Shown here one piece after another: positions 1 through 64,000 of a DNA stretch of 64,000 nt. Under the pieces are notes generated by a model. The model made no database searches. It had not been told where the DNA came from and worked only from the letters and a program-made list of their open reading frames with translations. Position 1 is the first letter of the stretch. Every line of letters starts with the position of its first letter. Source of the DNA: Streptomyces sp. HPF1205 (GTDB taxonomy: Bacteria > Actinomycetota > Actinomycetes > Streptomycetales > Streptomycetaceae). Both the position numbers and the translations under genes were made by a program. The stretch is from contig NZ_JAINVH010000002.1 in the NCBI RefSeq assembly GCF_020400825.1, positions 186,001 to 250,000 of the forward strand, given 5' to 3'.

Positions 1-1
1 C

Positions 2-160
2 GTCGCCTTCGTAGGGGCCGCGGCTGCCACCGCTCTCGTCCTGCCCTCCGACGGCCGCTCCTCCGGCCTGGTCCTCACTCTCGCCGTGTTCTACGCGGCC
101 ACGGCCGTCGCCATGGTGCGGGTGCGCGATGTTTCACGTGGAACACAGCGGGCGGGCTGA
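2..160 (+). CDS. C-terminal fragment of a membrane protein, possibly an MFS transporter
   Basis: Only the last 53 residues are visible; the gene begins before the window. The frame is open from base 2 and stops with TGA at 158-160. The fragment is hydrophobic, with a helix rich in Ala/Val/Leu near its start and a second helix (roughly residues 26-45) ending in a basic RVR, as in the last helices of an MFS-type carrier. In Streptomyces chromosomes a transporter gene is usual beyond cca, which supports this. A parS site at 131-144 sits in the last codons and is read VSRGT. The short basic tail after the last helix would be cytoplasmic. Membrane protein is likely; the MFS assignment is inference. 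Confidence 0.55.
   Translation, partial: VAFVGAAAATALVLPSDGRSSGLVLTLAVFYAATAVAMVRVRDVSRGTQRAG
131..144. promoter_or_regulatory. parS: parS site (GTTTCACGTGGAAC)
   Basis: A 14-bp ParB-binding site of hybrid type: one half matches the GTTTCAC half of the consensus GTTTCACGTGAAAC, the other is GTGGAAC. It lies in the 3' end of the preceding gene, read as VSRGT, and is the first of three sites within 90 bp. Confidence 0.85.
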
Positions 161-174
161 AGCGGCGGGTTCGT

Positions 175-188
175 GTTCCACGTGGAAC
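175..188. promoter_or_regulatory. parS: parS site (GTTCCACGTGGAAC)
   Basis: A perfectly palindromic 14-bp ParB site of the GTTCCAC type, in the short gap between two convergent genes. It lies 31 bp from the previous site, close enough for ParB to load on both. Confidence 0.88.
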
Positions 189-203
189 ACGAACCCTGCC
201 GAT

Positions 204-217
204 GTTCCACGTGGAAC
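204..217. promoter_or_regulatory. parS: parS site (GTTCCACGTGGAAC)
   Basis: The third palindromic ParB site of the left-end cluster, in the non-coding gap just past the cca stop codon. The gap (161-244) holds two parS sites and no obvious terminator hairpin. Confidence 0.88.
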
Positions 218-244
218 ATGCCCCCGGACGCCCTCGCCACTGCC

Positions 245-1684
245 TCAGCCCTGCGCGGCCCACCACTCCCTGAGCGCCTCGGTCGCCCCCTCCTCGCCCA
301 GCGGGCCGTGCTCCATCCGCAGATCGAGCAGGTGCTGGTAGGCCTTGCCGACCAGGGGGCCCGGCTTCAGGTCCAGGATCCGCATGATCTGGTTGCCGTC
401 GAGGTCCGGGCGGATGGCGTCCAGCTCCTCCTGCTCCTGCAGTTCGGCGATCCGCGCCTCAAGGCCGTCGTACGTGCGCCACAGCGCCTCCGCCTTGCGC
501 TTGTTGCGGGTCGTGCAGTCCGAGCGGGTCAGCTTGTGCAGTCGGCTCAGCAACGGGCCGGCGTCCCGTACGTAGCGGCGCACCGCCGAGTCGGTCCACT
601 CGCCGGAACCGTAACCGTGGAACCGCAGGTGCAGCTCGACCAGTCGCGAGACGTCCTTGATCTGGTCGTTGGGGTACTTCAGCCGGGTCATCCGGGCCTT
701 GGTCATTTTCGCGCCCACCATCTCGTGGTGGTGGAAGGAGACCCGGCCGTCCGGCTCGAAGCGGCGGGTCCTCGGCTTGCCGATGTCGTGCAGCAGGGCG
801 GCCAGCCGCAACGTCAGGTCGGGGCCCTCCGTCTCCAGGTCGATCGCCTGCTCCAGCACGGTCAGCGTGTGCTCGTAGACGTCCTTGTGCCGGAAGTGCT
901 CGTCGCGTTCCAGGCGCAGCGCCGACAGTTCGGGCAGCACCCGGTCGGCGAGTCCCGTGTCGACCAGGAGCCGCAGCCCTTTGCGCGGGTTGTCGGACAG
1001 CAGGAGCTTGTTGAGCTCGTCGCGGACCCGCTCGGCCGAGACGATCTCGATCCGGTCGGCCATGGCGGTCATCGCGGCGACCACCTCGGGGGCAACCTCG
1101 AAGTCGAGCTGCGCGGCGAACCTGGCCGCGCGCATCATCCGCAGGGGGTCGTCGGAGAAGGACGCCTCGGGTGTGCCGGGGGTGCGCAGCACGCGGGCCG
1201 CCAGGTCGTCGAGCCCGCCGTAGGGGTCGATGAACCGGGAGTCGGGAAGGGCGACGGCCATCGCGTTGACCGTGAAGTCCCGGCGGACCAGGTCGTCCTC
1301 GATGCTGTCGCCGTAGGAGACCTCGGGTTTGCGCGAGGTGCGGTCGTACGCCTCGGAGCGGTACGTCGTCACCTCGATCTGGAATTCCTTGGCCGTCCCG
1401 CCGTCACGGGCGCCCTTCAGCCCGCCCACGGTGCCGAACGCGATGCCGACCTCCCACACCGCGTCCGCCCACGGGCGCAGGATCCTCAGCACCTGCTCCG
1501 GGCGGGCGTCCGTGGTGAAGTCCAGGTCGTTGCCGAGTCTGCCCAGCAGCGTGTCGCGGACCGAGCCGCCGACGAGGGCGAGCTGGAATCCGGCGTCGCG
1601 GAAGCGCCGGCCGAGTTCCTCGGCTACGGGCTCCACCCGGTGGCGGGCCTGCGGGGTCTGGGCGGCATTGTTGGCATTCGGCAC
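245..1684 (-). CDS. cca: CCA tRNA nucleotidyltransferase with HD domain
   Basis: Adds or repairs the 3'-terminal CCA of tRNAs using CTP and ATP; cytoplasmic. The N-terminal half carries the class II nucleotidyltransferase signature: a GGSVRD motif, then LDFTTDA with the catalytic acidic pair, followed by the RRDFTVNAMA block. The C-terminal half has an HD domain (LLHDIGKPRTR), which in this family gives phosphodiesterase or phosphatase activity. This matters here because the tRNA genes in this window do not encode CCA. The GTG start at 1684 gives 479 residues and begins PNANN, as related proteins do. An ATG at 1744 with a better GGGAG ribosome site would add 20 residues, so the start is uncertain. 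It is divergent from the DUF6049-murJ run. Confidence 0.93.
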   Translation of the reverse strand: MPNANNAAQTPQARHRVEPVAEELGRRFRDAGFQLALVGGSVRDTLLGRLGNDLDFTTDARPEQVLRILRPWADAVWEVGIAFGTVGGLKGARDGGTAKEFQIEVTTYRSEAYDRTSRKPEVSYGDSIEDDLVRRDFTVNAMAVALPDSRFIDPYGGLDDLAARVLRTPGTPEASFSDDPLRMMRAARFAAQLDFEVAPEVVAAMTAMADRIEIVSAERVRDELNKLLLSDNPRKGLRLLVDTGLADRVLPELSALRLERDEHFRHKDVYEHTLTVLEQAIDLETEGPDLTLRLAALLHDIGKPRTRRFEPDGRVSFHHHEMVGAKMTKARMTRLKYPNDQIKDVSRLVELHLRFHGYGSGEWTDSAVRRYVRDAGPLLSRLHKLTRSDCTTRNKRKAEALWRTYDGLEARIAELQEQEELDAIRPDLDGNQIMRILDLKPGPLVGKAYQHLLDLRMEHGPLGEEGATEALREWWAAQG

Positions 1685-1848
1685 AACGTAAAAGGGTACG
1701 TGTCCCGGACCGCCCCCCGCGCGCCGGTTTCCCGTACCTTCCATCACGGCTCCCGAACACTGCGGCACCGCCCCGCTCGTTACCATGCGAGCACGCACTT
1801 CCGATGGACCGACCGACGACCGAACGAACACCAGGACGGGGCGAACGC

Positions 1849-4239
1849 GTGGGCGAGGCCGCACAAGCACCCGCAACACCCCCGCCGGCGCCCCGCCGGC
1901 GGACGCTGCGGTTCACCGCGCTGCTCGCCGGAGCGACCCTCCTCGCCGGGTTGCTGCAGACGGCCCAGGCCACCGGCTCCCAGGCGCAGAGCGCCACCGG
2001 CTCGCACACGGCCACCGTGACCCTGACCCGCCTCGATCCCCCCCTCCCGGCCAAGGGCGGCACGATCACGATCGCCGGCACGGTGACCAACAACAGCAAG
2101 ACAGCGATCACCGACGCCCACGTCGGGGTGCGGATCGCCTCCGGCGGCCCGCTCACCACCCGCAGCGCCATGAAGGCCACGAGCACCAGGGGCAGCTTCG
2201 ACGTATTCCTCGACGGCCAGGAGATCAACGGCCACACCGCGAAGGTCCGCACCGTCCCGGCCGGGGCGAGCGCCGCCTTCAGCCTCAAGGTCCCCCTCAG
2301 CGCCTTCGGTCTCGGTCAAACGGGCGTCTACCAGCTCGGCGTGACCCTGGACGGCCAGACGTCGGCGGAGCACTGGCAGCACGTCCTCGGCATCAGGCGG
2401 ACCTTCCTGCCCTGGTACGACACCACGCAGACCCCGCAGCCCGCGCAGACCCGGATCAGCTACCTGTGGCCGCTGACCGACCGGCCGCACATGGCGGCGC
2501 GCGGCGACACGGACTCCCAGCAGAGCCCGATCTTCCTCGACGACGGCCTGGCCGCGGAACTCAAGCCGGGCGGGCGGCTGTGGACGATGGTGAGTCTGGC
2601 CCAGAAGCTCCAGGTGACCTGGATCGTCGACCCGGACCTGCTCGCCTCGGTCGACGCGATGGCCAAGAGCTACCGGGTCGCGGGTCCGGGCGGCGACGTG
2701 ACCCGGACCACGCCCGGCACCGGCACCGCGTACGCCAACCAGTGGCTCGACGCCCTGAAGAGGGCCGTCTCCGGCGACCAGGTGGTCGCGCTGCCCTTCG
2801 GCGACACCGACATCGCCTCGGTGGCCCACCAGGGGCGGAACGTTCCGGGGACCGTGAGCCACCTCAAGACGGCCGAGTCGCTCGGCGCCATGACCGTCGC
2901 CACCGTGCTGGGGGCGACCACCGTGAAGACCCTCCAGGGCGGCAGGATCACCTCCGACGTCGCCTGGCCGGTGGACGGAGCGACCGACTCGTCCATCGTG
3001 TCCGTGGCGCGCTCCGGCGGCGCGAAGGACATCATCGCCCGCAGCGACAGCTTCCCGGACAACGCCCTGCGCTACACCCCCTCCGCGGCCCGCTCGCTGG
3101 GCGGCGGCACCACCGCGGTGGTCGCCGACGCGGCGCTGTCCACGGCGTTCTCCGGCGACATGACCAACGCCCAGAGCGTGAAGCTCGCGCTGCAGGACTT
3201 CCTCGCCCAGACCCTCCTGATCACCATGCAGGCCCCGGCGAAACAGCGCACGCTGCTGGTCGCCCCCCAGCGCATGCCCACGGTTCCGCAGGCGACGGCC
3301 CTGGCGAGGGCGATCACCATGACCGACAGCACCCCGTGGGCGGCAACTGTGCCGTTCGCCACGGCGGCGCACACCCGTCCCGACGCCCGCGCCGGGCACA
3401 AAGTGGCACCGGCGAGCGCGTATCCGGCGGCCCTGCGCAAGCAGGAGCTGACCCACCACACCTTCATGCAGACCTGGTCCACGCAGCGGAACCTGAACTC
3501 CTTCGTGGTGATCCTCACCCGCAAGGACCGGGTCACCGTGCCGTTCGGCAACGCCGTACTGCGGTCGATGTCCACCGAGTGGCGCGGCGACCGCCGGCAG
3601 GGCGACGACTTCCGCGCCTCCATCCGCGGCTATCTGCAGGACCTGATCGGTGCCGTCCACATCATCGACAAGACCACGACGCTGACCCTGTCGGGCCACA
3701 GCGGCACCATCCCGGTCACGGTCAAGAACGACCTCGGCCAGCCGATCACCGGCCTTGTGCTCAGGCTCACGTCCAGCCAGACCATCCGGCTGGAGATCCG
3801 CAGTCCCGAACAGCCGATCTCCATCGACGGCGGACATACCCGTACCCTGAAGTTCCGGACCACGGCCAGCGCCAACGGTCCGGCGCACCTCGTGGCCGGC
3901 CTGTACAACCGCAACGGCGGGCTGTACGGCCAGAGCGTCCGCTTCGACGTGAACATCACCAAGGTGACCGACCTGGTGATGCTCATCATCGCGGCGGGCT
4001 TGTTGCTGTTGGTGCTGGCGGGGGTACGCATCTACCGTCAGCGCAAGCGGCAGGCCGCGGCCGAGAGCGGCGACGGCGACCCCGGGACCGACGGTCCCGA
4101 GGACGCCACGAGCGGCGGCAACGACGGAGACGACGGCACTTCACGCGGCACCGCACCCGGACACCCGGGTGACCCTGCCGCTGACACCGGGCCGGAAAGC
4201 CCTGAGCCGTCCCCGGCAAGTGAGAAGGTGGACGGATAG
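1849..4239 (+). CDS. DUF6049 family secreted, membrane-anchored protein
   Basis: A 796-residue protein conserved next to murJ in actinobacteria; biochemical role unknown. An N-terminal hydrophobic segment (about residues 24-45, after RRR) looks like a signal sequence. A long extracellular region rich in Thr, Val and Gly follows, with a beta-sandwich-like stretch near residue 620. One C-terminal membrane helix (about 709-730) is followed by a basic stop-transfer RQRKR and an acidic Gly/Asp/Pro tail inside the cell. GTG at 1849 is preferred because AGGACGGGG ends 7 nt upstream; an ATG at 1804 in the same frame has no ribosome site. The gene ends 25 bp before murJ, so co-transcription and an accessory envelope role are likely, though inferred. 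Confidence 0.82.
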   Translation: MGEAAQAPATPPPAPRRRTLRFTALLAGATLLAGLLQTAQATGSQAQSATGSHTATVTLTRLDPPLPAKGGTITIAGTVTNNSKTAITDAHVGVRIASGGPLTTRSAMKATSTRGSFDVFLDGQEINGHTAKVRTVPAGASAAFSLKVPLSAFGLGQTGVYQLGVTLDGQTSAEHWQHVLGIRRTFLPWYDTTQTPQPAQTRISYLWPLTDRPHMAARGDTDSQQSPIFLDDGLAAELKPGGRLWTMVSLAQKLQVTWIVDPDLLASVDAMAKSYRVAGPGGDVTRTTPGTGTAYANQWLDALKRAVSGDQVVALPFGDTDIASVAHQGRNVPGTVSHLKTAESLGAMTVATVLGATTVKTLQGGRITSDVAWPVDGATDSSIVSVARSGGAKDIIARSDSFPDNALRYTPSAARSLGGGTTAVVADAALSTAFSGDMTNAQSVKLALQDFLAQTLLITMQAPAKQRTLLVAPQRMPTVPQATALARAITMTDSTPWAATVPFATAAHTRPDARAGHKVAPASAYPAALRKQELTHHTFMQTWSTQRNLNSFVVILTRKDRVTVPFGNAVLRSMSTEWRGDRRQGDDFRASIRGYLQDLIGAVHIIDKTTTLTLSGHSGTIPVTVKNDLGQPITGLVLRLTSSQTIRLEIRSPEQPISIDGGHTRTLKFRTTASANGPAHLVAGLYNRNGGLYGQSVRFDVNITKVTDLVMLIIAAGLLLLVLAGVRIYRQRKRQAAAESGDGDPGTDGPEDATSGGNDGDDGTSRGTAPGHPGDPAADTGPESPEPSPASEKVDG

Positions 4240-4264
4240 CCAGCGGACATAAGGTGGGGCACTG

Positions 4265-6649
4265 ATGAACGCGCCGTACGACGGTGATCGCGACGCTGCG
4301 GGCCGGGTGCCTCCTCCGCCCGAGCAGCACCCGACGCCCGACCCTTATCTGCAGGGCACCTACGCCTACGACCCGTACCGCCGGCAGGACCCCACCGCAC
4401 AGGACCCGGTCGACGACGCCCTCTACGACCGCGCGGCCCATCCCCCGCCCCCGCCCGGCCCGTACCCCGACGGCAACGGCCAGTGGCAGAACGGCGAATA
4501 CGTCGGCGTGGACGGGCTGATGGGCGCGCCCGCGCCCGACCAGCAGCCCTACGACGCCTACGACCACCTCTTCCGCGACCAGCGCCCCGCCCCCGCCCAG
4601 TCCGCCGCGCCGGACCCGCGCCAGGACTACGGCCAGTACCAGGACCAGCCGCAGGACCAGCCCCAGGGCGGTTCCTACGGCTACTACGAGCAGCAGGGGT
4701 ACGGCCGGCAGGAGTACCAGCAGCCGGGCTACGACGCCGCTCAGCAGTACGGACAGCAGTACGGACAGCAGCAATACGGCGGCCAGGAGTACGGGCAGGA
4801 GTACGCGGGGCAGGAGTACGGCGGGCAGCAGGCGTACCAGGACGGCTACTACGGCGACCAGTACGGGCAGCAGTACGCCGACCCGCGCTACGCCTACCCG
4901 TTCGAGCAGCAGTACGGCGACCACCGGGACGGGACCCTGCCGCCACCGGACGAGACCGGGCAGATCCCGATCATCCAGGTGCCGATCCCCGCCCCCGCGC
5001 CCGCGGAGGGCGGCAAGGCCGGCGGCATCCTCAAGTCCAGCGCCCTGATGGCCGCGGGAACCCTGGTTTCACGTGTGACGGGCTTCGTCCGCACCCTGGT
5101 CATCGCCGCGGGCATCGGTGTCGCGACCCTCGGCGACGGGTACGCCGTGGCCAACACGCTGCCGACGATGATCTACATCCTCACCATCGGCGGCGGCCTC
5201 AACTCCGTCTTCGTCCCCCAGCTCGTCCGCGCCATGAAGGACGACGAGGACGGGGGAGCCGCCTACGCCAACCGTCTGCTCACCGTGGTGATGGTGGTGC
5301 TGGGCGGCGTCGTCGCGGTGACCGTGCTCGGCGCGCCTTTCCTGGTCCGGCTGATGTCCGCGAAGATCGCCGACAACCCGGACTCGTACAGCGTCGCCAT
5401 CACCTTCGCCCGCTACTGCCTGCCCACCATCTTCTTCATGGGTGTGCACGTGGTCATGGGCCAGGTGCTCAACGCGCGCGGCAAGTTCGGCGCGATGATG
5501 TGGACGCCGGTCCTCAACAACATCGTGGTGATCTTCACCTTCGTGATGTTCATCTGGGTGTACGGCTCCTACAGCACCACGCGGATGGACGCCACCACGA
5601 TCACCCCGGAGGGCGCCCGGCTGCTGGGTATCGGCACCCTGCTGGGCCTGGTGGTGCAGTCGCTGGCGATGCTGCCGTACCTGCGGGACGCCGGCTTCCG
5701 GTTCCGGCCGCGCTTCGACTGGCGCGGGCACGGCCTCGGCCACGCGGCCAAGCTCGCGAAGTGGACGTTCTTCTTCGTCCTGGCCAACCAGGCCGGCCTC
5801 ATCGTCGTCACCCAGCTCGCCACCTGGGCGGGCGCCAACGCCGACAAGAACGGCTACCAGGGCACCGGCATCACCGCGTACAACAACGCGCTGCTGATCT
5901 GGCAGATGCCGCAGGCCATCATCACCGTCTCGGTGATGGCGGCGGTACTGCCGCGGATCTCCCGGGCGGCCGCCGACGGAGACATCTCCGCGGTCCGTGA
6001 CGACATCTCCTACGGCCTGCGCACCTCGGCCGTGGCGATCGTGCCCGCCGCCTTCGCCTTCCTGGCGCTGGGCGTGCCCATGTGCGGCCTGCTGTACTCC
6101 GGCACCAACACCGAGTCCGCCCGCAACATCGGCTTCATCCTGATGGCGTTCGGCATCGGCCTGGTCCCCTACTCGGCCCAGTACGTGGTGCTGCGCGGGT
6201 TCTACGCCTTCGAGGACACCCGCACGCCCTTCTACAACACCGTCGTCGTGGCCGCCGTGAACGCCGCCACCTCGGCGCTGTGCTTCTTCGCCCTGCCCGC
6301 CCGCTGGGCCGTGGTCGGCATGGCCTTCTCCTACGGCCTGGCGTACGCGGTCGGAGTGCGGGTAGCCGCCAAACGTCTGCGGGCGCGGCTGCACGGGGAC
6401 CTCGACGGACGCCGGGTGGTGCGTACCTACGCCCGGCTGGCGGGCGCGTGCGTCCCGGCCGCCGCGATCGCGGGCGTGGCCGTGTACATGGTCCTGCGCA
6501 CGCTGGGCAGTGGCGCCACGGGCTCGCTGGCGGCGCTGGTGGTCGGCGGCGTGGTACTGGCCGTGCTGTTCCTCGCGGCCGCCAAGCGGATGCGGATCGA
6601 AGAACTCAACGCGATGATCGGCATGGTGCGCGGCCGCCTCGGACGCTGA
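4265..6649 (+). CDS. murJ: Lipid II flippase MurJ (MviN) with a long Tyr/Gln/Gly-rich N-terminal tail
   Basis: Flips lipid II across the membrane for peptidoglycan synthesis; MOP exporter superfamily. From about residue 253 the protein has the MurJ core: a first helix leading into LVSRVTGFVRT, then about 14 hydrophobic segments and the conserved GLVPYSAQYVVLRGFYAFEDTRTP block. The first 250 residues are unusual: Pro-rich, then an array of YG, QQYG, QEYG and GYD repeats (about residues 140-220) that would be cytoplasmic and disordered. Mycobacterial MviN instead carries a C-terminal pseudokinase, which here is the next gene. The ATG at 4265 follows a GGTGGGG ribosome site. A parS-like string at 5066 is part of the coding motif, not counted as parS. 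Confidence 0.95.
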   Translation: MNAPYDGDRDAAGRVPPPPEQHPTPDPYLQGTYAYDPYRRQDPTAQDPVDDALYDRAAHPPPPPGPYPDGNGQWQNGEYVGVDGLMGAPAPDQQPYDAYDHLFRDQRPAPAQSAAPDPRQDYGQYQDQPQDQPQGGSYGYYEQQGYGRQEYQQPGYDAAQQYGQQYGQQQYGGQEYGQEYAGQEYGGQQAYQDGYYGDQYGQQYADPRYAYPFEQQYGDHRDGTLPPPDETGQIPIIQVPIPAPAPAEGGKAGGILKSSALMAAGTLVSRVTGFVRTLVIAAGIGVATLGDGYAVANTLPTMIYILTIGGGLNSVFVPQLVRAMKDDEDGGAAYANRLLTVVMVVLGGVVAVTVLGAPFLVRLMSAKIADNPDSYSVAITFARYCLPTIFFMGVHVVMGQVLNARGKFGAMMWTPVLNNIVVIFTFVMFIWVYGSYSTTRMDATTITPEGARLLGIGTLLGLVVQSLAMLPYLRDAGFRFRPRFDWRGHGLGHAAKLAKWTFFFVLANQAGLIVVTQLATWAGANADKNGYQGTGITAYNNALLIWQMPQAIITVSVMAAVLPRISRAAADGDISAVRDDISYGLRTSAVAIVPAAFAFLALGVPMCGLLYSGTNTESARNIGFILMAFGIGLVPYSAQYVVLRGFYAFEDTRTPFYNTVVVAAVNAATSALCFFALPARWAVVGMAFSYGLAYAVGVRVAAKRLRARLHGDLDGRRVVRTYARLAGACVPAAAIAGVAVYMVLRTLGSGATGSLAALVVGGVVLAVLFLAAAKRMRIEELNAMIGMVRGRLGR

Positions 6650-6781
6650 CCGGACGGGACGGCGAGGCTCGCGAGGCAACCATCACGGCCTGCCGTGTGT
6701 CGTGCATAGCGCGGGAGTGCGGGCACAATTGTCATCGGCTTGATGTGAGATCGCGCGATGGATGGGGAGGCAGGAACGACG

Positions 6782-8875
6782 GTGGCGGATCGGAGCACGG
6801 CCGCCGTCGGAGTGGCCAACGAGGGCGGCGCCACATCCGACGGGACGACGACGGACGACCAGACCAGCACCCCATCCGACGGCACCGACACCGCGGGCGC
6901 GACGCGGAACGCACCGGAGCGCGCCGCAGAACCGTCCGCCGACGAGTCCGACAAGCCCGAGGAGCGCGAGGAGCCCGACAAGTCCGAGGAGCCGGAGGAG
7001 AAGGAACGCGAGCCGGAGCCCGTCGAGGAGACCGTGCGACTGACCGAAGCCGTGGGCGCCGCCGAGCCCGACGCCGCCACCGAGCCCCTCTCCGTCGAGC
7101 CCCCGGCCGCGGCCGCCACCACCGTCGCTCAAGCCGCCGACGAAGTCCCTCGTGATCCCGGCGCCCAAGCCGCCGGCGCCCGATCCGAACCGGCACCGGA
7201 CGCCCCTTCGCCGGCCCCTGTGAACGCGGGCGCCGGATCGGGTGGCCGGACCGACGCGGACACGGTCCCCATGGTTGGAGCCGTTGCCCGCCGTTCCACC
7301 GCTTCCGCCTCCACCGCGGCGAGCACCACGGGCACGACGGCCGCCAAGCGGCGTCCCAAGCCGCCCACCACGGCCCCGGACCTGCACAGCGGTCACAAGC
7401 TCGCCCGCCGCTACCAGTTGGAGGAATGCGTCACCCGGGTCGACGGCTTCAGCAGCTGGCGCGCGGTGGACGAGAAGCTGCGCCGGGCGGTGGGCATCCA
7501 TGTTCTGCCCGCCGACCACGGGCGCGCCCGTCAGGTGCTGGCGGCGGCGCGCTCCGCCGCGCTGCTCGGCGACCCGCGCTTCGTGCAGGTCCTCGACGCG
7601 GTCGAGGACAACGAGCTCGTCTACGTCATCCACGAGTGGCTGCCCGACGCCACCCCACTCGCCGACCTGCTGGCCACCGGCCCGCTGGAGCCGCACGAGG
7701 CCTACCAGATGGTCAGCCAGGTGTCCCAGGGCATGGCGGCGGCCCACCGGGAGGGCCTGGCGCACCTGCGGCTGGACCCCGGCGACGTGCTGCGGACGAT
7801 GTCCGGGCAGTACCGCATCCGCGGCCTGGCGGTCGCCGCCGCACTGCGCGGCCTCAGCTCCGACCGGCCGCAGCGCCAGGACACCGAGTCGATCGGCGCC
7901 CTGCTCTACGCGTCCTTGACCCAGCGCTGGCCGTACGAGGAGGACGCTCACGGCCTGAGCGGACTGCCCAAGGGAGTCGGCCTGGTCGCCCCCGACCAGG
8001 TACGGGCGGGGGTCCACCGCGGGCTGTCCGAGATCGCCATGCGGGCACTCGTCAACGACGGAGCGACCGCCTCCCGCGAGGAGCCGCCCTGCACCACCCC
8101 CGAGGAACTGGCGAAGGCCGTGGCGGCCGTGCCCCGGATCCGGCCCCCGGAGCAGCCGGCACCCGTCTACCGGCCCACGCCCTTCGCACCGTCCACACCG
8201 CCGCCCGGAGCCCCCGGGCGGACCGCCGTGGCCGCTCCGGCGCCACCCCCGGCGCTGCCCGGACGCACCGGTCAGGCCCTGAAGTGGGCGGTGGCCGCGC
8301 TGCTGATCGTCGCGATCGGGCTGGGGAGCTGGCAGCTCGCCGACACCCTCCAGTCCCGGGAGAACCAGCCCACCAAGCGGGCCACGCCCACCGGGCAGCG
8401 GGGCGGCAAGGACGCGACGCACCCGGCGACCGGAAAGCCGCTGCCGATCGCGACGGTGAAGGACTTCGACCCGCTGGGCAACGGCACCGAGAACCCGACG
8501 GACGTGTCGAAGGCCTACGACAACGACCCTTCCACGTACTGGGAGACCAGCTGGTACGCCTCGGCGGACCTCGGCAGCCTCAAGCCGGGTGTGGGCCTCA
8601 TCGTGGACCTGGGCAGCGCCAGGGCGGTGAGCCAGGTGAAGGTGAACCTCATCGGCTCCACCGACGTGCAGCTGATGGCCGCCCCGGGCAGCTCCGCCAC
8701 GCCCACCCGCCTCAACGCCTTCACCAAGGTGGCCACCGGGTCCGGCACGAATCTGACGCTCACCCTCCCGAGTAAAGTGACCTCCCGCTACCTGCTGGTC
8801 TGGCTGACCAAGCTCCCGCCGGCCGCGGACGGCAGCTACCGAGGCAAGATCTCCGAAATCCACGTCGTGGGCTGA
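6782..8875 (+). CDS. Membrane-spanning pseudokinase (MviN-partner type) with extracellular discoidin-like domain
   Basis: A 697-residue protein resembling the C-terminal half of mycobacterial MviN, encoded separately here. Residues 1-200 are acidic and low-complexity. About 205-445 align to a Ser/Thr kinase fold that lacks catalytic residues: the lysine strand reads VGIHVL instead of VAVKVL, the HRD loop is HLRLDPGDVL, and DFG is replaced by IRGL. A Pro-rich linker and one membrane helix (about 500-520) follow. The external domain (about 545-697) has a discoidin or carbohydrate-binding look (DNDPSTYWETSW, VDLGSARAVSQVKV). It probably docks FHA proteins such as FhaA after PknB phosphorylation, by analogy with mycobacteria. 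GTG at 6782 follows GGGGAGG; an upstream ATG at 6758 has a weaker site. Confidence 0.85.
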   Translation: MADRSTAAVGVANEGGATSDGTTTDDQTSTPSDGTDTAGATRNAPERAAEPSADESDKPEEREEPDKSEEPEEKEREPEPVEETVRLTEAVGAAEPDAATEPLSVEPPAAAATTVAQAADEVPRDPGAQAAGARSEPAPDAPSPAPVNAGAGSGGRTDADTVPMVGAVARRSTASASTAASTTGTTAAKRRPKPPTTAPDLHSGHKLARRYQLEECVTRVDGFSSWRAVDEKLRRAVGIHVLPADHGRARQVLAAARSAALLGDPRFVQVLDAVEDNELVYVIHEWLPDATPLADLLATGPLEPHEAYQMVSQVSQGMAAAHREGLAHLRLDPGDVLRTMSGQYRIRGLAVAAALRGLSSDRPQRQDTESIGALLYASLTQRWPYEEDAHGLSGLPKGVGLVAPDQVRAGVHRGLSEIAMRALVNDGATASREEPPCTTPEELAKAVAAVPRIRPPEQPAPVYRPTPFAPSTPPPGAPGRTAVAAPAPPPALPGRTGQALKWAVAALLIVAIGLGSWQLADTLQSRENQPTKRATPTGQRGGKDATHPATGKPLPIATVKDFDPLGNGTENPTDVSKAYDNDPSTYWETSWYASADLGSLKPGVGLIVDLGSARAVSQVKVNLIGSTDVQLMAAPGSSATPTRLNAFTKVATGSGTNLTLTLPSKVTSRYLLVWLTKLPPAADGSYRGKISEIHVVG

Positions 8876-8902
8876 ACGAGCGGCGGACGGGGGAATCTGG
8901 TC

Positions 8903-9580
8903 GTGGAGGACAACCGGCTCGGCGGCGTGGGTGACGCCGAGCTCCTCGCCCGTCACGTCGCCGGCGACCCCGACGCCTTCGGGGAACTCGTCCGGCGGCA
9001 CCGCGATCGGCTGTGGGCGGTCGCCCTGCGCACGCTGGGCGACCGTGAGGAAGCCGCCGACGCCGTCCAGGACGCGCTGGTGTCGGCGTTCCGGGCGGCC
9101 CATACCTTCCGCGGCCAGTCGGCCGTCACGACCTGGCTGCACCGGATCACGGTGAACGCCTGCCTGGACCGGGCCCGCAGGGCCGCCACCCGCCGGACCG
9201 CGCCCATGGCGGAAGAGGAGACCTTCGAGGCCCTCCTGGAGCCGCACGAGTCCGCCGAGGCGCCCGCCGAGCGGGACGAACTGCACCGGGAGCTGCTGGC
9301 CGCGCTCGCCACTTTGCCAGCCGACCAGCGGGCCGCACTCGTCCTGGTCGACATGCAGGGATACCCCGTCGCCGAAGCCGCCGAAGTCCTGGAGGTGCCG
9401 ACGGGCACGGTGAAGAGCAGATGTGCCCGCGGCCGGGCCCGGCTCCTGCCGCTCCTGGCCCACCTGCGGGCAGGCGGCGGTGCCCGGGAAAACCCCGCCA
9501 CTGCCATGGAACGGAACCAGGCGGAGGGGACCCCCGTCCCAGAGACGGGAGCGGAGAAGGGCGGAGGTGGCCACCGGTGA
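8903..9580 (+). CDS. sigM: ECF sigma factor, SigM type
   Basis: A 225-residue extracytoplasmic-function RNA polymerase sigma factor. Region 2 is clear (DAFGELVRRHRDRLWAVALR, then EEAADAVQDALVSAF), as is region 4 (LPADQRAALVLVDMQGYPVAEAAEVLEVPTGTVKSR, a helix-turn-helix for the -35 element). Lengths fit a minimal two-domain ECF factor. The GTG start follows GGGGGA. Its TGA overlaps the GTG of the anti-sigma gene (GTGA at 9577-9580), so the two are translationally coupled. Position between the MurJ pseudokinase and trxBA matches M. tuberculosis sigM, which is the basis for the symbol. Confidence 0.9.
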   Translation: MEDNRLGGVGDAELLARHVAGDPDAFGELVRRHRDRLWAVALRTLGDREEAADAVQDALVSAFRAAHTFRGQSAVTTWLHRITVNACLDRARRAATRRTAPMAEEETFEALLEPHESAEAPAERDELHRELLAALATLPADQRAALVLVDMQGYPVAEAAEVLEVPTGTVKSRCARGRARLLPLLAHLRAGGGARENPATAMERNQAEGTPVPETGAEKGGGGHR

Positions 9581-10485
9581 CATCGACGAAGGGTACGGAT
9601 GCGCATCCGGAGGTCGACGAGATCTCCTCCCTGTCCGAGGGCCTGCTGGCACCTGAGCGCGCCGCCGAGGTCAGGGAACATCTGGCGGACTGCGACCTTT
9701 GCGCGGACGTACTGGCCTCCCTGGAGGACATCCGGGGGCTGCTCGGCGACCTGCCGGAACCGGAGCGGATGCCCGACGACATCGTCGGACGGATCGACGC
9801 CGCGCTCGCGGCCGAGGCACACCTGGCAGAGGGCCGGGCCGGTGTTCCACGTGGAACACCGGTCAAGCGTGAAACCCCGGTCGATGTTCCACGTGGAACA
9901 CCGACCGCTCCGGCAGGCCGGTCCGACGCCCCCACGGGACCAGGCGGTCGTGCCGGGACTCCCGCGGGTCCCGGCCGGACATCCGGTGGGAAGGGCCACC
10001 CGGCGGGGCTTCGCCGGCGGGGACGCACCCTGATCGCCTCGGTCTCGGCCGTCGCAGCCCTGGCTCTGGGCGGCATCGTCTACGCGGCCGTGGAGTCCGG
10101 GAGCAGCGACGCTTCGCAGGACAGCAGCGTGGCGGCATCGTCCGGCGGCTCCGGAGTGTCCGCGCAGGTCGGCTCCCAGGTGCGGCACCTGCTCGGTGAC
10201 AGGTCGGCCGGCCGGGCCAACACCCCGATGTTCAGCGACCGCGCCGACGGCACCCCTTATGCTCCGGACAAGGCCTCGCCCGTTCCGGCATGCGTCCTGA
10301 AGGCGACCCACCGCATCCAGCAGCCCCTCGCGACCGCGCGTGAGCCCTTCCAGGGGACGGACGCCTACCTCGTGGTCCTGCCGCATCCTGGGTCCGACCG
10401 CACGGTGGACGCCTACGTCGTCAACGCCTCGTGCTCCTCCACGAGCCCCGGCACGGTGCTGTTCCGGGCCACCTACGCCCGTTAG
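9577..10485 (+). CDS. Zinc-binding anti-sigma factor for SigM, membrane-anchored
   Basis: A 302-residue protein coupled to sigM. The N-terminus has an H35-x3-C39-x2-C42 zinc anti-sigma (ZAS) motif within HLADCDLC, in a small helical domain expected to bind the sigma factor in the cytoplasm. A Pro/Gly/Thr-rich linker (about residues 85-145) contains two parS sites read as VPRGT. One membrane helix at about 151-172 precedes a C-terminal external domain of about 130 residues. ZAS proteins release sigma on proteolysis or thiol oxidation; which applies here cannot be told, but trxBA next door makes a redox link plausible. It corresponds in position to mycobacterial RsmM. Confidence 0.82.
   Translation: MTSTKGTDAHPEVDEISSLSEGLLAPERAAEVREHLADCDLCADVLASLEDIRGLLGDLPEPERMPDDIVGRIDAALAAEAHLAEGRAGVPRGTPVKRETPVDVPRGTPTAPAGRSDAPTGPGGRAGTPAGPGRTSGGKGHPAGLRRRGRTLIASVSAVAALALGGIVYAAVESGSSDASQDSSVAASSGGSGVSAQVGSQVRHLLGDRSAGRANTPMFSDRADGTPYAPDKASPVPACVLKATHRIQQPLATAREPFQGTDAYLVVLPHPGSDRTVDAYVVNASCSSTSPGTVLFRATYAR
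9844..9857. promoter_or_regulatory. parS: parS site (GTTCCACGTGGAAC) inside the anti-sigma gene
   Basis: A palindromic ParB site within the linker-coding part of the anti-sigma gene, read V-P-R-G-T in frame. It is 42 bp (exactly 14 codons) from the next one. Confidence 0.88.
9886..9899. promoter_or_regulatory. parS: parS site (GTTCCACGTGGAAC) inside the anti-sigma gene
   Basis: The second palindromic ParB site in the same linker, again read V-P-R-G-T. A half-site (GTGAAAC) lies between the two copies, suggesting a third degraded site. Confidence 0.88.
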
Positions 10486-10525
10486 GACCCAGGCGAGGAC
10501 CACCTGCGAGCGGTGCGGGGCCCTG

Positions 10526-10551
10526 GGAATGCCGGACCCGTAGGATCCGTT
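10526..10551 (+). promoter_or_regulatory. Candidate SigR-type promoter for trxBA
   Basis: GGAAT at 10526-10530 and GTT at 10549-10551 are separated by exactly 18 nt. This matches the GGAAT-N18-GTT pattern known for the thiol-stress sigma factor SigR in S. coelicolor, whose established targets include trxBA. It ends 58 bp before the trxB start. The match is seen in the sequence; use by SigR is inferred. Confidence 0.72.
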
Positions 10552-10609
10552 AGGCAGGAACGAGAGTCCAGCCAGGGCCCGCAGCAGTTCGCAGAGACGA
10601 GGAATACAC

Positions 10610-11578
10610 GTGAGCGACGTCCGTAACGTGATCATCATCGGTTCCGGGCCCGCGGGGTACACCGCGGCGCTCTACACCGCGCGTGCCTCTCTCAACCCTC
10701 TGGTCTTCGAGGGCTCGGTCACCGCGGGTGGTGCGCTCATGAACACCACGGAGGTCGAGAACTTCCCGGGGTTCCGTGACGGCATCCTCGGACCGGACCT
10801 GATGGACAACATGCGCGCACAGGCCGAGCGGTTCGGCGCCGAGCTCGTGGCGGACGACGTGACCGCGGTCGACCTCACCGGCGACATCAAGTCCGTCACC
10901 GACACCTCGGGCACCGTCCACCGGGCGAAGGCCGTGATCGTGGCGACCGGCTCGCAGCACCGCAAGCTGAACCTCCCCAACGAGGACCAGCTCTCCGGGC
11001 GCGGCGTCTCGTGGTGTGCCACCTGTGACGGCTTCTTCTTCCGCGACCACGACATCGTCGTGATCGGCGGCGGCGACACCGCGATGGAGGAGGCCACCTT
11101 CCTCTCCCGCTTCGCCAAGTCCGTGAAGATCGTGCACCGCAGGGACACGCTGCGGGCGTCCAAGGCGATGCAGGAGCGTGCCTTCGCCGACCCGAAGATC
11201 TCCTTCGTGTGGGACAGCGAGGTCGCCGCGATCAACGGTGACGGCAAGCTCTCCGGGCTGACCCTGCGCAACACCAAGACCGGTGAGACCTCCGAACTTC
11301 CCGTCACGGGTCTGTTCATCGCGATCGGCCACGACCCGCGGAGCGAGCTGTTCAAGGGCGTGCTCGACCTGGACGCCGAGGGCTACCTCACCGTGCAGGC
11401 GCCCAGTACCCGTACCAACATTCCCGGTGTCTTCGCCGCCGGAGACGTCGTGGACCACACCTACCGACAGGCGATCACCGCGGCCGGCACCGGTTGCTCC
11501 GCCGCTCTGGACGCCGAGCGGTACCTGGCGGCGCTCGCCGACGCCGAGAAGACCACCGCCGTCACCACCACCGTCTGA
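10610..11578 (+). CDS. trxB: Thioredoxin reductase (NADPH)
   Basis: A flavoenzyme of 322 residues that reduces thioredoxin with NADPH in the cytoplasm. The FAD-binding motif [16 protein letters not shown] is at the N-terminus, the redox-active C136-A-T-C139 pair sits in the middle, the NADPH-binding motif [10 protein letters not shown] follows, and the C-terminal FAD motif [10 protein letters not shown] is near the end. Length and order are standard for the low-molecular-weight type. The GTG start has GAGACGAGGA upstream. A good SigR-type promoter lies 58 bp upstream, and trxA follows after 54 bp, so trxBA is one transcription unit. Confidence 0.97.
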
Positions 11579-11632
11579 CCGACCGCGTACCCACCCGCAC
11601 GAATCACCGTCCGAACACCTGAGGAGACAGCC

Positions 11633-11962
11633 GTGGCCGGCAACATCAAGCACGTGACCGACGACACCTTCGCCGAGGAGGTGCTCGCCAGCGACAAGCC
11701 CGTCCTGGTGGACTTCTGGGCCGAGTGGTGCGGCCCGTGCCGCCAGATCGCCCCCTCCCTGGAGGCGATTGCCGCCCAGCACGCGGACCAGATCACCATC
11801 GTCAAGCTCAACATCGACGAGAACCCGGCGACCGCGGCCAAGTACGGCGTCATGTCCATCCCGACCCTGAACGTCTACAAGGGCGGTGAGGTCGCGAAGA
11901 CCATCGTCGGCGCCAAGCCCAAGGCCGCCCTGGAGCGTGACCTGGCCGACTTCATCGGCTGA
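11633..11962 (+). CDS. trxA: Thioredoxin
   Basis: A 109-residue disulfide reductase, partner of TrxB. The active site W32-C33-G-P-C36 sits in FWAEWCGPCRQIAP, with the conserved cis-proline motif MSIPTLNVYKGG further on. The GTG start follows GAGGAGAC. It is the last gene of the trxBA unit; the 44-bp palindrome at 12007-12050 lies 44 bp downstream. Confidence 0.97.
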   Translation: MAGNIKHVTDDTFAEEVLASDKPVLVDFWAEWCGPCRQIAPSLEAIAAQHADQITIVKLNIDENPATAAKYGVMSIPTLNVYKGGEVAKTIVGAKPKAALERDLADFIG

Positions 11963-12006
11963 GCAACCGCCTCGCACGCGCCCGCACAGGCAGCGTGTCG
12001 CACCAC

Positions 12007-12050
12007 ACGAAGGCGGGCGATGTTCCACGTGGAACATCGCCCGCCTTCGT
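12007..12050. terminator. 44-bp perfect palindrome: terminator-like hairpin with parS at its centre
   Basis: Bases 12007-12028 are the exact reverse complement of 12029-12050, a 22-bp perfect arm with no spacer. The central 14 bp are a canonical parS. The position, between trxA and the convergent GNAT gene, suits a bidirectional terminator, although no T-run follows, as is common in high-GC actinobacteria. The same DNA may therefore act both as RNA hairpin and as ParB loading site. Confidence 0.8.
12022..12035. promoter_or_regulatory. parS: parS site (GTTCCACGTGGAAC) in the trxA terminator
   Basis: A palindromic ParB site exactly centred in the 44-bp inverted repeat downstream of trxA. It lies within 800 bp of the parB stop codon. 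Confidence 0.9.
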
Positions 12051-12098
12051 CGTTTCCGGTTTCCCACCGGTTCCCCACCGGCCCTGACATCCTCGCCT

Positions 12099-12716
12099 CT
12101 ACAGCGGTCGCAGAGCCGGCTCCTTCTGTACCGCGCCCAGCAGCCGGTCGATCGCCATCTCGACGTCTTCCTTCCAGGAGATCGTCGAGCGCAGTTCCAG
12201 TCGCAGCCGGGGGTAGCGCGGGTGAGGGCGTACGGTCTTGAAGCCCACCGCCGTCAGGTGGTCGGCGGGCAGCACGCACGACGGGCCCTCCCATTTCGCG
12301 TCGCCGAACGCCTCTATGGCCTTGAAGCCCCGGCGGACCAGATCCTTGGCAACGGTCTGCACCAGCACCCGCCCGATGCCCTGGCCCTGATACCCGGGCA
12401 GGATCCGGGCGGTCATGAGCTGAACGGCGTCCCCCGAAACGGGACTGGTGGGAAAGGCGGTGGAGCGGGGGACGTAGGCGGCCGGGGCGTACAGAACGAA
12501 CCCGGCCGGGACCTCGTCGACGTAGACGACCCGGCCGCAGGAGCCCCACTCCAGCAGGACCGCCGAGATCCACGCCTCCTTCTCCAGCTCGGGCCTGCCG
12601 GTCTGGACGGCGGCTTCACCGCTGACGGGGTCCAGTTCCCAGAAGACACAGCGGCGGCACGGCTTGGGTAGATCCGGAAGGTTGTCCAGTGTGAGTGGTA
12701 CGAGCCGACGTCCCAT
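12099..12716 (-). CDS. GNAT family N-acetyltransferase next to parB
   Basis: A 205-residue protein with the acetyl-CoA-binding motif A (ILPGYQGQGIGRVLVQ, Q-x-x-G-x-G/A type) in the second third. An N-terminal CRRCVFWELDP segment is typical of a GNAT-like family encoded beside parAB in actinobacteria. The substrate is unknown. The ATG at 12716 (MGRRLVPLTL) fits relatives better than an upstream ATG at 12779, although the ribosome site is weak. It is co-directional with parB, 78 bp downstream, and faces trxA. Confidence 0.8.
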   Translation of the reverse strand: MGRRLVPLTLDNLPDLPKPCRRCVFWELDPVSGEAAVQTGRPELEKEAWISAVLLEWGSCGRVVYVDEVPAGFVLYAPAAYVPRSTAFPTSPVSGDAVQLMTARILPGYQGQGIGRVLVQTVAKDLVRRGFKAIEAFGDAKWEGPSCVLPADHLTAVGFKTVRPHPRYPRLRLELRSTISWKEDVEMAIDRLLGAVQKEPALRPL

Positions 12717-12794
12717 GTGGCCTGGACCCCATTTCTGCCGTGCACCAACCGTGCCCTCAGGCACCCCGGCGGTTCCCACCGGGGTGCCGCCGCC

Positions 12795-13898
12795 TCATTC
12801 GGTGTCGTCCTCGGACTCCTCGTCCAGCGTGCTCTCCAGCACCTTGCCCTCGCCGGGTGCCATCGTTCCCAGGATGCGCTCCAGGTCCTCTATCGAGGCG
12901 AACTCCACGACGATCTTTCCCCGCTTTTGACCGAGGTCGACCTTCACCCTGGTGTCGAACCTGTCGGACAGCCGCGAGGCCAGATGGGTCAGCGCCGGGG
13001 ACACCCGGCGGCCGGCCCGGGGAGCCGCGGCTTTGCGAGGGGCCGTCGGCTCGCTGTTCATGAGCGTGACGATTTCCTCGACCGTACGCACGGACAGACC
13101 CTCGGCCACGATGCGCAGCGCCAGCTTGTCCTGCTCCTCGGGGTCCTCCAGGGCCAGCAGTGCCCGGGCGTGCCCGAAGGAGATCACCCCGGCCGCGACC
13201 TTCCGCTGTACGGGAGCCGACAGCTTCAGCAGCCGCAGCGTGTTGGAGACCTGGGAGCGCGAGCGCCCGATCCGGTCCGCCAACTGCTCGTGGGTGCAGG
13301 CGAAGTCACGCAGCAACTGGTCGTAGGCCGCCGCTTCTTCCAGCGGGTTGAGCTGTGCCCTGTGCAGGTTCTCCAGAAGGGCGTCCAGGAGAAGCTTCTC
13401 GTCGTCCGTGTCGCGGACGATCGCGGGAATCCGCTCCAGGCCGGCCTCCTTGCAGGCCCGCCAGCGACGTTCGCCCATGATGAGCTCATAGCGGTCGGTG
13501 CCGATCTGCCGCACCACCACCGGCTGCAGCAGACCCACCTCCTTGATGGAGATGATGAGCTCGTTCAGGGCGTCCTCGTCGAAGACCTCACGTGGCTGAC
13601 GCGGGTTCGGGGTGATGAGCCCCAGCTCCAGCTCGGCGAAGTAGGCACCGGTCACCGGGACCTTCGGAGCCGACGACGGCGAAGCGTCCGGCTCCGTTTC
13701 ACGTGAAACCGGGATGTCCACCGACGGCGCACCGGCCTCGGGCGGCCTGCGGTCCACCAGGCCGGCCACCTTGGCCGCCGCGACGCCACGATCGGGCGCG
13801 AGGACAGGAACGGCCGCGGGTGACGTACTCGTCGACTGCGGCGCGGCGGGGATCAGCGCGCCGAGACCACGGCCGAGCCCTCTGCGTCGATCACTCAC
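12795..13898 (-). CDS. parB: Chromosome-partitioning protein ParB
   Basis: A 367-residue CTP-dependent DNA clamp that loads at parS and organises the origin region. The opening [13 protein letters not shown] is the usual ParA-interacting start. The N-terminal CTPase region contains NPRQPR and GERRWRA, followed by a helix-turn-helix ([21 protein letters not shown]) that reads parS. The C-terminus has a dimerisation helix after a Pro/Ala linker. GTG at 13898 overlaps the parA stop (GTGA), with GGAGGGG upstream. A parS site lies in the coding sequence at 13696-13709, between the N-terminal ParA-binding segment and the ParB core, so the gene is itself part of the partition complex. Confidence 0.97.
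13696..13709. promoter_or_regulatory. parS: parS site (GTTTCACGTGAAAC) inside parB
   Basis: An exact copy of the 14-bp consensus, in the linker of parB where it is read V-S-R-E-T on the minus strand. Confidence 0.93.
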
Positions 13899-15028
13899 TG
13901 GATCCCCTCCGACATGCTGTGCGGGTTGTGCTCGCTGTGCTCGCCCTGCGGTGCGTAAGCACCGTTCGGGTCGTATTCGACGGAGACGCCGCCGGGCAGG
14001 CCACGCAGGGCCATCTCCCGGGCCGCCTCCAGGTACGACAGTGCGCCGCTGGAGCCCGGGTCGTAGGTCAGGACGGTCTGACCGTAGCTGGGCGCCTCCG
14101 AGATACGGACCGACCGCGGAATGCTGGTACGCAGCACCTCCTTGCCGAAGTGGGTGCGCACCTCCTCCGCTACTTGGGACGCCAGCCGGGTCCGGCCGTC
14201 GTACATGGTCAGCAGAATCGTGGAGACGTGCAGCCGCGGATTGAGGTGCGCACGGACCAGGTCCACGTTCTTCAGCAACTGGCCCAGTCCCTCCAGCGCG
14301 TAGTACTCGCACTGGATCGGGATGACCACTTCGGCGCCGGCCACCAAGGCGTTGACCGTGAGCAGGCCGAGTGAGGGCGGGCAGTCGATGAGGATGTAGT
14401 CGAGCGGCTGCTCGTAGGACTCGATGGCCTTCTGCAGCCGGCTCTCTCGGGCGACCAGGGAGACGAGTTCGATCTCGGCTCCCGCGAGGTCGATCGTGGC
14501 GGGAGCGCAGAACAGCCCCTCCACATCGGCTACCGGCTGCACGACGTCCGAGAGCGGCTTGCTCTCCACCAACACGTCGTAGATGGAAGGGACTTCGGAG
14601 TGGTGGTCGATGCCCAGGGCGGTGGAGGCGTTTCCCTGGGGGTCGAGGTCGATGACCAGGACCCGCCCACCATGGAGGGCGAGCGAGGCGGCCAGGTTGA
14701 CCGTGGTGGTGGTCTTGCCGACCCCACCCTTCTGGTTGGCAACCACCATCACCCGGGTCTGGGGTGGTCGGGGGAGCCCCGCACCGGCACGGCCGAGCGC
14801 TTCGACAGCCAACTGGGCAGCGCGACCGATGGGGGTGTCATCCATGGGAGGCAATGTTTCACGTGAAACATCGCCCCCGAACCCCGGGGGCCCGGACACG
14901 GGTCCCCCGGCTGTTTCAGCAGAGCGGGGACCGGGGACCGGATCGGCCATCGGCCCCGCGATGTTGGCGTCGGACCGCAAGGACTCACTCTCCTCGACTT
15001 CAGGCTCGCGATGAGAAGAGCCTGCCAT
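13895..15028 (-). CDS. parA: Chromosome-partitioning ATPase ParA
   Basis: A Walker-type ATPase of 377 residues that drives ParB-origin complexes along hyphae and into spores. The deviant Walker A ([16 protein letters not shown]) and Walker B (LIDCPPS) are clear, as is the switch region [11 protein letters not shown]. The first 105 residues are a Pro/Gly/Ser/Glu-rich extension containing a parS site read VSRET. The ATG at 15028 ([13 protein letters not shown]) is chosen because the acidic EVEESESL stretch resembles Streptomyces ParA; other starts are possible and the frame stays open to 15229. The parA TGA overlaps the parB GTG. Upstream lie an inverted DnaA-box pair and another parS. Confidence 0.94.
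14855..14868. promoter_or_regulatory. parS: parS site (GTTTCACGTGAAAC) inside parA
   Basis: An exact 14-bp consensus, flanked by T and A, in the N-terminal extension of parA, read V-S-R-E-T. Confidence 0.93.
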
Positions 15029-15062
15029 GCCTGAGGGGTGCTGAACCAGCGAGCCCCGGCCA

Positions 15063-15094
15063 CCTGTGGATAAATCCCGGGAATTATCCACAGG
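15063..15094. promoter_or_regulatory. Inverted pair of DnaA boxes upstream of parAB
   Basis: An 11-bp inverted repeat (CCTGTGGATAA at 15063 and its complement ending at 15094) holds two DnaA boxes TTATCCACA facing each other, with a 10-bp CCCGGG-centred spacer. It lies 35 bp upstream of the chosen parA start. DnaA binding here could couple parAB transcription to replication initiation; that is inference. Confidence 0.65.
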
Positions 15095-15177
15095 GCCGGT
15101 CGTTTTAGCGGGTCTATTGGCGCGCGCCTCAGCCGCGGCACGACCTCGGCTGAGTACGCCTGGAAGCAGTGAGCGAC

Positions 15178-15191
15178 GTTTCACGTGGAAC
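15178..15191. promoter_or_regulatory. parS: parS site (GTTTCACGTGGAAC) between rsmG and parA
   Basis: A hybrid-type ParB site in the rsmG-parA intergenic region (15029-15322), upstream of the likely parAB promoter, so ParB could autoregulate from it. Confidence 0.87.
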
Positions 15192-15322
15192 ACGATGACG
15201 AGCGCCGCGACCATTTCGACCGCCGACACTCCGATTTATGTCGGTTTGGTCGTTTGTATGGTGTATTTGGCGACCCGGAAACCGCCCCCACGGGACTCCC
15301 GGCCCACACCACTACCGTGAGG

Positions 15323-16060
15323 TCAGCGGCGCCGGCGGCCCGTTCCACCACGGGGTGCCCGGCTCGCACGGGCCGCCTTCGCCCGCCGGGTCGCCGCACG
15401 CACTCCGCCCGGGCTCTCGCCCACCACCACTCGTACAACTGTGGACAGCGGGTCCACGACGCCCTCGCCCACCTGGACGATCGTGGCATCCACCGCGCCG
15501 AGCCGGTGCAGGGCGGCACGGGCCGCCTTCAGTTCCTCCTCGGCGGTGTCCCCCTTGAGGACGGCCATCTCGCCGTGCGGACGCAGCAGCGGCAGCCCCC
15601 ACCCGGCAAGCCGCTCCAGCGGCGCCACGGCCCGCGCGGTCACCACGTCCACGGGAGGCAGCTTGCCCATCACTTCCTCGGCCCGGCCGCGGACCACCGT
15701 CACATTGGCCAGCCCCAGCAGTTTGACGACCTCCTCCAGGAAGGTCGTCCTGCGCAGCAAAGGCTCCAGGAGGGTGATCGACAGGTCCGGCCGGAGCAGG
15801 GCCAGCGGGATGCCGGGCAGCCCGGCGCCGGAACCGACGTCGCACACCGACACGTCCGGGTCGATCACCTCGGACAGCACCGCGCAGTTCAGCAGGTGCC
15901 GCTCCCACAGCCGCGGCACCTCCCGAGGGCCGATCAGACCGCGCCGCACACCCGGGTCGGCGAGCAGCTCGGCATAGCGCACGGCATCGGCGAACCGGTC
16001 GCCGAAGAGTGTCCTGGCCTGCTCCGGCGGCGCGGGAAGCTCCGCTGCAGCCTCGGTCAC
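15323..16060 (-). CDS. rsmG: 16S rRNA (guanine527-N7)-methyltransferase RsmG (GidB)
   Basis: Methylates G527 of 16S rRNA using S-adenosylmethionine; loss gives low-level streptomycin resistance in Streptomyces. The 245-residue protein has the family opening WERHLLNCAVL, the SAM motif VCDVGSGAGLPGIPLALL and the RAEE / VVTARAVAPL blocks. The last 30 residues are Arg-rich, longer than in E. coli. The start is GTG at 16060. A hairpin separates it from jag, but the direction and order are the conserved rpmH-rnpA-yidD-yidC-jag-rsmG-parAB set. Confidence 0.95.
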   Translation of the reverse strand: MTEAAAELPAPPEQARTLFGDRFADAVRYAELLADPGVRRGLIGPREVPRLWERHLLNCAVLSEVIDPDVSVCDVGSGAGLPGIPLALLRPDLSITLLEPLLRRTTFLEEVVKLLGLANVTVVRGRAEEVMGKLPPVDVVTARAVAPLERLAGWGLPLLRPHGEMAVLKGDTAEEELKAARAALHRLGAVDATIVQVGEGVVDPLSTVVRVVVGESPGGVRAATRRAKAARASRAPRGGTGRRRR

Positions 16061-16135
16061 GGGGGCGGTCCTTTCCTAGGTTCCACCGGGCTTATACGTT
16101 CAGGCTTACTACACGGCGCCGGACTCACAAGCCGC

Positions 16136-16162
16136 GGCCCCGCCTGCTGAACAGACGGGGCC
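16136..16162 (-). terminator. Hairpin between jag and rsmG
   Basis: GGCCCCG at 16136 pairs with CGGGGCC ending at 16162; CTG/CAG continue the stem after one mismatch, around a short loop. There is no T-run, so it may terminate or merely attenuate jag transcription. Confidence 0.5.
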
Positions 16163-16182
16163 GGTGGCGACGGCGACGGTTC

Positions 16183-16701
16183 TCAGGCGGGGAGGACGAC
16201 CACCCGGCGGTGCGGCTCCTCGCCCTCGGACTCGCTGCGCAGCCCGGCAGCGGCCACCGCGTCGTGCACGACCTTCCGCTCGAACGGCGTCATCGGCTCC
16301 AGCTTCACCGGCGCGCCGGTCTCCTCGGCCTCCGCGGCCGCGCTCGTGCCCAGCTTCGTCAGCTCGGCGCGCTTGCGGGCCCGGAACCCGGCGATGTCCA
16401 GCATCAGCCTGCTGCGCTCACCGGTCTCCCGGTGCACCGCGAGCCGGGTCAGCTCCTGCAGCGCCTCCAGCACCTCGCCGTCCCGCCCCACCAGCTTGTT
16501 CAGCTCACGACTGGTGCCCTCGCCGATGATCGACACCGAGGCGCGCTCGCCCTCGACGTCCATGTCGATGTCACCGTCGAGGTCGGCGATGTCCAGCAGG
16601 CCCTCCAGGTAGTCCGCCGCGATCTCGCCCTCCTGCTCCAGGCGGGTCAGAGTCGCGGACGAGCCGCTGTCGGGTGCGGTGCTGGTGTTGACGTCGCTCA
16701 C
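16183..16701 (-). CDS. jag: Jag/KhpB-type RNA-binding protein (KH and R3H domains)
   Basis: A 172-residue cytoplasmic RNA-binding protein encoded just after yidC, as in most Gram-positives. The central part has the KH-like motif IIGEGTSRELNKLVGRDGEVLEALQ, and the C-terminal part has the R3H-like block LEPMTPFERKVVHDAVA. An acidic N-terminal segment (DIADLDGDIDMDVEG) precedes the KH domain. The GTG start follows GGAGAG. It lies 15 bp downstream of yidC and is presumably co-transcribed; the partner KhpA is not in this window. Confidence 0.92.
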   Translation of the reverse strand: MSDVNTSTAPDSGSSATLTRLEQEGEIAADYLEGLLDIADLDGDIDMDVEGERASVSIIGEGTSRELNKLVGRDGEVLEALQELTRLAVHRETGERSRLMLDIAGFRARKRAELTKLGTSAAAEAEETGAPVKLEPMTPFERKVVHDAVAAAGLRSESEGEEPHRRVVVLPA

Positions 16702-16716
16702 GCCTGGACTCTCCTC

Positions 16717-17946
16717 TTACTTCTTCTTGGACAGGTTGCTCGGCTTGGCCTTGGCGTCACCGGGCTGGCCGGGCTGCTTGCGCGGCGCGCCGCCGCCCTG
16801 CTTCCCCGCCCGTGGAGCCCCCGGCTTGCGAGCGCCCTGACCCGCCTTGGGGGCACCGGCCGCCTTCGCGGTCCCGGCGCCGGCGTCCGTACCCGTACCC
16901 GAGCCGGAGCTCGCGTCCTCGGCGTTGGCGGAGTCGGCACCGGAGCCGGACTCCGTGTCCGGGGCGTCCTTGGCCGCGCCCGCCCGCGGCGCGCCGCCGC
17001 CCGTCCTCGCCGTGCCGGCACCCGACGTCCGCTGCGCCTTGCTCTGCCGCTTGGGCTGGGAGCGGTTCGCCCGGGCTGCCTCGACCGCCGCCTTGGCCTT
17101 GACCTCCTCCGGCGGCTCCACCAGCTTGCCCTTGGCCCGCAGCCGCTCCTGGCGCTGCTGGAAGGCGAGGCTGCCCGGGGTCGGGTTGCGCCGAATGACG
17201 AACATCTGCTGGCCCATGGTCCAGACGTTGGTGGTCAGCCAGTAGATCAGGACACCGACCGGGAAGTTGATGCCGAAGACCGCGAAGATCAGCGGGAAGA
17301 CGTACATCAGCATCTTCTGCTGCTGCATGAACGGCGTCTTCACCGTCATGTCCACGTTCTTCGTCATGAGCTGGCGCTGCGTGTAGAACTGCGACGCCGA
17401 CATCAGGATGATCATCAGGATCGTGACGACCCGGACGTTGGTCAGCGTGGACCCCAGCTCGGCGGCCTTGGCCGCGCTGTCGGTGAACTTCGCCGCCAGG
17501 GGGGCGCCGAAGATGTGCGCCGCCTGCCCGCTGTCGACCTGCGCCTGGGTGAGGACGCCCACCTGGTGACCCTTGGCGATGTTGCTCAGCACGTGGTACA
17601 GCGCGAAGAAGAACGGCGACTGGGCGAGGATCGGAAGGCACGAGGAGAGCGGGTTGGTGCCCGTCTCCTTGTACAGCTTCATCATCTCTTCGGACTGCTT
17701 CTGCCGGTCGTTCTTGTAGCGCTCCTGGATCGCCTTCATCTTGGGCTGGAGCGCCTGCATGTTCCGCGTCGACTTGATCTGCTTGACGAACAGCGGGATC
17801 AGGCAGATCCGGATCAGGACCACCAGGGAGACGATCGACAGTCCCCAGGCCCAGCCACTGTCCTTGTCGAACATGAGGCTGTAGAACGAGTGGAACTGGA
17901 CGATGATCCATGAAACGGCGTCGTACAGGGGGTTCAAGATCCCCAC
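16717..17946 (-). CDS. yidC: Membrane protein insertase YidC
   Basis: A 409-residue Oxa1/YidC insertase that places membrane proteins with or without Sec. It has the Gram-positive layout: an N-terminal helix soon after [16 protein letters not shown], then the core with SWAW-type helices, the cytoplasmic [13 protein letters not shown] loop, [23 protein letters not shown] and [21 protein letters not shown]. The last 130 residues are a hydrophilic Ala/Gly/Ser-rich tail ending in KKK, much longer than in Bacillus and likely ribosome-contacting. The GTG start sits 2 bp from the yidD stop, with GGAG upstream. Confidence 0.96.
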
Positions 17947-17948
17947 GG

Positions 17949-18266
17949 TCAGGCTCCTTGGGCGTGAGAGGGTCCGGTGGGCTCGGGCGTGACGGGCCCG
18001 TCGGAGCCGCCCCGCAGGTGGCGGCGCAGCAGTTCATGCCACGGCGGTCGCTTGCGCGGCGGGACGTGGTCCACACCGCCCGGCGACCATGGGTTGCACC
18101 GCAGAATGCGCCACGCGGTCAGGGCGGTGCCCTTGATCGCGCCGTGCCGGTCGATGGCCGTGTAGCCGTAGTGCGAGCACGAGGGGTAGTAGCGGCACAC
18201 CGGGCCGAGCAGTGGACTGATCGTCCACTGGTACAGCTTGATGAGTGCCAGCAGCGGATATTTCAC
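17949..18266 (-). CDS. yidD: YidD, membrane protein insertion efficiency factor
   Basis: A 105-residue small protein of the YidD family, a helper of YidC. The signature is obvious: [15 protein letters not shown], then [15 protein letters not shown] with the three conserved cysteines, and [12 protein letters not shown]. It attaches to the inner membrane face through an amphipathic N-terminal helix. The GTG start overlaps the rnpA stop (GTGA at 18263-18266). The C-terminal 25 residues are a variable Pro/Gly tail. Confidence 0.96.
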
Positions 18267-18688
18267 CGAGCCACCCTCCCCTCGGCGTCGCCCTGGGCGT
18301 CACGGCCCAGAAGCCGCTGGAAGGCGGCGTCCAGGTCGAGGGCCAGCTGTGCGTGGTCCGCGCCGCCGGCTCCTGGCAGCGCGCGTACTACCACAAGGCT
18401 ACCGGGGGGCAGCAGGGACATCCGCTCCCTGACCAAGTGACGTAGGCGTCGTTTGACCAGATTGCGCTGCACGGCACCGCCGACCGCCTTGCTCACGACG
18501 AAACCCGCACGTGCCGGAGGGGCGGTCCCCCCCGGCTCGTGCGGGTGTGTGGCGTCCGTCGCATCCAGGCGGCCGGTCGCGTCGCGGCGCAGGTGTACGA
18601 CCAGCAGCGGCCGGCCGGCCCGGCGTCCGCGGCGGACCGCTTCCGCGAAGTCCTGCCGCCGCCTCAGCCGATTCTCGGTGGGCAGCAC
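18263..18688 (-). CDS. rnpA: Ribonuclease P protein component
   Basis: The protein subunit of RNase P, which trims tRNA 5' ends together with the rnpB RNA (not in this window). The 141-residue sequence starts [14 protein letters not shown], the standard family opening, and has the RNR signature as [17 protein letters not shown]. An internal Gly/Pro/His-rich insertion (ATHPHEPGG) is typical of Streptomyces. GTG at 18688 is preferred over longer in-frame starts because the family begins at this Leu-Pro-Thr. It overlaps yidD by 4 bp and follows rpmH by 22 bp. Confidence 0.95.
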
Positions 18689-18710
18689 GGCATGAGACCT
18701 GGGTGGCGGA

Positions 18711-18848
18711 TCAGGCGGACAGGCGGGCGCGACCCTTGCTGCGACGGTTCGCGACGATGGCGCGGCCGGCGCGGGTGCGCATACGCAGGCGGAAGCCGTG
18801 GGTCTTCGCACGACGGCGGTTGTTCGGCTGGAAGGTGCGCTTGCTCAC
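18711..18848 (-). CDS. rpmH: 50S ribosomal protein L34
   Basis: A 45-residue basic ribosomal protein. The product begins [18 protein letters not shown] and continues [17 protein letters not shown], which is diagnostic. The start is GTG at 18848 with GGAG 9 nt upstream; the stop is TGA at 18711-18713. It is first in the leftward rpmH-rnpA-yidD-yidC-jag run and divergent from dnaA. Confidence 0.97.
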
Positions 18849-19076
18849 TCGGGGGCTCCAGAAAAGTTCGGTCCGGCGGGGCGTCGCCTGGCTGTCACCG
18901 TGCGCCCACGAAAAGCTCGCGGACCAGTCGGGTGTACCGCTTTGACGATCGTCCGGGAGTACCCGGGGATCCTTCGCCCATCAGTAGGCAGGCGGCAGCA
19001 GCCATCGACAACTCGACCTCGATACGGTACGTGCGGCTGGGCCATCCGGTCAAACCCGCAGGCACCGCTCCGCCAT

Positions 19077-19131
19077 TTGTACACAGCCTGTGGACAACGA
19101 CTTGAACCGCGCAGGCCGCCCTGACTACCGT
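19077..19131 (+). promoter_or_regulatory. Candidate dnaA promoter with two DnaA boxes
   Basis: The 399-bp rpmH-dnaA gap holds no gene. A perfect DnaA box (TTGTCCACA, minus strand) is at 19089-19097 and a one-mismatch box TTGTACACA at 19077-19085. Just downstream, TTGAAC (19102) and TACCGT (19126) are spaced by 18 nt as a possible -35/-10. Autoregulation of dnaA by DnaA through two boxes is known in Streptomyces. The promoter hexamers are tentative; the boxes are clear. I could not place the divergent rpmH promoter. Confidence 0.65.
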
Positions 19132-19247
19132 GGCCGGACCGGCCTACCGGAACCCGGAGCCGAACCCCGTACTCTTCCCGCCCCGCATCAGGACCACACT
19201 TTCGCGGGAGTTCTCAGCACCACCCAGCGACCGAGAGAGCGTGCACT

Positions 19248-21173
19248 GTGGCCGACGTGACTGCCGATCTTGCCGCAGTGTGGCCTCGGGTGCTCCAGAA
19301 GCTGCTGGTGGAGAGCGAGGACCTCAAGCCCAAGGACGCGGAGTGGCTCAAGCGCACCCAGCCGCTGGCCCTGGTGGCCGGCACGGCGGTGCTCTCGGCG
19401 CCCAACGAGTTCGCCAAGAGCGTCCTTGAGGGACGGCTCATGCCGCTGATCACCGACGTGCTCAGCCGTGAGTTCGGTCACCCTGTCGGGATCGCGATCG
19501 CGGTGGCCTCCGGCGGCGACCAGGAGCAGGCTCCCGCGCAGGAGCGGTCGCAGCCGCAGCGCTTCGCCCAGCCCGCGCAGCCGGAGCGCGCCGAGCAGCC
19601 GCAGGACGACGGGCATCCCGGGCAGCAGGCGTTCCCGCACGGCTCGCCGTCCCCGCAGATCCCGCAGCCGCCGCAGGTCCCGCAGCAGGAGTCGTACGAC
19701 ACCGGCGACGCGCCGCGGATGCGGTCCGCGTACGGGGAACGGCAGGACCACCGCGACCCCCAGGATCACCGCGACTCCCAGGACCGGCCCGACTGGCAGC
19801 AGCCGCGGCTCGGGGGCTGGGGGGCGCCGCCGCCGTCACCCGGCTATCCCGACCGCGCGCCGTACGAGAGCCCGCGCGAGGGGTACGAGGGGTCGCACGG
19901 CGGCTACGACTTCCCCACCGTCCCGCACCAGGGGCAGCCCGGCGGCCGGCAGCCGTACGGGTCCCCGGCCGCGGGCTACCAGCCGCCCGCGGGCCCGCCG
20001 TCCCGGCCGGAGCCGCCGTCCTCACCGGGCGCGGGCGGGCCCGGCCCCGGTGCCGGTCCGATCGGCGCGGGCGCGCCCGGCGGCCCCGGGAACGGGTCGG
20101 CCTCCGGGAACGGCTCCGGCAGCGGTGGCGGCAGCGTGGAGCCGACCGCGCGGCTGAACCCGAAGTACCTCTTCGACACCTTCGTCATCGGTGCCTCCAA
20201 CCGCTTCGCGCACGCCGCGGCCGTCGCGGTCGCGGAGGCGCCGGCCAAGGCGTACAACCCGCTGTTCATCTACGGCGAGTCCGGGCTCGGCAAGACCCAC
20301 CTGCTGCACGCCATCGGGCACTACGCCCGCAGCCTCTACCCGGGCACCCGGGTGCGGTACGTGAGCTCGGAGGAGTTCACCAACGAGTTCATCAACTCCA
20401 TCCGGGACGGCAAGGCGGACGCGTTCCGCAAGCGGTACCGGGACATGGACATCCTGCTGGTCGACGACATCCAGTTCCTGGCGCAGAAGGAGTCGACGCA
20501 GGAGGAGTTCTTCCACACCTTCAACACGCTGCACAACGCCAACAAGCAGATCGTTCTGTCCTCGGACCGGCCGCCCAAGCAGCTCATCACCCTGGAGGAC
20601 CGGCTGCGCAACCGGTTCGAGTGGGGCCTGATCACGGACGTGCAGCCGCCCGAGCTGGAGACCCGTATCGCGATCCTGCGCAAGAAGGCGGTGCAGGAGC
20701 AGCTGAACGCGCCGCCCGAGGTGCTCGAGTTCATCGCCTCGCGCATCTCGCGGAACATCCGCGAGCTGGAGGGCGCGCTGATCAGGGTGACCGCCTTCGC
20801 CAGCCTCAACCGGCAGCCGGTGGACCTGCAGCTCACCGAGATCGTGCTGAAGGACCTGATTCCGGGCGGCGAGGACTCCGTGCCCGAGATCAGCGGCAGC
20901 GCCATCATGGCCGAGACCGCCGCGTACTTCGGGCTCAACGTGGACGACCTGTCCGGCTCCTCACGCAGCCGGGTGCTGGTCACGGCCCGGCAGATCGCCA
21001 TGTACCTGTGCCGCGAGCTGACCGACCTGTCGCTGCCCAAGATCGGCGCGCTGTTCGGCGGCCGCGACCACACGACGGTGATGCACGCCGACCGCAAGAT
21101 CCGCTCGCTGATGGCCGAGCGCCGGTCCATCTACAACCAGGTGACCGAGCTCACCAACCGCATCAAGAGCTGA
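19248..21173 (+). CDS. dnaA: Chromosomal replication initiator DnaA
   Basis: An AAA+ ATPase of 641 residues that binds DnaA boxes and opens oriC. Domain I (about 1-85) binds partner proteins. Domain II (about 86-300) is an exceptionally long Gln/Pro/Gly/Asp-rich linker, typical of Streptomyces DnaA. Domain III has Walker [12 protein letters not shown] (K349) and Walker [11 protein letters not shown]. Domain IV ends with the box-binding [15 protein letters not shown]. The GTG start at 19248 has GAGAGAG upstream. It is divergent from rpmH and followed by oriC. DnaA boxes in its promoter suggest negative feedback. Confidence 0.98.
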
Positions 21174-21198
21174 CGCCCGCGGGCTCTCCCGGCGTCCC

Positions 21199-21240
21199 GG
21201 CGTCCTCTCACACGGTCCCGGCGTCCTCTCACACGGTCCC
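21199..21240 (+). repeat. Two perfect 21-bp tandem repeats after dnaA
   Basis: The unit GGCGTCCTCTCACACGGTCCC occurs at 21199-21219 and 21220-21240, flanked on both sides by partial copies (GGCGTCCC). It lies between the dnaA stop and the first DnaA box. No function is recognised. Confidence 0.8.
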
Positions 21241-21286
21241 GGCGTCCCGGCGCCCCCTCCTCGCGCTCTCCCGGCCTCCCCTCGCG

Positions 21287-21310
21287 CTCACGCGCTCACG
21301 CGCTCACGCG
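21287..21310 (+). repeat. Three tandem CTCACGCG repeats
   Basis: CTCACGCG occurs three times without a gap in the GC-rich leader to oriC, about 100 bp before the first DnaA box. It may be simple slippage. Confidence 0.75.
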
Positions 21311-21408
21311 GCCGGCTTCTCCCGGCGGCGCGTTCTCCCCTGCTTGCCGCCCCTGCGGCCCCCCGAACCTACGTCCCGCCTGTTCGATTACCTGTCGCCG
21401 CGGCCCAC

Positions 21409-21983
21409 TTCTCCACAGGATCGCGGCGATCGCCGTTTCCACACCCTGGGGACATCCGAGTTGTCCCCGTTTTCTCCACAGGCGGCCCTCGTCCCTGATC
21501 ATCCGCCCTGCTCACCGGGGTGTGGATATGTGGGTAACCGGAATCCACAGACTGTGGACCATGCGGGTGCCCACAGAGGCCCCCGGCCGGTTGTCCACAC
21601 GTCACCCACAGGATGGAGCCGGTTGTGCACAGGAGAGGCCGGGTTCTCCACACCTTTGTCCACTGTTCGGCAACGAAATGCCGTCTGTCCCACGGGAGAG
21701 TGAAAGGCATCACACCAAGGCGGTGGGTTGGCCTGGGGAGAACCTGGGTATTTCTGGGGACACACCTGGGGAGAACTCCGGGCTGCCTGTGAATCGCGTG
21801 TGGACAACTTTCGGCTGTCCACAGAGGCAGGTGGTTTTCCACCGCTCCCGTCCACAGGCAGTGTGGATAAAAAACGCGCTCTGACCTGCGCCGGAACCAC
21901 TTATCCACGGTATCCACAACCCCTACTACTACTGCTACGAGTAGAGAGCCCGGAACTCGATTCGAAGTGGGGGCTGTGCACAA
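21409..21983. other. oriC: Origin of chromosomal replication, oriC (DnaA-box array)
   Basis: The 927-bp dnaA-dnaN gap has no gene and carries about 19 DnaA-box-like 9-mers. On the plus strand they start at 21409, 21435 (weak), 21472, 21541, 21591 (perfect TTGTCCACA), 21602 (weak), 21623 (weak), 21644, 21656, 21815, 21848, 21901 and 21910. On the minus strand they start at 21521, 21529, 21553, 21799 (perfect), 21862 and 21975 (weak). They form two groups with a box-poor middle (21665-21798). The only A-run (AAAAAA near 21868) is next to the box at 21862. Streptomyces oriC is known to hold about 19 boxes in two clusters, so the match is close. Confidence 0.95.
21901..21940. promoter_or_regulatory. 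Candidate origin-unwinding element: two DnaA boxes, C-rich spacer, DnaA-trio
   Basis: Boxes TTATCCACG (21901) and GTATCCACA (21910) are followed by the spacer ACCC and then CTA-CTA-CTA-CTG-CTA from 21923 to 21937. Read on the other strand 3'-5' this is GAT-GAT-GAT-GAC-GAT, the DnaA-trio pattern described for the basal unwinding system of B. subtilis and other bacteria. The geometry fits; strand opening here is inferred. Confidence 0.6.
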
Positions 21984-22100
21984 CTCGGCCCGGAGCCGTC
22001 CCGGACCCTTGCCCCCGGCTTGACGCCAACCGCCACCGAGTGTCAGTCCTGTGCGTCAGACTGGTCCCCGACAGACAGCAACAAGCAGGAGGCGGTTCCG

Positions 22101-23231
22101 GTGAAGATCCGGGTGGAGCGCGACGTACTCGCCGAAGCGGTGGCCTGGGCGGCTCGCAGCCTCCCGGCACGTCCCCCGGTGCCCGTCCTGGCGGGCCTGC
22201 TGCTGCGGGCCGAGGAGGGCAGGCTCAGCCTGTCCGGCTTCGACTACGAGGTCTCGGCCCGGGTCGCGGTGGACGCGGAGGTGGACGAGGAGGGCACCGT
22301 GCTGGTCTCCGGCCGGCTGCTCGCCGACATCTCCCGGGCGCTGCCCAACCGCCCTGTCGAGATCTCCACGGACGGCGTGCGGGCCACCGTCGTCTGCGGC
22401 AGCTCGCGGTTCACCCTCCACACCCTGCCTGTGGAGGAGTACCCGGCGCTGCCCGCCATGCCCACCGCCTCCGGCACCGTCCCCGGCGAGGTCTTCGCCG
22501 CCGCGGCCGCCCAGGTGGCCATCGCGGCCGGCCGCGACGACACCCTGCCGGTGCTCACCGGTGTGCGGATCGAGATCGAGGGCGACACGGTGACCCTCGC
22601 CGCCACCGACCGCTACCGCTTCGCGGTCCGTGAGTTCCTGTGGAAGCCCGAGCAGTCCGACATCTCGGCCGTCGCCCTGGTGCCCGCCAAGACCCTGCTG
22701 GACACCGCCAAGTCGCTGACCAGCGGTGACACCGTCGCCATCGCGCTCGCCGGGTCCGGCGCGGGCGAGGGCCTGATCGGTTTCGAGGGCGCCGGGCGCC
22801 GGACGACCACCAGGCTGCTGGAGGGCGACCTGCCCAAGTACCGCACGCTCTTCCCCACCGAGTTCGCCTCGGTGGCGGTGATCGAGACCGCGCCCTTCGT
22901 CGAGGCGGTCAAGCGCGTCTCCCTGGTGGCCGAGCGCAACACTCCGGTGCGGCTGAGCTTCGAGCAGGGCGTGCTGACCCTGGAGGCCGGTTCCAGCGAC
23001 GACGCACAGGCTGTGGAAAGGGTCGACGCCAAGCTGGACGGCGACGACATCTCGATCGCCTTCAACCCGACCTTCCTGCTCGACGGACTGAGCGCGATCG
23101 ACTCCCCGGTCGCCCAGCTCTCCTTCACGACCTCGACCAAGCCGGCGCTGCTCAGCGGCCGCCCGGCGGTCGACGCCGAGGCCGACGATGCGTACAAGTA
23201 CCTGATCATGCCGGTGCGCCTGTCCGGCTGA
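22101..23231 (+). CDS. dnaN: DNA polymerase III beta sliding clamp
   Basis: A ring-shaped processivity clamp of 376 residues, loaded onto primed DNA. The three-domain clamp fold is recognisable: KIRVERDVLAEAVAWAARSLP at the start, LPVLTGVRIEIEGDTVTLAATDRYRFAVRE in the middle, and the C-terminal YKYLIMPVRL that forms part of the hydrophobic binding pocket. The GTG start at 22101 is set by a strong GCAGGAGG site; the frame is open further upstream into oriC but without a better start. It is first in the rightward dnaN-gnd-recF run. Confidence 0.97.
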   Translation: MKIRVERDVLAEAVAWAARSLPARPPVPVLAGLLLRAEEGRLSLSGFDYEVSARVAVDAEVDEEGTVLVSGRLLADISRALPNRPVEISTDGVRATVVCGSSRFTLHTLPVEEYPALPAMPTASGTVPGEVFAAAAAQVAIAAGRDDTLPVLTGVRIEIEGDTVTLAATDRYRFAVREFLWKPEQSDISAVALVPAKTLLDTAKSLTSGDTVAIALAGSGAGEGLIGFEGAGRRTTTRLLEGDLPKYRTLFPTEFASVAVIETAPFVEAVKRVSLVAERNTPVRLSFEQGVLTLEAGSSDDAQAVERVDAKLDGDDISIAFNPTFLLDGLSAIDSPVAQLSFTTSTKPALLSGRPAVDAEADDAYKYLIMPVRLSG

Positions 23232-23510
23232 GCCCGTGCCGGACCGCGGCCGTGCCGGCCTGGCGGGCCGGCACGACGGGCCGGGATCCGGGCGGCCGGG
23301 TCGGGGCCGCCCGGGCGCGGCCGATCGGTGCCGCGAGCGGTCGGGCGGCGGCCTCGCCGAGTTCGACCGGGGCGTCCGGTCGAACGGCTCGCGACCGGCC
23401 GACGTAGGCTCGTTCTCAGGTCAAGGGAGCAGTTCGCGTCGAACGGTTCGGGCAGTCCGAGCGGTTCGCATATTCCGGATTATTCGGACGTTTCGGACGA
23501 AGGGTCAGTG

Positions 23511-24392
23511 ATGGCACAGCTCGGTCTCATCGGTCTCGGCAAGATGGGCGGCAACATGCGTGAGCGCATCCGCCGCGCGGGCCACACCGTCATCGGGTAC
23601 GACAGGAACCCGGACCTCGCCGATGTCCACAGCCTGAAGGAGCTTGTGGACTCGCTGCAGGCGCCGCGCGTGGTGTGGGTGATGGTCCCGGCCGGCGGCC
23701 CCACCCAGTCCACCATCGACGAGCTGGGCGAGCTGCTCTCGCCGGGCGACCTGGTCGTCGACGGCGGCAACTCGCGCTGGACGGACGACGAGAAGCACGC
23801 CGAGCAGCTGGGCGCCAAGGGCATCGGCTTCGTCGACTGCGGCGTCTCCGGCGGCGTGTGGGGCCTGGCCAACGGTTACGCCCTGATGTACGGCGGCACC
23901 GAGGACGATGTCGCCAAGGCGCAGCCGTTCTTCGACGCGCTCAAGCCCGAGGGCGAGTACGGCGCGGTGCACGCGGGCAAGGTCGGCGCGGGCCACTTCG
24001 CCAAGATGGTGCACAACGGCATCGAGTACGCGATGATGCAGGCCTACGCCGAGGGCTGGGAACTGCTGGAGGCCGTGGACTCGGTCACCGACGTCCGCGA
24101 GGTCTTCCGCTCGTGGAAGGCCGGCACCGTCATCCGCTCCTGGCTGCTGGACCTGGCCGTGGACGCGCTGGACAAGGACGAGCACCTCAACGAGCTCAGG
24201 GGCTTCGCCCAGGACTCCGGTGAGGGCCGGTGGACGGTCGAGGCCGCGATCGACAACGCGGTGCCGCTGCCGGCGATCACCGCCTCCCTGTTCGCCCGCT
24301 TCTCGTCCCGCCAGGACGACTCGCCGCAGATGAAGATGATCGCCGCGCTGCGCAACGAGTTCGGCGGCCACGCGGTGACCGCCGCCGAATAG
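23511..24392 (+). CDS. gnd: 6-phosphogluconate dehydrogenase, decarboxylating (short, GntZ/YqeC type)
   Basis: Oxidises 6-phosphogluconate to ribulose 5-phosphate with NAD(P)+ in the pentose phosphate pathway. At 293 residues it belongs to the short class, which lacks the C-terminal repeat of the 470-residue enzyme. The dinucleotide motif GLIGLGKMGGNM is at the N-terminus, and the substrate motif FVDCGVSGGVWGLANGYALMYGG and catalytic GAGHFAKMVHNGIEY are intact. ATG at 23511 has GAAGGG upstream. The 279-bp gap before it has no gene. Its place between dnaN and recF is a conserved Streptomyces oddity without a known replication role. Confidence 0.93.
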   Translation: MAQLGLIGLGKMGGNMRERIRRAGHTVIGYDRNPDLADVHSLKELVDSLQAPRVVWVMVPAGGPTQSTIDELGELLSPGDLVVDGGNSRWTDDEKHAEQLGAKGIGFVDCGVSGGVWGLANGYALMYGGTEDDVAKAQPFFDALKPEGEYGAVHAGKVGAGHFAKMVHNGIEYAMMQAYAEGWELLEAVDSVTDVREVFRSWKAGTVIRSWLLDLAVDALDKDEHLNELRGFAQDSGEGRWTVEAAIDNAVPLPAITASLFARFSSRQDDSPQMKMIAALRNEFGGHAVTAAE

Positions 24393-24444
24393 CAGCAGCG
24401 AGTAACAGCAGGGAGGTCGGCGCGTCCGGCGCGCCAGCAACGCG

Positions 24445-25632
24445 ATGCACGTCACGCACCTTTCGCTCGCCGACTTCCGCTCCTACGCCCGGGCCGAGGT
24501 CCCCCTCGACCCGGGCGTCACGGTTTTCGTGGGGCCCAACGGCCAGGGCAAGACCAACCTGGTCGAGGCGGTCGGCTACCTGGCCACGCTCGGCAGCCAC
24601 CGGGTCGCCTCCGACGCCCCGCTGGTCCGGATCGGAGCCGAGCGGGCCGTGATCCGCGCCCAGGTCGCGCAGGGCGACCGGCGCCAACTGGTCGAGCTGG
24701 AGATCAACCCGGGCCGCGCCAACCGCGCCAGGATCAACCGCTCCTCCCCGGCCCGGCCGCGTGACGTGCTGGGCATCGTCCGCAGCGTGCTGTTCGCCCC
24801 CGAGGACCTGGCCCTGGTCAAGGGCGACCCGGGCGAGCGGCGGCGCTTCCTCGACGAGCTGATCACCGCCCGCGCGCCCCGGCTCGCGGGGGTCCGCGGC
24901 GACTACGACCGGGTGCTCAAGCAGCGCAACACGCTGCTCAAGACCGCCGCGCTGGCCCGCAGGCACGGCGGCAAGGGCCTGGGGGCACCTCCCGCGACGA
25001 AGTCTGCGGGGGATCTCTCCACCCTCGACATCTGGGACCAGCACCTGGCACGGGCCGGCGCCGAGCTGCTGGCACACCGCCTGGACCTGGTGGCGGCGCT
25101 GCAGCCGCTGACCGACAAGGCGTACGAGCAGCTCGCCCCGGGCGGCGGCCCGGTCGGCCTGGACTACCGCGGCTCGATGGGCGCGGGCATCCCGCCGGCC
25201 GAGGACTGGGGGAGCCTGGCGGGGGCCTCGGGCCGGGAGGACCTGTACGGGCGGCTGCTGGAGGCGCTGGGCGCGGCTCGGCGCCAGGAGATCGAGCGGG
25301 GTGTGACGCTGGTCGGCCCGCACCGCGACGACCTGGTGCTGAATCTGGGCCCGGCGCCCGCGAAGGGCTATGCCAGTCACGGCGAGTCGTGGTCGTACGC
25401 GCTCGCGCTGCGGCTGGCCTCGTACGAGCTGCTGTGCGCGGACGGCGGCGAGCCCGTGCTCGTACTCGACGACGTGTTCGCCGAGTTGGACGAGCGGCGG
25501 CGGGTGCGGCTGGCGGAGCTGGTGGCAGCGGGCGAGCAGGTGCTGGTCACCGCCGCGGTGGACGACGACGTGCCGGGCGTGCTGCGAGGAGCGCGATTCT
25601 CGGTGGAGAACGGGGCGGTGGAGCGGCTGTGA
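24445..25632 (+). CDS. recF: DNA replication and repair protein RecF
   Basis: An SMC-like ATPase of 395 residues that helps load RecA at single-strand gaps and stalled forks. It starts [19 protein letters not shown], the standard opening, with Walker [14 protein letters not shown] at residues 30-42. The family core [28 protein letters not shown] follows, then [10 protein letters not shown] and the C-terminal signature and Walker B ([27 protein letters not shown]). Its TGA overlaps the next GTG (25629-25632), so the DUF721 gene is translationally coupled. Confidence 0.97.
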
Positions 25633-26279
25633 GTGACGAGAATCACGAAGTGGCGCGACAAAGCGGACAATTCGGTCAACAGTCGCCCCCTGCCGGACCC
25701 GCCGGCCCCCTCGGCCCCGCCGGATCCGTCGAATCCATCGGATCCGCCGGATCCGCCGGATCCCTCGGCCCCGCGGGCCCCGCCGCCTCCGGCGTGGACC
25801 TCGCCCGCGTCGCCCTGCGCGCCGCCAAGGAGCAGGCCCGCGCCCGCGGCGCCGCCGCCGTGCAGAAGAAGCAGGCCAGGCGCGGTGGTCTGCGCAGCGG
25901 CGCCCGGGCCGACGGCCGCGACCCGCTGCCGCTGGGCGCGGCCATCAACCGCCTGATCACCGAGCGCGGCTGGGAAGCCCCCGCCGCGGTCGGCGGCGTG
26001 ATGGGCCGCTGGCCACAGCTCGTGGGCCCCGAGGTGGCGCTGCACTGCTCGCCGGACCGGTACGACGAGGAGGCACGGGTGCTCACCGTGACCTGCGACT
26101 CCACCGCCTGGGCCACGCAGTTGCGGCTGCTGGCCCCGACCCTGGTGGCCCGCCTCAACGCCGACCTCGGCCACGGCACCGTCACGGCGATCAAGGTGCT
26201 CGGCCCGGCGGCGCCCACCCGCTCGTACGGCAGGCTGCGCGCCCCCGGCAGCCGCGGCCCCGGCGATACGTACGGATGA
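25629..26279 (+). CDS. DUF721 (DciA-like) protein
   Basis: A 216-residue protein of the DUF721 family. In other bacteria a DUF721 protein, DciA, serves as replicative helicase loader or operator, so a role with DnaB is plausible here; that is inference. The domain spans about residues 98-200 ([39 protein letters not shown], then [17 protein letters not shown]). The N-terminus contains Gly/Pro/Ala/Ser repeats ([19 protein letters not shown]) and a basic segment. The GTG start overlaps the recF stop. Position between recF and gyrB is conserved across actinobacteria. Confidence 0.88.
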
Positions 26280-28688
<2,409 letters not shown>

Positions 28689-28730
28689 GTCGGCCCGCAC
28701 CAGCCCGCATCGAAAGGATTCTGACCAGCA

Positions 28731-31397
<2,667 letters not shown>

Positions 31398-31400
31398 GCC

Positions 31401-32111
31401 GTGAGTGGAGCCACGGGCGCCGCGGGTGGTCCCGGGACGACCGGAGGTGCCCGTGGCCCGTCCCACCGGGGCACTGCGCGCGAAGGGGGTTACTCAGTGA
31501 CGGACGCCCGTCAGCCGGGGCAGCCGCACCAGCCGCCGTCGGCGTACGCGCCCCCGCCGCCGTCCACCCCGCCGATGAGTTCCGGAACGTCCGGCACGGC
31601 CGGCGTGTCGGGCATGGCCGCGGCCTCCGCGGCGTCCGGCGCCGGTACGTCCGGCACGGTCGGCGGGTCCGGATACGGGCAGGCCGCCGCCGGGGTGCGC
31701 AAGCCCCGTCCGGCCGCCGCCCGCACCGCCCCGCGCACCCGCAAGGCCCGGCTGCGGGTGGCCAAGGCCGACCCCTGGTCGGTGATGAAGGTCAGCTTCC
31801 TGCTGTCCATCGCGGTGGGCATCTGCTCCATCGTGGCGGTGGCCGTGCTGTGGTCGGTGCTGGACACCATCGGCGTCTTCAACACCGTCGGCAATACGAT
31901 CAGCGAGGCCACCACCTCCAAGCAGGGCGGCAAGGGCGGCTTCGACCTGGTCTCCTTCCTGTCCCTGTCCCATGTCCTGCTCTTCACCGTGGTGATCGCC
32001 GTGATCGACGTGATCCTGGCCACCGCGCTGGCCACGCTCGGCGCTTTCATCTACAACATGTCCGCCGGCTTCGTCGGCGGCATCGAGCTGACGCTGGCCG
32101 AGGACGAGTGA
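31401..32111 (+). CDS. DUF3566 domain membrane protein
   Basis: A 236-residue protein conserved downstream of gyrA in actinobacteria; function unknown. Residues 1-110 are a disordered Gly/Ser/Pro/Ala region. The DUF3566 domain (about 114-234) begins RLRVAKADPWSVMKVSFLLSIAVGI and contains two membrane helices, the second around LFTVVIAVIDVILATALATLGAFIYN. The GTG at 31401, 3 bp after the gyrA stop and with GGAGG upstream, is used; a second GTG at 31498 with GAAGGGGG upstream is a real alternative (204 residues). Co-transcription with gyrBA is likely. Confidence 0.85.
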   Translation: MSGATGAAGGPGTTGGARGPSHRGTAREGGYSVTDARQPGQPHQPPSAYAPPPPSTPPMSSGTSGTAGVSGMAAASAASGAGTSGTVGGSGYGQAAAGVRKPRPAAARTAPRTRKARLRVAKADPWSVMKVSFLLSIAVGICSIVAVAVLWSVLDTIGVFNTVGNTISEATTSKQGGKGGFDLVSFLSLSHVLLFTVVIAVIDVILATALATLGAFIYNMSAGFVGGIELTLAEDE

Positions 32112-32184
32112 CCGGGCAACCCGGGACCGCGGTAACCGATTTTGGGGCACGGCCCCTGGTGCGCTAACCTTTCGTGCAGCGCGC

Positions 32185-32258
32185 GGGGCTATAGCTCAGA
32201 CGGTTAGAGCGCTTCCCTGATAAGGAAGAGGCCACAGGTTCAAGTCCTGTTAGCCCCA
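32185..32258 (+). tRNA. tRNA-Ile (anticodon GAT)
   Basis: A 74-nt cloverleaf. The acceptor arm GGGGCTA pairs with TAGCCCC, the D-arm carries TAGCTCAGACGGTTAGAGC, the anticodon stem CTTCC/GGAAG encloses loop CTGATAA (anticodon GAT), and the T-arm loop is GGTTCAAGTCC. The 3' CCA is not encoded. Location after gyrA is conserved in actinobacteria. Confidence 0.96.
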
Positions 32259-32267
32259 CCGGTCGAG

Positions 32268-32298
32268 ACGGGCACCTACCCATGGGGTGGGTGCCCGT
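32268..32298 (+). terminator. Hairpin after tRNA-Ile
   Basis: ACGGGCACC at 32268 pairs with GGTGCCCGT ending at 32298, and the stem extends through one wobble around CATGG. No T-run follows. Position 10 bp after the tRNA suits termination. Confidence 0.6.
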
Positions 32299-32438
32299 TC
32301 GCGTGTGCCGGGTCGGCGCTGGTGGCCGTGGCCCTGCTGGTCGAGCACCGGGGGCGAGTACCGAGGGCCTGGCACTGAGCTCGGCGCCGGGGGCCCGGCG
32401 CCGGGGGCCGGATTTCCCCGGGCTTTCCGCCTTCCGCG

Positions 32439-32467
32439 GCCCGCGGGATCCCGCGGGATCCCGCGGG
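32439..32467. repeat. CCGCGGGATC tandem palindromic repeats
   Basis: CCGCGGGATC occurs twice in tandem (32441-32460), followed by CCGCGGG. Each unit contains CCGCGG, so the block can fold on itself. It lies in the 350-bp gap between tRNA-Ile and the DLW-39 gene, which otherwise holds only a TATAGT hexamer (32556-32561), a possible -10 for that gene. Confidence 0.6.
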
Positions 32468-32608
32468 GGAGAACGGGAAAAGGGACGCGGTGAAGGGGCG
32501 GGAGCCGGCTTCGCCGGGCCCGTTCGCAGGTCACCGTTCGCTATCGGCCGCTGTGTATAGTCGGGCAGGTCCGAAGCTCGTCCTACCCAAGAAGAAGGAG
32601 GTCGCGCG

Positions 32609-32749
32609 GTGAAGAAGTTTCTCCTGGTCGCACTGGCCGCCGTCGCCGGGCTGTTCGTCTACCGACAGATTCAGGCCGACCGCGCCGAGCAGGACCTGTG
32701 GACGGAAGCCACTGACGCCGTCCCGGCCGATTCCGGCGCCGGCGCCTGA
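32609..32749 (+). CDS. DLW-39 family micro-protein
   Basis: A 46-residue protein, GTG start at 32609 with AAGAAGGAGG upstream. It begins VKKFLLVALAAVAGLFVYRQI, a single membrane helix or uncleaved signal, then ADRAEQDLWTEATD with the DLW motif that names this family of tiny actinobacterial proteins found near the gyrA-tRNA-Ile locus. Function unknown. A terminator follows at 32790. It is easily missed because of its size; the ribosome site, conserved motif and location support it. Confidence 0.86.
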   Translation: MKKFLLVALAAVAGLFVYRQIQADRAEQDLWTEATDAVPADSGAGA

Positions 32750-32789
32750 GGCCGCCCGCGGCGCCGGACGAGCGCCTGCCAGGTCTCCG

Positions 32790-32821
32790 GGCCCCGGCCG
32801 CGTGATGCGACCGGGGCCTTT
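32790..32821 (+). terminator. Rho-independent-like terminator after the DLW-39 gene
   Basis: GGCCCCGG at 32790 pairs with CCGGGGCC ending at 32818, with GC/GC pairs inside and a short loop, followed by TTTCT. It is 40 bp after the stop codon. Confidence 0.75.
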
Positions 32822-32864
32822 CTCGTGTCCGGCCGCGGTTTCGGCGGCTTCCGGCGGTGGTTTC

Positions 32865-32895
32865 GGGGGTTCGGGGGTTCGGGGGATTTCGGGGG
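32865..32895 (+). other. Potential G-quadruplex (four G5 runs)
   Basis: Runs of five G are at 32865, 32873, 32881 and 32891 with loops of 3, 3 and 5 nt, a strong intramolecular G4 pattern on the plus strand. It lies in the 420-bp gap before the secreted-protein gene, about 270 bp upstream of its start. The rest of that gap shows no gene. Confidence 0.6.
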
Positions 32896-33169
32896 CGGTA
32901 CCGGGCGCTCCCGGGCAGGGAGTGGCCCTGGGGCCTTCGGTGCGGCCCCGGAGCTTGTGGGGGCGGTTCGCCGGGAATGCCAGGGCGTCGGAGTGTCCCC
33001 GCACGGTCCCGGGGGTATGTGCCGCCGATGGCCCGGCGGTCGCGGAATGGCCGGAGCCGCCCCTCGACGGGCCCCCGCCTCGTACGCTCTGGTGCCGTAC
33101 TGGCGTCGTGGGCACGTCGGCGCCCGGGAGGCGCGGACGGGGCCCGCGACCGGACGACAAGGGGTGGGC

Positions 33170-34531
33170 ATGAAGCGCACGATCGTCACCGCGGCGGCCG
33201 CCCTGATGGCGCTCGCCGCCCTCCAGGGCCGGGGCCAGGCCCTCTCCGACGACGCCGGGGCACCCGCCGCCCGCCGGCCCGCCGTGTGGCAGCCGTCCGG
33301 CGAGCCGCTGGCCGGCCACTTCGCCCTCACCGGTGCGCCGCGGATGCGGGCGGCCGTCACGTACCGCGACACCATCAGGCCCGGTGAGACCAGGTACTAC
33401 GGCATCAAGCTCGACGGGACCTCCTCGGCGTACGCCTCCGCCTTCGCCGTCCCGCCGCCCGGCGCGCGGGTGACGTACGGCGACGGCATCGAGGTGGAGC
33501 TCATCGGCGCGGACGGGACGCTCTGCGACCGGGACGACGCGGCCCTCGACGACCAGGGCGCCCCGCGGCCGGTGGGCACGGCGGTGTCCCGCACGGCCGG
33601 CGCCGACTCCCCGTGCGACGGAGCGGGGCAGTACCACCTGCGGGTGCGCCGCACCAGCGGCAGCGGCGGCTCGGACACCACGGCCTGGCCGCTCGAACTG
33701 CGCTACGTCGTCGAGCCGCCGCTGCGCCCGGGCGCCACGCCGGAGCCCGCCCCCTACCTCGGCTCGGCCTCGCCCACTCCGCTGACCACCGGCACCGTGG
33801 GACACGCCCAGGGCGGCCCCTCCCCGGAGACCGCGGCGCCGGTGCGCACCGGCATCTGGCAGGACCAGGTGCTGCCCGGCGAGACCCGCTTCTACAAAGT
33901 GCCGGTCGACTGGGGCCAGCAGGCCACGGTCTTCGCCGACTTCGGCGGCGCCCAGGCGGCGGGCGGCGCGTCGTCCTCGCTCGTGGGCTCCGGCGTGCGC
34001 CTGCGCGCGTACAGCCCGGTGCGCAAGTTCATCACCGGCGCCGGCCACTCCTATGACGGCCGCCTCGTACGGATCGGCACGCAGCTCGCGCCGGTGTCGT
34101 ACACGAACCGCACCACCTCCGACGCGCAGGTGTCGGCGGTGCGGTACGCGGGCTGGTACTACTTCGCGGTCAGCGTGCACCCCAAGGTCGCCCAGGTGGT
34201 CGGTGGCGGCCGGCCGGTGGCGCTCACCCTGCGGGTCGACGTCAAGGGCACCGCCCTGCCGGGACCGCCCTACGCGGGCGATCCGGCGAAGGCCGGCATC
34301 GGCGTCTCGGCGCACGACGTGACCGGCGCGGACGGGACGCCCCCGACGTCCTCCGCGTCCGCCGCCGCCCCGTCGTCCTCGTCCTCCGGCACGCCTGGGC
34401 TGCGCCTTCTCGCCTTCGGAGCCTTCGGTACGGGCACGGTGCTGCTCGCCGGCCTCGCGGGCTGGACGGTCCTGGCCCGGCGCCGGGACCGGGGCCGGCG
34501 CGCCATGGACCCGGGGCCGTCGCACGGGTGA
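33170..34531 (+). CDS. Secreted, membrane-anchored protein of unknown function
   Basis: A 453-residue protein with a signal peptide (MKRTIVTAAAALMALAALQGRGQA), a large external part and one C-terminal helix (about 411-436) followed by a basic RRRDRGRR stop. The external part contains two related beta-rich segments, RPGETRYYGIKLDG near residue 70 and LPGETRFYKVPVDW near residue 238, reminiscent of PPC-type beta-sandwich repeats. A Ser/Ala/Pro linker precedes the anchor. ATG at 33170 has AAGGGGTGG upstream. It is convergent with the kinase gene, 36 bp away. No enzymatic motif is visible. Confidence 0.78.
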   Translation: MKRTIVTAAAALMALAALQGRGQALSDDAGAPAARRPAVWQPSGEPLAGHFALTGAPRMRAAVTYRDTIRPGETRYYGIKLDGTSSAYASAFAVPPPGARVTYGDGIEVELIGADGTLCDRDDAALDDQGAPRPVGTAVSRTAGADSPCDGAGQYHLRVRRTSGSGGSDTTAWPLELRYVVEPPLRPGATPEPAPYLGSASPTPLTTGTVGHAQGGPSPETAAPVRTGIWQDQVLPGETRFYKVPVDWGQQATVFADFGGAQAAGGASSSLVGSGVRLRAYSPVRKFITGAGHSYDGRLVRIGTQLAPVSYTNRTTSDAQVSAVRYAGWYYFAVSVHPKVAQVVGGGRPVALTLRVDVKGTALPGPPYAGDPAKAGIGVSAHDVTGADGTPPTSSASAAAPSSSSSGTPGLRLLAFGAFGTGTVLLAGLAGWTVLARRRDRGRRAMDPGPSHG

Positions 34532-34545
34532 CGAGGACGCCGCGC

Positions 34546-34581
34546 TCAGGAAGGCATCAGGAAGCCATCAGGAAGCCATCA
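34546..34581. repeat. Three 11-bp tandem repeats at the kinase stop codon
   Basis: TCAGGAAGSCA occurs three times (34546, 34557, 34568), the first with one base different. The kinase TGA lies in the copy at 34568. Slippage here would change the end of a tail-anchored protein and the short gap between convergent genes. Confidence 0.8.
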
Positions 34582-36214
34582 GGGCGGCGATCCCGACCGC
34601 GAAGCAGAGGGTGGCGAGTACCAGGACCGTGATCACCACCGACGCCGGCGGCCCCGGCTTCCTCCGGGGCGCGGGCACCACGGCGGAGGCGGTCTCGGTG
34701 TTGGGCGCGAAGGGGGCGCCGGAATGGCGCGGGTGTGCCGCGGGCCGCGGCTGGATCGGCTGGACGGGCTCGGCCGGCTCGGCCGACCCGATCGGCGCGA
34801 CCTGCTCGGCCGACTCGATCGCGGGAGGTGCGGCGGACGGTGGGGGTGCGGGGGCGGGCTCCCGTACGGAGCCGGGGCCCGGACCCGGCCGCTGCGGGGC
34901 GGGCGGCAGGGGCGTGGCGGCGGGCGCGGATGTCGAGGAGGCGGCGGGGGGCGGCGTGTAGCCGTGCACCTGGGCGTATTCCTGCGCGTACTCCGGTTCC
35001 CGCGCCTGGACGCGGGCGTGGGCTCGCGCCTCGGTGGGAGCGGGAGCGGGGGTGCGCGCGGCGTGCGCGGGTACGGCTCCCGGCGACGGCGTCCCCGGGC
35101 CGGGCACGGCTCCCGGTACCGGCGGCCCTGACGCCGGCCCTGATGCCGGCCCCGGCGTGTGCGCCGGCGGAGGGCCCGGGGGCGGCGGGGTCCCCGGGGG
35201 CGGCGGGGTGGCGGGCAGGGGCGGGTCCGGCCGGGTCCGCGGGTGCGTACCGGGCTGGTAGGTGGGCATGGGCGGCGCCGCGTGCCTGCCCGGGGTGCCC
35301 GGGGGGCGCGGGGTGATGGGACGCCGGGCCGGGGCCAGCGGTCCGTCGGGGCCGAAGCCCTCGGGGAGCGGACCGATCTGGTCGAAGATCTCTATCGGCT
35401 CCTCGTCGGGCGCCGGGCCCGGGATGAGTTCCAGGGCGGCGGCCAGCGCCTTGCGCGCGCCGGTGGCCGTACGGAACCGGGTGTCCGGGTTGGGCTGCAG
35501 CAAGGAGCCGATCACCTGCCACAGCGCGTCCGGCACCCCCAGCGGCGCGGGCGGCATCCCGGCCGCGAGGAAGCGCTCCCTGATGGCGTCGGCGTCCGGC
35601 TTCTGCCCGCTGAGCAGGTAGAGCACGACGAGGCCGACCGCGTACAGGTCGGCCGGGAAGTCCGGTTCGGCGCCCATGAGCTGCTCGGGCGCGAAGTAAC
35701 CGGGTGTCCCCACCACGTAGTTGGTCTCGGTGAGCCTGGCGTCGCCCTTGCGCATGGCGATGCCGAAGTCCGACAGCCGCACGTGCGGGGAGCGGGTGCC
35801 GGTGGCCTCCAGCAGGACGTTGGCCGGTTTGATGTCGCGGTGGACCACGCCCTCGGCGTGCACGGCGGCCAGGCCCGCGAGCAGTTGGTCGAGCAGGACG
35901 GCGACGTAGTGCGGCGGCAGCGGCCCGTAGTCCCCGATCAGGTGCGACAGCGAGCCGCCGCGCACCAGGTCCATGGTGAACAGCACCTTGTCGTCGTCGG
36001 CCGCCCAGCTCGCCGGGGCCAGTACGTGCGGGTGGTCGATGCGCATCGCCTGCTCGCGTACGAAGCGCAGCAGCGCGTGGGCGTCGCTCTGCAGCAGCAC
36101 CTTGGCGGCGACGTAGCGGCGGCGGCGCTGGTCCCAGGCGCGCCAGACCGCGCCGACGCCTCCGCGTCCGATCGGGTCCACCAGTTCGTAGCGGCCCGCG
36201 AAGAGCTCACCCAT
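34568..36214 (-). CDS. Ser/Thr protein kinase with Pro-rich linker and C-terminal membrane anchor
   Basis: A Hanks-type kinase of 548 residues. The kinase domain (about 9-270) has the glycine loop GRGGVGAVW, catalytic lysine K38 in AAKVLL, HRDIKPANVLLE, the DFG motif in RLSDFGIA, and GTPGYFAPEQL, so it should be active. A 230-residue Pro/Ala/Gly-rich disordered linker follows. A single helix (about 523-545) ends the protein with almost nothing outside, so it has no sensor domain, unlike PknB. An XRE regulator lies 62 bp upstream in the same direction. GTG and ATG options were weighed; ATG at 36214 (MGELFAGRYELV) matches kinase openings. Three 11-bp repeats overlap the stop. Confidence 0.9.
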   Translation of the reverse strand: MGELFAGRYELVDPIGRGGVGAVWRAWDQRRRRYVAAKVLLQSDAHALLRFVREQAMRIDHPHVLAPASWAADDDKVLFTMDLVRGGSLSHLIGDYGPLPPHYVAVLLDQLLAGLAAVHAEGVVHRDIKPANVLLEATGTRSPHVRLSDFGIAMRKGDARLTETNYVVGTPGYFAPEQLMGAEPDFPADLYAVGLVVLYLLSGQKPDADAIRERFLAAGMPPAPLGVPDALWQVIGSLLQPNPDTRFRTATGARKALAAALELIPGPAPDEEPIEIFDQIGPLPEGFGPDGPLAPARRPITPRPPGTPGRHAAPPMPTYQPGTHPRTRPDPPLPATPPPPGTPPPPGPPPAHTPGPASGPASGPPVPGAVPGPGTPSPGAVPAHAARTPAPAPTEARAHARVQAREPEYAQEYAQVHGYTPPPAASSTSAPAATPLPPAPQRPGPGPGSVREPAPAPPPSAAPPAIESAEQVAPIGSAEPAEPVQPIQPRPAAHPRHSGAPFAPNTETASAVVPAPRRKPGPPASVVITVLVLATLCFAVGIAALMAS

Positions 36215-36276
36215 GGTGTGCCGTCCGTCCCCTTCGCCCTGCCGCGCCCGTCTCGCCGGCGCGTCCTGCCGTGCGG

Positions 36277-36837
36277 TCAGTCCTGATGCGCCTCGAAATG
36301 GGCGACCGCGTCACTGGTCCGCCCGGCGCCGTACACACGGAGGAACTCTGCCAGTTGCGGGTGGCCGGGCGCGAGGGCGAGCGCGGCCCGCTCGATCTCG
36401 TCCGCGGCGGCCAGTGACCGCAGCACCGTCTGGATCCCCCGTACCACCTGCGGCGCCGAGGCGTACCCCGCCTCACCCGGCACCCGGCGCATGCCCGCGC
36501 TCAGCACCGACGATCCGGTGGACTCGCGGATCTCCGCCATCCGGCCGGCCGCCTCCACGGCGTCGATCCGCCCGTCGGCGACCTGCCCGGCCAGCTCCTG
36601 CAGGGCCTGCAGCCGCTGCGCCACGTCGGGGTTGCCGATCTTCGCCCGCTGCCCGCTCATCAACTGCGACAGCATCGGCGCGGACAGCCCCAGCACCGCG
36701 GCCAGCCGCGACTGGTTCAGCCCCAGATCCGCGATCAGCCGCCGGAACAGCTCCCCCAGCGGCTCCCCGTACCACCCGCGCTGGAGCTCCCTGGCCTCCT
36801 CGGCACGACTGACGGAATCCCGCGTCACCCCATCCAT
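36277..36837 (-). CDS. XRE-family helix-turn-helix DNA-binding protein
   Basis: A 186-residue regulator. The HTH is at about residues 30-75 (ELFRRLIADLGLNQSRLAAVLGLSAPMLSQLMSGQRAKIGNPDVAQRL), a clear Cro/C1-type fold. The remaining residues form a helical region with no known domain. ATG at 36837 has GGGAG upstream; a longer in-frame start at 36876 is less likely. It precedes the kinase gene by 62 bp, and the pair is conserved in Streptomyces, so it may be a kinase target or regulate that gene; this is inference. Confidence 0.85.
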   Translation of the reverse strand: MDGVTRDSVSRAEEARELQRGWYGEPLGELFRRLIADLGLNQSRLAAVLGLSAPMLSQLMSGQRAKIGNPDVAQRLQALQELAGQVADGRIDAVEAAGRMAEIRESTGSSVLSAGMRRVPGEAGYASAPQVVRGIQTVLRSLAAADEIERAALALAPGHPQLAEFLRVYGAGRTSDAVAHFEAHQD

Positions 36838-36937
36838 ACGCGCTCCCGTCCCCAGCCCGCGAATACGACGAACCATCCTACGGACCCCGATCCCCTCTCC
36901 GCCCCGACCACCGGAACCGGTACGCTGTCTGCGACAC

Positions 36938-37010
36938 GGGGCCTTAGCTCAGTTGGTAGAGCGCTGCCTTTGCAAGGCAGATGTCAGGGGTTCGAATCCC
37001 CTAGGCTCCA
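36938..37010 (+). tRNA. tRNA-Ala (anticodon TGC)
   Basis: A 73-nt cloverleaf with acceptor GGGGCCT/AGGCTCC (one G-U pair), D-arm TAGCTCAGTTGGTAGAGC, anticodon stem CTGCC/GGCAG with loop TTTGCAA (anticodon TGC), T-loop GGTTCGAATCC and discriminator A. CCA is not encoded. A TACGCT hexamer 12 bp upstream could be its -10. Confidence 0.96.
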
Positions 37011-37029
37011 CGGTTGTTCCAGCAGGTCA

Positions 37030-37064
37030 GCGGCCCCTTCGCCCGATGCGGGTGAGGGGGCCGC
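37030..37064 (+). terminator. Strong hairpin after tRNA-Ala
   Basis: A 16-bp arm (37030-37045) pairs with 37049-37064 around the loop ATG, with only two wobble pairs. No T-run follows. It is 20 bp after the tRNA. Confidence 0.7.
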
Positions 37065-37265
37065 GGGCGTGTGCGGTGCGTATTCCGTACCCATCGGCTC
37101 CCTCGCCCCCGCGGCCGGGCGCACAATTCCTTCACTCGTCCGGGGCGGATCGCTGCGCGGAGCTCCTGAACCGGTGGTACGCGAGGGCGGCTTGCCGGGA
37201 GGCGAGGGCGCGGTGGTCGTCCCACCGACTTCCACCCCAAGCCGGTCGGCTCGAAAGCACCGCGG

Positions 37266-37559
37266 TCAGATGACCCGCAGGCGCACCGTCCAGTCCGGGC
37301 CGAGTTCGGACCTGAGCCGTGCGGCCAGGTTCTCGCCGTCCTCGCGGAACTCCTGCTCCTCGGAGTCGGAGGAGAACCCGGCGCTCATGGGGTCTGCCAA
37401 GTCGTATGTGGCGTCCCAACGGTCCTGCCAGTCGTTGAGCGCGGCCGTCAGCTTCGGTGAGAGGGGGAGTTCCTCGGGGGCCACGTTCTCGGCGGCGCCG
37501 TCATTCTCCAGCCAGGTCGGGTGGCACTGGAACTCCGGGTACAGCCGCAGGTTCGGCAC
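37266..37559 (-). CDS. Hypothetical protein
   Basis: A 97-residue acidic protein starting VPNLRLYPEFQCHPTWLEND and ending with a DWTVRLRVI strand. It has no signal peptide or membrane helix. I do not recognise a family beyond small Streptomyces proteins of similar style. The GTG start at 37559 has GGAAGGA upstream; a longer in-frame start at 37673 adds an unconvincing Arg/Pro stretch. It converges toward tRNA-Ala. Coding potential is supported by good GC3 and the ribosome site. Confidence 0.65.
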   Translation of the reverse strand: MPNLRLYPEFQCHPTWLENDGAAENVAPEELPLSPKLTAALNDWQDRWDATYDLADPMSAGFSSDSEEQEFREDGENLAARLRSELGPDWTVRLRVI

Positions 37560-37853
37560 TGTCCGATGTCCTTCCGGTCTCTCTCGGGAGACGGGGCCGG
37601 CGCCCACGTCGGAGGAGCGTACCGGGGCATCAGGGACGGTCCGTCCGCTTCGCGCGCCCGCTCGGTTTTCCACCGGGCCGCGAGGCGATAATCCAGGGCG
37701 CCGGTGACGTGCCCACGCGGTGCCTGTCGTCCGGCAGCCTGCTCCGGGCTGGCTGGGGGCCGGGGCTGGGGCTGTCGGCTCGGCGTGCGGGGGGAAGGGG
37801 TGCGGTCCTACGGTGGAAATGCACGTTGCCGACGCGGAAGAGGTGACTCGGAA

Positions 37854-38186
37854 ATGGCCTCACCCACGGACACCCCGGTTCTCGACACGCTCACCGCCAT
37901 GACCGTTGATTCCCTGGAACGCTGCGGTCTGGACGATCGGACGCTCATTCTGACCCGCATCGCGGCCTTGGCCGCGATGGACGCTCCCACGATCTCCTAC
38001 GCCGCGCACGTCGGTCCCGCCGTGCGGTCGGGGCTGTCGGCGGAGCAGTTGCAGGACGTGCTGGTGGCGATCGCGCCCGTCGTCGGCACCGCGCGCGTGA
38101 TGGCCGCCGCCGGGCACATCACCGAGGCACTGGGCATCGCGATCGCGGTCGCCGAGGAGTCCGGCCAGTCCGGCCAGTCCGGCTAG
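37854..38186 (+). CDS. Carboxymuconolactone decarboxylase (CMD/AhpD-like) family protein
   Basis: A 110-residue all-helical protein. The stretch LTRIAALAAMDAPTISYAAHVGPAVRSGLSAEQLQDVLVAIAPVVGTARVMAAA is the CMD fold. The AhpD peroxidase Cys-x-x-Cys is missing; the only cysteine is C24, so a thiol-peroxidase role is unlikely and the substrate is unknown. ATG at 37854 follows GGAAGAGG. The last residues are a short SGQSGQSG repeat. It begins an accessory-looking stretch after tRNA-Ala. Confidence 0.82.
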   Translation: MASPTDTPVLDTLTAMTVDSLERCGLDDRTLILTRIAALAAMDAPTISYAAHVGPAVRSGLSAEQLQDVLVAIAPVVGTARVMAAAGHITEALGIAIAVAEESGQSGQSG

Positions 38187-38278
38187 GGCCTGGCGACCCC
38201 TGCCGGCGGTCCCGCGGCAAGGGCTCAACTCGGCCTGGCGCAAGGCCGATCATCGGACCGGCATTAAAGTCCTTCCCT

Positions 38279-38908
38279 GTGGTGGATCATCGGGAAAGGA
38301 CCAGGGCGGCCTACGACGGTGTCGTCGAGTTGTACGCGTCGCTGTTCGCGGACCGCCTGGAGGGGCAGCCGTTCGCCCGGGCCATGATCGGCACCTTCGC
38401 CGAACTGGTGCGCGCTACGGGCAATCCGCGAGCGGCTGACGTCGGGTGCGGGCCCGGACATCTGACGGCCATGCTGCACGAACTGGGCCTGGACGCCTTC
38501 GGAATCGACCTCTCCCCCGGCATGGTCGACCACGCCCGGCGGGCCCATCCCGCGCTGCGCTTCCAGGAGGCGCGGATGGAGTCTCTGCCGGTCGGGGACG
38601 GCGCGCTCGGCGGCGTACTCGCCCATTACTCGATGATCCACACCCCGCCGGGGGAACTGCCGCTGCTGCTCGCCGAGCAGGCACGTGTTCTGGCACCGGG
38701 CGGCCTGCTCCTGGTCTCGTTCTTCGGAACCGGCGGACCGGAGCCGGTCCGGTTCGACCACAAGGTGACACCTGCCTACAGCTGGCCGGCGGACCGCCTC
38801 GCGGACCTGCTGGCCGGTGCCGGGCTCGTGCCGTTCGCCCGGCTGCTCCATGACCCGGCCTCGGAACGGGGCTTCCTCGACGCCCACCTGCTGGCCCGTC
38901 GTTCATAG
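38279..38908 (+). CDS. SAM-dependent class I methyltransferase
   Basis: A 209-residue methyltransferase of the UbiE/COQ5-like (Methyltransf_11) type. Motif I is ADVGCGPGHLTAML; the acidic residue after beta-2 is in GIDLSPGMVDHAR, motif IV lies around ALGGVLAHYSMIHTPP, and VLAPGGLLLVSFF follows. The substrate is unknown. Two adjacent GTG codons (38279, 38282) can start it and no good ribosome site is visible, so it may be poorly or leaderless translated. It converges on the methionyl-tRNA synthetase paralogue with a 48-bp gap. Confidence 0.85.
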   Translation: MVDHRERTRAAYDGVVELYASLFADRLEGQPFARAMIGTFAELVRATGNPRAADVGCGPGHLTAMLHELGLDAFGIDLSPGMVDHARRAHPALRFQEARMESLPVGDGALGGVLAHYSMIHTPPGELPLLLAEQARVLAPGGLLLVSFFGTGGPEPVRFDHKVTPAYSWPADRLADLLAGAGLVPFARLLHDPASERGFLDAHLLARRS

Positions 38909-38956
38909 GGCCTGTCCGCCGACGCCCGCCGGGCTGATCCGACCGCGCCTTCCGCG

Positions 38957-40480
38957 TCATCCCTGCCGCGGGCTCTCCCCGAGGCGGGCGAAGAGCGGGC
39001 GCGGCGCGGGCAGGCGGCCGCCGGTCGGGGTCAGTTGCCGGGCGACGCGCTCGGCGGCGTCCGGGACGAAGGGGCCGAGTTCGCCGGCCAGCACGCGGCA
39101 CGCCGCGACCAGCGTGAACAGCACGGTGTCCAGGCGTTCGGCCGCTTCGCCCGTGCCCTGCCGTTCGGCCCGGGCCAGCTCCCAGGGCCGGTAGGCGTCG
39201 ACGCAGCGGTTGGCCTCCTCCACGACGCTCCAGAGGGCGCGGGTGGCCCGCCGGAAGTCGAAGTCGGCGAGCGCGGCGTCGACGAGGCCGGGAACGTTCC
39301 GGCACACGGCCGCCAGCGCCGCCGCGTCGCCGGACGCGGGGACGGGAACCCTTCCGCCGCGGAAGCGGTGGACCATGGTCACCACGCGGTGGACGAGGTT
39401 GCCCAGTCCCCCGGCGAGGTCCGCGTCCGCCCGGGCGATCAGGCGCTCGGCGGTGAAGTCGGCGTCCCCGACCCGCGGTACGTCGCGCAGCAGCCACCAG
39501 CGCACCGCGTCGGTGCCGTGGTCCGCGGCCAGCGCGGCCGGGTCGACGGTGGTCCCCCCGGACTTGCTGATCTTGCGGCCGCCCACGGTGAGGTAGTCGT
39601 GCACCAGGATGTCGGTGGGCAGCGGCAGCCCGGCCGACAGCAGCATGGCCGGCCAGTACACGGCGTGGAAGCGAACCACTCCCTTGCCGACCAGGTGGAC
39701 GCGCCGCCCGCCGCCCGCCCACCACCGCTCGTAGGCGGCGTCGCCGGTCCCGTACCCGAGGCTGGTGACGTAGTTGCCGAGCGCGTCCCACCACACGTAG
39801 ACCACCTGGCCGGGGTCGTCGGGCACGGGGATGCCCCAGCCGCGGGCGCGCTCGTGGGAGCGGGAGACGGAGAAGTCGCGCAGGCCGCCGTCGATCAGGG
39901 CGAGGACCTCGTTGCGGCGGACCGCGGGTTCGACGCGCAGGTCGCCGTCCGAGACGAGCCGGCGCAGGCGGTCGCCGTAACGGGAGAGCCGGAAGAACCA
40001 GTTCTCCTCGCTGACGAGCTGGGGTCGCGTGCCGTGCTCGGTACATCGGCCGTCGACGAGCTCGCCGGGCGGGTAGAACTGCTCGCAGCCGACGCAGTAC
40101 AGGCCCTCGTACTCCTTGCGGTAGAGGTCGCCGGCCGCGGCGCACCGGCGCCACAGCCGTTCCACCCCGGCCCGGTGGCGGGGGTCGCTGCTGGTGCGGA
40201 TGAAGTCGTCGAGGCTCAGCGAGAGCGGCTCGCGCAGCGCGGCGAAGGCGTCGGCGTTGCGCTCGACGAAGGACCGCACGTCGACACCGGCCGCCTCGGC
40301 GGCCAGGACGTTCTTCAGCGAGTTGTCGTCCGTACCGCTGAGCAGCCGGACCTCGTCGCCTCGGTGGCGGTGGTAGCGGGCCAGCGTGTCCGCCTGGACG
40401 AGTTCCAGGGCGAAGCCCAGGTGGGGGCGGGCGTTGACGTAGGGAATGGTCGTGGTGATGTAGTGGCGTCGTACGGTCAT
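38957..40480 (-). CDS. Methionyl-tRNA synthetase paralogue with altered HIGH motif
   Basis: A class I aminoacyl-tRNA synthetase of 507 residues, closest to MetRS. It opens with TTTIPYVNARPHLGFALE, where the usual HIGH signature reads H20-L-G-F23. A zinc knuckle is seen as YCVGCEQFYPP, the second signature as K303-I-S-K-S307, and the anticodon-binding region as NRCVDAYRPWELA. Loss of the last His of HIGH is unusual for a housekeeping MetRS. A second MetRS is a known route to resistance against MetRS inhibitors; here it could also be a specialised paralogue. ATG at 40480 follows a perfect GGAGGGA. It is divergent from the regulator, across a 293-bp gap that contains the palindrome GATCATGATC (40615). 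Confidence 0.85.
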   Translation of the reverse strand: MTVRRHYITTTIPYVNARPHLGFALELVQADTLARYHRHRGDEVRLLSGTDDNSLKNVLAAEAAGVDVRSFVERNADAFAALREPLSLSLDDFIRTSSDPRHRAGVERLWRRCAAAGDLYRKEYEGLYCVGCEQFYPPGELVDGRCTEHGTRPQLVSEENWFFRLSRYGDRLRRLVSDGDLRVEPAVRRNEVLALIDGGLRDFSVSRSHERARGWGIPVPDDPGQVVYVWWDALGNYVTSLGYGTGDAAYERWWAGGGRRVHLVGKGVVRFHAVYWPAMLLSAGLPLPTDILVHDYLTVGGRKISKSGGTTVDPAALAADHGTDAVRWWLLRDVPRVGDADFTAERLIARADADLAGGLGNLVHRVVTMVHRFRGGRVPVPASGDAAALAAVCRNVPGLVDAALADFDFRRATRALWSVVEEANRCVDAYRPWELARAERQGTGEAAERLDTVLFTLVAACRVLAGELGPFVPDAAERVARQLTPTGGRLPAPRPLFARLGESPRQG

Positions 40481-40773
40481 GGGTCCCTCCTGCCGGGAGC
40501 GGGGACCTGGAACGCACACCACTCAGGGCCCCGACCCGGGGCCTTGGATGCGGTACGCGTCCGTGCTCAGCGGCCCCGATGGCGGGGCATCATCCGGTGC
40601 TGGGACGAATGCGTGATCATGATCCCGAGCGTAGCAAAGGGGACACGCGCTGTCGCTGGCTTTGTGCCCGGCCCCGGGGCGCCCCGATGCCTGCGCCGCC
40701 GGGTGGAACCGGAGGCCGAACCCGTGGCGGCGCCGGGGTCGCCCGTGCGGGCGCTGTTCGACACAATCGGCGC

Positions 40774-43700
40774 GTGAGGTTCGGAATTCTGGGGGCGACG
40801 CGCGTACTCGGCGCCGACGGGTGCGAGGTCGCGCTCGGAGGGCCGAGACGCCGGGCGACGCTGGCCTTGCTGCTGCTCGACGCCGGCCGGGTGGTGGGGG
40901 TCGAGCGGCTGGTCGACGGGCTGTACGGGGAGGACGCGCCCGCCGGCGTGGGGAACGCCGTGCAGTCGCAGATATCGCGGCTGCGGCAGGTGCTGCCGGT
41001 GGCGGTGGAAGGGCATCCGGCGGGCTACCGGCTGGTGGTCGAGCCGGACGAGGTGGACGTCCACAGGTTCACGCGGCTGAGCGCGGCAGGGCGGGAGGCG
41101 CTCGCGGAGGGCGCGGCCGAGAAGGCGGAGGAACTGCTGGCCGAGGCGCTGGAGTTGTGGCGGGGCCCGGCCCTGGCCGACGTCCGCGACGCGCCCTTCG
41201 CCGCGGCCCAGGTCGTACGGCTGGAGGAGCTGCGGGTGGCGGCCCTGGAGGACCGGGCCGAGGCACGCCTGGCGCTGGGCCGGCACCGGGAACTGGTCGC
41301 CGAGCTGGGCGAGCTGGTGGCCTCCCATCCACTGCGGGAACGGCTGCGCGGCCAGTTGATGCGCGCGCTGTACGGGAGCGGGCGGCAGAGCGAGGCCCTG
41401 GCGGCGTACGAGGCGGCGCGCCGCGAACTCGCCGACTCCCTCGGCGCCGACCCCGGCCCGGAGCTGGCCGCCGTCCATCTGGCCGTCCTTCGTGGCGACC
41501 CGTCGCTCATGCCCGATGTTCCACGTGGAACATCGGCGTCGGCACCGCGTGCGGCGTCGATCCTTGCGTCGACCCCGCCGTCGACCGCGGCATCGGCACC
41601 GCGCGCGGTGCCGAACGCGGCCTCCGCGGCCGGCGACTCCCCCGAGCCGCCGCCCGCGCCCCGGCACGAACTTCCCGCCCAGCTCACCAGCTTCGTCGGC
41701 CGGGCCGCGGAACTCGGCAGGATCGGCGAACAGTTGGCGAGCGGCCGGCTGGTCACCCTGATCGGCCCGGGCGGCGCGGGCAAGACGAGGCTCGCGGTCG
41801 AAGCCGCGGGACGGTACGCGCACGACGCCGCCTTCGTGGAGCTGGCCGGCCTCACCGCGGGGGCCGACGTGCCGCAGGCCGTCCTGGGCGCTCTCGGGCT
41901 GCGCGAGGGCGGTCTGCTGGCGCCCGGCGGCCCCGGCGGGCACGCGGCCCATCCACCCGCGGCCGCCGGGCCGCCCGACCCCGTGGCGCGGATCGCCGCC
42001 GCCCTCGACGGCCGCCCCGCGCTGCTCGTCCTGGACAACTGCGAGCACCTGGTGGCGGACGCGGCCGCGCTGGCCGAGCGCCTGCTGGCCGCCGTGCCAG
42101 GGCTGCGTGTCCTGGCCACCAGCCGGGAGGCCCTCGGCATCAACGGCGAGACGCTGTGCCCGGTGGCGCCCCTGGAAGTGCCGCCGCCCGGCACCGGGAC
42201 CGAGCAGGCGCTGACGTCCCCGGCGGTGCGGTTGTTCACCGACCGCGCCAAGGCCGTCCGGCCCGACTTCGACCCGGCCGCCGACCCCGAGGCCGTCGTG
42301 CGCCTGTGCACCGTCCTCGACGGGCTGCCGCTGGCCATCGAGCTGGCCGCCGCCAGGCTGCGCTCGATGTCCGTCACCGAGATCGCGGCCCGCCTCGGCA
42401 CGCCGGCCGACGACGCGCTCCCGTACAGCCTCGGCGTACGGCCGGACGCGCTCTTCCGGCTGCTGTCCCGCGGCAGCCGTACCGCCCAGCCGCGGCAGCG
42501 CACGCTGCGCGCGGTGGTCGACTGGAGCTGGGACCTGCTGCCCGAGGACGAGCGGGCGGTGCTGCGCCGGGCGTCGGTGTTCGCGGGCGGCTGGACGCTG
42601 GAGGCCGCCGAGGCGGTCTGCGCCGACCCGGGGGGCCCGGCGGACTCCCGGGAGGGCGCCGGGATCGCCCCCGACGACGTGCTCGACGTGGTCGCGGCCC
42701 TGGTGGAGAAGTCCCTGTGCCTGGCCCAGCCGCCGGACCCGGCCGGACGGGTCCGGTACCGCATGCTGGAGTCGATCCGGGCATACGGCGCCGAGCGGCT
42801 GGCCGAGGCCGGCGAGACCGCGGCCACGCGCCGCGCCCACACCGCGTACTTCCTGGACTTCGCGCTGACCGCCGACCCGTATCTGCGCGGGCCCGCGCAG
42901 CTGGACTGGCTGCGGCGGCTGTCCGACGACCGCGACAACCTCCACGCCGCCCTGCACCGCTCCCTCGCCGACGGCGACATCCCCACCGCCATGCGGCTGA
43001 TCGCGGCGCTGTCCTCGTACTGGCTGCTGCGCGGGATGCGGTACGAGGGGGTCGAACCGGCCCGGCGGGTGCTCGCCGCGGTCGGCCCGCACCCGCCGGA
43101 GGGCATGGAGGAGGAGTACGCCCTGTGCGTGATGGCCGTGGTCAGCACGCTGCCCGACGCCCGCGAGTACGCGGAGCACGTGGCGGCCGCCGCGGCCGTC
43201 GTCGAGGCCGGGCACCGGCTGGCCCGGCGGTACCCGGCGCTCACCTTGCTGTGGGCGCCCTTCGCCGGGGTGCCGGAGCGGTCGCCGGAGACCGAGGCGG
43301 GGATCGACCGCTTCCTCCGTGAGACCGGCGACCCCTGGTACCGGGCGCTGATCCACCTCGGCCACGGATTCCAGGCATGGGTCATCGGGGCCGACGCCGA
43401 GACCGCGCGGCGCGAGTGCGAGACGTCGCTGGAGGGGTTCCGCCGCCAGGGCGAGCGCTGGGGCATGATCACCTGCCTCGGCGTCCTGGCCGACCTCGCC
43501 GACTACCAGGGCGACCTGCGGCGGGCCGTCGCCCTGCTCGGCCAGGCGCAGGTCCTGGCCGAGGAGCTGGACTCGGCCCTGGACATGGCCGACCTGCTCT
43601 GCAACCGCGCCGCCCGCAGCCTGCGGGCCGGGGACCACGCGGCCGCCACCGCCTTCTGCGAGCGGGCCGTGGAACTCTCGCGCCGGGCGGGCGCCCCCGA

Positions 43701-44205
43701 GACCCTCGCCATGGCCCACCTCGGCCTCGCGGAGGCCGCCCGGCTGCGCGGCGACCTGGCCGCGGCCCGGGAGCTGGGCGAGCAGGCGCTCGCCGAGTGC
43801 CCGGTGGGCTGGTTCTCCAGCAACGGCACCCGGCTGTCCGTCCTGCTGGGCCTCGGCCGGATCTGCGTCGCGGAAGGGGACGCGGCGGGCGCGCGCAGGT
43901 GTTTCGGCGAGGCGGTGGCCGCCGAGCGCCTCGCCGCGCAGTTCCCGCTCGCGGCCGCGGCGGCCGCCGCGGCCGTGGCCGGCCTCGCCCTCCTGGAGGG
44001 CGACCCGCGCGCGGCCGCCTGCCTGCTGGGGGTCGCGCGGTCCCTGCGCGGCCGCGCGGCGGGCGGCCCGGACGCCGACGCCGCCGAGGCCGCGGCCCGC
44101 GACGCGCTGGGCGGCGACGCCTACGAGGAGGCGCTGGCCGCGGCGCGGGCCCTGCCGCGCGACGAGGCGCTCGGGGTGCTCCACCGGTATCTGGGGGACG
44201 CGTGA
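40774..44205 (+). CDS. SARP/BTAD-ATPase transcriptional regulator (AfsR-like)
   Basis: A 1143-residue regulator. The N-terminal winged helix (about 1-95: VRFGILGATRVLG, LLDAGRVVGVERLVDGLYGE, AVQSQISRLRQVL) binds DNA. The BTAD domain (about 96-242) follows. A linker (245-300) contains a parS site, read DVPRGTSAS. The STAND-type ATPase has Walker A GPGGAGKTRL (K337), Walker B ALLVLDNCEHL and the GLPLAIELAAARLRSM block. The rest is helical TPR-like repeats. Such proteins activate secondary-metabolite or export genes, and the MFS exporter just downstream is the obvious candidate target. GTG at 40774 is chosen because the fold begins there; the ribosome site is weak. Confidence 0.9.
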   Translation: MRFGILGATRVLGADGCEVALGGPRRRATLALLLLDAGRVVGVERLVDGLYGEDAPAGVGNAVQSQISRLRQVLPVAVEGHPAGYRLVVEPDEVDVHRFTRLSAAGREALAEGAAEKAEELLAEALELWRGPALADVRDAPFAAAQVVRLEELRVAALEDRAEARLALGRHRELVAELGELVASHPLRERLRGQLMRALYGSGRQSEALAAYEAARRELADSLGADPGPELAAVHLAVLRGDPSLMPDVPRGTSASAPRAASILASTPPSTAASAPRAVPNAASAAGDSPEPPPAPRHELPAQLTSFVGRAAELGRIGEQLASGRLVTLIGPGGAGKTRLAVEAAGRYAHDAAFVELAGLTAGADVPQAVLGALGLREGGLLAPGGPGGHAAHPPAAAGPPDPVARIAAALDGRPALLVLDNCEHLVADAAALAERLLAAVPGLRVLATSREALGINGETLCPVAPLEVPPPGTGTEQALTSPAVRLFTDRAKAVRPDFDPAADPEAVVRLCTVLDGLPLAIELAAARLRSMSVTEIAARLGTPADDALPYSLGVRPDALFRLLSRGSRTAQPRQRTLRAVVDWSWDLLPEDERAVLRRASVFAGGWTLEAAEAVCADPGGPADSREGAGIAPDDVLDVVAALVEKSLCLAQPPDPAGRVRYRMLESIRAYGAERLAEAGETAATRRAHTAYFLDFALTADPYLRGPAQLDWLRRLSDDRDNLHAALHRSLADGDIPTAMRLIAALSSYWLLRGMRYEGVEPARRVLAAVGPHPPEGMEEEYALCVMAVVSTLPDAREYAEHVAAAAAVVEAGHRLARRYPALTLLWAPFAGVPERSPETEAGIDRFLRETGDPWYRALIHLGHGFQAWVIGADAETARRECETSLEGFRRQGERWGMITCLGVLADLADYQGDLRRAVALLGQAQVLAEELDSALDMADLLCNRAARSLRAGDHAAATAFCERAVELSRRAGAPETLAMAHLGLAEAARLRGDLAAARELGEQALAECPVGWFSSNGTRLSVLLGLGRICVAEGDAAGARRCFGEAVAAERLAAQFPLAAAAAAAAVAGLALLEGDPRAAACLLGVARSLRGRAAGGPDADAAEAAARDALGGDAYEEALAAARALPRDEALGVLHRYLGDA
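41518..41531. promoter_or_regulatory. parS: parS site (GTTCCACGTGGAAC) inside the SARP regulator gene
   Basis: The only parS to the right of oriC in this window, about 19.5 kb from it. It lies in the linker between BTAD and ATPase domains, read V-P-R-G-T, flanked by GAT and ATC as a 20-bp palindrome. Confidence 0.9.
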
Positions 44206-44430
44206 CGCCCGCGGCCTGGGGCCCGCGGCCCGACTGGCGTGGCCTGATGCCGGGGCTGACCGCCGCGCCTGATGCCGGGGCTGATGCCGGGCCTGATGCC
44301 GGGACCGACCGCCGGGGCTGACGCCGGGCACGACCCGCGCTGCCCGACGCCGGCCTGATCCGCCCGGCGTCGGCCGCCGCCCGTACCGCGTACGCGGGCC
44401 GGCGCGCGGGTCACATGCGGCCCCCGTACG

Positions 44431-44523
44431 CGGGGCACGTACGCGGCCGGTGCGGCGCGGGGCACGTACGCGGCCGGTGCGCGCGGTCAGGGGGCGGTCA
44501 GGACGCGGTCAGGGGGCGGTCAG
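44431..44523 (+). repeat. Two pairs of direct repeats upstream of the MFS gene
   Basis: A 24-bp sequence is repeated exactly at 44431-44454 and 44458-44481. It is followed by a 19-bp sequence built on GCGGTCAG at 44483-44501 and 44505-44523. Further up (44240-44330) are irregular CTGATGCCGGG repeats. The 341-bp gap has no gene, so this is most likely the promoter or operator region, with a slippage origin as the alternative. Confidence 0.75.
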
Positions 44524-44546
44524 CGCCTGCCCGCACGCTGCTGGAC

Positions 44547-46121
44547 ATGACGACGACACCGAAGAAGAACCCGACCGTACGGGCCGAACCGGCCGCGTCC
44601 GGGGCCGCCGGCGACGGCCGCCGCTGGGCCGTGCTGGCCATCTGCTGCGTGGCCGCCGCGCTGCTCGGCATCGACAACAGCGTCCTCAATTACGCCATCC
44701 CCTCCCTGTCCCGCCAACTGAACCCCTCCTCCACTCAGTTGCTGTGGATCGTGGACGTCTACGGCCTCGTGCTCGGCGGACTGCTGATCGTCGCGGGCAA
44801 CCTGGGCGACCGGATAGGCCGCAAGAAGCTGCTGCTCATGGGGGTCGCCGGCTTCGGCGCCGCCTCGGCGCTCACCGCCTACGCCGACAGTCCCGCGATG
44901 CTGATCGCGGCACGGGCGCTGCTGGGGCTGGCCGGGGCGACGATCATGCCGTCCACGCTGTCGCTGGTGCGTGCCGCCTTCACCGACCCCAAGGAGCGGA
45001 CCACCGCGATCGGCGTCAGCAGCGGCGTCGGAGCCGCGAGCTTCGCGCTCGGCCCGGTGGTCGGCGGCCTGCTGCTCGACCACTTCTGGTGGGGTTCGGT
45101 CTTCCTGATCAACGTGCCCGTGATGGCGCTGGTCCTGGCCGCCGGGGCTTGGATCCTGCCGGAGTCGCGCAACCCGCGTCCCGGGCGGCTGGACTGGGTG
45201 AGCGTGCCGCTGTCCGTCGTGGGCATGTTCGGGATCGTCTACGCCATCAAGACGGCCGCCCGCAACGGCGTCGACGACCGCACGGCATGGCTCACCGCCG
45301 CGATCGGCGTGGCCGCGATGGTCGCCTTCCTGCGCCGCCAGACCAAGGTCGCCGAGCCCTTGCTGGAACTGCGGCTGTTCCGCAACCCGGCGTTCTCCGG
45401 GGCGATCGCCTCCAACGTGGTCACGATGTTCACCTCGTCCACCCTGTCGCTGGGCTGCTCGCTGTACTTCCAGGTGGTACGCGGATGGTCGCCGCTGACC
45501 GCGGGTCTCGCGCTGCTGCCCGGCCCCCTGTCCGCCGCCTTCGCCGCTCCCGTCTCCGCGCTGCTCATCCCCCGGATCGGGCGGGCCCGCACGGTGGCGC
45601 TCGGCCTGACCCTGATGGCCGTGAGCACGGCCGGGATCGGCACGGTCACCCCGCACACCAGCTACTGGCAGCTCCTGCCGCTGATCGTGGTCAACGGCGT
45701 CGGGGTCATCTTCACCTTCGCCGTCACCTCCGACTCCATCCTGGCGAGCGTGCCGATGACCAGGACCGGAGCGGCCGCGGCCATCTCGGAGACGGCGATG
45801 GAACTCGGCGGCGCGCTGGGGATCGCGATCCTCGGCTCGGTGCTCAGCGCCTTCTACCGGTCGGACCTGCGGCTGCCGGGCGGGCTGACCGCCGACCAGA
45901 CGGCCGCCGCGCGCGAATCGGTCACCGGTGGCGTGCAGACCGGCGCGGGCCTGCCGGGAACGGTCGGCCACACGGTGATCGACGCCGCCCGGGTCGCCTT
46001 CACCGACGGCTTCCAGCCGACGATGCTGATCGCCGGCTCCCTCATGCTGGCCGGAGCGGTGGCCGCGCTGATCAGCCTGCGGAACGTCCCGGCGGTGCTC
46101 GACGGGCAGGGCCAGGAATAG
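44547..46121 (+). CDS. MFS drug exporter, DHA2 (EmrB/QacA) type
   Basis: A proton-driven multidrug exporter of 524 residues with about 14 membrane helices. The helix-1 motif D is LGIDNSVLNYAIPSLSRQL, the loop 2-3 motif A is GNLGDRIGRKKLLL, and motif C-like GVGAASFALGPVVGGLLLDHFWWGSVFLINVP follows. The ATG start at 44547 lacks a good ribosome site. It lies downstream of the SARP/ATPase regulator in the same direction, separated by a repeat-rich region, so the regulator may control it. The substrate is unknown; a hairpin at 46206 ends the unit. Confidence 0.9.
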   Translation: MTTTPKKNPTVRAEPAASGAAGDGRRWAVLAICCVAAALLGIDNSVLNYAIPSLSRQLNPSSTQLLWIVDVYGLVLGGLLIVAGNLGDRIGRKKLLLMGVAGFGAASALTAYADSPAMLIAARALLGLAGATIMPSTLSLVRAAFTDPKERTTAIGVSSGVGAASFALGPVVGGLLLDHFWWGSVFLINVPVMALVLAAGAWILPESRNPRPGRLDWVSVPLSVVGMFGIVYAIKTAARNGVDDRTAWLTAAIGVAAMVAFLRRQTKVAEPLLELRLFRNPAFSGAIASNVVTMFTSSTLSLGCSLYFQVVRGWSPLTAGLALLPGPLSAAFAAPVSALLIPRIGRARTVALGLTLMAVSTAGIGTVTPHTSYWQLLPLIVVNGVGVIFTFAVTSDSILASVPMTRTGAAAAISETAMELGGALGIAILGSVLSAFYRSDLRLPGGLTADQTAAARESVTGGVQTGAGLPGTVGHTVIDAARVAFTDGFQPTMLIAGSLMLAGAVAALISLRNVPAVLDGQGQE

Positions 46122-46205
46122 CGGCAGGAACAGCGGGACGGGGAGCCACGGGAGACGGAGGGGGAGAAGGACACGGCGCAAACACGCCGGTACACCGGGC
46201 ACGCC

Positions 46206-46238
46206 GAGGGGGCGCGGGGACCGTTCCCCGCGCCCCTC
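46206..46238. terminator. Bidirectional hairpin between the MFS and DUF5324 genes
   Basis: GAGGG(G)GCGCGGGGA pairs with TCCCCGCGCCCCTC around CCGT, with a single bulged G. It lies between convergent genes and can serve both. Confidence 0.7.
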
Positions 46239-46266
46239 GCGCTTGCGGCGAGGCGGCGGCGGCCGC

Positions 46267-47040
46267 CTACTCCTCGCCCTCCTCCTTCTGCTTGGCCTCG
46301 ACCTCCGGGTCGAGGCCGCCGACCTCGGGGGAGCCGTCGACGCGGTCGACGGCGGGGCCGGAGCCGTTGACGGGGGCGGAGGTCTCGTCCAGCGGGTCGA
46401 CGACGGTGAGGGTCGTACCGCGCTCGTCGACCTCGGTGGCCTCGGCGGGCTCGACCAGCCAGTCGGTGTTGGTCTGCTTGCTCCACCACTTCCAAGCGGC
46501 GATCACGGCACCGCCCGCGAGACCTGTGACCACCATGCCGCGGAAGGCGCGGCCGGTGCGCTCACGGCGCATCCGCCGCCGTACCAGCCGGTCGATCTCC
46601 GCTGCCGTGACCTGGCCGCGCAGGGCGTGCAGGGCGGCGGCGCCGCGCACGACGACCTCCTCGCGGGCCGGAGCGGTGACCGCGCGCGTGACCGTGACGG
46701 CCTGCTCGACGCGGGGCGCGGTGTACTCGGCGGCGGCCTTGGCGGTCTCCACGGTGCGCTTGGCGGCGGTCTCCACCACTGTCGCGGCCTTCGGCGGTAC
46801 AGCGGCCCGTGCCTGGTCACGAGCCATCGCGACGCGCTCGGCGAGGCGCGCCTCGTACTGCTGCCTGGCCAGGCGCTGGGCCTCGCGGCCGTAGTGCCTG
46901 CCGTAGACACCGGCCTGCCGGCCGTACCGCACGGCACCTTCCTTGGCAGTGCTCGCGTACGGTGCCGCCACCTCCGCGGCGTGCCGCACGCTGTCCTTCG
47001 TCACGTCGGCCGCGTGGCGCACGCTGTTGATGCGGGTCAC
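46267..47040 (-). CDS. DUF5324 family membrane protein
   Basis: A 257-residue Streptomyces-specific protein of unknown function. The N-terminal half is a long Ala/Arg/Glu/Val-rich helical region (VRHAADVTKDSVRHAAEVAAPYASTAKEG), possibly coiled coil, with alternating basic and acidic faces. One helix near residues 165-190 (GMVVTGLAGGAVIAAWKWW) is followed by an acidic C-terminal tail ending EEGEE. The GTG at 47040 has a very strong GAGGAGGAGG site. It is divergent from the cyclophilin gene across a 307-bp gap that contains no recognised gene or clear promoter. Confidence 0.85.
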   Translation of the reverse strand: MTRINSVRHAADVTKDSVRHAAEVAAPYASTAKEGAVRYGRQAGVYGRHYGREAQRLARQQYEARLAERVAMARDQARAAVPPKAATVVETAAKRTVETAKAAAEYTAPRVEQAVTVTRAVTAPAREEVVVRGAAALHALRGQVTAAEIDRLVRRRMRRERTGRAFRGMVVTGLAGGAVIAAWKWWSKQTNTDWLVEPAEATEVDERGTTLTVVDPLDETSAPVNGSGPAVDRVDGSPEVGGLDPEVEAKQKEEGEE

Positions 47041-47347
47041 AGGAACCTCCTCCTCGGTGGCGTACGGTTTTCGCCTTTCCAACCGGTTTGAAATCATGCC
47101 CGGCCGTGCCGGGTACGGCATGTGCGGCAAGGCATACGGGTCACTGCGTCGTACGGTGGCCGTATAGGCGGCCTCCCGCGTGCGGAAGCCAGGGGGGAAG
47201 CGCGCAGGCGAGGGGCGGGCCGTGCGAGTATTTGTGCCCGTCGGGGAGAGCTGTGGACACCCGTTGACCCCCTTGTGGTCCGGGCAGCCGCGGCACGCTT
47301 CCGGACGCCTGGCAGGCACCTATGCGGCACCCTATGGAAGGCAGAAC

Positions 47348-47875
47348 GTGGCCGAGCAGCTCTACGCGACCTTGAAGACGAACCACGGCGACATCGTGAT
47401 CCGGCTGCTGCCGAACCACGCGCCCAAGACCGTGGCCAACTTCGTCGGACTCGCCGAGGGCACCCGCGAATGGACCGACCCGCGCACCGGTGAGCCGTCC
47501 ACCGCCAGGCTGTACGACGGCACGGTGTTCCACCGCGTCATCTCGGGCTTCATGATCCAGGGCGGCGACCCGCTGGGGAACGGCACCGGCGGTCCCGGCT
47601 ACGAGTTCCCCGACGAGTTCCACCCGGACCTGTCCTTCGACCGGCCCTACCTGCTGGCCATGGCCAACGCCGGCGCGAACACCAACGGCTCGCAGTTCTT
47701 CATCACGGTCGCGCCCACCACCTGGCTGACCCGCAAGCACACCATCTTCGGCGAGGTCGCGGACGACACCAGCCGCAAGACCGTCGACAAGATCGTCAGC
47801 GCGCCCACCAACCCGCGCACCGACCGCCCGCTGGAGGACGTGGTCGTCGAGACCGTGGTGATCGAGAAGCGCTGA
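47348..47875 (+). CDS. Peptidyl-prolyl cis-trans isomerase, cyclophilin type
   Basis: A cytoplasmic proline isomerase of 175 residues. Cyclophilin blocks are intact: ATLKTNHGDIVIRLLPNHAPKTVANFVGLA, the catalytic FHRVISGFMIQGGDP, and MANAGANTNGSQFFIT with HTIFGEV. There is no signal peptide. The GTG start at 47348 has GGAAGG upstream; the frame is open further but without family similarity. It lies upstream of the rhomboid gene, with a 13-bp triple repeat between. Confidence 0.95.
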   Translation: MAEQLYATLKTNHGDIVIRLLPNHAPKTVANFVGLAEGTREWTDPRTGEPSTARLYDGTVFHRVISGFMIQGGDPLGNGTGGPGYEFPDEFHPDLSFDRPYLLAMANAGANTNGSQFFITVAPTTWLTRKHTIFGEVADDTSRKTVDKIVSAPTNPRTDRPLEDVVVETVVIEKR

Positions 47876-47910
47876 GCCGGGGCCGGTGAACCGGAAGCGG
47901 ACCGGGCGGT

Positions 47911-47949
47911 GGTGACCGGCCGCGGTGACCGGCCGCGGTGACCGGCCGC
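47911..47949 (+). repeat. Three perfect 13-bp tandem repeats
   Basis: GGTGACCGGCCGC is repeated at 47911, 47924 and 47937 without change, between the cyclophilin stop and the rhomboid start. A partial fourth copy (GGTGGCC) follows. Confidence 0.85.
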
Positions 47950-48057
47950 GGTGGCCCGGGAACGGCGGCGGGGAAGCGGTGGCCGGGCGGGACCGCCCGC
48001 ACCGCGCGCCCGATCCCGTACCCTTCGGTGAACCGTGTCATCTGGGGAGTGGGCGTG

Positions 48058-48909
48058 ATGGAGGACCAGGCGGTCTGCTGCTACCGGCATCCGGACCGGG
48101 AGACCGGCATACGCTGCACCCGCTGCGAGCGGCCGATCTGCCCGGAGTGCATGGTCAGCGCGTCGGTCGGGTTCCAGTGCCCGAGCTGCGTGGGACAGGC
48201 GCACCGGGCCACCCCCCAGCCGCGTACGGTCGCGGGCGGGCGGGTGGCGCGCGACCCGTTCCTGATCACCAAGATCCTCATCGGGCTCAACGTCGCGGTG
48301 TTCATCCTGGTGCGGGTGATCGGCGACCGGGCGGTGAACGACCTGGCGCTGACCGCCCAGTGCGGCATGGACTTCTCCGGCCGGCACGTGTGCATCGGCG
48401 TCGCGGGCGGCGAGTGGTACCGGCTGATCACCTCGGCGTTCCTGCACCAGGAGCCGTTGCACATCGCCTTCAACATGCTGTCGCTGTGGTGGATCGGCGC
48501 CCCGCTGGAGCGGCTGCTCGGCCGTATCCGGTACCTGGCGCTCTACCTGGTCGCCGCGCTCGGCGGCAGCGCCGCGGTGCTGCTGCTGGCCCCGGACACC
48601 TGGACCCTCGGCGCCTCCGGCGCGATCTTCGGGCTGTTCGGCGCCACCGCGGTGTTCATGCGGCGGATGCGCTACGACATGCGCCCGATCCTGATCCTGC
48701 TCGGCCTGAACATCTTCTTCAGCTTCACCTGGGCCAACGTGAGCTGGCAGGGGCACCTGGGCGGACTCGTGGCCGGGACGCTGATCGCCATAGGGATGGC
48801 CTACGCGCCGCGGGAGCGGCGGGAGCTGGTGCAGTGGGGGACGCTGGCCGCGGTGCTCGTGGTCTCGCTGCTCCTGTCCGGGATCGCTGTGGCGCAGGTC
48901 ACGTCCTGA
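48058..48909 (+). CDS. Rhomboid-family intramembrane serine protease with N-terminal zinc finger
   Basis: A membrane protease of 283 residues. Residues 6-45 hold a B-box-like zinc-binding segment (CCYRHPDRETGIRCTRCERPICPECM, then CPSC). Six or seven helices follow. The catalytic Ser is S187 in GASGAIFGLFG, and the catalytic His is H233 in GHLGG. HIAFNMLSLWWIG is the conserved loop. ATG at 48058 follows GGGGAG. Substrates are unknown. It is convergent with crgA across the DnaA-box cluster. Confidence 0.94.
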   Translation: MEDQAVCCYRHPDRETGIRCTRCERPICPECMVSASVGFQCPSCVGQAHRATPQPRTVAGGRVARDPFLITKILIGLNVAVFILVRVIGDRAVNDLALTAQCGMDFSGRHVCIGVAGGEWYRLITSAFLHQEPLHIAFNMLSLWWIGAPLERLLGRIRYLALYLVAALGGSAAVLLLAPDTWTLGASGAIFGLFGATAVFMRRMRYDMRPILILLGLNIFFSFTWANVSWQGHLGGLVAGTLIAIGMAYAPRERRELVQWGTLAAVLVVSLLLSGIAVAQVTS

Positions 48910-49093
48910 CCGCCGTGTCCCGGCCGTTGATCAGACGTTATCCACAGCGTGTAGACAGTCGTTCGCATGGTGTGCCCGGACGGGGGACATGGCGCGGTGC
49001 GGCGCGGAAACCCTGCGAAGAGCGTGCGAAAGCCGGGGAAAAGCTGGGCAAATGCCGCATCTCGACCCTCGTGGACGCGTCGTGACATGGAAA

Positions 49094-49123
49094 GACCGGT
49101 GGCCGATGTCGTGGCCACCGGTC
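49094..49123. terminator. Hairpin in the rhomboid-crgA intergenic region
   Basis: GACCGGTGGCC at 49094 pairs perfectly with GGCCACCGGTC ending at 49123, with an 8-nt loop. It stands between convergent genes and just before the DnaA-box array. Confidence 0.6.
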
Positions 49124-49147
49124 GTACCGGCGTCAACCGCGTAGAGG

Positions 49148-49235
49148 TTATCCACAGATCTTCCGACCTTTTCCCCACTGTGGATAACCATGTGGACAAT
49201 CCTGTGGACAACTGTGTGGACAGCTGTGTGGACAA
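49148..49235. promoter_or_regulatory. DnaA-box cluster outside oriC, five boxes at 12-bp spacing
   Basis: TTATCCACA is on the plus strand at 49148, with another at 48938. On the minus strand boxes start at 49179 (TTATCCACA), 49191, 49203 and 49227 (perfect TTGTCCACA) and 49215 (CTGTCCACA). The starts 49179, 49191, 49203, 49215 and 49227 are each exactly 12 bp apart and in the same orientation. The region (48910-49336) lies between two gene ends, so it is unlikely to be a promoter. DnaA-box clusters outside oriC influence initiation frequency in S. coelicolor, so titration of DnaA is the likely role. Confidence 0.85.
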
Positions 49236-49236
49236 C

Positions 49237-49280
49237 CGTCGGACAGCCGTCGGACAGCCGTCGGTCAGTCGTCGCACGGT
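49237..49280 (+). repeat. 11-bp repeats trailing the DnaA-box array
   Basis: CGTCGGACAGC is at 49237 and 49248, followed by two diverged copies at 49259 and 49270. GGACA recalls the box core TGTGGACA, so these may be decayed boxes with an 11-bp period. Confidence 0.65.
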
Positions 49281-49336
49281 CACCGGACAGCCAAGGCAAC
49301 CGCCGGACGGGCGCGCTCAGGCGTCGTTGCCCGCGG

Positions 49337-49591
49337 TCACTTCCACTGGGTGGAGACGACGAACCCGCCCGCGATGAACCCGAAGCCCACGACGATGTTC
49401 CAGTTGCCGAGGGCGTCGACCGGAAGGCTCCCCTGCGTCACGTAGAAGAGGACGATCCAGGCGAGACCGACGATGAAGAACGCCAGCATCAGCGGTGCCA
49501 CCCAGCCGCGGCTGCCGAGCTTTATGGCCGTGGCGGTCTTCTCCGGTGGCGGGGTGAAGTCGGCCTTCTTGCGGATCCGTGACTTCGGCAC
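49337..49591 (-). CDS. crgA: Cell division protein CrgA
   Basis: A small membrane protein of 84 residues that controls FtsZ-dependent septation in aerial hyphae of Streptomyces and interacts with division proteins in mycobacteria. It starts [20 protein letters not shown], then has two helices (about 30-52 and 64-80) separated by a short [11 protein letters not shown] loop. The family motif and length are exact. It is divergent from the DUF881 gene, sharing an 89-bp promoter region, as in other Streptomyces. Confidence 0.96.
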
Positions 49592-49680
49592 GAGGGACTC
49601 TCCTGTCGATGCGCGCTGCTACCGCTTCCGGGCGTCGGTTAGCGTAGTGGTTACTCGGGCTTGTAAGGAGACAGGGTACG

Positions 49681-50463
49681 GTGACGGAAAAAGGTGGAAG
49701 CCTTCCCACCCCCTCCTCCCGTCCTGCCCCCCGCACGGTAGCGCTGCGAGTGCTCAGCGCGGGAGTCTTCGCGCTGGCCGGGCTCATCTTCTGGACGAGT
49801 TTCGACACCGCCAAGGGCGTCGACATACGCAGCGACGACCCGCTGCCGAAGCTGTCGGACAACGTCCGCGCGAAGAACGCCAGGAACGAGCGGCTGGAGA
49901 AGCAGGTCGCGGGCCTGCGCGGCGACGTCGACAAGCTGAGCCGCCGCGGCAGCGGCCTCGGCCCCGCCGAGCGGCGGCGCCTGGACGCCCTCGACCGGGC
50001 GGCCGGCACCGAACCGCTGGCCGGCCCCGCGCTGGAGGTCACGCTCGACGACGCCCCGCCGAACGCCGTCGCCCTCGTTCCCGGCGTCCCCGACCCGCAG
50101 CCCAACGACCTGGTGGTCCACCAGCAGGACCTGCAGGCCGTGGTCAACGCCCTGTGGCAGGGCGGCGCCCGCGGCATCCGCGTCATGGACCAGCGGCTGA
50201 TCTCCACCAGCGCGGTCCGCTGCGTCGGCAACACCCTGATCCTCCAGGGCCGCGTCTATTCGCCGCCCTACCGAATCACCGCTGTGGGTGACCAGAACAC
50301 GCTTCGCAGGGCGCTCGACGCGAGCCCGGCGATCCAGAACTACCTGCAGTACGTGCGGGCGTACGGCCTCGGCTGGAAAGTCGGCGCCGACAGCGAGGTG
50401 ACGCTCCCCGGCTACGCCGACCCGACCGAGCTGCACTACGCCCAGCCGGTCCCGGCCCCGTAA
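49681..50463 (+). CDS. DUF881 family membrane-anchored protein
   Basis: A 260-residue protein with one N-terminal helix (about residues 22-42) and an external DUF881 domain. A coiled-coil-like stretch (NARNERLEKQVAGLRGDVDKL, about 65-90) links anchor and domain. Domain blocks include GPALEVTLDDAP, NDLVVHQQDLQAVVNALWQGGARGIRVMDQRL and YSPPYRITAVGD. The role is unknown; neighbours CrgA, sortases and PknB suggest envelope or division. The GTG at 49681 has AAGGAG upstream. Confidence 0.9.
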   Translation: MTEKGGSLPTPSSRPAPRTVALRVLSAGVFALAGLIFWTSFDTAKGVDIRSDDPLPKLSDNVRAKNARNERLEKQVAGLRGDVDKLSRRGSGLGPAERRRLDALDRAAGTEPLAGPALEVTLDDAPPNAVALVPGVPDPQPNDLVVHQQDLQAVVNALWQGGARGIRVMDQRLISTSAVRCVGNTLILQGRVYSPPYRITAVGDQNTLRRALDASPAIQNYLQYVRAYGLGWKVGADSEVTLPGYADPTELHYAQPVPAP

Positions 50464-50552
50464 CCCTGCTGACCGAAGCTTTGTCCGGCCCGCACCCTCC
50501 GGCGGCCGATCTCCCCTTACTCTGTTCCGGGGACGAACACGAAAGGTGGGGC

Positions 50553-50753
50553 ATGTACGGCTGGATCTGGCGCCATCTGCCGGGCAACGGGTGGGTGAGG
50601 GCGGTCATCTCGCTCGTGCTCGTCCTGGCCGTCGTCTACATCCTCTTCCAGTACGTCTTCCCGTGGGCGGAGCCGCTGCTGCCGTTCAACGACGTCACCG
50701 TCGACAACAACGACGGACTCGGAGTCCTGGGCGGGGTGGCCGCGGTCCGATGA
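50553..50753 (+). CDS. Small single-helix membrane protein
   Basis: A 66-residue protein starting MYGWIWRHLPGNGW, with one helix (VRAVISLVLVLAVVYILFQYVF, about 15-36) and a short acidic tail. The ATG at 50553 has GAAAGGTGGGG upstream. Its TGA overlaps the ATG of the amidotransferase gene (50750-50753), so the two are coupled. It is conserved at this position in Streptomyces; function unknown. Confidence 0.83.
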   Translation: MYGWIWRHLPGNGWVRAVISLVLVLAVVYILFQYVFPWAEPLLPFNDVTVDNNDGLGVLGGVAAVR

Positions 50754-51406
50754 GCGCACGCATTCTCGTGGTCGACAACTACGACAGCTTCGTCTTCAAC
50801 CTGGTCCAGTACCTCTACCAGCTCGGCGCCGAGTGCGAGGTGCTCCGCAACGACGAGGTCGAACTGGCGCACGCCCAGGAGAATTTCGACGGCGTGCTGC
50901 TCTCCCCCGGCCCCGGCACCCCGGAAGAGGCCGGGGTCTGCGTCGACATGGTCAGGCACTGCGCCGAAACCGGGGTGCCCGTCTTCGGCGTCTGCCTGGG
51001 TGTGCAGTCGATCGCGGTGGCGTACGGAGGGGTCGTCGGCCGGGCGCCCGAGCTGCTGCACGGCAAGACGTCGCAGGTGACGCACGAGGGCGCCGGGGTG
51101 TTCGCCGGCCTGCCCACCCCCTTCACCGCGACCCGCTACCACTCGCTGGCCGTCGAACCGGCCACGCTGCCCGCCGAGCTGCAGGTCACCGCGTGGACGG
51201 AGAACGGGATCGTCATGGGCCTGCGCCACCGGGACGCCGCCGTCGAGGGCGTGCAGTTCCACCCCGAGTCGGTGCTCACCGAATGGGGGCACCTGATGCT
51301 CGCCAACTGGCTGGCCGTCTGCGGCGATCCGGACGCCGTCGGCCGCTCCCGGGGCCTGGCACCCGTCGTCGGGTCGGGCGGCCGCGCCGGGAGGGCCGGG
51401 GCGTGA
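50750..51406 (+). CDS. pabA: Aminodeoxychorismate/anthranilate synthase component II (glutamine amidotransferase)
   Basis: A class I glutamine amidotransferase of 218 residues that supplies ammonia to a chorismate-using partner for folate or tryptophan synthesis. It has ILVVDNYDSFVFNLVQYL, LLSPGPGTPEEAG, the nucleophile in PVFGVCLGVQSIA and the catalytic VQFHPESVLTEWG. The residue after the nucleophile block is V-Q-S where most have H-Q, a conservative departure. No component I gene is nearby, so PabA versus TrpG is undecided; this locus is usually called pabA. ATG overlaps the previous stop, and its stop overlaps srtE1 (GTGA). Confidence 0.88.
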   Translation: MSARILVVDNYDSFVFNLVQYLYQLGAECEVLRNDEVELAHAQENFDGVLLSPGPGTPEEAGVCVDMVRHCAETGVPVFGVCLGVQSIAVAYGGVVGRAPELLHGKTSQVTHEGAGVFAGLPTPFTATRYHSLAVEPATLPAELQVTAWTENGIVMGLRHRDAAVEGVQFHPESVLTEWGHLMLANWLAVCGDPDAVGRSRGLAPVVGSGGRAGRAGA

Positions 51407-52974
51407 CCACGCTCCGACCGGAGCGTCCCGCCGACGGCCCGATGTCCTACGAGGACACCGGGCAGTTCCGGGCTGTCGTCGAGTCCCTGAACGACCCCCT
51501 CAACGACCCGCTCCCGGGCCGCGGCCCCGCGGCCGCCGAGCCGTCACCGCAAGCGGGGGAGCCGCGCGACGGGCGGGAAGAGCGGCAGGCGGAGTGGCCG
51601 GAGCCGGTGGAGCCGGCGGAGCAGCGGGCGGCGCCACAGGTTCCGCCGGTGACGCCGGTGACGCCGGACCTGTCCGTCCCGTCCGCCCCGTCCGTGACGC
51701 CGGTAGCTCCGGTCCCGACGGCCCCGCCCGTGACGCCGGTTTCGCCCGTGACGCCCGTGACGCCGGCGCGGCAGGAGCCGACGTCGCTGTGGTTCCGCGC
51801 GGCCGGAGCGCCGCCGGCGAGCGCCCAGCCGTACTTCCCGCAGCCGGAGCCCGAGCCGTGGGCGACCGCGGCCCCCGCTTCGGCGCCCGCGCCCGAGGCC
51901 GTCCCCGGCCCCGTACCCCCTTCCGTCCCCGGCCCCGTAACCTCTCCCGTCCCCGGTCCCGTGCCCACTCCCGGGGCCGATCTCGCGGCCGGGGCCGTGG
52001 GGGAGACCGTTCAAATGCCGGTCGTAGAAGTGCCGGTCGTAGAAGTGCCGGTCGTGGAAGCGACGGGGGTGGGTGGGCCGGTCGGGGAGACGCCGGCGGG
52101 GGTGTCCCTTCCGGCGGACGGGGGACGGGCGGCGCGGCGCAAGGCCGCGCGGCAGGGGAGCGGCGGGGGCGGTCACCGGGCCCGCGGACGCGCCGGCGCT
52201 ACGGCCGCGGCGCCCGCCGAGGCCCCGGGTGCGCCGCCGGCAGCGCCGCTGAGCAGGGTCGAGGCCCGCAAGGCCCAGAGGGCGGCGAAGGAGAGCCCCG
52301 CGGTCGTCCTCAGCCGTGTCGCCGGCGAACTGTTCATCACCCTCGGCGTGCTGATGCTGCTGTTCGTCGTCTACCAGCTCTGGTGGACCAACGTACGCGC
52401 GCACGCGGAGGCCAACGGAGCCGCCAACCACCTGCAGAAGGAATGGAACTCCGCCGGCAACGACCCCCACGGGGGACCCGGCACCTTCCAGCCCGGCCAG
52501 GGCTTCGCGATCATGTACATCCCCAAGCTGGACGTGAAGGCGCCCATCGCGCAGGGCGTTTCCAAGACCAAGGTGCTCGACAAGGGCGAGATCGGCCACT
52601 ACGACGGCGCGTTGAACACCGCGATGCCCTGGGACAAGACCGGTAACTTCGCGCTCGCCGCCCACCGCAACACCCACGGTGAACCGTTCCGCTACATCAA
52701 CCACCTGGTCCCGGGCGACAAGGTGGTCGTCGAGACCGCGAACGACTACTACACCTACGTGATCACCAGTTCGCTGCCGTCCACCCCGCCGAGCAACACC
52801 AGTGTCCTGCGGCCCATCCCGGTCGGATCGGGTTTCACCAAGCCCGGCCGCTACATCACGCTGACGACCTGCACGCCGGAGTTCACCAGCAAGAACCGGC
52901 TGATCGTGTGGGGCAAGCTGATAGAGGAGCGCCCGCGCAGCAAGGGCAAGCCCGACGCGTTGATGGAAGGGTAG
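51403..52974 (+). CDS. srtE1: Class E sortase (SrtE1-like) with long Pro/Val-rich N-terminal region
   Basis: A membrane transpeptidase of 523 residues that attaches LAxTG-type surface proteins, such as long chaplins, to peptidoglycan. The catalytic domain is C-terminal, with H421 in LAAHRNTHGEPF, C490 in LTTCTPEF and R499 in KNRLIVWG. A membrane helix at about 310-330 (ELFITLGVLMLLFVVYQLWW) precedes it. The first 300 residues are cytoplasmic and disordered, with VTPVTP, VPGPVP and three 5-residue PVVEV repeats. GTG at 51403 overlaps the pabA stop; an internal ATG at 51442 is possible. The stop is 18 bp before srtE2. Confidence 0.92.
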   Translation: MTTLRPERPADGPMSYEDTGQFRAVVESLNDPLNDPLPGRGPAAAEPSPQAGEPRDGREERQAEWPEPVEPAEQRAAPQVPPVTPVTPDLSVPSAPSVTPVAPVPTAPPVTPVSPVTPVTPARQEPTSLWFRAAGAPPASAQPYFPQPEPEPWATAAPASAPAPEAVPGPVPPSVPGPVTSPVPGPVPTPGADLAAGAVGETVQMPVVEVPVVEVPVVEATGVGGPVGETPAGVSLPADGGRAARRKAARQGSGGGGHRARGRAGATAAAPAEAPGAPPAAPLSRVEARKAQRAAKESPAVVLSRVAGELFITLGVLMLLFVVYQLWWTNVRAHAEANGAANHLQKEWNSAGNDPHGGPGTFQPGQGFAIMYIPKLDVKAPIAQGVSKTKVLDKGEIGHYDGALNTAMPWDKTGNFALAAHRNTHGEPFRYINHLVPGDKVVVETANDYYTYVITSSLPSTPPSNTSVLRPIPVGSGFTKPGRYITLTTCTPEFTSKNRLIVWGKLIEERPRSKGKPDALMEG

Positions 52975-52992
52975 CCGGACAGTGGTGGAGCG

Positions 52993-53802
52993 GTGACGAA
53001 GGTCGAGGACCGCGGCGGAGAGCCGGGCAACGAAGAGCGGGGCGACGGGGAACAGCGGGGCGGCGGGCAGCCGAGCGGCGGCGACGGGCAGGCGCGGGAG
53101 AGCCGGCACGAGGGCCGGACCCGCGGGCCGATCGCGGCCACCATCAGCGTCATCGGTGAGATCCTCATCACCGTCGGCCTGATCCTGGCCCTGTTCGTCG
53201 TCTACTCGCTGTGGTGGACGAACGTGATAGCGGACCGCCACGAGAAGAAGGCGGCCGACAAGGTCCGCAAGGAGTGGGCCCAGCAGCCCGCGGGCGTGCC
53301 CGCGCGCGGCCTGGACACCAAGGACGGCATCGGCTTCCTGCACGTCCCGGCGATGGGCAAGCACTTCGAGGTGCTGGTGAAGAAGGGCACGTCCACCAAG
53401 GTGCTCAACGAGGGCGTGGCCGGCTACTACACCGACCCGGTCCCGTCCGCGCTGCCCTGGGACAAGGTGGGCAACTTCACCGTGGCCGCGCACCGCGACG
53501 GCCACGGCGCCAAGTTCCACAACATCAACAAGATCCACACCGGGGACCCGGTCGTCTTCGAGTCCAAGGACACCTGGTACATCTACAAGGTCTACAAGAT
53601 CCTCGACCAGACCTCGAAGTACAACGTCGACGTCACCGACCAGATCCCCAAGGAATCCGGCAGGACCCGCCCGGGCCGCTACATCACCCTGACCACCTGC
53701 ACCCCCGTCTACACCTCGCGCTACCGCTACGTGGTCTGGGGCGAACTGGTCCGCACCCAGAGGGTCGACCCCCAGCGCACCCTCCCGCCCGAGCTCCGAT
53801 AG
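52993..53802 (+). CDS. srtE2: Class E sortase (SrtE2-like)
   Basis: A second class E sortase, 269 residues. It has an N-terminal Gly/Gln/Arg-rich cytoplasmic stretch, a membrane helix at about 52-75 (ISVIGEILITVGLILALFVVYSLWW), and the catalytic triad H167 in AAHRDGHG, C236 in LTTCTPVY and R245 in RYRYVVWG. S. coelicolor likewise has tandem srtE1 and srtE2. GTG at 52993 has GGTGGAG upstream. It ends the rightward unit; a strong terminator lies 89 bp downstream after a short stretch of irregular CACGGCAGTACGG repeats. Confidence 0.92.
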   Translation: MTKVEDRGGEPGNEERGDGEQRGGGQPSGGDGQARESRHEGRTRGPIAATISVIGEILITVGLILALFVVYSLWWTNVIADRHEKKAADKVRKEWAQQPAGVPARGLDTKDGIGFLHVPAMGKHFEVLVKKGTSTKVLNEGVAGYYTDPVPSALPWDKVGNFTVAAHRDGHGAKFHNINKIHTGDPVVFESKDTWYIYKVYKILDQTSKYNVDVTDQIPKESGRTRPGRYITLTTCTPVYTSRYRYVVWGELVRTQRVDPQRTLPPELR

Positions 53803-53890
53803 GCGGCCAGGGGAACGCGGCAGCACGGGAACACGGCAGTACGGCAGTACGGGGACACGGCAGTCTCGGTAACCCGGCAGCACGGCAAAA

Positions 53891-53927
53891 GGGGGCGGGC
53901 CCGCACGCACTGTGCGGGCCCGCCCCC
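53891..53927. terminator. Bidirectional terminator between srtE2 and pknB
   Basis: A perfect 16-bp stem (53891-53906 with 53912-53927) and a 5-nt loop, preceded by AAAA and followed by TTG. It separates the convergent srtE2 and pknB units. Confidence 0.88.
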
Positions 53928-53951
53928 TTGTCGTTCGTGCCGGTCCTCCGG

Positions 53952-55943
<1,992 letters not shown>

Positions 55944-56262
55944 AGCTCTGCCCTCTCCTCAAACCCGTCTCAGCCGAGTTCTCATCCCTGTGGTCGTCCC
56001 GGTCCCCGCCCGGATCGCCGACCGGTTCCCGGCCGGGTTCCCGTCCGGTCCCGTCCGGTGCGCGACCTGATCCGGTGAACCCCGTGCCTGCGCTGCTCGG
56101 CCAAAGGCTACCGGGCGTATCCCACCGGTCCGTCCTCCGGACGGTCGCCGATACCTGACCGGTACCTGGCCGTGGATATTTCCGGACGTGATCCTTGTCT
56201 CATTGGCGGCATTTGCGTGGTTTGCCCCGCTTGGTGACGCCGCTTGACGACGCACCCGGTGA
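55944..56262 (-). other. Non-coding gap between pbpA and pknB
   Basis: This 319-bp gap has no ORF with convincing coding features. It is less GC-biased around 56165-56235 than its surroundings and could hold a pknB promoter or leader. I cannot define hexamers or a hairpin with confidence. Confidence 0.35.
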
Positions 56263-57723
56263 TCACTTGTTGAGGACCGCCTCCATCACGGACTTGGCGA
56301 TGGGGGCGGCCAGACCGCCACCGGTGATGTCCTGGCGCTTGGCGTGGCTGTCCTCGACGACCACAGCGACGGCCACCGGCGAGCCCTGGTCGGTCATGGC
56401 GTACGACACGAACCAGGCGTACGGCTTCTTGTCGTTGTTGACGCCGTGCTGCGCGGTGCCGGTCTTGCCGCCGACCCGCACGCCGGGGATCTGGGCGTTG
56501 GTGCCGGTGCCGGAGGCGACCACGGTCTCCATCATCTGCTGGAGCTTCTGGGCGTTCTCCGGCGACAGCGGCTGGCTCATCTTCTTCGGGCTGGTCTGGG
56601 CGATGGTGCTGAGGTTGGGCGCGACGAGCTTGTCCACCTCGTACGGCTGCATCAGCGTGCCGTTGTTGGCGATGGCCGCGGCGACCATGGCCATCTGCAG
56701 CGGGGTGGCGGAGGTGTCGTACTGGCCGATGGAGGACTGCGCGACCAGGTCCGGGCTCATGTTCTTGTCGAAGTTGCTGGCGCTGGCCCGGACCGGGATG
56801 AACTGCTCCTTGTTGAAGCCGAACTGCTCGGCCTCGTCCAGCATCGTCTTCTCGCCCATGTCGGCGCCGAGCTTGCCGAAGACGGTGTTGCACGAGTACT
56901 TCAGGGCGTCTTCGAGGGTCGCCTTCTCACAGGGGATGTCGCCCTCGTTGTTCAGCGGCGTCCTGGTGTTGGGCAAGATGTACGTCTTGGGCGTGTCCGT
57001 GTGCGCCTTGATGTCGGTCACCTTGCCGGACTGCAGCGCGGCGGCGGCCGTGACCAGCTTGAAGGTCGAACCCGGCGGGTACGCCTGGCGCAGCGCCCGG
57101 TTCTGCGTCGGGTCGTTGGGGTTGTTCTTCTTGTCCAGCGCGACCCAGTTCTTCGTGTCGGTCTTGGAGTTCCCGGCGATGCTGGAGGGATCGTACGAGG
57201 GGGTGCTCGCCAGGGCGAGGATCGCGCCCGTGCGCGGGTCGATCGCGGCGACGGCCCCCGTCTTGTCGCCCAGCCCCTTGAACGCGGCCTGCTGCGCCTT
57301 CGCGTTGAGGGTCGTGACGACGTTGCCGCCCTGCTTCTCCTTGCCGGTGAGCAGGTCGATGGTGCGGTTGAAGAACAGCCGGTCGTCGTCGCCGGTGAGG
57401 AACTTGTCCTCGACGCCTTCCAGCAGGGTGGTGCCGAACGCCTGGGAGGCGTACCCGGTCACCGGCGCCCACATGGGACCGTCCACGTAGGTGCGCTTGT
57501 ACTTGAAGTCGCTGCCGGTCGTCGTGGTGTGGCCGGTGATGGCCTTGCCGTCCACGATGATGTCGCCGCGCGGCTGGGCGTACTGGTTGATCGCCACGCG
57601 GCGGTTGTGCACGTCGTTGGAGAGCTGGTCGGCCTGGATGAACTGCACGTAGTTCACCCGCAGGAGCAGGGCGAGGACGAGCAGACCGCAGAAGACCGCG
57701 ACCCGCCGCAGGGGCTTGTTCAC
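56263..57723 (-). CDS. pbpA: Class B penicillin-binding protein (PbpA-type transpeptidase)
   Basis: A DD-transpeptidase of 486 residues, anchored by one N-terminal helix (VAVFCGLLVLALLLRVNYV). Catalytic motifs are complete: S219-T-F-K222, S277-C-N and K420-T-G. The pairing of a class B PBP with a SEDS protein is the known two-subunit synthase, and here FtsW/RodA is encoded immediately upstream with a 4-bp overlap (GTGA). In Streptomyces this locus is conserved with pknB. The start is GTG at 57723; a longer frame upstream is only ftsW shadow. Confidence 0.95.
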   Translation of the reverse strand: MNKPLRRVAVFCGLLVLALLLRVNYVQFIQADQLSNDVHNRRVAINQYAQPRGDIIVDGKAITGHTTTTGSDFKYKRTYVDGPMWAPVTGYASQAFGTTLLEGVEDKFLTGDDDRLFFNRTIDLLTGKEKQGGNVVTTLNAKAQQAAFKGLGDKTGAVAAIDPRTGAILALASTPSYDPSSIAGNSKTDTKNWVALDKKNNPNDPTQNRALRQAYPPGSTFKLVTAAAALQSGKVTDIKAHTDTPKTYILPNTRTPLNNEGDIPCEKATLEDALKYSCNTVFGKLGADMGEKTMLDEAEQFGFNKEQFIPVRASASNFDKNMSPDLVAQSSIGQYDTSATPLQMAMVAAAIANNGTLMQPYEVDKLVAPNLSTIAQTSPKKMSQPLSPENAQKLQQMMETVVASGTGTNAQIPGVRVGGKTGTAQHGVNNDKKPYAWFVSYAMTDQGSPVAVAVVVEDSHAKRQDITGGGLAAPIAKSVMEAVLNK

Positions 57724-59102
57724 TGGCTGCGCACCACCTGGGTCGCTTCGGCGTCGGGGGAGGGGGCCGGGCTGGGGGCCGGCCGGCGCGCGGTGTCGCT
57801 GATCCGCAGCAGGATGGCCACCAGCGCCCAGTTGGCGATCACCGAGGAACCGCCCTGGGCCATGAACGGCATGGTCATACCGGTCAGCGGGATCAGGCCG
57901 GTGACGCCGCCCGCGACCACGAAGACCTGGAGCGCGAAGGCGCCGGACAGGCCGATCGCGAGCAGCTTGCCGAACGGGTCGCGGGCCGCCAGCGCGGTAC
58001 GTATGCCGCGCTCGATCAGCAGCGCGTAGAGCAGCAGGACGGCCATCAGGCCGCACAGGCCGAGTTCCTCGCCGACCGTGGCGAGGATGTAGTCGCTCTT
58101 GGGGGCGATGCCGCCGATCAGACGGGAGTAGCCCTGGCCGAGGCCGGAGCCGAACAGGCCGCCGGAGCCGAAGGCGTACATCGACTGGGCGGTTTCGGTG
58201 ACACCGCCGTTCGAGGCGAGCTTCAGCGGGTGCAGCCAGTCCTGGACCCGGACCTTGACGTGCGACTCGGTCGAGCCGACGACGAAGGCGCCGCCGGCGC
58301 TCAGCAGCAGACCGAAGACGATCCAGCTGGTGCGCTCGGTGGCCACGTACAGCATGATCACGAAGAGGCCGAAGAACAGCAGCGAGGAGCCGAGGTCGGT
58401 CTCGAAGACCAGGATCATCATGCTCATCGCCCAGATCACCAGGATCGGGCCGAGGTCGCGGCCGCGCGGCAGGTACAGGCCCATGAAGCGGCGGCTGGCC
58501 AGCGCCAGGGCGTCCCGCTTGACCATCAGGTAGCCGGCGAAGAAGACGGTGATGATGATCTTGGCGAACTCACCGGGCTGGAGTGAGCCGATGCCCGGCA
58601 GGGTGATCCAGATCCGGGCGCCGTAGACGGCCGGGAAGAAGATCGGGGCGATCAGCAGCGCGAGCGCGACGATCATCGAGATGTACGTGTACCGCTGCAG
58701 GATGCGGTGGTCCTTGAGGAAGACCAGCACGGCCACGAACAAGGCCACGCCCAGGGTCGACCACATCAGCTGGTTGGGCGCCATGGCCTTGCCCAGCACC
58801 GGCTCCTGGTCAAGCCGCCAGATGAACACCAGGCCCAGGCCGTTGAGCAAGGTGGCGATGGGCAGCATCAGCGGGTCGGCGTACGGGGCGAACTTGCGGA
58901 CCAGCAGATGGGCGATCCCGGCGAGCGCGCCGAGGCCCGCGCCGTAGCCCAGCAGGCCGGCGGGGACCGAGTTGTTCTTGGCCAGGCCCACGTTGGCGTA
59001 CGCGAACACCGGGATGAGCACGGCGAACACCAGCAACGCCAGCTCGGTGTTGCGGCGGCTGGGCGCGCCGATGGACGTGATGGTGGTGTTGCTGGCACTC
59101 AT
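57720..59102 (-). CDS. SEDS-family peptidoglycan polymerase (FtsW/RodA)
   Basis: A polytopic glycosyltransferase of 460 residues, about 10-12 helices. Family blocks are PGIGSLQPGEFAKIIITVFFAGYL, ETDLGSSLLFFGLFVIMLYVA and the C-terminal GMTMPFMAQGGSSVIANWALVAILLRIS. The partner PbpA is downstream with overlapping codons. It is RodA-like or FtsW-like by position beside pknB and fhaA (mycobacterial rodA sits here), which is why no single symbol is given. The ATG start at 59102 is 22 bp from the pstP stop. Confidence 0.94.
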   Translation of the reverse strand: MSASNTTITSIGAPSRRNTELALLVFAVLIPVFAYANVGLAKNNSVPAGLLGYGAGLGALAGIAHLLVRKFAPYADPLMLPIATLLNGLGLVFIWRLDQEPVLGKAMAPNQLMWSTLGVALFVAVLVFLKDHRILQRYTYISMIVALALLIAPIFFPAVYGARIWITLPGIGSLQPGEFAKIIITVFFAGYLMVKRDALALASRRFMGLYLPRGRDLGPILVIWAMSMMILVFETDLGSSLLFFGLFVIMLYVATERTSWIVFGLLLSAGGAFVVGSTESHVKVRVQDWLHPLKLASNGGVTETAQSMYAFGSGGLFGSGLGQGYSRLIGGIAPKSDYILATVGEELGLCGLMAVLLLYALLIERGIRTALAARDPFGKLLAIGLSGAFALQVFVVAGGVTGLIPLTGMTMPFMAQGGSSVIANWALVAILLRISDTARRPAPSPAPSPDAEATQVVRSQ

Positions 59103-59124
59103 GACGGGCCGGCCCCTCCTGCTG

Positions 59125-60723
59125 CTACTGCTGACCCGTGTCGCACTGTTCGGCCAGTTTCTTCTCGTCGGGCGTCAGGGGCGGGGCGGGGGCCGTGGTC
59201 GGCGCGGTGGTGGGCTTCGCGGTGCCGGCGGCCGAGGCGCCGGGCTTGGCCGTGGGGGTCGCGCCGGGCTTGACGGTGGTCGTCCTGCCGCCCGTGGACT
59301 TCGTGCCCGCCGTGCCGGTGGCACCGCCGCCGCCCGATCCTCCGGACGCGGGGGCCCCCGTTTTGCCCTCGGCGGCCTTCACCTTGCCTGCGAGAGCGGC
59401 GGCCTGCTTGGCCTCGGCGACCTTCTTGCAGACACCGGCCTGCAGGGCCAGCTCGTCCGCCTTGTCGTTGGCCTGGCCGAGGCCGCTCACCGCGATCGTG
59501 TCCTGGACCTGCTTGCGCTGGTACGCCGGCAGGTACTGCAGTTCGATGTCGGGGCGGTCCTTGTGCACGCGCGACAGGCTGATCCAGGCGAGCTTCTGGT
59601 CGATGCCCCGGTACACGGCGACGTGGTCGCCCTTGGCCCCGACGTAGTACTGCGTCTGGGTCCAGGCGTACCCGCCGTACAGCCCGCCGCCGAGGACGGC
59701 GAGCACGGCCACCGCGATCAGGGTGCGCTTGAGGCCCTTGCGGCCCTTACCGGACTTGGTGAGGTCGGACTCGTCGTACGCGCCGAAACTGCCCAGCGGG
59801 CCGCTGGGGCCCGGGCCGCTTCCGGGCGGGCCGAAGGCGCCCGACGGACCGCCGCCCTGGTGCGGGGCGCGGCCCAGCTCCGAGGCACGTCCGGCGGGCG
59901 TCTGCAGATGGCGCGGGTCCTGGAGCGCGTGCTGGTTGTCGGCGACCGCTCCGACGACCACCGGGGTGTCGTTGAACTGCCCTGCCAGCGTGTCGCCGTC
60001 GTCGGTGTCCAGAACGTCGGCCACGATGCACGTGATGTTGTCCGGGCCGCCGCCGCGCAGGGCGAGCTGGATCAGCTCCTGCACGGTCTCCTGGGGCGCC
60101 TGGTACCCGGCGAGGGTGTCCTCCAGGGTCTGGTGGCTGACCACGCCGGACAGGCCGTCGGAGCAGATCAGGTACCGGTCGCCGACCCGTACCTCGCGGA
60201 TCGACAGGTCAGGTTCGACGTGCTCGCCGCTGCCCAGCGCGCGCATCAGCAGGGAGCGCTGCGGGTGGGTGGTGGCCTCCTCCTCCGTGATCCGGCCCTC
60301 GTCCACCAGGCGCTGCACCCACGTGTGGTCCTGGGTGATCTGGGTGAGCACGCCGTCGCGCAGCAGGTACGCGCGGGAGTCCCCGACGTGCACCAGCCCG
60401 AGCCGCTGCCCGGTCCACAGCAGCGCGGTCAGCGTGGTGCCCATGCCCTCCAGCTGCGGGTCCTCCTGGACCATGTGCAGCAGCTGGTCGTTGGCGCGCT
60501 GCACCGCGGTGCCCAGCGAGGTCAGGATGTCGGAGCCGGGAATGTCGTCGTCGAGCGTGACGATGGTGGAGATCACCTCGGAGGAGGCGACCTCGCCGGC
60601 GGCCTGGCCGCCCATCCCGTCGGCGATCGCGAGCAGACGGGGGCCGGCGTAGCCGGAGTCCTCGTTCCCCTCGCGGATCATTCCCTTGTGCGAACCGGCG
60701 GCGAAACGCAGGCTCAAAGACAT
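59125..60723 (-). CDS. pstP: PP2C-type Ser/Thr protein phosphatase PstP
   Basis: A membrane phosphatase of 532 residues that reverses PknB phosphorylation. The catalytic domain (about 1-235) has GNEDSGY, IADGMGGQAAGE, GDSRAYLLRDG and CSDGLSGVV with metal-binding Asp residues in place. A flexible linker leads to one helix (about 330-352). The external C-terminal part (about 180 residues) has a helical segment and a Thr/Pro/Ala/Gly tail. ATG at 60723 follows GGGAGGT. It is third in the fhaA operon. Confidence 0.96.
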   Translation of the reverse strand: MSLSLRFAAGSHKGMIREGNEDSGYAGPRLLAIADGMGGQAAGEVASSEVISTIVTLDDDIPGSDILTSLGTAVQRANDQLLHMVQEDPQLEGMGTTLTALLWTGQRLGLVHVGDSRAYLLRDGVLTQITQDHTWVQRLVDEGRITEEEATTHPQRSLLMRALGSGEHVEPDLSIREVRVGDRYLICSDGLSGVVSHQTLEDTLAGYQAPQETVQELIQLALRGGGPDNITCIVADVLDTDDGDTLAGQFNDTPVVVGAVADNQHALQDPRHLQTPAGRASELGRAPHQGGGPSGAFGPPGSGPGPSGPLGSFGAYDESDLTKSGKGRKGLKRTLIAVAVLAVLGGGLYGGYAWTQTQYYVGAKGDHVAVYRGIDQKLAWISLSRVHKDRPDIELQYLPAYQRKQVQDTIAVSGLGQANDKADELALQAGVCKKVAEAKQAAALAGKVKAAEGKTGAPASGGSGGGGATGTAGTKSTGGRTTTVKPGATPTAKPGASAAGTAKPTTAPTTAPAPPLTPDEKKLAEQCDTGQQ

Positions 60724-60810
60724 GCGCACCTCCCCCGTCGGCTCCGGGTACATCCGCACGCCGCCCACCCTCTCGCTCGCGCCTGGTGGCTCCGCTCGCC
60801 CATAGTGCGA

Positions 60811-61326
60811 CTACTTCCGCAGCTCGATGACCGTCTTGCCGATCCGGATCGGCGCTCCCAGCGGGACCGGTGTGGGCGTGGTCAGCCGGTTCCGGTCCAG
60901 ATAGGTGCCGTTCGTGGATCCCAGGTCCTCGACGATCCACTGGCCGTCGCGGTCCGGGTAGATCCTGGCATGCCTGCTGGACGCGTAGTCGTCGTCGAGC
61001 ACAATCGTCGAGTCGTGCGCCCGGCCCAGGGTGATCGTCTGCCCCTGGAGCGCCACCGTGGTGCCCGCGAGGGAGCCCTCGGCGACCACCAGTTTGGTGG
61101 GCGCGCCGCGCCGCTGGCGGTTGTTCTGCGGCTGGTGACGGGGGGCGGGACGGTCCTGCTGGCGCTGCTGCGGGGGCCGGGACCGGTCGTCCCCGCGGCG
61201 CACGGCCCGCTGGGTGACCCGGGTCCCGAACAGGTCGCTGCGGATGACCTGCACCGCGACGATGACGAAAAGCCACAGCACGGCGAGAAAACCCAACCGC
61301 ATGACCGTGAGGGTCAGCTCTGACAT
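60811..61326 (-). CDS. fhaB: FHA-domain protein FhaB
   Basis: A 171-residue protein with an N-terminal membrane helix (SELTLTVMRLGFLAVLWLFVIVAVQVI), a basic Gln/Arg-rich linker and a C-terminal FHA domain (about 85-170: ITLGRAHDSTIVLDDDYASSRHARI, DLGSTNGTYLDRNRL). FHA domains bind phosphothreonine; the mycobacterial homologue FipA/FhaB links PknB to division. ATG at 61326. It lies 10 bp after fhaA and 87 bp before pstP. Confidence 0.95.
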   Translation of the reverse strand: MSELTLTVMRLGFLAVLWLFVIVAVQVIRSDLFGTRVTQRAVRRGDDRSRPPQQRQQDRPAPRHQPQNNRQRRGAPTKLVVAEGSLAGTTVALQGQTITLGRAHDSTIVLDDDYASSRHARIYPDRDGQWIVEDLGSTNGTYLDRNRLTTPTPVPLGAPIRIGKTVIELRK

Positions 61327-61336
61327 TGCCCCCGCA

Positions 61337-62257
61337 TCACCCTTCGGCTTGCCGGTAAACGATGGTCGTGCTCCCCACGACGATGCGGGAGCCGTCGCGG
61401 AGCGTAGCGCGCTGGGTGTGCTGTCCGTCCACCACGATGCCGTTGGTGGACCCGAGGTCCTGGACGACGGAGGGTGTGCCGACCCGGATCTCGCAGTGCC
61501 GGCGGGACACTCCGGGGTCGTCCACGCGGACGTCCGCCTCGGTGGAACGGCCCAGGACCATGGTCGGACGGGAGATCTGGTGGCGGGTGCCGTTGATCTC
61601 GATCCAGCGGCGGGTGGCCGCGGCGGGGGAGCCGGCGGGGACGCCGGTGCCGGGCAGGCGGGTGACGGGAGCCGGACCGCGCATCGGCCCGCCACCGGGG
61701 CCGCCGGGGCCGCCGCCGGGGATTCCCGGCGGGGGAGCGGCCGGCATCGGCGGGAGGCCCGCCGGGCGCTGCGGGTAGCCCGGCTGCGGCTGCGGCTGCT
61801 GGTAGCCGGGACGCTGGGACGGCTGGGCGTAACCGCCGGGCTGCGGCTGCTGGTACGAGGCCGGCTGCTGGTGCTGCGACTCGCTCGCGGCCAGGGTTCG
61901 GCTGCGGATCCGGTACAGCCCGGTGTCCAGGTCGTCGGCCCGCTCCAGGTGGACCTTGACGGCGCCCATGAAGGTGTAGCGCTGCTGGCTCGCGTACTCC
62001 CCGACCATCGAGGCCAGTTCGTCCCCGAGCTGCACCGAGTACGGGCTGAGCCGCTCGTAGTCCGGGGCGCTCAGCTCCACGATGAAGTCGTTGGGCACCA
62101 CGGTGCGGTCGCGATTCCAGATCGTGGCGTTGTTGTCGCACTCGCGCTGCAGGGCGCCGGCGATCTCCACGGGCTGGACCTCGCTCTTGAACACCTTGGC
62201 GAAGGTGCCGTTCACCAGGCCCTCCAGCCGCTGCTCAAAGCGCTTCAGTACACCCAC
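61337..62257 (-). CDS. fhaA: FHA-domain protein FhaA (DUF3662 + FHA)
   Basis: A 306-residue cytoplasmic scaffold. The N-terminal DUF3662 domain starts MGVLKRFEQRLEGLVNGTFAKVFKSEVQPVEIAGAL and runs to about residue 125. A Gln/Pro/Gly/Tyr-rich linker (about 130-215) follows. The FHA domain is C-terminal (VLGRSTEADVRVDDPGVSRRHCEI, DLGSTNGIVVDG). In mycobacteria FhaA binds the phosphorylated MviN pseudokinase; the corresponding pseudokinase gene is at 6782-8875 here. GTG at 62257 with GGGAGGT upstream. It is first in its operon. Confidence 0.96.
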   Translation of the reverse strand: MGVLKRFEQRLEGLVNGTFAKVFKSEVQPVEIAGALQRECDNNATIWNRDRTVVPNDFIVELSAPDYERLSPYSVQLGDELASMVGEYASQQRYTFMGAVKVHLERADDLDTGLYRIRSRTLAASESQHQQPASYQQPQPGGYAQPSQRPGYQQPQPQPGYPQRPAGLPPMPAAPPPGIPGGGPGGPGGGPMRGPAPVTRLPGTGVPAGSPAAATRRWIEINGTRHQISRPTMVLGRSTEADVRVDDPGVSRRHCEIRVGTPSVVQDLGSTNGIVVDGQHTQRATLRDGSRIVVGSTTIVYRQAEG

Positions 62258-62298
62258 CGGGCACCTCCCTCCATGGGGCCTTCCTCCGAGTCGTTTCC

Positions 62299-62324
62299 GG
62301 TACTGCCTACTGGTACTGCTTACT
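62299..62324. repeat. 13-bp tandem repeats in the fhaA upstream region
   Basis: GGTACTGCCTACT and GGTACTGCTTACT are adjacent, starting 42 bp upstream of fhaA. They may be an operator. The rest of the 463-bp gap (62258-62720) shows no gene; a TAATCT hexamer at 62633 could be the tRNA-Leu -10. Confidence 0.55.
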
Positions 62325-62720
62325 GATCGTATCCACGCGCGGGAAAAACCGGTGGTTCCCCGATCCGCCCGGACCGGGCAGTGTCAACCCTCACACGGCA
62401 CCGCACCGCCCGCCTCGCGCCCACTGCGATGGTAGAGGTGGCCCGGGGCACCGGTCCCCGGTTCACCGGTCACCGGCCGGTTCCCGCGCCGGCCCCTGCC
62501 CGGCCGCTTCTCCCTTGTCCAGTGTCCCCAGTGTCCCGCACCCCATGCCCCCGCATGCCGCCCCCGGTCACCCTCAGGGCCGCTCCCCGGCCGCCGCTCG
62601 AAACGGATGTGATTCCACTCCGACCGTCGTGCTAATCTTCTGCATGTCGGGAGGCGCTCCCAGACCCCAGCAGGACCAACAAGTCCCCAGGGGTGCGAGT
62701 ATCCGAACGGCGACACCCAT

Positions 62721-62804
62721 GCGCGGGTGGCGGAATAGGCAGACGCGCTGGATTCAGGTTCCAGTGCCCGAAAGGGCGTGGGGGTTCAACTCCCCCCTCG
62801 CGCA
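62721..62804 (+). tRNA. tRNA-Leu (anticodon CAG)
   Basis: An 84-nt type II tRNA with a long variable arm. Acceptor GCGCGGG pairs with CTCGCGC (one G-U), anticodon stem CTGGA/TCCAG with loop TTCAGGT (anticodon CAG), variable stem GCCC-GAAA-GGGC, T-loop GGTTCAACTCC, discriminator A. CCA is not encoded. Confidence 0.95.
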
Positions 62805-62810
62805 CACCAC

Positions 62811-62858
62811 AGCGGGTCCCCGTTGGTGAGAGAAATCACCGGCGGGGATTCGCTTTTT
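62811..62858 (+). terminator. Rho-independent terminator after tRNA-Leu
   Basis: A 19-bp stem with a few wobbles or mismatches (62811-62829 with 62836-62854), GAGAAA loop and a T5 run directly after. It is the most classical terminator in the window. Confidence 0.9.
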
Positions 62859-62944
62859 GGCGTGCCTTTCCGCTTTCGGGCGGCGGTCGGCGGGACGGAT
62901 CGGGCGGCCGGTTGCCGCCCGGACGGCGATCAGCCGACTCCCCG

Positions 62945-63541
62945 TCACGTCAGCGGCGCCGTCGGCACGGTGCCGGCCGTGCCGGCCGTGGCGGGCGCGG
63001 CCGCGCGGGCGCGGACCCGGTCGGTGTACCGGGCGGTGAACGCGGCGGGCAGGACGAAGCCCGCTATCTGGACGGGGATGGACACCGCGCTGCCGGCGTG
63101 GGTGGCCGAGACGGCGGTGAGCGCTCCGGCGGTGGCGGTGAAGCCCACCGCCCAGGCGGTGCTGAGTACGACGTTGACCCGCAGGAACACCGGGTTCCGC
63201 CATATCTCCCGAGGGGTTTGACGGCGGGCTGCGCCGAGGGTGAAGGGCCGCTTGGCGGCGATGGTGGTCCAGGCGACGGCGGCGAGCCAGGCCATGGACA
63301 GCGCGCCCGTGTAGTGCCGCAGCCCGCTGTCGGCGGCGCAGAAGGCCAGGGCGGTCAGCGCGGTGAAGAACAGCACACCGGCGCCCTCCAGGATCAGCTC
63401 GTCCGCGGCCGCTCCGACCTTGCGGGACCGGCCGACGACCCACAGGGCGAGCACCAGCCCGGCCAGTGCCCCCCACTGCCGGCCGACCGCGGACACCGCG
63501 GCGAACGCGATCCACGGCAAGAACCCGCGCAGGTAGTTCAT
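62945..63541 (-). CDS. Integral membrane protein of unknown function
   Basis: A 198-residue protein with about five or six helices, starting MNYLRGFLPWIAFAAVSAVGRQWG. Loops carry GRSRKVGAAADELIL and PFTLGAARRQTPREIWRNPVF. No catalytic motif is seen; it resembles small intracellular-septation-like or DUF3159-like membrane proteins, without certainty. ATG at 63541 follows GGGGGGAAA. It is divergent from the padR gene, and the 23-bp direct repeats between them suggest PadR control. Confidence 0.78.
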   Translation of the reverse strand: MNYLRGFLPWIAFAAVSAVGRQWGALAGLVLALWVVGRSRKVGAAADELILEGAGVLFFTALTALAFCAADSGLRHYTGALSMAWLAAVAWTTIAAKRPFTLGAARRQTPREIWRNPVFLRVNVVLSTAWAVGFTATAGALTAVSATHAGSAVSIPVQIAGFVLPAAFTARYTDRVRARAAAPATAGTAGTVPTAPLT

Positions 63542-63607
63542 GTTTCCCCCCGTCCCGCGGCCGGTGGAGCTTTCGCGCCGCGTGCCTTCCATCTTCCTTC
63601 CGATTCC

Positions 63608-63659
63608 GACCTGTCAAACATAGAAGGTCCATGCTTGACCTGTCAAGACTGGAAGGTAA
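63608..63659. promoter_or_regulatory. Candidate PadR operator: two 23-bp imperfect direct repeats
   Basis: GACCTGTCAA followed by GAAGGT occurs at 63608-63630 and 63637-63659, 29 bp apart, in the 127-bp divergent region. A TTGACC (63635) and TAAACT (63657) pair with a 16-nt spacer overlaps the second repeat and would place the padR start site near its ATG. Repression by PadR is inferred. Confidence 0.6.
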
Positions 63660-63668
63660 ACTGGGGGC

Positions 63669-64000
63669 ATGAGTCTTCGACACGCGGTGCTGGGCCTGCT
63701 CGCCGAACGCCAGGCCAGCGGCTACGACCTGATGAAGCTGTTCGAGACGTCGCTCGCCAACGTCTGGCCCGCCACGCAGAGCCAGGTCTACGGCGAGCTG
63801 GGCAAGCTGGCCGCCTCCGGTCTGGTGACGGTGGCCTCGGAAGGCCCCCGGGGGCGCAAGGAATACGCCATAACCGACGACGGCTTGGCCGAGCTGCGGC
63901 ACTGGCTCACCGAGACCGAGCCCGACCGGGTGCGCCGCAGCGAAGTACTCCTGCGCGTCTTCTTCCTCGGCGCCCTCACTCCCCTGGAGGCCACGGCCTA
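63669..64000 (+). CDS. PadR-family transcriptional regulator (partial)
   Basis: The first 110 residues of a PadR-type repressor; the window ends inside the gene. The N-terminal winged helix is clear: LRHAVLGLLAERQASGYDLMKLFETSLANVWPATQSQVYGELGKLAASGLVTV, then RGRKEYAITDDGLAELRHWL. The C-terminal dimerisation helices begin around RRSEVLLRVFFLGAL. ATG at 63669 with GGGGG upstream, or near-leaderless if the predicted promoter is right. It is divergent from the membrane protein, its likely target. Confidence 0.93.
   Translation, partial: MSLRHAVLGLLAERQASGYDLMKLFETSLANVWPATQSQVYGELGKLAASGLVTVASEGPRGRKEYAITDDGLAELRHWLTETEPDRVRRSEVLLRVFFLGALTPLEATA

Follow-up and report, generated by a model that had tools for sequence, protein, structure and literature searches.

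A putative DnaA-docking element of three boxes beside crgA in Actinomycetes, most likely shared by Streptomyces sp. HPF1205 and Mycobacterium tuberculosis

The gap between the convergent rhomboid protease and crgA genes of Streptomyces sp. HPF1205 holds an array of DnaA boxes whose conserved part, judging from the comparisons reported here, is a core of three boxes at 49169 (+), 49179 (-) and 49191 (-), with the run of five evenly spaced boxes being a local extension. The same element is most likely present in M. tuberculosis, in a region to which DnaA binds, and may serve there and here to limit the supply of DnaA to oriC. All positions given are those of the window, which is the whole stretch of 64,000 nucleotides that was analysed. 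Within the Streptomycetaceae the genome falls into the Actinacidiphila group, its closest named relatives being Actinacidiphila species.

The gap (48910-49336, 427 bp) separates the 3' ends of the two genes. The original prediction had described five minus-strand boxes phased at exactly 12 bp, as well as plus-strand boxes at 48938 and 49148, and both observations were borne out: direct reading and a pattern search agree on minus-strand starts at 49179, 49191, 49203, 49215 and 49227 (the run spanning 49179-49235), with a step of exactly 12 bp made of a 9-bp box and a 3-bp gap, and both plus-strand boxes read TTATCCACA(+). A weak plus-strand box at 49169, an 11-bp repeat at 49218-49292, and the match to the M. 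tuberculosis region Rv0010c-Rv0011c, to which DnaA binds, had been missed. The features of the locus, together with oriC, are as follows:

About 21409..21983, no strand: oriC, lying between dnaA (19248-21173) and dnaN (from about 22020) and containing numerous boxes, both weak and strong
47938..48909 (+): rhomboid protease gene (PF01694)
48938..48946 (+): distal DnaA box TTATCCACA, directly after the rhomboid stop codon
49089..49128, no strand: GC-rich inverted repeat flanked by the distal and facing boxes; possible bidirectional terminator, lacking a T tract
49148..49156 (+): exact DnaA box TTATCCACA, 31 bp ahead of 49179 and facing towards the run; kept throughout Streptomycetaceae
49169..49177 (+): weak DnaA box TTTTCCCCA, first core box, 10 bp before 49179; start of the R1 match; kept at this position in relatives
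49179..49187 (-): DnaA box TTATCCACA, second core box and first of the 12-bp run
49191..49199 (-): DnaA box TTGTCCACA, third core box
49203..49211 (-): DnaA box TTGTCCACA, run extension; weak or lacking in most of the genus
49215..49223 (-): DnaA box CTGTCCACA with one mismatch, run extension
49227..49235 (-): DnaA box TTGTCCACA, run extension
49218..49292, no strand: degenerate 11-bp tandem repeat GGACAGCCGTC, continuing the box array; probably decayed or slipped box copies
49337..49591 (-): crgA (PF06781), the cell-division gene that the element accompanies

The number of boxes in the window is beyond chance, with 34 found at up to one mismatch against 6.9 +/- 3.1 in shuffled sequences, and six of the 73 exact boxes in the entire genome lie inside this one gap. 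Among the five units of the run, boxes depart from consensus at 2/45 positions and spacers vary at 5/15 (P=0.008, a value that rests on a small sample of five non-independent units), and such lower variation of the boxes favours their upkeep. The gap contains no promoter-like match, which agrees with the earlier view that promoter control is unlikely for an array between convergent gene ends, nor does it contain a T-tailed terminator.

The array lies about 27 kb from oriC, and the description of it as a DnaA-box cluster outside oriC is sound, given that several near-consensus boxes fall within a few hundred base pairs of this one gap and that the position is oriC-proximal. The possibility that the array is oriC itself was rejected, as oriC sits between dnaA and dnaN and the array between rhomboid and crgA. 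On the one contig that this count covers, a uniform spread would place 1.7 of the 73 exact boxes within 100 kb of oriC, whereas 22 lie there, 19 being left after removal of oriC and 13 after removal of both oriC and the gap. The distance from crgA to dnaA is about 10-177 kb in complete genomes; because nearness to oriC comes with crgA synteny, it is no separate evidence for the element. The 12-bp step is also present in the presumed oriC, since a same-strand pair of boxes at 21644-21664 has the same step, and this pair recurs in most genomes of the genus.

Other box groups were seen around oriC. Near parB, two exact boxes of diverging orientation lie 19 bp apart (15065-15092). A second cluster, of eight one-mismatch boxes in about 360 bp (L248:2572-2933; G000:C100:121071-121432), is found between pheA-like and seryl-tRNA synthetase genes, about 86 kb from oriC and on the opposite side from the array, and about 36 kb from oriC a MatE gene is preceded by five more boxes (L247:2066-2328; G000:C100:171565-171827). 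This five-box cluster may match a mycobacterial site upstream of dnaB, a gene that lies near the corresponding locus in S. coelicolor. A 2006 study by Smulczyk-Krawczyszyn is said to have described DnaA-box clusters outside oriC in S. coelicolor, namely H69, H24 and D78, placed around oriC much as the clusters seen here. In S. coelicolor crgA is carried on cosmid H69, so that the H69 cluster is probably this locus, and the eight-box cluster possibly corresponds to D78; the deletion effect in that study reportedly concerns D78 and not the crgA locus.

On comparison of the gap across relatives, the 12-bp spacing largely held within the genus, but the number of boxes did not. In 35/35 genus members a distance of 31 bp separates the exact plus-strand box closest to crgA from the 49179-type minus-strand box that follows it, and the next minus-strand box comes after 12 bp in 33 and after 13 bp in the remaining two, all counted from an anchor that allows for a TTGTGCACA palindrome by which boxes can be mis-paired at some loci. 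Most of these 35 genomes carry two boxes at 12 bp; one locus (L100) has three, and another (L096, genome G023) shows four further 12-bp steps when two mismatches are allowed, with spacers that differ from those found here. Among 84 Streptomyces loci, 39 take a 13-bp step and 19 a 12-bp one, and weaker boxes are seen at +25 and +37. A strict five-box, 12-bp array was thus rejected as a conserved feature: by these comparisons the 12-bp step is a habit of the genus and not universal, and what is special to this genome is only the extension to five boxes at even spacing. Most Streptomycetaceae have a counterpart of the distal box at 48938, separated from the facing one by about 115-250 bp, and the gap itself, at 427-433 bp, is longer here than in most relatives (about 250-345 bp), with one other reaching 423 bp.

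Conservation extends well beyond the family. crgA is present in all but two of 158 sampled genomes of the class, and across 80 crgA loci from 32 other families the density of boxes (up to one mismatch) fell from 17.1/kb over the 100 bp directly after crgA to 4.8/kb over the next 100 bp and 0.18/kb at 400-1200 bp (11 boxes in 61.7 kb), and a reversed-motif control gave no rise after crgA in the same loci. The commonest spacings there were 23 and 10 for (+)/(-) pairs and 13 for (-)/(-) pairs, all of which follow from one module, (+)-10-(-)-13-(-), that occurs in either orientation relative to crgA. A symmetric module of four boxes (13-10-13) was considered and discarded, one outer box being usually absent, which leaves three boxes in either orientation. 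In several families (L177, L180, L186, L188, L214, L216) a palindrome like TTACACGCGTGTAA adjoins the core.

We built a covariance model, R1, from a 43-column alignment of 37 sites with Streptomycetaceae excluded from training, in which the letters of the boxes are conserved as well as the base pairing. In untrained genomes whose crgA had been placed, the top genome-wide match of R1 was no more than 500 bp from that gene in 26/26 at E<=1e-5 (not 26 independent events, given the relatedness of the genomes) and in 35/40 at E<=1e-4; because selection on the crgA side affected training loci only, this result is unbiased by the choice of training sites. No match at E<=0.1 was obtained in 20 of the 148 genomes listed. 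The best match both in the window and in the genome is 49169-49199 (23.5 bits), at the left end of the array as originally described. In a phylum sample of 119 genomes, 11 gave R1 matches at E<=0.001, and in two from outside the class (G342, G343) the match lies about 31 bp from CrgA. The 20 CrgA loci outside the class held 32 one-mismatch boxes in the 200 bp that follow crgA, against a single one at 300-600 bp, and 9/20 had two or more, with the fixed three-box geometry less clear than within the class. An early origin of the element within Actinomycetota seems likely on such grounds, if less firmly shown than class-wide conservation. Four genomes of family f45 (G344, G384, G404, G414) gave R1 matches with no detected CrgA, one of them near base 1500 of a complete genome and possibly by oriC.

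In M. tuberculosis crgA is Rv0011c. Genome G199 (family f4) encodes a CrgA matching 2MMU, the CrgA of M. tuberculosis (E 7e-42), and carries the three-box core beside crgA; because this mycobacterium-like CrgA has the core in a place matching the DnaA-bound region, the site described here and the mycobacterial Rv0010c-Rv0011c site are, on sequence grounds, most likely the same element. In M. tuberculosis, DnaA bound five regions by IDAP-seq, Rv0010c-Rv0011c among them, the same five were recovered by ChIP-seq in M. smegmatis, and binding to Rv0010c-Rv0011c was confirmed by gel shift (PMC7738170). Clinical isolates repeatedly carry mutations in that region, located in a palindrome formed by two box-like sequences, and the variants give longer cells, as do dnaA variants that resemble hypomorphs, with no over-initiation reported (PMC7738170). 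The authors saw no obvious correspondence of the region in other species, and considered titration or nucleotide exchange as its possible role (PMC7738170). The two sites share the same side of crgA, nearness to oriC, and a DnaA-box cluster with a palindromic pair; the mycobacterial one, however, has its core reversed relative to crgA, a weaker box sequence, and no five-box run.

The explanation that we rank first, and whose chances we see as evenly balanced, is that this is an oriC-proximal DnaA-docking element that limits the supply of DnaA to oriC, acting mainly as a sink or negative control. The three-box core would bind a facing pair of DnaA molecules and one more in line, and additional in-line boxes, three in this genome, would lengthen the DnaA chain to up to five. 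With DnaA held outside oriC, and the element doubled early in replication, less DnaA would reach oriC, and the extra boxes would make for a larger sink. The boxes, their geometry, their conservation and their position are read from sequence; we infer the filament arrangement at this locus and the sign of the effect on initiation. Because box pairs 2-3 bp apart are a preferred target of E. coli DnaA, which binds them as a dimer, the 12-bp run may be seen as a chain of good pairs (PMC11317965), and to this extent the original suggestion that fixed spacing points to cooperative binding gains support, while titration, the other part of it, is one option only. E. coli double boxes resemble the run in being tandem, 2-3 bp apart and dimer-bound, but are mostly promoters with two boxes, and one extra base pair lowers binding there, although 13 bp is common in Actinomycetes (PMC11317965). 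A sink is also supported by reports that untimely initiation is repressed by the clusters outside oriC of S. coelicolor and B. subtilis (PMC4585315, PMC5742627). E. coli datA is likewise a box cluster near oriC said to limit initiation, but its box geometry differs: neither datA nor E. coli oriC contains a (+)-10/14-(-)-12/13-(-) set with boxes at up to one mismatch, and a datA-like geometry was rejected at that limit. Two points speak against a sink, namely that order and spacing are conserved, although a passive sink needs neither, and that the M. tuberculosis site variants resemble hypomorph-like dnaA variants, yet loss of a sink should free DnaA (PMC7738170).

The same two points are in keeping with the explanation that we rank second, a DARS-like site, in that strict geometry suits a specific DnaA-DnaA complex and that the mycobacterial variants are hypomorph-like (PMC7738170). 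In such a site, DnaA-ADP molecules on the facing pair would meet head to head and lose ADP with the help of a third DnaA, and the apo-DnaA would reload ATP, so that initiation is promoted; we hold this tentatively, as rather unlikely. The mechanism requires head-to-head boxes I and II plus box III (PMC10380432, PMC8682772), and facing I and II with III in line after II is what we found. In the MG1655 record, the cores of E. coli DARS1 and DARS2 have the form (+)-14-(-)-12-(-), their first box falling short of consensus. They share with (+)-10-(-)-12/13-(-) the order of three boxes, the first facing and the others in line, and come close to it in the second spacing. Only that second spacing agrees, however, the pair of values being 10 and 12 here and 10 and 13 in most other families instead of 14 and 12, with the facing boxes separated by 1 bp here versus 5 bp, and DARS is not near oriC. 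In Streptomycetaceae, moreover, it is a weak box that stands at 10 bp, the strong facing one being 31 bp away, orientation relative to crgA varies, and convergence can produce three boxes in such an order. The wider proposal that an element fixed at the crgA 3' end since early Actinomycetota works as a DARS-type reactivator, with the clinically mutated M. tuberculosis site as a member, we regard as more doubtful again.

A third account is compatible with a sink and bears on the three extra boxes (49203-49235), which would have arisen by tandem duplication of the 12-bp unit and be neutral, with only the old core of any importance. This has an appreciable chance, short of even, as the long run is present in few of the 35 genomes, a decayed 11-bp tandem repeat adjoins it, and the gap is longer than in most relatives; on the other hand, boxes are better kept than spacers, the 12-bp run of L096 in G023 has different spacers, which suggests an independent origin with the same step, and the weak Streptomyces boxes at +25 and +37 hold a similar phase. 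It is improbable, in our opinion, that the site acts as a DnaA roadblock or terminator to stop read-through between convergent genes instead of controlling replication. The convergent gap, the strong hairpin at 49089-49128 and the partly palindromic core would fit such a role, but the boxes lie apart from the hairpin, their letters are conserved and not just the base pairing, and expression of Rv0010c and Rv0011c is unchanged in M. tuberculosis dnaA mutants (PMC7738170).

A fixed order of three boxes across 32 other families exceeds, as far as sequence can tell, the needs of a passive sink. The element joins a Streptomyces cluster outside oriC with a patient-mutated DnaA site of M. tuberculosis, the two having until now been treated apart, and its set-spaced core provides a defined DNA substrate, and harmless model species, for the question of titration versus reactivation. 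It would, in addition, be a candidate for control of initiation at the level of DnaA, which is poorly known in Actinomycetota.
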